Virus record (IMG/VR): IMGVR_UViG_3300032829_000509
Span: 1-22,998 of that record
Origin: a virus
Length of the DNA: 22,998 bases
Reading direction: 5' to 3' (one strand)
Shown: piece by piece, positions 1 to 22,998 of the stretch
Numbering within the stretch: position 1 is the first letter of the stretch
Layout of the letters: the number at the start of each line of letters is the position of its first letter
Position numbers and translations under genes: made by a program
The notes under the pieces: generated by a model
Seen by the model: only the letters and a program-made list of their open reading frames with translations
What the model was told of the DNA's origin: nothing
Databases searched by the model: none

Positions 1-390
1 AGGCAATGACACGGCCCGCCCCACCGCATCCAGCAGCTGTTGGTCGCGCATGGCAGCGCGATCGAGGCCGCTCTCCAAGGTATCAGCGGGGAGTGGGTCG
101 TTTTCGACGTAGTCGTCTTCTTGCGTATAGGGGATGTCGCGATAGATCGTGAGCGCTCCGCCCGCAGCAAGTGGCGACGCCGTGCCGGTCGTGGTCAACG
201 TGCCCCCTGCCCCGCCGCCGCCGGCGACAGTGAAGTCGGTCGCGAGGGTGAGCGTCGACGCGACGCCCGAGGCGTTCACGAAGACCGCATTCACGTCCGT
301 GTCGTCGAAGAACGGAAAGTGGATCGTGAAGGCGGCCGAGACGCCGTCGGTCGCGTACTGTTCGCGGGAGATCGTGCTGGAGACGGTCAT
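1..390 (-). CDS. Tail fibre protein, T7-fibre-like N-terminal domain (partial, runs off left edge)
   Basis: The frame opens at an ATG at 390 and stays open for 130 codons to the window edge, so the C-terminal part is missing. The visible part starts MTVSSTISREQYATDG and contains a segment FPFFDDTDVNAVF followed by a Gly-rich turn and the motif YTQEDDYVENDPLPADTLESGLDR. That motif is typical of the T7-type fibre N-terminal domain, which attaches the fibre to the tail. The distal part, not seen here, would bind the host surface. The ATG overlaps the stop of the upstream internal virion protein as ATGA, and a strong Shine-Dalgarno AGGAGG lies about 8 nt upstream, which fixes the start. Position as last gene of the structural series matches gp17 in T7. 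Assignment as adsorption fibre is secure in kind; receptor specificity cannot be judged. Confidence 0.85.
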   Translation of the reverse strand, partial: MTVSSTISREQYATDGVSAAFTIHFPFFDDTDVNAVFVNASGVASTLTLATDFTVAGGGGAGGTLTTTGTASPLAAGGALTIYRDIPYTQEDDYVENDPLPADTLESGLDRAAMRDQQLLDAVGRAVSLP

Positions 391-2819
391 TGCGGACCTC
401 CTATTGTCTGCGGATAGAGAAGCGATTGCCGGTAGTCGCGGCCTCGGTCGATCCGCTGGCGCTCGAGAAAGCCCGGCGCGACGGAGTCCTTGAGCGCGTT
501 GAGGAGCAGGAAATCGACGGCCGGTCGCACATAGGCAAGGTTGACGGACGGCGTGTAGTGCAACGCAAAGTTCAACCAGTCGGCACTCCTGGCATTGCCG
601 TCTCGGGCCCTTATGAAGTTCTCGATCGGGGTCGCGGCCGGGCCGATGTCCGGTCCCGCCTCTGCCTCCAGCGGGCGGCCAGCCAAGCGATCGACCTGAC
701 CGAACAGGTAGTCGCCGTAGATACCGGCGCCTCCACTTCGGCTGAAGGCAGTCATCAGGCTCTGGGTGTTGGCCGAACCGTCCGGATTGATGAACTTCCG
801 CCGGTCATAGCCTCGCATGTAATCCTGGGCGGTCATCGCGAGGTAGCCGGCGACCAGAGACCCGGCCAGCAGATGGCCGATGTGAAGGACGGCACTGCCG
901 GCGTCACGCTGTCTGAAGATGGTGCGGCCAAACACCCGTCGTGTGAAGGCGACGTTGAGCGGTGTCAGCTGGAACAGTATGCGCAGCAATTCGCCGGTCA
1001 ATGTGCCGGCCGCCTGGGTCGCACCGACCATTCCGAAGTCGATCTCGGTGGTGTAGAAGCGGCGGAGGGCAAGCTCGATCTCGTACTTGGCGCGGGCGAT
1101 CTTGCCGCCGGTCTCATCGCCGCCGGTGAATGACCGAAACAACTCGTCCGGCAGGGCGGAGATCCGGTCAGGCGTCACATATCGGTTGCCGTTCGGCCCA
1201 TCGAAGGCCGCCGCGCGGACCACGCTCCACCGCACCTCGTCGATTCCATGATTGCCGAGCACGAACCGCAGGTGATCGGGCAGCGCGTTCCAGTACCGAT
1301 CCGACATGTTGCCAATCTGGGCCGCTATCATCCGGGCGCCGGTCGCCCGAATGTTGTCGGTCGGACCGGTGAGGCCCGACCACTTGAAATACGTCGTCAT
1401 TGCGGAACTGATGGCGCCTGGCAGCGAATCCTCCGCATAAGTGGACGCGTGGATGTCGCCCAAGATGCCCTGGATGCCTTCGCCGATGAGATACGCAATC
1501 TCCTTTTCGTCAGCACCCGTCTGCCGCGCCGCCGCCTCGATCGTCCCCACCATCTGGTCATGATAGGAGGCCAGCAGCGAGCGTCCCTGGTAGCTCAGAT
1601 TGGCCGCCCGGGTTACTGCGTCCTCGACCGCACTGATGATCGCGTCACCAAATCTTGCCATCGATCGGAGGGCCTGATCGCCGCGGAACAGCCTGGCCAC
1701 CGTCAGCCCATCGGGATTGGCCGAAGCCGTCACGCCCTCGGCCTCGGCGATTGCCTCGCGGGCGACGGCGTCTAGGATCGAACCGAGCACTGCCTCCGGG
1801 TCCGGCCCCAGGATCTGCGTCTGGGCCGCGATCGCGGCCATCTTGCGCTGGTGGGCCAGCATGCCGGTCCAGATGTTGCCGTGACCGAACTCGGCCTGAT
1901 AGGCGAGCCAGTCGTCGGCGGATTTGAAGCGCAAGAACCGGCCTTTGCCGAGTGACTTCACGAGGTCGCGCGGCCCTACACGATCGCCCGCACGCGGTGC
2001 CGTCGACGTCTTGCTCCTGCCGGTGACGATCGCGAGGTATATATCCCGCAACGCATCGTGCGCCTCCTCGGCTGAGAGATCGGGGAAGGTGCGGGCGAGG
2101 TCGAGGCGTGGTGCGATCCGGGAGATCCAGGCATCATCCGTGACGCCAAGCAGCTTCGATGCGTCGTGGGCGTGCGGGCCGCCCCAATCGTCGAGTTTTC
2201 CGATGTTAGCCCCCAGCCGGTTGAGATCGATCCGGCTGACGTCGGCGTATTCAGCGAAGACCCGCGCGACCTTGGCCGCATCGGGATTGCCTCTCCGGCC
2301 GGGCATCCCGTCTTGCCGGAACTCGAACATCTCCCACACGATGTCAGCGGCGAAGGCCTGGTCCCCGACCAGCCGCAAGGCCGAGGGCATCTGTTGCAGG
2401 ACCTCCGCCATCATGTCGCCGATATATCGGGCCTCGAAGGCGAGCTTGATTGCATAGATGGAGTGCCGACCCTCGGCGATCCCCTTCACGGTGCCTTCGA
2501 AGAGCGCCTGGACGGCTTCCTTTGGTGCGAGACCCTGCGCCGTCAGCGCCTTCAACTGACCATCCGTCCGGTCTCTAGCGAGGATGGTCATCGCCGACTG
2601 CTTCCGCTGAAGGGTGGCCGCCAACCTGACCTTGTTCGCCTCCTCGGCCGCGACTTCGCGCATCCGTTCGTCGAGGTTGTCGATCTTGCCCTCGGCCTCA
2701 AGAGCGCGGCGGCGGTGGTCGATCGCCGCCACGATCTGCTCGATTTCCTCATCGGAGAGACGGTTGCCCGAGGCCGCTCGGACCGCTGCGATGCGGGCGA
2801 CGGAAACTCCGGTGGCCAT
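387..2819 (-). CDS. Internal virion protein, gp16-like (DNA ejection/transfer)
   Basis: An 810-residue protein in the position of T7 gp16, the large internal core protein ejected into the cell envelope during infection. The N-terminal half is charged and helical. A hydrophobic stretch at about residues 643-668 (HIGHLLAGSLVAGYLAM) could insert into a membrane. The C-terminal end (YTPSVNLAYVRPAVDFLLL, then PGFLERQRIDRGRDYRQSLL) resembles the C-terminus of large ejection proteins of T7-like and related podoviruses. I see no lysozyme/transglycosylase catalytic motif at the N-terminus, unlike T7 gp16, so the murein-cleaving activity may be absent or elsewhere. The start ATG overlaps the preceding stop as TAATG with GGAG 8 nt upstream; its own stop overlaps the fibre start as ATGA. 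Function is inferred from order, size and C-terminal pattern. Confidence 0.7.
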   Translation of the reverse strand: MATGVSVARIAAVRAASGNRLSDEEIEQIVAAIDHRRRALEAEGKIDNLDERMREVAAEEANKVRLAATLQRKQSAMTILARDRTDGQLKALTAQGLAPKEAVQALFEGTVKGIAEGRHSIYAIKLAFEARYIGDMMAEVLQQMPSALRLVGDQAFAADIVWEMFEFRQDGMPGRRGNPDAAKVARVFAEYADVSRIDLNRLGANIGKLDDWGGPHAHDASKLLGVTDDAWISRIAPRLDLARTFPDLSAEEAHDALRDIYLAIVTGRSKTSTAPRAGDRVGPRDLVKSLGKGRFLRFKSADDWLAYQAEFGHGNIWTGMLAHQRKMAAIAAQTQILGPDPEAVLGSILDAVAREAIAEAEGVTASANPDGLTVARLFRGDQALRSMARFGDAIISAVEDAVTRAANLSYQGRSLLASYHDQMVGTIEAAARQTGADEKEIAYLIGEGIQGILGDIHASTYAEDSLPGAISSAMTTYFKWSGLTGPTDNIRATGARMIAAQIGNMSDRYWNALPDHLRFVLGNHGIDEVRWSVVRAAAFDGPNGNRYVTPDRISALPDELFRSFTGGDETGGKIARAKYEIELALRRFYTTEIDFGMVGATQAAGTLTGELLRILFQLTPLNVAFTRRVFGRTIFRQRDAGSAVLHIGHLLAGSLVAGYLAMTAQDYMRGYDRRKFINPDGSANTQSLMTAFSRSGGAGIYGDYLFGQVDRLAGRPLEAEAGPDIGPAATPIENFIRARDGNARSADWLNFALHYTPSVNLAYVRPAVDFLLLNALKDSVAPGFLERQRIDRGRDYRQSLLYPQTIGGPQ

Positions 2820-4957
2820 TACGGCTTCTCCGGAAGACGACCGGCAGCCTCGTAGGCCCTGGCATACTCATCGGCCCGTTTTACCGCAGCCTCGGCCTCA
2901 TTCAAGGCATCCTGTTCCGCCTTGGTCAGCTGGCCGGCCTGCCGGAGCTGCTGAACATCGCCCAGCTGCGCGGAATCATCGGATTCGGAGTAGACGCCCT
3001 GCTCGGCTGTGAGATCTCGCAGTCTTACGTCAGCGCGGGATCGGTGTTCGCCGACGGATGCGCCGTCGGCGGATGTGTCTGCTTGACGCTCGGTCGGCCC
3101 AGTCTTGGTCGAGCCCTGAGGTGGGCCGCCTAGGCTTTGTCGGTGCCCTTGTCCTGCTCTGCGTCCAGCTCCAGCACCGCTTTCCGCAGCTCCTCGATCC
3201 CGTATTTGTCCGTGATCGCCTCGAGCTCCGCCGGCGACCAGGGTCGGCCCTGCCGCGCCTTGATCTCCGCCAGCGCCAGGCGCATTCCCACGAGCTGGAT
3301 CTTGTCCGTGATCGCGTCGAGATCCACGAATGTCGGCGCCGGGTCCGCCGCCGGCTGGCTCTTGTCCTCTGCCGGATTCTTCTCCGCCGGATCTTTCTCC
3401 GCCGGATTCTTCGACGAGGCGCGGTGGGGATCCCCGGGGGACGTCGTTCGAGTATCGGGCATAGCTGTCTGCCTCCGCTTTCAGGACTTCATAAGTCTGC
3501 ACCGGTTGGTCGCCGACGCTCAACACGTATTCCGGGTCGACGAACCGGCCTTCCTTGGCGTCGCGGAAGCGACCCATCGCCCGATTGACGGCTTTCTCGA
3601 TGGGAAGGTCGGTCAGGACCAGATGAACTCGGTAGCCGGCCTCCTTCAGGACCTTGAGCTTCGCCCGTGCGTTGTCAAGGGTCTTGCCGACCACCGGGAG
3701 GACGAGGTTATCTCCGGCGCGCATCGCGCGTCTGACGACGCCGGTCGCGATCATGTCGCTCTCGTCGTGCACCGCCGTGGCGCCGATGCCGCCACCATAT
3801 TCCGGCAGTCTCTCCTTCGCTGCGTCGCTATCGATGAGGAGCGCGCGATATCGGGTAGCCAGAGGAACTGCGATCGTGCTCTTGCCCGAGGCCGGCGGCC
3901 CCAGGATGATCATTGCCTCACGGCCCTTCTCGCCCGCACCAGTGCCATAGAGCGCATCGGCGACGTCAATTCGCAGCTGCTGACGCTCGGGCGTCGCGAT
4001 GCCGATGGTCTTCGGGATGGCGCGCGCGGCAAGCTGCGCGTCCTTGATGTCGTCGGGCCAAGGGTCGCCCAATCTCCACACAGTGTTCTGCCGCAACTCC
4101 GGAGCTCCGTCCGATGTCGGACCGAGACCGGCCGGAAACAGGACCGATTGTCGGTAGGAGTCCGCGACATCGATCGGCCGATCGTTCGCAACCGCATCGG
4201 CGGCCTCGCCCAGGGTCTGGAGAGCGGTCGAGACGTGCTCCGGGTGACGGTCACCCAGTCTCTCAAAGCCGCCGTGGATCGCACCGCCAATGCCACCGGT
4301 AAGCGCGCCCAATGCGATATCGGTCAGCTGGTCGGCGAAGCTCACATCCTCGCCGAACTGCCGCCGCGATGAAGCGATTAACGGTTCCTCGACTGAGGTC
4401 AAGAGTCCCGCGTCGAGTGTACCGACCCCTGCGCGCGTCATCATGGCCCCAATGCGGGTCGCGTTAGCGACCTTGAAAGCCGATCCGAAGACCGGGATGT
4501 AGTTGACGGGGTCGGGCGCCGAGCCGATGACGCTGCCGGCGACCAGCGCCGCGACAGTACCCACGCCCCACACCCGGTTTTGCCGCAGCCGAGCGCGATA
4601 CTGATCGCCGTCGTAGATTTCCGCCTTTGCTTCGGCACGTGCCTGCGTAATCCGGCCGTCGTAGGGGATACCCTCCCGGTACCAGGGCGACGACTTCCAT
4701 TGATCCTCGGTCAGGATCGGCACGCCGGACGGCTTCCACGCCATGGCGGCGAACCGGCCACCATAGGGATTGGCCGAGATCCGATCGTCCTCCGGCACGA
4801 GCGTGCTTTGATACATCGCGCCCGGAAGCGAGTGCTCGAACGCGTCATAGGTGACGGCGCCGAAATACTCGCCGAGCGGCGTCTCGCCATCTCGGATCGC
4901 GGTGTCGAGCTCTGCCGCGGTGATCGCCGGGACGCCCTGAACCTGCCCGAAGATCAT
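2819..4957 (-). CDS. Internal virion / polyvalent protein with zeta-toxin-like kinase domain
   Basis: A 712-residue protein lying between the gp15-like and gp16-like genes. Residues 1-270 look like a virion component, with a hydrophobic segment at about 131-160. Residues about 345-515 look like a zeta-toxin/P-loop kinase domain: Walker A GPPASGKST (353-361), an IDSD motif (375-378) where zeta proteins have the catalytic Asp, then VHDESDMIATGVVRRAM and AGYRVHLVLTDLPIEKAV, both characteristic of that family. Zeta toxins phosphorylate UDP-N-acetylglucosamine and block cell-wall synthesis; whether this copy does so is unknown. No epsilon-type antitoxin is visible. The C-terminal about 95 residues form a charged helical tail. 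Between them, residues about 520-607 are read in a frame with poor coding bias, because another frame (3130-3462) appears to be the selected one there. The start at 4957 (ATGA overlap, GGAG upstream) is preferred to an open extension upstream that runs through the preceding gene. Confidence 0.7.
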   Translation of the reverse strand: MIFGQVQGVPAITAAELDTAIRDGETPLGEYFGAVTYDAFEHSLPGAMYQSTLVPEDDRISANPYGGRFAAMAWKPSGVPILTEDQWKSSPWYREGIPYDGRITQARAEAKAEIYDGDQYRARLRQNRVWGVGTVAALVAGSVIGSAPDPVNYIPVFGSAFKVANATRIGAMMTRAGVGTLDAGLLTSVEEPLIASSRRQFGEDVSFADQLTDIALGALTGGIGGAIHGGFERLGDRHPEHVSTALQTLGEAADAVANDRPIDVADSYRQSVLFPAGLGPTSDGAPELRQNTVWRLGDPWPDDIKDAQLAARAIPKTIGIATPERQQLRIDVADALYGTGAGEKGREAMIILGPPASGKSTIAVPLATRYRALLIDSDAAKERLPEYGGGIGATAVHDESDMIATGVVRRAMRAGDNLVLPVVGKTLDNARAKLKVLKEAGYRVHLVLTDLPIEKAVNRAMGRFRDAKEGRFVDPEYVLSVGDQPVQTYEVLKAEADSYARYSNDVPRGSPPRLVEESGGERSGGEESGRGQEPAGGGPGADIRGSRRDHGQDPARGNAPGAGGDQGAAGPTLVAGGARGDHGQIRDRGAAESGAGAGRRAGQGHRQSLGGPPQGSTKTGPTERQADTSADGASVGEHRSRADVRLRDLTAEQGVYSESDDSAQLGDVQQLRQAGQLTKAEQDALNEAEAAVKRADEYARAYEAAGRLPEKP
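3130..3462 (-). CDS. Nested overlapping ORF, 110 aa, function unknown
   Basis: This frame lies entirely inside the zeta-domain protein gene, shifted +1 relative to it. It has its own ATG with GGAGG 9 nt upstream. By hand count about 85% of its codons end in G or C, and about 90% in its last 78 codons, whereas the containing frame drops to roughly 40% over the same bases. That is the pattern of a translated frame. The product starts with MPDTRTTSPGD, has KNPAE/KDPAE/KNPAE repeats, then a helical C-terminal half with two AITDK motifs and IEELRKAVLELDAEQ. I recognise no family. It may be an independent overlapping gene, the product of a +1 frameshift of the containing gene, or evidence that two compensating indels have shifted the containing gene's middle out of its ancestral frame. 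Confidence 0.5.
   Translation of the reverse strand: MPDTRTTSPGDPHRASSKNPAEKDPAEKNPAEDKSQPAADPAPTFVDLDAITDKIQLVGMRLALAEIKARQGRPWSPAELEAITDKYGIEELRKAVLELDAEQDKGTDKA
3371..3415. repeat. Three tandem 15-bp repeats
   Basis: Three consecutive copies of a 15-bp unit (gccggattcttctcc on the plus strand, with one swapped base pair in copy 2 and a diverged end in copy 3). The unit length keeps both overlapping reading frames open: it encodes Gly/Glu/Ser-rich repeats in the long frame and KNPAE-type repeats in the nested frame. It sits exactly where the coding bias passes from the first frame to the second, so slippage here may have created or extended the overlap. Confidence 0.9.
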
Positions 4958-7143
4958 GGCTGTGCTCCGGGCGGCGTGGGAGCGATCGGAACGAACGTGG
5001 CTGGCCCGTAGTCCGGCAATGGTGACGCAGGCGTCTGCGGACCGGCCTTCAGCTCCTTGAGGCCGCGAGCCTCGACCTCGGCCAGCGTTGCGTATTTCAT
5101 CGCGCGCGACGCGCCGGGAAGGACGAGGGCAAATCCGGCGCCGGAGTTGACCCACACGGCGCCGCGCTCGACGTCGCGGGCGGCTGCCAACACATAGGGA
5201 TTTGGAGGCTCCTTGGTACCCGGCGCGCCGGGTCGCTGCTTCGGCAACAGAGCGGACGCCGCATCACGACGGAGCGCAGCGAGGCCCATTTCGATTGCGT
5301 GAGGCGCCTGATCTTCCACCACCTTCGAATAGTAGATGGCCGCGAGCGCTGGATCGTTGATGGTCGCATACTGGCCGGTGAAGTCCGAGATCGCGTCCCG
5401 GGCGGACTTCGTCGGTTCGCCGCCCAGCAATATCTTAGCCTTCGTGCCTTGTTCGACCGCATCGCGGACGGTACCTGCGAGGGAGGCAGCAGCACCGGCA
5501 TTACCGGTCAGGCTAGCCTGCTGAGCCAGAACGCCCACCAGCCCGTTGTTGAGGCCGGTCGCAATTGCGTCCATGGCTTGCTGAGGGAGTTCGATCCCCT
5601 TGGTCTCGGCCTGAAGCGCGGCGAGCATGCGCTCCGCCTTCGCCATGTCGCCTGACTTCCCGTCGCCCAACGGGTCGGCGGTGTCGAGCACGAGGGCCGT
5701 TCCCGCCGGCAAGCCGCCGTTGATGGTGGTCAGCTGCCCCAGGACCTGGCGGGAGACCGCCGGATCGCCGAGATCCGCGAACTGTATCAGCGCCTGCAGC
5801 TGCAGCTTCGTATTCTGCCGACTCATGATCTGGCCAACGACGGCCGTTGCGACCGCCTGAGGCATCGGCTGAGTCCTTTGTATCGTTACGCCTTGCCGCG
5901 TCTGCTCCTGCTGGGTCAGGACAATGGCCGACCGCAACGCATCCTTGTTGGTTGGATCGGCCTGCCATGCCGACCAGCTCTTCTGAACATTGAGACTGTA
6001 TGCGAGGGCCGCACCTCCGGGGTCGCTGCCACGGTAGGCGGCGTCTTTCTTGTTCCTGAGTTCGGTGAAGAGACGATAGGTTAGCGCGTCCCCCTCGGTG
6101 AAAGCACTCTTGCCCTCCGGGCTGAGTTTCTTCTCCATCGCGTCGAGATCTGCCGGTGACGCCGAGGCAATCGTCGGGCCAAGCTGGCCCTGCGTGGTTG
6201 CCGCTCGGAGATCGCGGATCATGCGCTCGGCTGCCTTATTCCCGGCCGGCGTGCCACCCCAGGTCTTGCGGATCTGATCCTCCGAGATGAGGTTCTGGTT
6301 GCCGGTCGCGGCGGCGGTCGAAACCGCGTCGCGATACGCAATCGAAAGACTCGCCTGTGCGGCGGCCGCGGCCTCGCGCGCATCTTGCTGCGCCCGAGCA
6401 TCATCGACCTTCATCTGATCGATCGCGCGCACCTCGGCTTCAGCAAGACGCGCAGGGTCGGCAAAGGCATTCCACTTCCCGGCCTGCGCATCCTTCAGGA
6501 ACTGCTTTGGATCGGCGCTCGCCTGTCCGTTCATCGCGAAGGTTGCGAGATTCCGGGTCGACCGCTTGATCTCTTCTGCCGCCCGGTCGGGCGCCAGGCC
6601 CTGAGCCCGGATGGTCTTCTCCATCTCCTCGCGGGCAGCGTCGAATCGCTCCGGGTGGTTGACCAGGTTGTTCCCCCAGAGGTCGCCGGCGGAATCGATG
6701 TTGGCCACTCGCTGAGCAATCTGTGACTTTGCGGCGAATTGCGAGGCCTGACCGAGATATTGAGCCCGGAGGCTGCCCATGAAAGCCTGGAGATCGACCC
6801 GCGTCGCGTTGTCCGGCGCCTGACGCAGCAGATCGGCCGCATAGTCGTCGATGATCTTTTCGGTGGCGGCGACGTGACCCGGAGCACCCGATTCGGCGTT
6901 CTGTTCCAACGCGTCATACTGCTTGCCAATCTCGATCTCCGCTTGTGGCTTTTGCACGGCAGACCAGGCTGCGTCGTTCTTCTGCTGGACCGTGGCCTTG
7001 GCGCGGGCCACGTCTGATACACCCTGGCTGAGCTGCTGAAGGCCGGCGCCGAACGCGGCGGCCACGCTGAGACCGCCCTGCGGCGCCACCAGGCGGCCTT
7101 CGGGCATCACCTGACGTTGCCAGATCGGAAAAGTGTCAGTCAT
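4954..7143 (-). CDS. Internal virion protein, gp15-like
   Basis: A 729-residue, Ala/Gln-rich, predominantly helical soluble protein with no signal peptide and no clear membrane segment. Its place directly after the gp14-like gene and before the two other large ejection-type proteins matches T7 gp15, which together with gp14 and gp16 forms the internal core and, after ejection, a channel for DNA across the cell envelope. The beginning, with GGLSVAAAFGAGLQQLSQGVSDVARAKA split across about residues 23-50, is typical of this class: a short capsid-proximal segment followed by long helices. The C-terminus is proline-rich (PTPPGAQP). The ATG at 7143 follows the previous stop by 33 nt with a GGGGGAG close upstream; the stop overlaps the next start as ATGA. 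There are no catalytic motifs, so the call rests on size, composition and gene order. Confidence 0.65.
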   Translation of the reverse strand: MTDTFPIWQRQVMPEGRLVAPQGGLSVAAAFGAGLQQLSQGVSDVARAKATVQQKNDAAWSAVQKPQAEIEIGKQYDALEQNAESGAPGHVAATEKIIDDYAADLLRQAPDNATRVDLQAFMGSLRAQYLGQASQFAAKSQIAQRVANIDSAGDLWGNNLVNHPERFDAAREEMEKTIRAQGLAPDRAAEEIKRSTRNLATFAMNGQASADPKQFLKDAQAGKWNAFADPARLAEAEVRAIDQMKVDDARAQQDAREAAAAAQASLSIAYRDAVSTAAATGNQNLISEDQIRKTWGGTPAGNKAAERMIRDLRAATTQGQLGPTIASASPADLDAMEKKLSPEGKSAFTEGDALTYRLFTELRNKKDAAYRGSDPGGAALAYSLNVQKSWSAWQADPTNKDALRSAIVLTQQEQTRQGVTIQRTQPMPQAVATAVVGQIMSRQNTKLQLQALIQFADLGDPAVSRQVLGQLTTINGGLPAGTALVLDTADPLGDGKSGDMAKAERMLAALQAETKGIELPQQAMDAIATGLNNGLVGVLAQQASLTGNAGAAASLAGTVRDAVEQGTKAKILLGGEPTKSARDAISDFTGQYATINDPALAAIYYSKVVEDQAPHAIEMGLAALRRDAASALLPKQRPGAPGTKEPPNPYVLAAARDVERGAVWVNSGAGFALVLPGASRAMKYATLAEVEARGLKELKAGPQTPASPLPDYGPATFVPIAPTPPGAQP

Positions 7144-7176
7144 GTGCTCCCCCGGTCATCCTCCACCGCAACCCGC

Positions 7177-7617
7177 TCACGACTGCAACCATGCGCCATA
7201 GGCGGAAAGCGCCTTGCTGCCGGCACCGAAGATGCCTTCGACCAGCGCGCCGTTCTGGGACTCCTGCGCTGCTTTGGCCTGGGCGCGATAGTTCCAGGAC
7301 TGCAGCTTCCCCGAATACTCCGCGTTGAGAGCATCGAGTTCGGCGTTGATCGCGGAATCGGCCATTGCATCGACGAACGACGACCCGTCGAGCGCGACGC
7401 CCGATGCTCCCGCTGCGGCGATCTGTTGCCCGCGCAGCCGCTGCGCCTTCTCACGGATCGCCTCGGACTCGCTCGCCGCTTGCTCCTGTGCGATGTCGGC
7501 ATTGGTGTTGTCGACCGCAACCTCGCGGCGCGACTGGGAGGACTGCGCAATGCCGGAGACCAAGGAGCCGGCAGCGGCCGTCGCCGCGGAGAGGAGGAGT
7601 ACCGTCGATGCTTCCAT
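7177..7617 (-). CDS. Internal virion protein, gp14-like
   Basis: A 146-residue protein that opens with a hydrophobic helix (TVLLLSAATAAAGSLVSGIA, residues 5-24), followed by a long Gln/Ala/Glu-rich helical region containing AQRLRGQQIAAAGASGVAL and a short hydrophobic end. This fits T7-type gp14, the small internal protein that inserts in the outer membrane when ejected. The motif with R-x-x-G-Q-x-x-A-x-A-A-S-G-V followed by S-F, where a small polar residue caps the turn, is common in these proteins in many podoviruses. The start ATG has AAGGGG about 10 nt upstream and lies four bases past the stop of the gp13-like gene. The hydrophobic N-terminus could be mistaken for a signal peptide; context argues against that. 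Confidence 0.75.
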   Translation of the reverse strand: MEASTVLLLSAATAAAGSLVSGIAQSSQSRREVAVDNTNADIAQEQAASESEAIREKAQRLRGQQIAAAGASGVALDGSSFVDAMADSAINAELDALNAEYSGKLQSWNYRAQAKAAQESQNGALVEGIFGAGSKALSAYGAWLQS

Positions 7618-7621
7618 GTTC

Positions 7622-8050
7622 TCAAATCCCCTTCAACAGCACGAAGGCCTCGTAATCCTCACCACGACAGAACCGCCGCAGCAGCCCTTCCGGACGGAAT
7701 CCGAGCGCCGCGGCCCAACGCAATCCGGGACCGAACGAAGCCAGGACCTGCGCCTCGATCCGTTCCGCGGGGCAATTCTCGAGCGCGCGCTTGACGCCGC
7801 GCGTGAGCTCCAGCATGTGCCGGCCGGCCGATTGCGACAGCACTGCCCAGGCGACCGCCCTTCCCTCCCAAGGCAAGTGAAAGCCCGCGCACGCGATCGG
7901 CTCCTCGCCGACCATCGCGCTCCAAGCAGGGCCGGCCTCGCCCACCTTCTCGGCGTAGTCGGTGCGGCCGATGAACCGTGCTAGATCCGCTTGCCGCTCT
8001 TGCAGCGCCAGCCGACGCAGATGGTCCGGCCGATAGGAAACCACCTTCAA
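7622..8050 (-). CDS. gp13-like virion-associated protein, GNAT-like fold
   Basis: A 142-residue protein of the size and position of T7 gp13, an internal core protein needed for assembly. The sequence pattern (MKVVSYRPDHLRRL at the start, PIACAGFHLPWEGRAVAWAV in the middle, ALGFRPEGLLRRF near the end) suggests an acyltransferase-like (GNAT) fold as seen in DUF2833-type phage proteins; enzymatic activity is doubtful. The start is unusual. The best-fitting N-terminus begins with TTG at 8050, only two codons after the TGA of tail tubular protein B and in the same frame. AAAGGG lies 9 nt upstream of this TTG. A GTG two codons later (8044), with AAGGG 6 nt upstream, is an alternative. No ATG is available nearby. 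Confidence 0.7.
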   Translation of the reverse strand: MKVVSYRPDHLRRLALQERQADLARFIGRTDYAEKVGEAGPAWSAMVGEEPIACAGFHLPWEGRAVAWAVLSQSAGRHMLELTRGVKRALENCPAERIEAQVLASFGPGLRWAAALGFRPEGLLRRFCRGEDYEAFVLLKGI

Positions 8051-8056
8051 CCCTTG

Positions 8057-10837
8057 TCACCCTTTGTCATAGGATGTGACCTGCGGCAGCAAGGAAACGA
8101 CTGTCATGGGAAACGGCTGCGCTTGGCGCAGGGCCAACCGCGCCTTGGTGTCATAGCCCTTGTTCCACAACACCCGCGCATCGCCGTCGGCGATCGGTGG
8201 CGGCTGGTCCATCGGCACTGCGCTCGTGCGGTACTGCATAGGTGCCATGTGGTCGAAGTCCGGCCCGACCTCGCCACCCAGGGCCTGGACCAGCCGTACC
8301 GTCACCTCGTTGATCCGCTTGGTCTTACCCTGCGCTGTGCCGTCGGCTGACCCCGCTTCGATGCGCATGCTCTGCAGCCGCGCCGGGCATTGCAGCCCGG
8401 CGACGGCATAGGCAACCGGGCGATTGAGCTGCACCCTCCCGTTCTGCACGGTCACGTCGGGATGTGTGGCGCCTTCTGCATTGATCGATAATGTCTCTCC
8501 CTCGAGATGCCCGAGATTGCCGAGCAACTGGACGCTCAATCGCCAACCGCCGGCCGCGATCGGAAAGAGGTCAGGAAAGGGCGCGGTGATCGTTGCCGTG
8601 ACGGCGGTGGCGGACACGTAGCTCGTGATCACGGCCCGCGCGGTCGTCCATCGTCCTGGCAGCGCCGGGTATTCCGGGTCGTGTACGGTTCGATCGAGAT
8701 AACGCATCGAGATCACGCGGCCGACGTCGCCGGGTGCGAAGGTCGCGGCGCCGACAGTGAATGTCACGCCGAATGCACCCGGTACGTCCGCACCGCTGCC
8801 GGGCTGGAGGCTGGTCGCTTGCGCGCCGTCGAACACCAGGCCGGAATCCACGTAGAAAGCGCCTTCCTGGTCGTCGCCGGTCTCCCAATCCGCGGCCAGC
8901 AGCTCGACGTAGCGCTCGGAGCGGCCGTTGATAGTCCGCCGGACGATCGCCCAGATCTCATCTCGAGCGTCATTCGGATCCGGGATTGCGCACAAGCTCT
9001 CGCAGGCTGCGGGCCGCTGCCGTAAGCCATCCGCGTGACCACCGAATACCACCCGGGACCAGCCGATCTTCTGCTCGTCACGATCATAAGCGAGCACCGG
9101 CACCTGGCCGTCGCCGCGGACGCACCAGACCCAACCAGAGGGCTCCGCCTGATAGGCGATCTGCCCGAGGCCGCCTTGCGCCACGTGCGGGCTGAGCAGC
9201 GTGAGATCGCCGGCTTGGAAGCCGTCACTCTCGTAGGTATAATTGAGATTCCGTGCTTTCCGCTGCTTGCGCTGAATGAAGATTACGTCTTTGCCCGTCC
9301 GGACCGGCTGCGCGTTTTCGTACGAACCGAAGGTCGTGCCGCGCACCGCCTTGACGTTGGTGGGCGTGAGGGCGTCGCCGAGCGTGTTGGCGCGGACCAG
9401 CCATTCGCCACCCCGGGTCCCGACCAACAGGCCCTTCTCGTCATCCTTCATCCAGAGAACGTTGTTGACGTCGCCGGAATCCAGCGGATAGGCGACGGCA
9501 TTGTCGTCCGAGACGACACCGGCGGTCGATGACGGCGCGAAGGTCTCGTAGGCCGAGGACTGCGAGCCGTCGATGCGTGTCGGCGCCAGTGGACAACCGC
9601 CGAAGAACAGGCGACCCTCATAGAACGTGACGCAGGTCGGATAGCCGCCGGCCTGGGAATAGAGCCCGAGCCGCCAGTTCGCCGACGCGGTCGTCGCGCC
9701 GAAGGCACTAATAACATCCGCCGTTACCGACACCGCGGAGGTATAGCCGACGATCTTCGCATAGCCCCAGGTGGCGGCGTGCTGGATGCGGATCAGCCGC
9801 CCCGTATCGGTTGACTCGAAGATGTGCGGCGTGATCGTGCCGCCGGAGGTCCAGCTGTTCACGAGCTTCGAGCCTGCGAGATCGAAGGTCGAGGCACTGA
9901 CCCGGATCGCAGTCCAGCTGCCGTTGGCCTCGGCAGTGCCGACGGCGCTGGCGACATCGATCTTGTCGCCCGTCTTCCAACCGTGGTTGGCACAGGTCAC
10001 CCGGATCGCGCCCTCCGGAGAAGCGGCCATCCCGGTCGCGGTTTTTGAGGTTGCCGAGGAGATCGTGATGCCGGCGCCGCTTGCGGCAGATGGAGTAAGT
10101 GTCGCCTGCCCCGCATTCATTGGGAGATAGGGTCCGTCCAGGAAATCGACCTGCGACAGCACCCAGTTGGTGGCGCCGTAACGCTGCAGCTTGCGCGGCA
10201 CATATTCCGAATGGGCGATGTAGAGGACATCCGCCGACTGGGCGAACTTGAGGCCTGTGAGATCCTGCTCCTGATAGGTCGTCGTCAGGGTATAGACCCG
10301 TGACGCCGCGCCCCCGGAGGCATAGGCCGAATAGCCGGTTCCATTGATGTTGGTCCCGTGCATGTCGGTGAGCTCGACGGTGTTGGCCGTCTTGTTCGCC
10401 ACCCTGAAGCGGCGACCGTTGAGCTGGGTCATTCCGCTCACGCCGGAGACCTCGATGTCGTCGCCATTGGCATACCCATGGGCGGTGATCGTCAGCACCA
10501 CCGGGTTGGCTTGAGTGGCACCGACAATGGCCTTGCCCGCCTCGATCAGCGGTCCGTCATTCCGATAGAACCGGACATACAGGTCGCCGAACTCCAGCGC
10601 ATAGGCCTGCTCGGTCGAGTACTGAAACGGAATGAGCGTCGCAGTCTTGTCCGGATACCGCGTCGAGGCGATGAAATGCGACCCAGGTCGCCGCACCGCC
10701 GGCCCGACGACCAGCGGCAGGAAGTTCTCCAGGATGCGGCAGCCGGAGTTGTAGCGCGTGAGGTCGGTCCGGCCTTCCAGCGTCGTGCTGAACTCGCCGG
10801 CGTCGAACGCATTGAGATTGGGACTGGCACGGACCAT
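8057..10837 (-). CDS. Tail tubular protein B (gp12-like nozzle) with two FCCH-like inserts
   Basis: A 926-residue beta-rich protein, the tail nozzle component through which DNA leaves the particle. Residues 1-100 (NAFDAGEFSTTLEGRTDL, then LENFLPLVVGPAVRRPGSHF and a YALEFGDLYVRFYRNDGPL segment) are diagnostic for the T7 gp12/tubular-B family. Two inserted beta modules at about 112-178 (VVLTITAHGYANGDDIEVSG) and 277-333 (IRVTCANHGWKTGDKIDVAS) look like the short FCCH-type domain often annotated in such phage proteins; they are probably exposed decorations. The protein is somewhat longer than T7 gp12 (about 790 residues), the extra length being explained by these modules. It follows tubular protein A by 6 nt with only a weak Shine-Dalgarno, so translation is probably coupled. 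Confidence 0.88.
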   Translation of the reverse strand: MVRASPNLNAFDAGEFSTTLEGRTDLTRYNSGCRILENFLPLVVGPAVRRPGSHFIASTRYPDKTATLIPFQYSTEQAYALEFGDLYVRFYRNDGPLIEAGKAIVGATQANPVVLTITAHGYANGDDIEVSGVSGMTQLNGRRFRVANKTANTVELTDMHGTNINGTGYSAYASGGAASRVYTLTTTYQEQDLTGLKFAQSADVLYIAHSEYVPRKLQRYGATNWVLSQVDFLDGPYLPMNAGQATLTPSAASGAGITISSATSKTATGMAASPEGAIRVTCANHGWKTGDKIDVASAVGTAEANGSWTAIRVSASTFDLAGSKLVNSWTSGGTITPHIFESTDTGRLIRIQHAATWGYAKIVGYTSAVSVTADVISAFGATTASANWRLGLYSQAGGYPTCVTFYEGRLFFGGCPLAPTRIDGSQSSAYETFAPSSTAGVVSDDNAVAYPLDSGDVNNVLWMKDDEKGLLVGTRGGEWLVRANTLGDALTPTNVKAVRGTTFGSYENAQPVRTGKDVIFIQRKQRKARNLNYTYESDGFQAGDLTLLSPHVAQGGLGQIAYQAEPSGWVWCVRGDGQVPVLAYDRDEQKIGWSRVVFGGHADGLRQRPAACESLCAIPDPNDARDEIWAIVRRTINGRSERYVELLAADWETGDDQEGAFYVDSGLVFDGAQATSLQPGSGADVPGAFGVTFTVGAATFAPGDVGRVISMRYLDRTVHDPEYPALPGRWTTARAVITSYVSATAVTATITAPFPDLFPIAAGGWRLSVQLLGNLGHLEGETLSINAEGATHPDVTVQNGRVQLNRPVAYAVAGLQCPARLQSMRIEAGSADGTAQGKTKRINEVTVRLVQALGGEVGPDFDHMAPMQYRTSAVPMDQPPPIADGDARVLWNKGYDTKARLALRQAQPFPMTVVSLLPQVTSYDKG

Positions 10838-10843
10838 GCGGTG

Positions 10844-11455
10844 CTACTGGCCATCCGTGGTGAGGATCGGTGGGATCGGTGCCTGGCCGCGGGCGGCGAG
10901 CCAGGAGAAAGTCGGCAAGGCCTCTGGCGCCTGTTGCAGGCCGTTGATCCTCTTCGCCTTCGCGAGGTCGACGGTGAACATCTGGCTGAGGATGTCCTTT
11001 TTGGTATTGGATTGGGTCAGGTCCTCGCAAATGTCTAGGGCGAGCTTCGACGCCAGCGCCTCGACGAAATGCGGCGGGAGGCGGCCCGGATCATCGACGG
11101 CAGCGAGATAGAGGATCTGCAGCGGGGGAACAGCATCGCAAAGGATTGCCTGGGCGCCGCTCCCATCGGCTTCCAGCGAGAAGTCCCTGCCATCCTTCAT
11201 CGCCAGCAGGCGCAAGAAATCCGTGGGCACCGGATAGGATCGGGCGAAACCCCAATCCGGTGTCGCCGCGGAGGCCGCGAGAGCCGCCCGCTTCTTGGCA
11301 AAATGCCACGGATGCTCGACCAGCAGCGCATTCAGCGTATCAAGGTAGACACGCTTCAGCGCCTGGGCTTGCTTGGTGCCGTCATCGATCGAGACAATCG
11401 GCTGCTCACCCAGCTTCTCCAGCGCCCGGTTGCAGATTCCCGCCTGCGAGGCCAT
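10844..11455 (-). CDS. Tail tubular protein A (gp11-like head-tail adaptor)
   Basis: A 203-residue protein starting MASQAGICNRALEKLGEQPI, the hallmark opening of the T7 gp11/tubular-A family, followed by the conserved VYLDTLNALLVEHPWHFAKKRAAL (split here as VYLDTLNALL and EHPWHFAKKRA), the PVPTDFLRLL motif and a C-terminal helical part (FVEALASKLALDICEDLT). It forms the ring joining the portal to the tail nozzle. Shine-Dalgarno AAGGGA lies 8 nt before the ATG. It is directly followed by tubular protein B, its structural partner, as in T7. Length is close to T7 gp11 (about 196 residues). Nothing is missing. Confidence 0.92.
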   Translation of the reverse strand: MASQAGICNRALEKLGEQPIVSIDDGTKQAQALKRVYLDTLNALLVEHPWHFAKKRAALAASAATPDWGFARSYPVPTDFLRLLAMKDGRDFSLEADGSGAQAILCDAVPPLQILYLAAVDDPGRLPPHFVEALASKLALDICEDLTQSNTKKDILSQMFTVDLAKAKRINGLQQAPEALPTFSWLAARGQAPIPPILTTDGQ

Positions 11456-11473
11456 CAGATCGTTCCCTTCGAC

Positions 11474-11665
11474 CTACTGCGCGAACGGGCTGGTGTTGGA
11501 GACGATGTAGTTCGCAATCGCCTCGAGTGCCCGGAGCACTTCCGCCCGCGTCGCGTTGCCGGTGAGGTCGATCACCAGCTCGATCTTCTTGCCGGTGGTC
11601 GCTGTTCCGGTCGTCACGCCGGAGAACTGTCCGGCGCGGTCGGTCCCGTAATACTGGCTCGCCAT
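11474..11665 (-). CDS. Small structural-region protein, 63 aa, unknown
   Basis: A short protein, MASQYYGTDRAGQFSGVTTG at its N-terminus, then a helix-forming C-terminal half (RAEVLRALEAIANYIVSNTS). It lies between the decoration-like protein and tail tubular A, with 18 nt and 18 nt spacers and a good Shine-Dalgarno GGGGAG 9 nt before the ATG. Small proteins of this type are often found at this place in podovirus structural modules, but I cannot assign a role. The GTDRAGQFSG pattern resembles short virion-associated proteins. The conserved spacing and RBS make it a real gene. Confidence 0.7.
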   Translation of the reverse strand: MASQYYGTDRAGQFSGVTTGTATTGKKIELVIDLTGNATRAEVLRALEAIANYIVSNTSPFAQ

Positions 11666-11683
11666 GCTCGAGATCTCCCCGCG

Positions 11684-12178
11684 CTACCAGCTGAACGCGC
11701 CCTGGATGGCGATCGTGCCACTGGCCGCCGCCGCAGCGGTCAAGGTCAGCGTCACATCGTATTCCAGGTTGGGGTCGGCGGTAAGGCCGAGCAATTCCCA
11801 GATCCGCTTCTCGACATTGGCGATGTCGTCTTGCTCGAAGCGGATGTTGGTACCGAGGATGATCGCCGTCGCGATCGACTGCGCGGACGCGAACAGTGCC
11901 TGGGAAACCACCGCGCCGCCGTCGGATGCGGCACGGTAGAGGCCGAGGTCGCCGGCGCCGGAGGTGATCGCGTCGCAGAACAAGGTCAGATGGACCGGCC
12001 GCATCCAGGAGCCAACGCGGAAGAAGCGGTAGGTTGAGCCGATAGAATCGCCGTTGACCGCCTCGACGGTGCCCGCGAACTGCTTGGAATTGCCGCCATG
12101 CACCCAGGGGTTCGCGCGCACGATCGGCGTCGCGTCGAGATTGTTGATGGCGGCGGTTTTGTAGGCGTTGATAGCCAT
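11684..12178 (-). CDS. Probable capsid decoration / minor head protein
   Basis: A 164-residue, beta-rich protein immediately downstream of the major capsid gene. It has alternating Thr/Ala/Gly-rich strands (YDVTLTLTAAAAASGTIAIQ near the C-terminus) and a middle part TYRFFRVGSWMRPVHLTLFC. Such soluble beta proteins directly after the capsid gene are usually decoration or head-stabilising proteins. No sequence motif proves this; a head fibre or other minor head protein is possible. AAGGA lies 7 nt upstream of the ATG, and a stable hairpin separates it from the capsid gene, which could set the relative amounts of the two mRNAs. Confidence 0.55.
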   Translation of the reverse strand: MAINAYKTAAINNLDATPIVRANPWVHGGNSKQFAGTVEAVNGDSIGSTYRFFRVGSWMRPVHLTLFCDAITSGAGDLGLYRAASDGGAVVSQALFASAQSIATAIILGTNIRFEQDDIANVEKRIWELLGLTADPNLEYDVTLTLTAAAAASGTIAIQGAFSW

Positions 12179-12235
12179 GGATATGTCCTTTCGCCGGAAT
12201 GATACCGGGCTTACCGGGGGCCTATTGGGAGAGAC

Positions 12236-12256
12236 GGGCCGGGTACGCGCCGGCCC
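12236..12256 (-). terminator. Hairpin between capsid and decoration genes (attenuator or processing site)
   Basis: A perfect 7-bp G/C inverted repeat, GGGCCGG and CCGGCCC, separated by 7 nt, lies 27 nt after the capsid stop codon. It lacks a proper U-run (GTCTCTCCC follows on the minus strand), so it is more likely a partial terminator or an mRNA 3'-end stabiliser than a full stop. This is the usual place for such elements, because capsid protein is needed in large excess. Confidence 0.4.
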
Positions 12257-12282
12257 TCGCGTCGATCACCAGAGTCGAGCCG

Positions 12283-13203
12283 TTACCGGCACCAGACCCG
12301 CACCACCTTCTTCTCCTCGATGCGGGTCGCGCCGACCATCATGTCCATGTAGATCTGCCAGGGCTGCAGCTTGAGATCGGTGCGCTGGGTGATGTTGGTG
12401 TTGATGTCGATCCAGGTGCCGAGATGCATCCCGGATGAAACCCAGAAGGGGATGCCGACCGAGGTGCCGGATGCGTCATCGGTTCCGGTGCAGATGTTGG
12501 TGACTTCCTCAGTCAGTACAAAGTCGATGCCCATAAAGCGGCGAATCCGCCCCTCCTCCAGCACCGGCTTGGTCTGGTAGTCCATCGAGGTGATCTGCAT
12601 TTCGCCCAGCAGTGAATCGTGCGCCTTCGCGTTGAGCGCACCGGTGATCTGCTCGCGATCGATATCGACGTTGTTCTGGAGGAAGGTCTTTACGACTTCA
12701 CGGAGCTTCGCAACCGTGAGGTTGGTGGGACCACCGGCGCCCTGGCTGACCGAGACGTTCTGGCCGCCGGCAGTGGTGAGCGTGTTGTTCCAGGCGACCG
12801 AGCCCGCCGCCAGCTCCCCGACCTTCGCCGTTGCATAGAAAGCACCGATGATCACGTCGTCCTTAGCACGCCCCATGGCGTTGGCGGCGTTCATCACCAG
12901 GCTGGGCTTGGGATCGCCCAACATCTGGAGCTCGTCGAACTTGTCCACGAGCTGGGCATGCTCGTAGGACTGCGGAAACGCCCAGCGCCGGTCGAACGCG
13001 GCGTCCTGACGATCGATCGGCGTGAAGCGCTCGGTCACCGCCACCGCGGCGGTAGGCGCGACCTGGTTGACCGGCGAGGCCTGCTTTCCCTGGTACTGGC
13101 CCTGGCCGACGAGAGTCTGCAGGCGCGAACCATATTGCTGGGAGAGCAGCTGGAACTTGTCGGAGAACTGGATGGTGCGGAGATTGATGAGATTCGCGGA
13201 CAT
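12283..13203 (-). CDS. Major capsid protein
   Basis: A 306-residue protein lying after the scaffold gene and before the tail tubular genes, in the position of T7 gp10. The sequence has features of phage capsid proteins of the short-tailed, T7-like or related group: N-terminal helix region (QFSDKFQLLSQQYGSRLQTLV), the segment RWAFPQSYEHAQLVDKFDELQ, AANAMGRAKDDVIIGAFYA, an E-loop-like glycine-rich part, and a C-terminal FMGIDFVLTEEV followed by a strand-rich end. An HK97 fold is expected from the family but not seen directly. A Shine-Dalgarno TGAGG lies 8 nt upstream. It has a 228-nt upstream intergenic region with its own sigma70-like promoter, unlike its neighbours, consistent with high expression. 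Confidence 0.88.
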   Translation of the reverse strand: MSANLINLRTIQFSDKFQLLSQQYGSRLQTLVGQGQYQGKQASPVNQVAPTAAVAVTERFTPIDRQDAAFDRRWAFPQSYEHAQLVDKFDELQMLGDPKPSLVMNAANAMGRAKDDVIIGAFYATAKVGELAAGSVAWNNTLTTAGGQNVSVSQGAGGPTNLTVAKLREVVKTFLQNNVDIDREQITGALNAKAHDSLLGEMQITSMDYQTKPVLEEGRIRRFMGIDFVLTEEVTNICTGTDDASGTSVGIPFWVSSGMHLGTWIDINTNITQRTDLKLQPWQIYMDMMVGATRIEEKKVVRVWCR

Positions 13204-13377
13204 GGGACAAGCCTCAACATGAGCGACCCGCCCGATGCAGGTCGCGGTTTGTCGATGGCTTATCTGTCTGGGGAAGCGACAGGGCCGCTCTGGCGCTTAA
13301 CGTCCGCCTGTGACGGCCGGGCTTTCCGGCAAGCACGGGGCCAAGCCTTCGCTCGGTTCTCCCCTCAGGATCGATAC

Positions 13378-13406
13378 ATTAAATCATACAAATATGTGAG
13401 CGTCAA
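13378..13406 (-). promoter_or_regulatory. Sigma70-like promoter for the capsid gene
   Basis: On the minus strand TTGACG (13406-13401) is followed after exactly 17 nt by TTTAAT (13383-13378). This matches the consensus at 5/6 and 5/6 with optimal spacing, inside an AT-rich island of an otherwise GC-rich sequence. It would start transcription near 13371, about 170 nt before the capsid ATG. The -35 shares its TTGACG with the early leftward promoter at 20698. Confidence 0.65.
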
Positions 13407-13422
13407 TCTGAATCGCGCTCAC
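13396..13422. terminator. Inverted repeat after the moron gene, overlapping the capsid promoter -35
   Basis: GTGAGCG (13396-13402) and CGCTCAC (13416-13422) form a perfect 7-bp dyad with a 13-nt loop, starting 10 nt after the stop of the upstream gene. On the minus strand it is followed by the AT-rich ATATTTGTATGATTT, so it could be a weak terminator for the moron gene. It also covers the -35 of the capsid promoter and might be a protein-binding site. The sequence does not match the repressor operators. Confidence 0.4.
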
Positions 13423-13431
13423 TCGTCAGCT

Positions 13432-13827
13432 TCAGATCGACTGACCACTCAGCAGACTCGCTGCCTCCGCCGGATCGGCCCGACCGGAGCTCACCAGGCA
13501 GTCGTGGTTGAAGAAGGCAACGAGCACATAGGGGGCCGGCACGTCATCCGCGAGCGAACGCGCGCCGAGCACAATCACGTGATCGGCCGCCATAGAGGTT
13601 TTCGGTGGCGTGTCGTTGATGCGTTCGATCACCGCCTTCGCTTCGACACCGTCGATGTCGGAAAGGACCAGGATCGAGACTCCGCTCGAATGTTTGGCAA
13701 CCAAGTCCTCCCACGCCATCGCGCCAACGCAAGCACCTCTTGCGTCCGGTTCCGCAGCGCGCGTGGCCATCGGGGACCCCGCCAGCACCAAGGCCGCGGC
13801 CATAGCAGCGCCAATTGCGTATTTCAT
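13432..13827 (-). CDS. Secreted or periplasmic small protein (phage moron)
   Basis: A 131-residue protein with a classic signal peptide: MK, then a hydrophobic core (AIGAAMAAALVLAG) and a small-residue cleavage region around residue 24 (ATRA/AEPD). The mature part, about 107 residues, has two cysteines (33 and 110) that could form a disulphide, and a mixed alpha/beta pattern (GVSILVLSDIDGVEAKAVIE, YVLVAFFNHDC). I recognise no family. The ATG at 13827 with GGAGG 5 nt upstream is a better start than the GTG one codon earlier. It is inserted between scaffold and capsid genes, where phages of this class normally have nothing. A dyad after its stop and a 97-nt gap before it suggest an independently transcribed, lysogenic-conversion-type gene, although I found no convincing promoter directly upstream. 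Confidence 0.75.
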   Translation of the reverse strand: MKYAIGAAMAAALVLAGSPMATRAAEPDARGACVGAMAWEDLVAKHSSGVSILVLSDIDGVEAKAVIERINDTPPKTSMAADHVIVLGARSLADDVPAPYVLVAFFNHDCLVSSGRADPAEAASLLSGQSI

Positions 13828-13924
13828 CACGACCTCCGCGATAGAAACACATCTGCGAAATCAAACCGGAGTTCAGGTGCCACGATCCCTTGAGGATTTC
13901 GAATCGTTGGCGACCCGACTTGGC

Positions 13925-14803
13925 CTATCCTGCCGCCACGACGGAAATCAGACGGTCGTAATCCGCCCGTGCCCCGGCATCGCCACCGAGATAGCGCTTC
14001 ACCCAACCGCTGTCGGCTTTGAGATCGTTGAGCCGTGCCTGGGCCGCCTCCGGGGTCATGAAACCTGAGGTTCCCGCACCGGCTCCGCGGTCTTCGGTCA
14101 GGCCCTCCCCGATCCGCGCCATGAGGGACAGGAAGCTGCGAGTTCCGATCGCACGCTCGATCTGCTCCATCATTGAACGTTCGATGCCGAAGGCTATGCC
14201 GGCACGTTGTGCGGCCGCGAAGCGACGATCCGCATCGACACCCCATTCGCGCCTTGTATCGTTCAATTCGGAGAGGGACCGGTTGGCGAACGCCTGATCG
14301 TTCTCAGCCTGCGCGGCAGCAGCGAAGCGATCGCTCTCGGCGGCGATCATCTGTACTTGGCGGGTAGAGAGGCCGGCGCGGTGGAAGGTCTCCGCCATAT
14401 GATCGGCGTATTCGTGGTTGCCGCCCTCGGGAACCTCGATCCCGTATTCCTGCCAGCTCGGGGGTCGACCGAGCCGGTCGTAGGTTCGGCTCCATCCTTC
14501 CGTGTCGTTTTCGTCCTTCGGCATCGGCAGCTTCTCGACCCCATTCAATCGCTCGAGATTGCGGTAGGCCTTCACCAATTCAGCCGGACCCTGCGTATGG
14601 GTCCATCCCTTATTCTGCAGGTAGCCCTGGGTCTCCCGATCGAAGCCGGCATACCAGCTCCGGATCGCCGCCTGGGAACCGGGAAGCGAATCCGCAGGGC
14701 GGGAACTCCGTGTGTCGGCGGCATTGCCGACGGCACCGGAATCCGATGCAAAAGGAACACCCGCGGTCGGGGTCACACCGGTATCGAGGCCGCCTTCAGC
14801 CAT
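13925..14803 (-). CDS. Capsid assembly scaffolding protein
   Basis: A 292-residue acidic and helical protein between the portal/Bbp19-like genes and the capsid gene, the place of T7 gp9. The N-terminal part is low in complexity (Gly/Ser/Ala), then RSWYAGFDRETQGYLQNKGW and ELVKAYRNLERLNG, a segment repeatedly seen in scaffold proteins of phages with this portal type. A long Ala/Glu/Arg-rich helix follows (AAESDRFAAAAQAENDQAF), and the C-terminus has a GDAGARADYDRL motif. Scaffold C-termini usually contact the capsid protein. It overlaps the Bbp19-like gene by 8 nt. The identity is supported by context and the N-terminal motif rather than by an enzymatic signature. Confidence 0.8.
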   Translation of the reverse strand: MAEGGLDTGVTPTAGVPFASDSGAVGNAADTRSSRPADSLPGSQAAIRSWYAGFDRETQGYLQNKGWTHTQGPAELVKAYRNLERLNGVEKLPMPKDENDTEGWSRTYDRLGRPPSWQEYGIEVPEGGNHEYADHMAETFHRAGLSTRQVQMIAAESDRFAAAAQAENDQAFANRSLSELNDTRREWGVDADRRFAAAQRAGIAFGIERSMMEQIERAIGTRSFLSLMARIGEGLTEDRGAGAGTSGFMTPEAAQARLNDLKADSGWVKRYLGGDAGARADYDRLISVVAAG

Positions 14804-15089
14804 TCTCCTGTCCTTTCATCTGGCGCTCGCGCTGCGCCCATTGCCAGAGCTTGGATTCATCCATCTTCAGCATCGCCGTGATACGGAGCAGGACTTCGCG
14901 TCGTCCTTCGGCGACCGCCATGGCGAAGGGATCGACCGCCTTCTGCCCGTTGATCCGCACCGAACTCGCTTGTGCGCCACAGAAGATCGCAAGATCGCCG
15001 AGTACCATGGACGCCGCTGGCCCATCAGCGAAGATCTGCTGATAGGCCTTCACCAGGTCGCGCCGCGGCAGCACCTTCGACAGCATCAT
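14796..15089 (-). CDS. Bbp19-like small head protein
   Basis: A 97-residue protein between portal and scaffold. Its core (AYQQIFADGPAASMVLGDLA, then DPFAMAVAEGRREVLLRITA) matches my memory of the Bbp19 family from Bordetella podoviruses: a short domain with a G-x-x-V-L-x-D-L motif, a variable middle, and a D-P-x-x-x-A-x-x-E-G-R-R motif. Its precise role is not known; the constant neighbourhood suggests head assembly. The start ATGATG at 15089 overlaps the portal stop as ATGATGA, so the longer open frame upstream, which is Arg/Gly/Pro-rich and antiparallel to nothing useful, was discarded as out-of-frame portal sequence. Confidence 0.75.
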   Translation of the reverse strand: MMLSKVLPRRDLVKAYQQIFADGPAASMVLGDLAIFCGAQASSVRINGQKAVDPFAMAVAEGRREVLLRITAMLKMDESKLWQWAQRERQMKGQENG

Positions 15090-16798
15090 GAACTCTGCCC
15101 AGGCGCGCCCTGGGCGAGGGACTTCGCCTGCGCCAGGTCCTTCAAACCCTGCGCTGCCGCCGGCGCGGCGTCGATCACCTGCTGGGCCTGCTGCGCCCGG
15201 GCGCGGTCCTGGCGCAGCGCCGCGAGCTCGTCCTTGGAACGCAGCCACTTCGCCGGCACCCCGTTGATATCCGCGAGGCCCGGGCCAATCTCGTCGGGGT
15301 TGAACACGTCGAGGATTGTCGGATCGACCCTCGCCAGCGGAGTCAGCGCTTCGATGGTCCGCAGAAAGCCGACGCCCTGGTCGGCCTTCATCGCGCGGGT
15401 CAGCGGCGAGTCATATTCAATCTTGTAGCCGCCACCGCGATCGATCAGCTGCTGCGGCGGGGACGGAAGCCCGCCGGAACGGGCCAGCAGGTCGATCTCG
15501 CGGGCGATGATCGGTCCGAGCAGCTCCGATTGCTGCCGGCCCGTAGTCGGGGCCAACAGCGCACCTTTCTCCTGGGCGCGCAGCATGGCCTCGGTCGCCG
15601 TCATCTGCGGTGTATCGACCAGGATCTGGAACAGGGTGACCAGGAAGGCGGCATTCACCGACTCCCGGCGCTCGGCGATCTCCTCCTTGACCGGTGCGAA
15701 CTGTGCGCCGCGGTCGAGGGCATGGATCAGAGCGCGGCCCTGGTCATCGACCGCACCGTAGTTGATCGCCGCCGGCAGCAGCGAGACGCCGTCTCCAAGC
15801 GCCGAAAGCACTCCGTCGTTGGGTGCGAGCAGCGGGGGCGCGACGGAGAGCTGCGCCTCCTGGATCATGGTCTGCGCCATGACATTCAACATCTTGATAT
15901 CGGGCAGCGCCAGCATCGCCGGCGAGCGCCCATAGGCCTCACCCGGCGTCGTGACGTAGCGGGAGACCGCGTAGGGAAACGTCCGGAACCCGCCCTGGCC
16001 GACGCACTGCCGGGCGTCGATCGATATCCACCATGATTCGAACTCCATCCCCTCCCGGCCGAGAGCGCCGTACCGGCGGGTGGAGTTCGGCTTCACGATG
16101 TGGAGGTAGCTGGCCTTATCATCCGGCCGGTCCGAGAGTTTCGCGCGGATCTGGTCCGGCAGTGCCTCAACGCCGAAGCGCTGCGCCGCCTGTTCCGCCG
16201 TCAGGTCCTGCTTGTGGTGCACATGCCGGATTCGTCCTTGAAAATCCTCGACGACATAGAGGCCGCCGAGATGCACCGAGCGGTAGGCGATCCCCTGTCC
16301 GGGAATCTCCTCGCTGAACAGGGCACCGGTGCCGAAGTCGCCGAGGCTCTTGTAGACCTCGTGAATCTGCGAGGCAAAGTTCGAACGCGGGCTGTAGCGG
16401 AAGGCGAATAGCCGCTTGTTGACGTCCTCCGCCCAGCGCTTCACGTCGGAATCATCGGCGATATCGTCGTCGATCGGTTTCAGGACGTGCCATTGCTGCG
16501 TTCGCGGCGTCAGCATGGATTCGAAGGCGGCTGCGAAACGGTCGGAGGCCAGTGGCGCCGTCGAATCGAAGATCTGCTCGGTGCGCCGCGCACCGCTGGC
16601 CCGTCGGTTGGTGAAGGTCGAGTTCCGCGGTGTCACGACATCGGCGATCTCCTGCCAATAGGATTCCCAGTTGGCACGCTCGGTCTCAAGTTGGCCGTGG
16701 CGCCGCAGCAGGTCCGCGGCGATTTCGCGCGAATCCATCGCGGCCTTCCCGCCGATGGTCGGCGCCGGATAGTCCATGACATGCGCACTGCCGATCAT
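15086..16798 (-). CDS. Portal protein (head-tail connector, gp8-like)
   Basis: A 570-residue protein of the head-tail connecting family. Diagnostic segments: RANWESYWQEIADVVTPRN near residues 42-60, the R-R-T-E-x-I-F-D-S-T-A motif (about 71-81), FESMLTPRTQQWHVLKP, then YKSLGDFGTGALF and the core PGEAYGRSPAMLALPDIKML (about 287-306), followed by RESVNAAFLVTLFQIL and a T-A-T-E-A-x-x-R-x-Q-E motif. The C-terminus is a long Ala/Gln helix. It forms the twelve-membered ring for DNA entry and exit. GGGAG lies 7 nt before the ATG at 16798, making this the likely start; internal ATGs at residues 8 and 21 are alternatives. Length is close to T7 gp8 (about 536). Confidence 0.93.
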   Translation of the reverse strand: MIGSAHVMDYPAPTIGGKAAMDSREIAADLLRRHGQLETERANWESYWQEIADVVTPRNSTFTNRRASGARRTEQIFDSTAPLASDRFAAAFESMLTPRTQQWHVLKPIDDDIADDSDVKRWAEDVNKRLFAFRYSPRSNFASQIHEVYKSLGDFGTGALFSEEIPGQGIAYRSVHLGGLYVVEDFQGRIRHVHHKQDLTAEQAAQRFGVEALPDQIRAKLSDRPDDKASYLHIVKPNSTRRYGALGREGMEFESWWISIDARQCVGQGGFRTFPYAVSRYVTTPGEAYGRSPAMLALPDIKMLNVMAQTMIQEAQLSVAPPLLAPNDGVLSALGDGVSLLPAAINYGAVDDQGRALIHALDRGAQFAPVKEEIAERRESVNAAFLVTLFQILVDTPQMTATEAMLRAQEKGALLAPTTGRQQSELLGPIIAREIDLLARSGGLPSPPQQLIDRGGGYKIEYDSPLTRAMKADQGVGFLRTIEALTPLARVDPTILDVFNPDEIGPGLADINGVPAKWLRSKDELAALRQDRARAQQAQQVIDAAPAAAQGLKDLAQAKSLAQGAPGQSS

Positions 16799-16835
16799 GT
16801 GGCCGCTCCCTGCGCCGTGGTCTCGATTGCCGTGC

Positions 16836-17045
16836 TCACGCGGAGTCCCTCGGCCGGCGCCGATCCTTCAGCGTCGGCTGCTCCGCCGTTGCATGGGTTC
16901 CGGCATTCGATGCCGGAGACGATGCCGTCGTATCCGTTTCTCCGCTGTCCGGACGCGGTCCCCGCTGCCCGATCAGCGACGGCTGGCTGAAGTCCGGCCC
17001 ATCCTCGCCCTGGATGGAGCCAGCCGGGCAATGCTCAATCGCCAC
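16836..17045 (-). CDS. Small hypothetical protein, 69 aa
   Basis: The frame starts with GTG at 17045 (no ATG available) and overlaps the preceding stop by 11 nt. Its codons, especially in the first half, have the G/C-ending bias of the neighbours, better than the competing frame 16795-17031. The product is hydrophilic, Pro/Ser/Thr/Arg-rich and probably disordered (CPAGSIQGEDGPDFSQPS at the start). No family recognised. Its place, directly before the portal gene in a row of overlapping genes, supports that it is translated, but the weak RBS and low complexity leave doubt. Confidence 0.45.
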   Translation of the reverse strand: MAIEHCPAGSIQGEDGPDFSQPSLIGQRGPRPDSGETDTTASSPASNAGTHATAEQPTLKDRRRPRDSA

Positions 17046-17265
17046 CGGTCAGCATCCGTGTGCCGGTGAGCTCGTTGGGAACGCCGGCGGTGCCGGTCAA
17101 CATGGTTCCATTGCCACCGGCCGTCAGCACGCGCCGTCGCCGCTCTTGGTCCTGGCGACGCTGCGTGACGGCGGCCGCGTCATTGCGGGTCGGCGGCGGA
17201 GGCGGCGGCGGTGGCGCCTTCACATGCGGCTTTGGTGGATCGAAGAGGTCCCCGACGAAGCTCAT
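17035..17265 (-). CDS. Small virion-module protein with polyproline tract and LTG repeats, 76 aa
   Basis: Starts MSFVGDLFDPPKPHVKAP, followed by a run of eight prolines, a basic Gln/Arg-rich helix (TQRRQDQERRRRVLTAGG), and three LTG motifs at the end. This layout (short N-terminal helix, proline linker, RRR segment, repeated L-T-G) is one I know from small genes next to the portal in many podoviruses, where it remains uncharacterised. The ATG at 17265 overlaps the upstream stop as ATGA, which fixes it against the longer open frame. The role is unknown. Confidence 0.65.
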   Translation of the reverse strand: MSFVGDLFDPPKPHVKAPPPPPPPPTRNDAAAVTQRRQDQERRRRVLTAGGNGTMLTGTAGVPNELTGTRMLTGGD

Positions 17266-17963
17266 GCCCACCTCGCCAGCAGATCGGTGCCTGCGTAGAC
17301 CGAATATGGGCGGCGGCGGTCCTGTAGCATCGCTTCCGGATGATCGCCGTCGTTTGCCGGCGCCGGTTTGGCTGGCTTGGCCGACTTCGGAGCGGCTGAC
17401 TTCGGTACGGTGGCCGTCCCAACACCATCGCGCGGGTTCAGCATCTGCGTCGGCTTCTCGCCGCGAGAGTCGAGGTTGTATGCGGAGTGTGGGACGCTCC
17501 AATGCGCGGGAGCTTCGGGAGTGCCGCCGGTCAGGTTGTCGAACGCCCGTCCCATCAAGGTACGGCCGTACTCGTCCGAGGTTGCGACGCCGCCGATCAG
17601 GCCCCCGACGCTGCCGGTTCCGAGCGAGAACGCATTGCCGAGCCCGGAGAGCACCTGCCCCGCGGAGGGATGGCGGTAATCCGGCACCGCCCCGCCGAAG
17701 GGCCGCTCCTGAGACCGGTCACCCCGCAGCGAGCGGCCTGCCTTGATTGCCGTCCGGTCGCCGATCGATTCCAGAGCATGCTGGAAGGCGGCATCCGCAC
17801 GACGCGGACCGCCGAAATCACTGCTGCCGTTTCGGCCCCCGTCACTGCCGCTTCCACTGTCCCCCGACCGTCCCGGACCGCTCGGATTGGCACCGGAATC
17901 ACGGGCGGAGCGATCCGCAGGCTCCGTGCGACCATACCCTGCCTTCTGACCTTTCACGGCCAT
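17262..17963 (-). CDS. Low-complexity phage protein of unknown function, 233 aa
   Basis: The N-terminal third (residues about 1-65) is Gly/Ser/Asp/Arg-rich and disordered. It is followed by a region with an amphipathic helix and a glycine-rich hydrophobic part (LSGLGNAFSLGTGSVGGLIG) and a Lys/Pro/Ala-rich linker (PKSAAPKSAKPAKPAPAN) near the C-terminus. I recognise no family. The glycine-rich hydrophobic segment might associate with membrane or with the virion. The ATG at 17963 has GAGGAG 8 nt upstream and is about 27 nt from the start predicted for the promoter at 17997-18025, so this gene leads the structural transcript; the open frame upstream of this ATG crosses that promoter and is discarded. 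Confidence 0.65.
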   Translation of the reverse strand: MAVKGQKAGYGRTEPADRSARDSGANPSGPGRSGDSGSGSDGGRNGSSDFGGPRRADAAFQHALESIGDRTAIKAGRSLRGDRSQERPFGGAVPDYRHPSAGQVLSGLGNAFSLGTGSVGGLIGGVATSDEYGRTLMGRAFDNLTGGTPEAPAHWSVPHSAYNLDSRGEKPTQMLNPRDGVGTATVPKSAAPKSAKPAKPAPANDGDHPEAMLQDRRRPYSVYAGTDLLARWA

Positions 17964-17996
17964 ACCGACGGCTCCTCTCGTATGTGGAAGGCCGCA

Positions 17997-18025
17997 ATTA
18001 TATCGCGAAATCGTAGCCCACACAA
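17997..18025 (-). promoter_or_regulatory. Sigma70-like promoter upstream of the structural genes
   Basis: On the minus strand a perfect TATAAT (18002-17997) lies 17 nt after TTGTGT (18025-18020). It is in the only substantial gap (91 nt) after the terminase gene, and it is AT-rich. It would give a leader of about 27 nt with a strong Shine-Dalgarno. A 5-bp stem (CACAC/GTGTG) overlaps the -35; read on the plus strand this stem ends in five Ts, but no plus-strand gene ends there. Confidence 0.6.
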
Positions 18026-18054
18026 TAGTGTGTTTTTATCAGTCCTACCGCCAA

Positions 18055-19467
18055 TCACCAGCCATACGGATTGGTAGTCCGCATCGGCCCCACCGTGACG
18101 CTCCGGTCTGCAAATTTTGGCCGTCCGGGAAGACCCCGACCGAGGGCGGACATCGACAGATCCACTAGGGGTCCCCGATCGATGAGGTGCCGGCCAAGCC
18201 CGACCGCGAGGTATCGGAAAGCATCCGCGGCATGCGAGGTCCAATCATGTAGCGGCACCGGCTTCAAAACCTGCCGCCGCTCGTCCCAATCGGATCGGTA
18301 CTGCCGCAATGCCGTCAGCCCGTCGCCGCAGCGCCCGGAGTTGAACCAGCTCTTCCGCAGCATGAAGCGCGCCTGCGAGATGCCGTCATCGACCGACGAA
18401 GCAGCGAGGATCGTCGGCGCAATGCCAAAGCCCTTCAGCACGTCCGCGCGGGCGAGCCCGGACCCAAGCTCCTTCACGGCGAGATCATGGGGGAAGAAAT
18501 GCAGGCCATAGATCCAGTCCGCACGATGGCCCGCACGCAACTGTGCGACGTAATGGTCAAGGCCGACGCCAGCAGACTCATAGTAGTCGATCAGTCGGGG
18601 CTCGCGGTGCACGAGCTGCGCAAACCAGATGCTGGTCGAATCGCCGATCCCAAGATCCCAAGCGGTATGTACCGGCAATGAGGGCTCATGGGCGAAGGTC
18701 TTCACCCGGCCCTCCCGCTCTGCCTGCGCAATCAACGCCGCGTAATAGGCGCCCGGCACTGCTGCATCGAACGAACACTCGAACTCCTGGGCGTACTGGT
18801 CGGAAGTCATGGCGCGGCGTGCTGCGTCGAGCTCCGCGGGGTCGATGATGCCGGTTTCGCTCGCCTTGAACAGGTAACCGGCCCAATCGGGATCGCACCT
18901 TCGCGCACCATCCTCGGCCAGAAATCCCTTCGTGGCCGATTCGTAGAGATCGCAGAATGCGTTCCGGCCCAACGGTGTGCCGATGAAGATCGCCCAACCC
19001 ATGCGATCGGCCAGCGCAGGCCGGATCACCTCAGCCCAGACCCGAGGGTGCATCTGTGCAAATTCATCCAGCACCACGCCGTCGAAATACAATCCTCGAA
19101 GTCTGTCGGCATTGTCGGCGCCGTAGAGGCGTATCCGTGCCCGCCCCGCCCCGCCCTTCCGTGGTGGCAGGTCCACGGCGAGTTCGGTCTCGCTCACGGA
19201 GATCCCCGGAACCGCCGCCGTGTAGCGTTTCAGATAGGGCCAGGCGACGTCCTTCACCTGCACCTGGAACGGCGCCACATAGGCGAAGCGCGGATCCTGC
19301 AGGCGGCAACGTGCGGCCCGCGAGATCAGCTCGTTGACGCAAAACACTGTCTTGCCGAAACGGCGATGCGCCACCAGTACCTTGAAACGCGCCTCAGCCG
19401 CATGCAGCGCGCGCTGCTGCAGCCGCGGCACGTGTCCGGTTGCGACCTTGACGCTCTCAGTATCCAT
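18055..19467 (-). CDS. terL: Terminase large subunit
   Basis: A 470-residue DNA-packaging motor. ATPase part: Walker A-like AHRRFGKT (33-40), Walker B VVLDEF (131-136) with the catalytic Glu, coupling motif region FIGTP (161-165). Nuclease part: WDLGIGD (270-276) carries the first metal-binding Asp, HDLAVKELG gives a second conserved element, and HAADAFRYLAVG near the C-terminus the last. All key residues are present and the length is normal. It packages DNA into the prohead through the portal coded downstream. The start overlaps the putative small terminase by 11 nt, showing translational coupling. The packaging strategy (cos, pac or terminal repeats) cannot be decided from this sequence alone. 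Confidence 0.95.
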   Translation of the reverse strand: MDTESVKVATGHVPRLQQRALHAAEARFKVLVAHRRFGKTVFCVNELISRAARCRLQDPRFAYVAPFQVQVKDVAWPYLKRYTAAVPGISVSETELAVDLPPRKGGAGRARIRLYGADNADRLRGLYFDGVVLDEFAQMHPRVWAEVIRPALADRMGWAIFIGTPLGRNAFCDLYESATKGFLAEDGARRCDPDWAGYLFKASETGIIDPAELDAARRAMTSDQYAQEFECSFDAAVPGAYYAALIAQAEREGRVKTFAHEPSLPVHTAWDLGIGDSTSIWFAQLVHREPRLIDYYESAGVGLDHYVAQLRAGHRADWIYGLHFFPHDLAVKELGSGLARADVLKGFGIAPTILAASSVDDGISQARFMLRKSWFNSGRCGDGLTALRQYRSDWDERRQVLKPVPLHDWTSHAADAFRYLAVGLGRHLIDRGPLVDLSMSALGRGLPGRPKFADRSVTVGPMRTTNPYGW

Positions 19468-19720
19468 CGTCGATCAGTACGTATGCAATGGTGCGCGTCT
19501 CGCTTCCGGTCACTGTCGGCGCCCGGCCATAGGCGCGATCCAGCAATTCACGGAGCGCCGCGACGCGAACGGATTCCGATTCCGCACCGGTGCCCAGGCG
19601 AAGCAACTCCGCGACCGCGTCCGGACCGTGCTGCCGCGCCAGGGCGCCGACGAAACCGGCCGGGTCGTCGCCGTCGCCGACGGTCTTTAGTGCAGGAGAA
19701 CGACGCTTTACGCCGGCCAT
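19457..19720 (-). CDS. Putative terminase small subunit / DNA-packaging accessory protein
   Basis: An 87-residue protein immediately upstream of the large terminase and overlapping it. The central part (ALARQHGPDAVAELLRLG, then VAALRELLDRAYGRAPT) is a helical pattern, with the R-x-x-A-x-x-x-L-L-D-R-x-Y-G-x-x-P motif, found in many small proteins that precede terL in phages of proteobacteria. Small terminases recognise the packaging site, but the short length (usual members are 120-200 residues) leaves the DNA-binding role uncertain. Weak Shine-Dalgarno; coupled to the preceding gene by a 3-nt gap. Confidence 0.55.
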   Translation of the reverse strand: MAGVKRRSPALKTVGDGDDPAGFVGALARQHGPDAVAELLRLGTGAESESVRVAALRELLDRAYGRAPTVTGSETRTIAYVLIDDGY

Positions 19721-19723
19721 CTG

Positions 19724-19963
19724 CTACCCGAAATTCCGTCGGATCTCGCCGGCGAGGCGTTCGAGCAGCCTCGCGACACGGTCGGCAGGCACGCAGTTCA
19801 TCGCATCCTGCGCGAGACCAAGGGCCACCATCCGGCCGTTGCAGGCGATTGTGATCGCCGACACCGCCGCGAGATCGACAGCAACGCCGCCGAGCCGCAG
19901 CATCGGCGTCGCCGGCTTCACCTGGGGCAGCGCAACCATGGATCGACGCCTGCGTAGGTTCAT
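19724..19963 (-). CDS. Small hypothetical protein, 79 aa
   Basis: The ATG at 19963 overlaps the stop of the winged-helix gene as ATGA. The product begins MNLRRRRSMVAL and continues with LRLGGVAVDLAAVSAITIAC and a helical, positively charged C-terminus (RVARLLERLAGEIRRNFG). An ATG at 19939 is another possible start. The pattern of a short strand pair followed by a helix does not point to a known family. Codon bias is that of the neighbours and the gene is packed between overlapping genes, so it is probably real. Confidence 0.6.
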   Translation of the reverse strand: MNLRRRRSMVALPQVKPATPMLRLGGVAVDLAAVSAITIACNGRMVALGLAQDAMNCVPADRVARLLERLAGEIRRNFG

Positions 19964-20244
19964 GCCAGAACCCATTTTGCCGCGCTATGGCCGGAAGCAT
20001 TGCATCCGCGATGGCCCGAATCCTTGATCACGCCGCGCTTCGCCAACTCGGATACTCGCGGACGGACGTTGAGGATGCTCTCGCCGAGCGCATCGGCCAC
20101 CTCATCCGCCGTCATCGGCCCGCCCCGTGCCAGGATGGCATAGACCTTCGCCTGCAGTCCCTGGCCCTGCGGAATGCGGTACCGAACCGGATTGATCGCG
20201 CCCTCGTCGTCTAGCGCGGCGGCGGCTAGATTGTCGGCCATCAT
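19960..20244 (-). CDS. Winged-helix DNA-binding protein
   Basis: A 94-residue protein. Residues about 30-93 read as a winged helix: helix 1 LQAKVYAILARGGPMT, ADEVADALGE, recognition helix NVRPRVSELAKRGVI, then a basic wing and a C-terminal strand SGHSAAKWVLA. The final G-x-x-A-x-x-W-x-L motif is common in phage proteins of this type. It may regulate transcription, or take part in packaging or replication initiation, given its closeness to terminase. GGGAGG lies 4 nt before the first ATG and 7 nt before the second (20241), so either could be used. It overlaps its upstream neighbour by 4 nt. Confidence 0.7.
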   Translation of the reverse strand: MMADNLAAAALDDEGAINPVRYRIPQGQGLQAKVYAILARGGPMTADEVADALGESILNVRPRVSELAKRGVIKDSGHRGCNASGHSAAKWVLA

Positions 20245-20504
20245 GCAACCTCCCGAGTGCTGTCTTGGTTCGAACTGGTGTTTTCAGACGGGGCCGCGTC
20301 CCTCTCGAGCTCGGGCTCCCGCGGCAGATAGGCGCGCTCGATATGGGTCAAGCAGTACGGTCGCCTGCCTGAAGTTGCGGCGCCGCACCAGCCATCCTCG
20401 AGCGGCCATCGGCAACAGTGCGGATGGTCGCTCAATGCCGCGAAGGTGAGCACAGCCGGTAGGGTTGAGCCGGCGTCCGGCTCACCATCCAGGTCAGGAT
20501 TCAT
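20241..20504 (-). CDS. GcrA-like Cys/His protein lacking the DNA-binding domain
   Basis: An 87-residue protein with the pattern C31-R-W-P, C40-G, G46-R-R-P-Y-C51, H54, A-Y-L, which matches the C-terminal domain of the alphaproteobacterial cell-cycle regulator GcrA (C-x-W-P ... F-C-G ... G-x-P-Y-C-x-x-H ... A-Y). In Caulobacter this domain binds sigma70 region 2, while a separate N-terminal helix-turn-helix binds DNA. Here the N-terminal domain is absent: only about 28 other residues precede the motif, and a disordered tail follows. So it could bind host sigma70 without its own DNA target. It is the first substantial gene of the leftward early operon, behind the repressor-controlled promoter. 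Four conserved Cys/His residues could hold zinc. The sigma-binding role is inferred from the family. Confidence 0.7.
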   Translation of the reverse strand: MNPDLDGEPDAGSTLPAVLTFAALSDHPHCCRWPLEDGWCGAATSGRRPYCLTHIERAYLPREPELERDAAPSENTSSNQDSTREVA

Positions 20505-20548
20505 GCGGCGGTTTCCCAGATTAGTCCGCTATCGACGGCGCCAGGAGA

Positions 20549-20662
20549 TCAGGGGGAGCGCCGCGGTGCTCCGGACATCACAACCCATCCGGGATCGAGA
20601 CGCCGCCGCCCGCCTTGGGGAGTGAGCACCATCGAAGCTCGGGAATTGATCGGCGTCTTCAT
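20549..20662 (-). CDS. Putative leaderless leader peptide, 37 aa
   Basis: The ATG at 20662 lies exactly 7 nt after the -10 element of the leftward promoter, so it would be at or beside the transcription start. The frame runs 37 codons (start MKTPINSRASMVLTPQGG, end GAPRRSP) and stops 44 nt before the GcrA-like gene. About 70% of its codons end in G or C. No Shine-Dalgarno could be used. The plus-strand early promoter has the same 7-nt distance to an ATG, which supports this interpretation. No family recognised; it could also be a regulatory leader. Confidence 0.4.
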   Translation of the reverse strand: MKTPINSRASMVLTPQGGRRRLDPGWVVMSGAPRRSP

Positions 20663-20669
20663 GCCTCGA

Positions 20670-20698
20670 ACCATAATAGGCTATTGCCTATTCGTCAA
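20670..20698 (-). promoter_or_regulatory. Early leftward promoter, spacer filled by operator O1
   Basis: On the minus strand TTGACG (20698-20693) and TATGGT (20675-20670) are 17 nt apart. The 18-bp operator O1 (20675-20692) fills the spacer exactly, so repressor bound there must block RNA polymerase. It would drive the leader ORF, the GcrA-like gene and the packaging genes. Confidence 0.65.
20675..20692. promoter_or_regulatory. Repressor operator O1
   Basis: Perfect dyad AATAGGC-TATT-GCCTATT. It is the best copy of an 18-bp motif found five times around the repressor gene, and lies in the spacer of the leftward promoter. Confidence 0.8.
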
Positions 20699-20711
20699 GA
20701 GGCATTATCCT
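20684..20711 (+). promoter_or_regulatory. Candidate repressor promoter
   Basis: TTGCCT (20684-20689) and TATCCT (20706-20711) with a 16-nt spacer is the best plus-strand match (4/6 and 4/6) before the repressor ATG. It would give a leader of about 33 nt and overlaps O1 and O2, implying autoregulation. Another -10 (CATAAT at 20672) lacks a -35, so this assignment is tentative. Confidence 0.35.
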
Positions 20712-20714
20712 ATT
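20697..20714. promoter_or_regulatory. Repressor operator O2
   Basis: AAGAGGC-ATTA-TCCTATT matches 12 of 14 positions of the operator motif. Its start is 22 bp from that of O1, about two helical turns, so cooperative binding of two dimers on the same face is possible. It overlaps the putative -10 of the repressor promoter and touches the -35 of the leftward promoter. Confidence 0.65.
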
Positions 20715-20735
20715 CGCCAGACTCTTTCCGACATT

Positions 20736-20753
20736 GATAGGCTCCCGCCTATG
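20736..20753. promoter_or_regulatory. Repressor operator O3, over the repressor start codon
   Basis: GATAGGC-TCCC-GCCTATG, a perfect dyad differing from the motif only at the two outermost bases. It covers the repressor start codon (20751-20753) and its weak ribosome-binding region, so binding here would limit repressor synthesis. Confidence 0.7.
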
Positions 20754-21500
20754 GACCCGATTAGAAAGCTCGTCGTCGATCGCATTGCCGCCCTCGGTCT
20801 GGACATGGCGGGCGTCTCGCGCCGGCTCGGCCTCAACCATGCCTACATCCAGCAGTTCGTCACCAAGGGTAAGCCTCAGGCGCTACCCGAGGAGGTGCGC
20901 TACGGTCTCGCCGAAATCCTCGGCGTCGATGAAGCAGAGCTTCGGATCCAACGTCGGCCGCGAGGCGGACCGGAGGATACCGCGAGCACAATCTATCTCA
21001 CAACCGCGCCCCGCGGCAGCTTGGCCGAAGACCAGGCCGAACGGCCGAATGTCCGTCCGGCTCCTGACGTTCGGCTCGCGCGGCCGGCCGGGCGACCGGA
21101 GACCGTGCCGGTGCGAGGCACCGTGCGGGGCGGCACCGAAGGTTCCTTTGAACTGAACATGGGTGACGCCATCGAGTACGTACGCCGCCCTGTCTCGTTG
21201 ATCGGCAAGGGAGACATCTATGCGCTCTATGTCGAGGGCGATTCCATGGCGCCGCGCTACGAGCCTGGAGAGATCGTTCTTGTCTATGCCGCGCGGCCAC
21301 CGGTCATCGGCCGCGATGTCGTGATCCAGGTCCGCCCCAAGGTGGAAGGCGACAATCCCCTCGCCTATCTGAAGCGCCTTGTGCGGCGCACAGATCGTGA
21401 AATCACGGTCGAGCAGTTCAATCCCCGGAAGACCCGTATCTTCAAGTCGGCCGATGTACTATCCGTCCATCTGGTCCTTACCCGCGACGAGATGCTCTAG
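20751..21500 (+). CDS. Phage repressor, HTH plus S24 (LexA/CI-like) peptidase
   Basis: A 249-residue protein. Residues about 10-60 form a helix-turn-helix of the type common in alphaproteobacterial phage repressors (AGVSRRLGLNHAYIQQFVTK, then EEVRYGLAEILGV). A disordered linker follows. Residues about 119-245 are an S24 domain: VEGDSMAPRY with catalytic Ser165, YLKRL with Lys208. Aligned to LexA, the cleavage dipeptide Ala-Gly is replaced here by Gly127-Gly128 in VPVRGTVRGG. The protein should hold the lysogenic state by binding the AATAGGC-N4-GCCTATT operators on both sides of its gene. The start at 20751 is chosen because the longer open frame from 20622 runs through three operators and two promoters and has no family similarity. 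No good Shine-Dalgarno is visible, so expression is probably low. Confidence 0.88.
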   Translation: MDPIRKLVVDRIAALGLDMAGVSRRLGLNHAYIQQFVTKGKPQALPEEVRYGLAEILGVDEAELRIQRRPRGGPEDTASTIYLTTAPRGSLAEDQAERPNVRPAPDVRLARPAGRPETVPVRGTVRGGTEGSFELNMGDAIEYVRRPVSLIGKGDIYALYVEGDSMAPRYEPGEIVLVYAARPPVIGRDVVIQVRPKVEGDNPLAYLKRLVRRTDREITVEQFNPRKTRIFKSADVLSVHLVLTRDEML

Positions 21501-21507
21501 ACGCTGC

Positions 21508-21525
21508 AATAGGCTGTTACCTATT
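21508..21525. promoter_or_regulatory. Repressor operator O4
   Basis: AATAGGC-TGTT-ACCTATT matches 13 of 14 positions of the motif. It lies 7 nt after the repressor stop and touches the -35 of the promoter of the next gene, so that gene must be in the same regulon. Confidence 0.75.
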
Positions 21526-21552
21526 TACAGTTGATCGGAAATCGCCTATCAT
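21524..21552 (+). promoter_or_regulatory. Early rightward promoter, leaderless geometry
   Basis: TTTACA (21524-21529) and TATCAT (21547-21552), 17 nt apart, match the sigma70 consensus at 5/6 and 5/6. The ATG at 21560 lies exactly 7 nt after the -10. O4 and the weaker O5 cover the -35 edge and the spacer/-10. Confidence 0.65.
21533..21550. promoter_or_regulatory. Weak repressor operator O5
   Basis: GATCGGA-AATC-GCCTATC matches 10 of 14 positions; only the right half is good. It lies 25 bp from O4 and overlaps the -10 of the rightward promoter. Its meaning depends on this position; alone the match would not be convincing. Confidence 0.45.
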
Positions 21553-21559
21553 TCTCGTG

Positions 21560-21916
21560 ATGGATTGCGAGACACTCGCCCTTTCGCAACGCATGCGGCG
21601 CGATGCCGAGCTCCGTTACGATTCCGGCATTCCAATCGAGATCCGTGCCGCAATCTCGGCGCAGGAGCGGATCGAAAGCGATCTCCGTGCGATGCGTGGG
21701 CTCGACCGGAATGAGCGGTTACGATTCATTTCCGCCCGCGAGTTCGCCTTGGCGAAGAACTGCTTTCGGAACTTGGTGCGGATGCTGCGCAGCGGGACGC
21801 TTGCCCGCCCCAGCCGGGCCTGGCAGACACTGCGGGAACAGGCCCGCAGCGAAGCGACACTCCACCTCGAATGCTGGCGCGATCTGCGGCGGCGGGAAAT
21901 GCGGCCCTTAGGCTAA
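21560..21916 (+). CDS. Repressor-controlled early protein, 118 aa, unknown
   Basis: A basic, helical, Arg-rich protein starting MDCETLALSQRMRRDAEL, with ERIESDLRAMRGLDRNERLR and FALAKNCFRNLVRMLRSG in the middle and a long C-terminal helix. No family recognised; no signal peptide or membrane segment. The ATG at 21560 is preferred to GTG at 21557 because it is 7 nt after the -10 of its promoter, and no Shine-Dalgarno exists. Repression by the same protein as the leftward operon suggests an early lytic, antirepressor, Cro-like or excision-related role; these are guesses. Its stop codon overlaps that of the convergent histidine kinase by 4 nt, leaving no room for a terminator. Confidence 0.65.
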   Translation: MDCETLALSQRMRRDAELRYDSGIPIEIRAAISAQERIESDLRAMRGLDRNERLRFISAREFALAKNCFRNLVRMLRSGTLARPSRAWQTLREQARSEATLHLECWRDLRRREMRPLG

Positions 21917-22899
21917 CGCGCCAGCTCGAGCGTACAGGAGACGCCCTCAGGCTCGAAGGCGATGCTACCGCCGCTCAGAGCGATTAGGCGCGTACCGAAA
22001 CCCTGGCGCTGCCCCGGTGTCACCGACGGCCCACCGGTCTCGCGCCAATGGATGCGAATACGTTCGCTGGGCCGGTCCGCCGTCCGGTCCCAGGTGATGA
22101 CGATTTGCCCTTGCGGCAGCGAAAGAGCGCCGTACTTGATGGCGTTGGTCGCGAGCTCATGCAGCGCCATCGCCAGCATCATCGCCTTCCCCGCCTCCAA
22201 CACCGCTTCGTCGAAGCCTTCGATCGTCAGACGGTCGCGATGCTGCTCCTCGAACGGCTGCAGCACGCGCTGGATCACGTCGCGCACCGTGGTCCGGTTC
22301 CACCGTTCCAGGGTCAAGAGATCATGCGCCCGGGCGAGCGCCTGCAGCCGCGCGCCGAAGGCAGCGCGTTCTTCCGCCGGCGCGCCACGCATGGTCTGGG
22401 TCGCGAGCGCCTGGACCGTCGCCAGCGTATTGCGGATCCGATGGTTCATTTCGCTCAGCAGCAGGCTCTGCTGTCGCTCGCGCTCTCGCCTTTCGGTGAT
22501 GTCGCGGGCGATCTTGGAAGCGCCGACGATCACACCGGCCGCATCCTTGATCGGCGAGACGCTCAGCGAAACATCGACCATCGAGCCGTCCTTGCGACGA
22601 CGGATCGTGTCGTAATGTTTGATAGGCTCGCCACGGCGAATGCGGGCAAGGATTTCGGGCTCCTCATCCACCCGGTCCTCGGGGATCAGGATCAGCACCG
22701 GTCGGCCGATAACCTCCTCGGCTTCGTAACCGAAGAGACGCTTCGCCCCGGCATTCCAGCTGGTGATGATCCCGTCGAGATCCTTGCTGATGATCGCATC
22801 ATCGGAGTGGGCGACGATCGCCGCTAGCCATGCGCGAGATCTTGCCGCTTCGCCCGCGTCCGCCTTCTCCGATGCGGCATCGGCAGGACTAGAGAACAT
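21913..22899 (-). CDS. HWE-family sensor histidine kinase with PAS domain
   Basis: A 328-residue cytosolic kinase, with no membrane segment. Residues about 22-135 form a PAS domain (DDAIISKDLDGIITSWNAGA, FGYEAEEVIGRPV, IKDAAGVIVGASKIARDITE); the NCRFLQ motif of LOV photoreceptors is absent. The H-box NHRIRNTLATVQALA places phosphoacceptor His153. The N-box LHELATNAIKYG with its His, HWRETGG giving the W-x-E motif, and GFGTRLI as G-box define the HWE class, typical of alphaproteobacteria and often tied to the general stress response. All key residues are present. The ATG at 22899 has GGAG 8 nt upstream; the frame remains open to an ATG at the very window edge (22998), but codon bias there is poor. 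It may be host flank or phage cargo; a cognate response regulator is not visible. Confidence 0.88.
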   Translation of the reverse strand: MFSSPADAASEKADAGEAARSRAWLAAIVAHSDDAIISKDLDGIITSWNAGAKRLFGYEAEEVIGRPVLILIPEDRVDEEPEILARIRRGEPIKHYDTIRRRKDGSMVDVSLSVSPIKDAAGVIVGASKIARDITERRERERQQSLLLSEMNHRIRNTLATVQALATQTMRGAPAEERAAFGARLQALARAHDLLTLERWNRTTVRDVIQRVLQPFEEQHRDRLTIEGFDEAVLEAGKAMMLAMALHELATNAIKYGALSLPQGQIVITWDRTADRPSERIRIHWRETGGPSVTPGQRQGFGTRLIALSGGSIAFEPEGVSCTLELAR

Positions 22900-22998
22900 C
22901 CCTTCCACTCCAAATCCAAAGGGCGCCGTCAAGTAATGGCACTCCGGTTCTTCCATTTGTTTCGTCAACGAGTAGGACGTCCCGAACTCCTCACGCAT

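Follow-up and report, generated by a model that had tools for sequence, protein, structure and literature searches.

What can the σ70-binding half of GcrA do for a phage when the DNA-binding half of the protein is missing? In GcrA, the sigma-interacting domain (SID) binds domain 2 of σ and the DNA-binding domain (residues 1–45) reads promoter DNA (PMC7403470), which it contacts downstream of the -35 box (PMC12340889). The window analyzed here, a 22,998-nucleotide stretch of viral DNA (IMG/VR record IMGVR_UViG_3300032829_000509), encodes an 87-amino acid protein in which a sequence-only reading had recognized the SID by itself, expressed early by a temperate phage. We asked whether this protein is a GcrA SID, and with which partners and at which promoters it might act. 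The features of the locus are listed in Table 1.

Table 1. Features of the SID operon, its control region, and the late promoters of the window.
Feature	Coordinates	Strand	Remarks
SID-only GcrA-like protein gene	20241..20504	-	ATG start, 87 aa, stop included
Partner gene, 94-aa winged helix-turn-helix protein (phrog_1123)	19960..20244	-	ATG overlaps SID stop codon (ATGA)
83-aa protein, third operon gene	19724..19975	-	function not assigned
87-aa protein, terminase small-subunit position	19457..19720	-	weak match to PHROG terminase small subunit (E 0.11)
Terminase large subunit, 470 aa	18055..19467	-	
Possible 41-aa leader ORF	20549..20674	-	between P_R and SID gene
Putative promoter P_R	20670..20698	-	-35 TTGACG (20693-20698), 17 nt, -10 TATGGT (20670-20675)
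Repressor operator ATAGGCtattGCCTAT	20676..20691	.	inside P_R spacer, 0 mismatches
Weaker operator copy	20698..20713	.	2 mismatches
Repressor operator ATAGGCtcccGCCTAT	20737..20752	.	0 mismatches; overlaps likely repressor start
CI-like repressor with S24 peptidase domain	20751..21500	+	longest ORF from 20622; likely ATG 20751 (L002 comparison)
Clade-specific palindrome ACACTATTGTGT	18020..18031	-	-35 position of late promoter P_L1
P_L1 -10 box TATAAT	17997..18002	-	exactly 17 nt behind palindrome; gene start ATG at 17963
Putative capsid promoter P_cap	13378..13406	-	TTGACG-17-TTTAAT

Judged by its gene content, the element is a podovirus-like prophage. Its virion genes encode a portal/head-tail connector (PF12236), tail proteins, internal virion proteins, and the major head protein, confirming the T7-like podoviral set that had been recognized earlier, and in relatives the lysis genes lie at the end of the element. 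A T7-type RNA polymerase was not found in a search with RNA_pol Pfam profiles, for which the positive control was silent too. An S24/CI-like repressor, together with operators and host flanks, supports the temperate character assigned to the phage; a tyrosine or serine recombinase, however, was detected in none of the seven records (positive controls gave signal). The ORF at 21913–22998, which by eye resembles a PAS/HWE-type histidine kinase and has its end a few bases from the last phage ORF, is probably host flank.

The genome of ‘Rhodospirillaceae bacterium R-7’ carries a related element of ~22.6 kb, flanked on one side by a gene called DUF445-like on the basis of its sequence and on the other by an oxidoreductase gene; the element contains a Fic-domain protein with DUF4172 (L144:20-1117). 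Two elements (L003:1-1257 and L143:966-2222) lie beside the same DUF445-like host gene, with 83% DNA identity, which suggests that they either share an insertion site or descend from a common ancestor. The R-7 element (L143/L144) and L145–L150 are 22–30 kb in length and carry genes for a repressor, the virion, and lysis; searches of L143–L150 revealed neither an integrase nor a resolvase, and the ORFs scanned included no replication gene. The idea of a gene-transfer agent (GTA) was considered and dropped. The capsid gene is present in only one of the 17 genomes searched from R-7’s order, and vertical, GTA-like inheritance is therefore unsupported.

The 87-amino acid protein contains HPHCCRWPLEDGWCGAATSGRRPYCLTHIERAYLPRE, and thus the pattern C-R-W-P / C-G / R-P-Y-C-x-x-H exactly as it had been named. 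The motif reads C-C-R-W-P-L-E-D-G-W-C-G-...-R-R-P-Y-C-L-T-H-I-E-R-A-Y and falls within a SID core of residues ~19–62. Taken alone, the window protein is a borderline case for a more than chance match to GcrA. It does not reach the full family cut-off of either available profile, scoring E=0.0023 against Pfam GcrA (PF07750; 18.7 bits compared to a cut-off of 26.9, profile positions 101–148 of 155) and E=5e-4 against NCBIfam GcrA (NF050816; 20.3 of 280 bits, positions 112–162 of 173). The top two matches among 177,635 PDB sequences are nevertheless Caulobacter GcrA chains, 5yix_B (E=7e-4) and 7ye1_G, and at the level of sequence the match is GcrA-specific despite its sub-threshold score. In every viral record with a SID, this SID was the single match of the PF07750 search. 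The search detected the GcrA N-terminal DNA-binding domain (residues 1–45), which serves methylated promoters, neither in the SID ORF nor anywhere else in the viral records, and a second gene encoding the GcrA DNA-binding half was likewise looked for in the records and not found.

A direct protein search with the ORF itself identified no close relatives in viral contigs, and tblastn of phage records with the window SID returned weak matches only, the annotated ones being full-length GcrA. Relatives were located through terminase synteny, in the viral contigs L002–L005 and L023 and in L083, the prophage-like element of R-7. The SID-only ORF has the same place at all seven loci (the window included), lying opposite a CI/S24-like repressor and followed by the gene for the winged helix-turn-helix (wHTH) protein, a small gene, a TerS-like gene, and TerL. 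In the sister phages L006 and L011 (~60% TerL identity), a different small protein (IEFPPSSSLRPEQAIG...; L006:1-225, L011:1149-1496) is encoded near the operon head, upstream of the TerS-like gene and in the position expected for the SID. The syntenic ORFs of the six relatives each match PF07750 (best E per record, 1.6e-7 to 2.1e-4), with that of L002 alone passing the cut-off. The profile comparison with GcrA that had been proposed is therefore sub-threshold for the window protein by itself but positive for the family: all seven proteins match the C-terminal part of PF07750, and no other family matches consistently, treble-clef and YacG matches being weak.

The relationship was also apparent in the reverse direction. 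A profile of the seven phage-type cores alone recovered the host GcrA from every one of the 17 genomes searched in R-7’s family. R-7’s own GcrA matched with E 1.3e-6, and the best matches in the remaining 16 genomes had E 1.3e-7 to 5e-11; the sequences matched in this family show the GcrA N-terminus. Among 385 alphaproteobacterial genomes, the only SID-only protein was that of R-7’s prophage, and the other strong matches were GcrA with its N-terminus. These results identify the domain as the GcrA SID and indicate that the SID-only form is rare. Chance resemblance or a generic zinc finger was rejected, because the family profile matches GcrA-type proteins only in the genomes searched and seven of seven members match PF07750.

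The structure of the SID was predicted with AlphaFold2 on the seven-row alignment, using no templates. The model has pLDDT values of 80–87 over residues 21–60, and the N- and C-terminal tails, which are of low confidence, are probably disordered. The best PDB match of the model among 350,542 chains is 5yix_B, the Caulobacter GcrA SID bound to σ70 domain 2 (Foldseek: rmsd 1.6 Å, 37 columns, E 0.71; VIA-align: rmsd 1.9 Å, 42 of 48 residues, Z 4.9), and none of six other chains aligned to the model reached Z 2 in VIA-align. These modest scores are attributable to the tiny size of the domain. Structural similarity to the GcrA C-terminal domain, set beforehand as a test, was thus observed in the model. 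AlphaFold may have learned 5YIX in training, and the predicted fold is consistent with the sequence result rather than an independent proof of it. The C-terminal matches to PF07750, the reciprocal profile, and the predicted fold agree with the proposal of a GcrA sigma-interacting domain that lacks the GcrA DNA-binding N-terminus, and support the identification of the 87-amino acid protein as a free-standing GcrA SID.

The SID core is under purifying selection, with dN/dS from C31 to P62 of 0.16–0.49 in eight pairs, as compared to 0.49–0.91 outside the core over the pairs compared. A truncated pseudogene was rejected on the basis of dN/dS and synteny. Selection also bears on whether the protein might be a degenerate leftover of GcrA, or a small metal-knuckle protein that has lost its binding to σ70. 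Such a protein would be in keeping with the weak treble-clef and YacG matches, with the R-7 copy being without the usual stop, and with the window copy having lost ~6–7 residues from the loop between its first two cysteines (after W-P-x-x-D). We consider this very unlikely, as dN/dS of the core is well below 1 in the pairs compared, the position of the gene is conserved in seven loci, and C31, W33, D37, C40, R48, C51, H54, and Y59 are invariant in the seven members, the putative C/C/C/H ligands among the residues kept.

The wHTH gene directly follows the SID gene in seven of seven loci. The SID stop and wHTH start overlap in ATGA fashion in the window, L003, L004, L005, and L023, and by 14 nt in L002. 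In the R-7 copy (L083:8906-9478), the SID frame lacks the ATGA-junction stop of its relatives and continues over the wHTH gene in the wrong frame; a natural fusion of SID and wHTH was sought among the loci, and there is none. The partner protein matches phrog_1123 with E 4.5e-16. Its model has pLDDT values of 86–90 in the domain and matches ArsR/MarR-like winged helices with Z up to 11.3, predicting a winged-helix DNA-binding fold. The earlier statement that the DNA-binding part is missing is thus correct within the polypeptide but not for the operon, in which the overlapping next gene encodes this predicted fold. The wHTH of phrog_1123 type also occurs in SID-less phages (pelagiphage-like L030, L074, and L076, and Erythrobacter phages), from which it follows that the wHTH has an older, SID-independent job.

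Both genes appear to be under the control of the CI-like repressor. Two perfect ATAGGCnnnnGCCTAT operators and a weaker third are located between the repressor and SID genes, and one of the perfect copies fills the TTGACG-17-TATGGT spacer of the promoter that reads into the SID gene. A strict P_R pattern requiring TATTAT at an 18-nt gap had no match, and the 17-nt TATGGT reading was adopted. In L003–L005, L023, and R-7, the SID ATG is 6–8 nt behind the putative -10 box, so the message would be leaderless. Expression of the SID as the first product of a repressor-controlled promoter, as had been surmised, is borne out to the extent that DNA sequence can do so, with operators and P_R in place and only a possible leader ORF preceding the SID gene. 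Two more, imperfect repressor operators (21509–21524 and 21534–21549) follow the repressor gene; they lie at what resembles a promoter (TTTACA-17-TATCAT) of the ORF at 21557–21916.

A SID that is probably made first on induction and that lacks the GcrA DNA-binding domain could be a decoy. The free SID would occupy the GcrA site on σ70 and shut off GcrA/CcrM-dependent host promoters, the cell cycle would stall favorably for the phage, and the wHTH would be a separate matter. The carrier genome R-7 also encodes its own full-length GcrA, which would be the competitor, and the full-length GcrA carried by phages has been suggested to drive the cell cycle forward (phiCbK, PMC3556154). A pure decoy, however, needs neither a tightly coupled DNA-binding neighbor in every member nor clade-specific sites at late promoters, and we regard this explanation as rather unlikely. 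The same conserved coupling to the wHTH would go unexplained if the SID were a stand-alone σ cofactor, altering the holoenzyme everywhere as a Crl-like booster or open-complex inhibitor and favoring phage promoters over those of the host without a partner. Precedents exist in Crl, a σ-region-2 binder that needs no DNA contact (PMC6917491), and in the small σ or polymerase binders made by many phages (PMC7403470). GcrA-type factors, though, are reported to need their DNA-contacting part (PMC6917491), and action of the SID alone seems quite improbable.

The late genes carry a candidate target for the wHTH. A palindrome, ACACTATWGTGT, recurs at syntenic positions, one following TerL, one at the capsid gene, and one preceding the counterpart of the window’s left-edge ORF. 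At one mismatch or fewer it is present in six of the seven SID members examined (the window, as in Table 1; L143:6540, 12709; L144:1187; L145:5215, 13259; L147:3980, 11957; L023:3694, 10887), with no occurrence in ~806 kb of terminase relatives without the SID-wHTH pair. The only outside matches are in L009 and L010, which are contigs from this clade, with 72% TerL identity, that end before the SID locus. The chance expectation, from dinucleotide shuffling, is 0.01–0.02 per record. The strict palindrome is missing from L002, whose capsid promoter has a different repeat. A looser consensus, CAYACnnnnGTRTG, uniting the window, L002, and R-7 sites was not above chance and was dropped.

At the promoter behind TerL, P_L1, the palindrome is followed after exactly 17 nt by a -10-like box and then by a gene start in six of six loci (TATAAT, TATAAT, TATAAT, TATACT, TATATT, and TATAAG; L010 repeats L009 in this comparison). 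This spacing places the P_L1 palindrome in the position of the -35 box. Most relatives have the palindrome over the -10 box of their capsid promoter, with a TTGACN-like -35 box located at 17 nt; at P_left, the palindrome is also on the -10 box. The window’s P_cap has only a degenerate CATAtttgTATG repeat, in the spacer. The virion genes appear to have their own putative promoters marked by a clade-specific palindrome, which makes these late promoters of the phage itself candidate targets no less than the host cell cycle.

The arrangement of the palindromes could alternatively mean that the wHTH represses or times the late promoters and that the SID is an independent, host-directed factor, the two sharing an operon only for timing. 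Palindromes over -10 boxes, as at the capsid promoter and P_left, are typical of repressor operators, and relatives of the wHTH occur without a SID. The wHTH is itself under the lytic repressor, though, and therefore could not silence late genes in the lysogen; at P_L1, moreover, the palindrome replaces a recognizable -35 box, as would be expected of an activator site. This alternative appears unlikely to us.

We tentatively prefer, with somewhat less than even confidence, a split GcrA-like activator in which the SID on σ70 and the wHTH on late-promoter palindromes turn on the late genes. Release of the CI-like repressor would allow transcription from P_R, and the SID and wHTH would be made together. 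The SID would dock on domain 2 of host σ70 in the RNA polymerase holoenzyme, as GcrA’s own SID does, and the wHTH would supply DNA recognition by reading the clade’s palindromes at late promoters, such as that in the -35 position of P_L1. As a two-polypeptide GcrA, the pair would recruit or stabilize host polymerase at chosen promoters, switching on the portal, capsid, tail, and lysis genes. The steps from σ binding onward are ones we infer, namely σ70 binding, contact between SID and wHTH, the wHTH as the palindrome binder, and activation rather than repression.

The split activator draws on the identity and predicted fold of the SID, the conserved pair, selection on the SID core, the operators, and the late-promoter palindrome. 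Counting against it are the occurrence of the wHTH family without a SID, the position of the palindrome over the capsid -10 box in most relatives, which fits a repressor better than an activator, and the lack of the strict palindrome in L002. In addition, P_cap resembles a decent σ70 promoter, which should not need help. The palindromes over -10 boxes and the SID-less wHTHs keep alive a late repressor or timer role for the wHTH and a decoy role for the SID. A function of the SID in controlling transcription, as first suggested, is plausible from the sequence data but is to be widened to include the wHTH partner and the late promoters. Should a free SID work with a separate DNA binder, the two halves of GcrA can be uncoupled. 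The phage protein would then be a minimal natural tool for testing the contact to σ domain 2 alone in alphaproteobacteria, and the pair would account for the early-to-late program of a small prophage of podovirus-like type for which the search detected no polymerase.

Compared to Caulobacter crescentus GcrA (SID, 5YIX; RNA polymerase complexes, 7YE1 and 7YE2), the phage protein has the same C-[KR]-W-P...D...C-G...P-Y-C-x-x-H...A-Y SID, with the loop after W-P-x-x-D shortened in the window. It differs in having no N-terminal DNA-binding domain, the next gene encoding a wHTH of another family; phrog_1123 wHTHs elsewhere have no SID neighbor. A phage-borne SID is shared with the full-length phage GcrAs of phiCbK-like Caulobacter phages (PMC3556154), of Brevundimonas, Synechococcus, and Rhizobium phages, and of L098 and L103. 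These, however, carry a helix-turn-helix N-terminus in the same polypeptide, and none was seen to be SID-only. Full-length phage GcrA was thus already known, whereas the SID-only form was not found in the literature or records searched.

Other phages join the SID to different partners. L102 (8492-10231) encodes a 563-amino acid protein with several Myb/SANT-like repeats, as read from its sequence, and a C-terminal GcrA SID. In L105, RHph_X2_24, and OLIVR4, the SID is fused to N-terminal HTH-like parts (read from the sequences) that are unlike GcrA’s own (L105:9341-10180, L152:1183-1692, and L153:1225-1662). The converse is seen in Phaeobacter phage MD18 (L154:1501-1875), in which a 124-amino acid protein has the GcrA DNA-binding N-terminus and no recognizable SID; its gene lies directly behind that for the DNA polymerase III epsilon subunit. 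The joining of SIDs to unrelated helix-turn-helix parts in other phages indicates that the SID is a transferable module.

The closest parallel in logic is σ appropriation in phage T4, in which AsiA binds σ70 and a MotA box replaces the -35 element (PMC2988021). The relationship is by analogy only, as no AsiA or MotA family is among the Pfam, PHROG, and NCBIfam matches of the window. A 2010 review of T4 transcription noted that σ appropriation had not been found outside T4-type phages (PMC2988021). The two co-translated proteins described here could be a second, independently evolved form of it, working by way of σ domain 2 at palindrome-marked late promoters, a reading we hold to be somewhat less likely than not. 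As in T4, the proposed pair would combine a small σ70 binder with a DNA binder whose site would take the place of the -35 element before a good -10 box, an arrangement that the palindrome shows at P_L1 but not at the capsid promoter of most relatives or at P_left; the contact would differ, being σ domain 2 for the phage SID and region 4 for AsiA.
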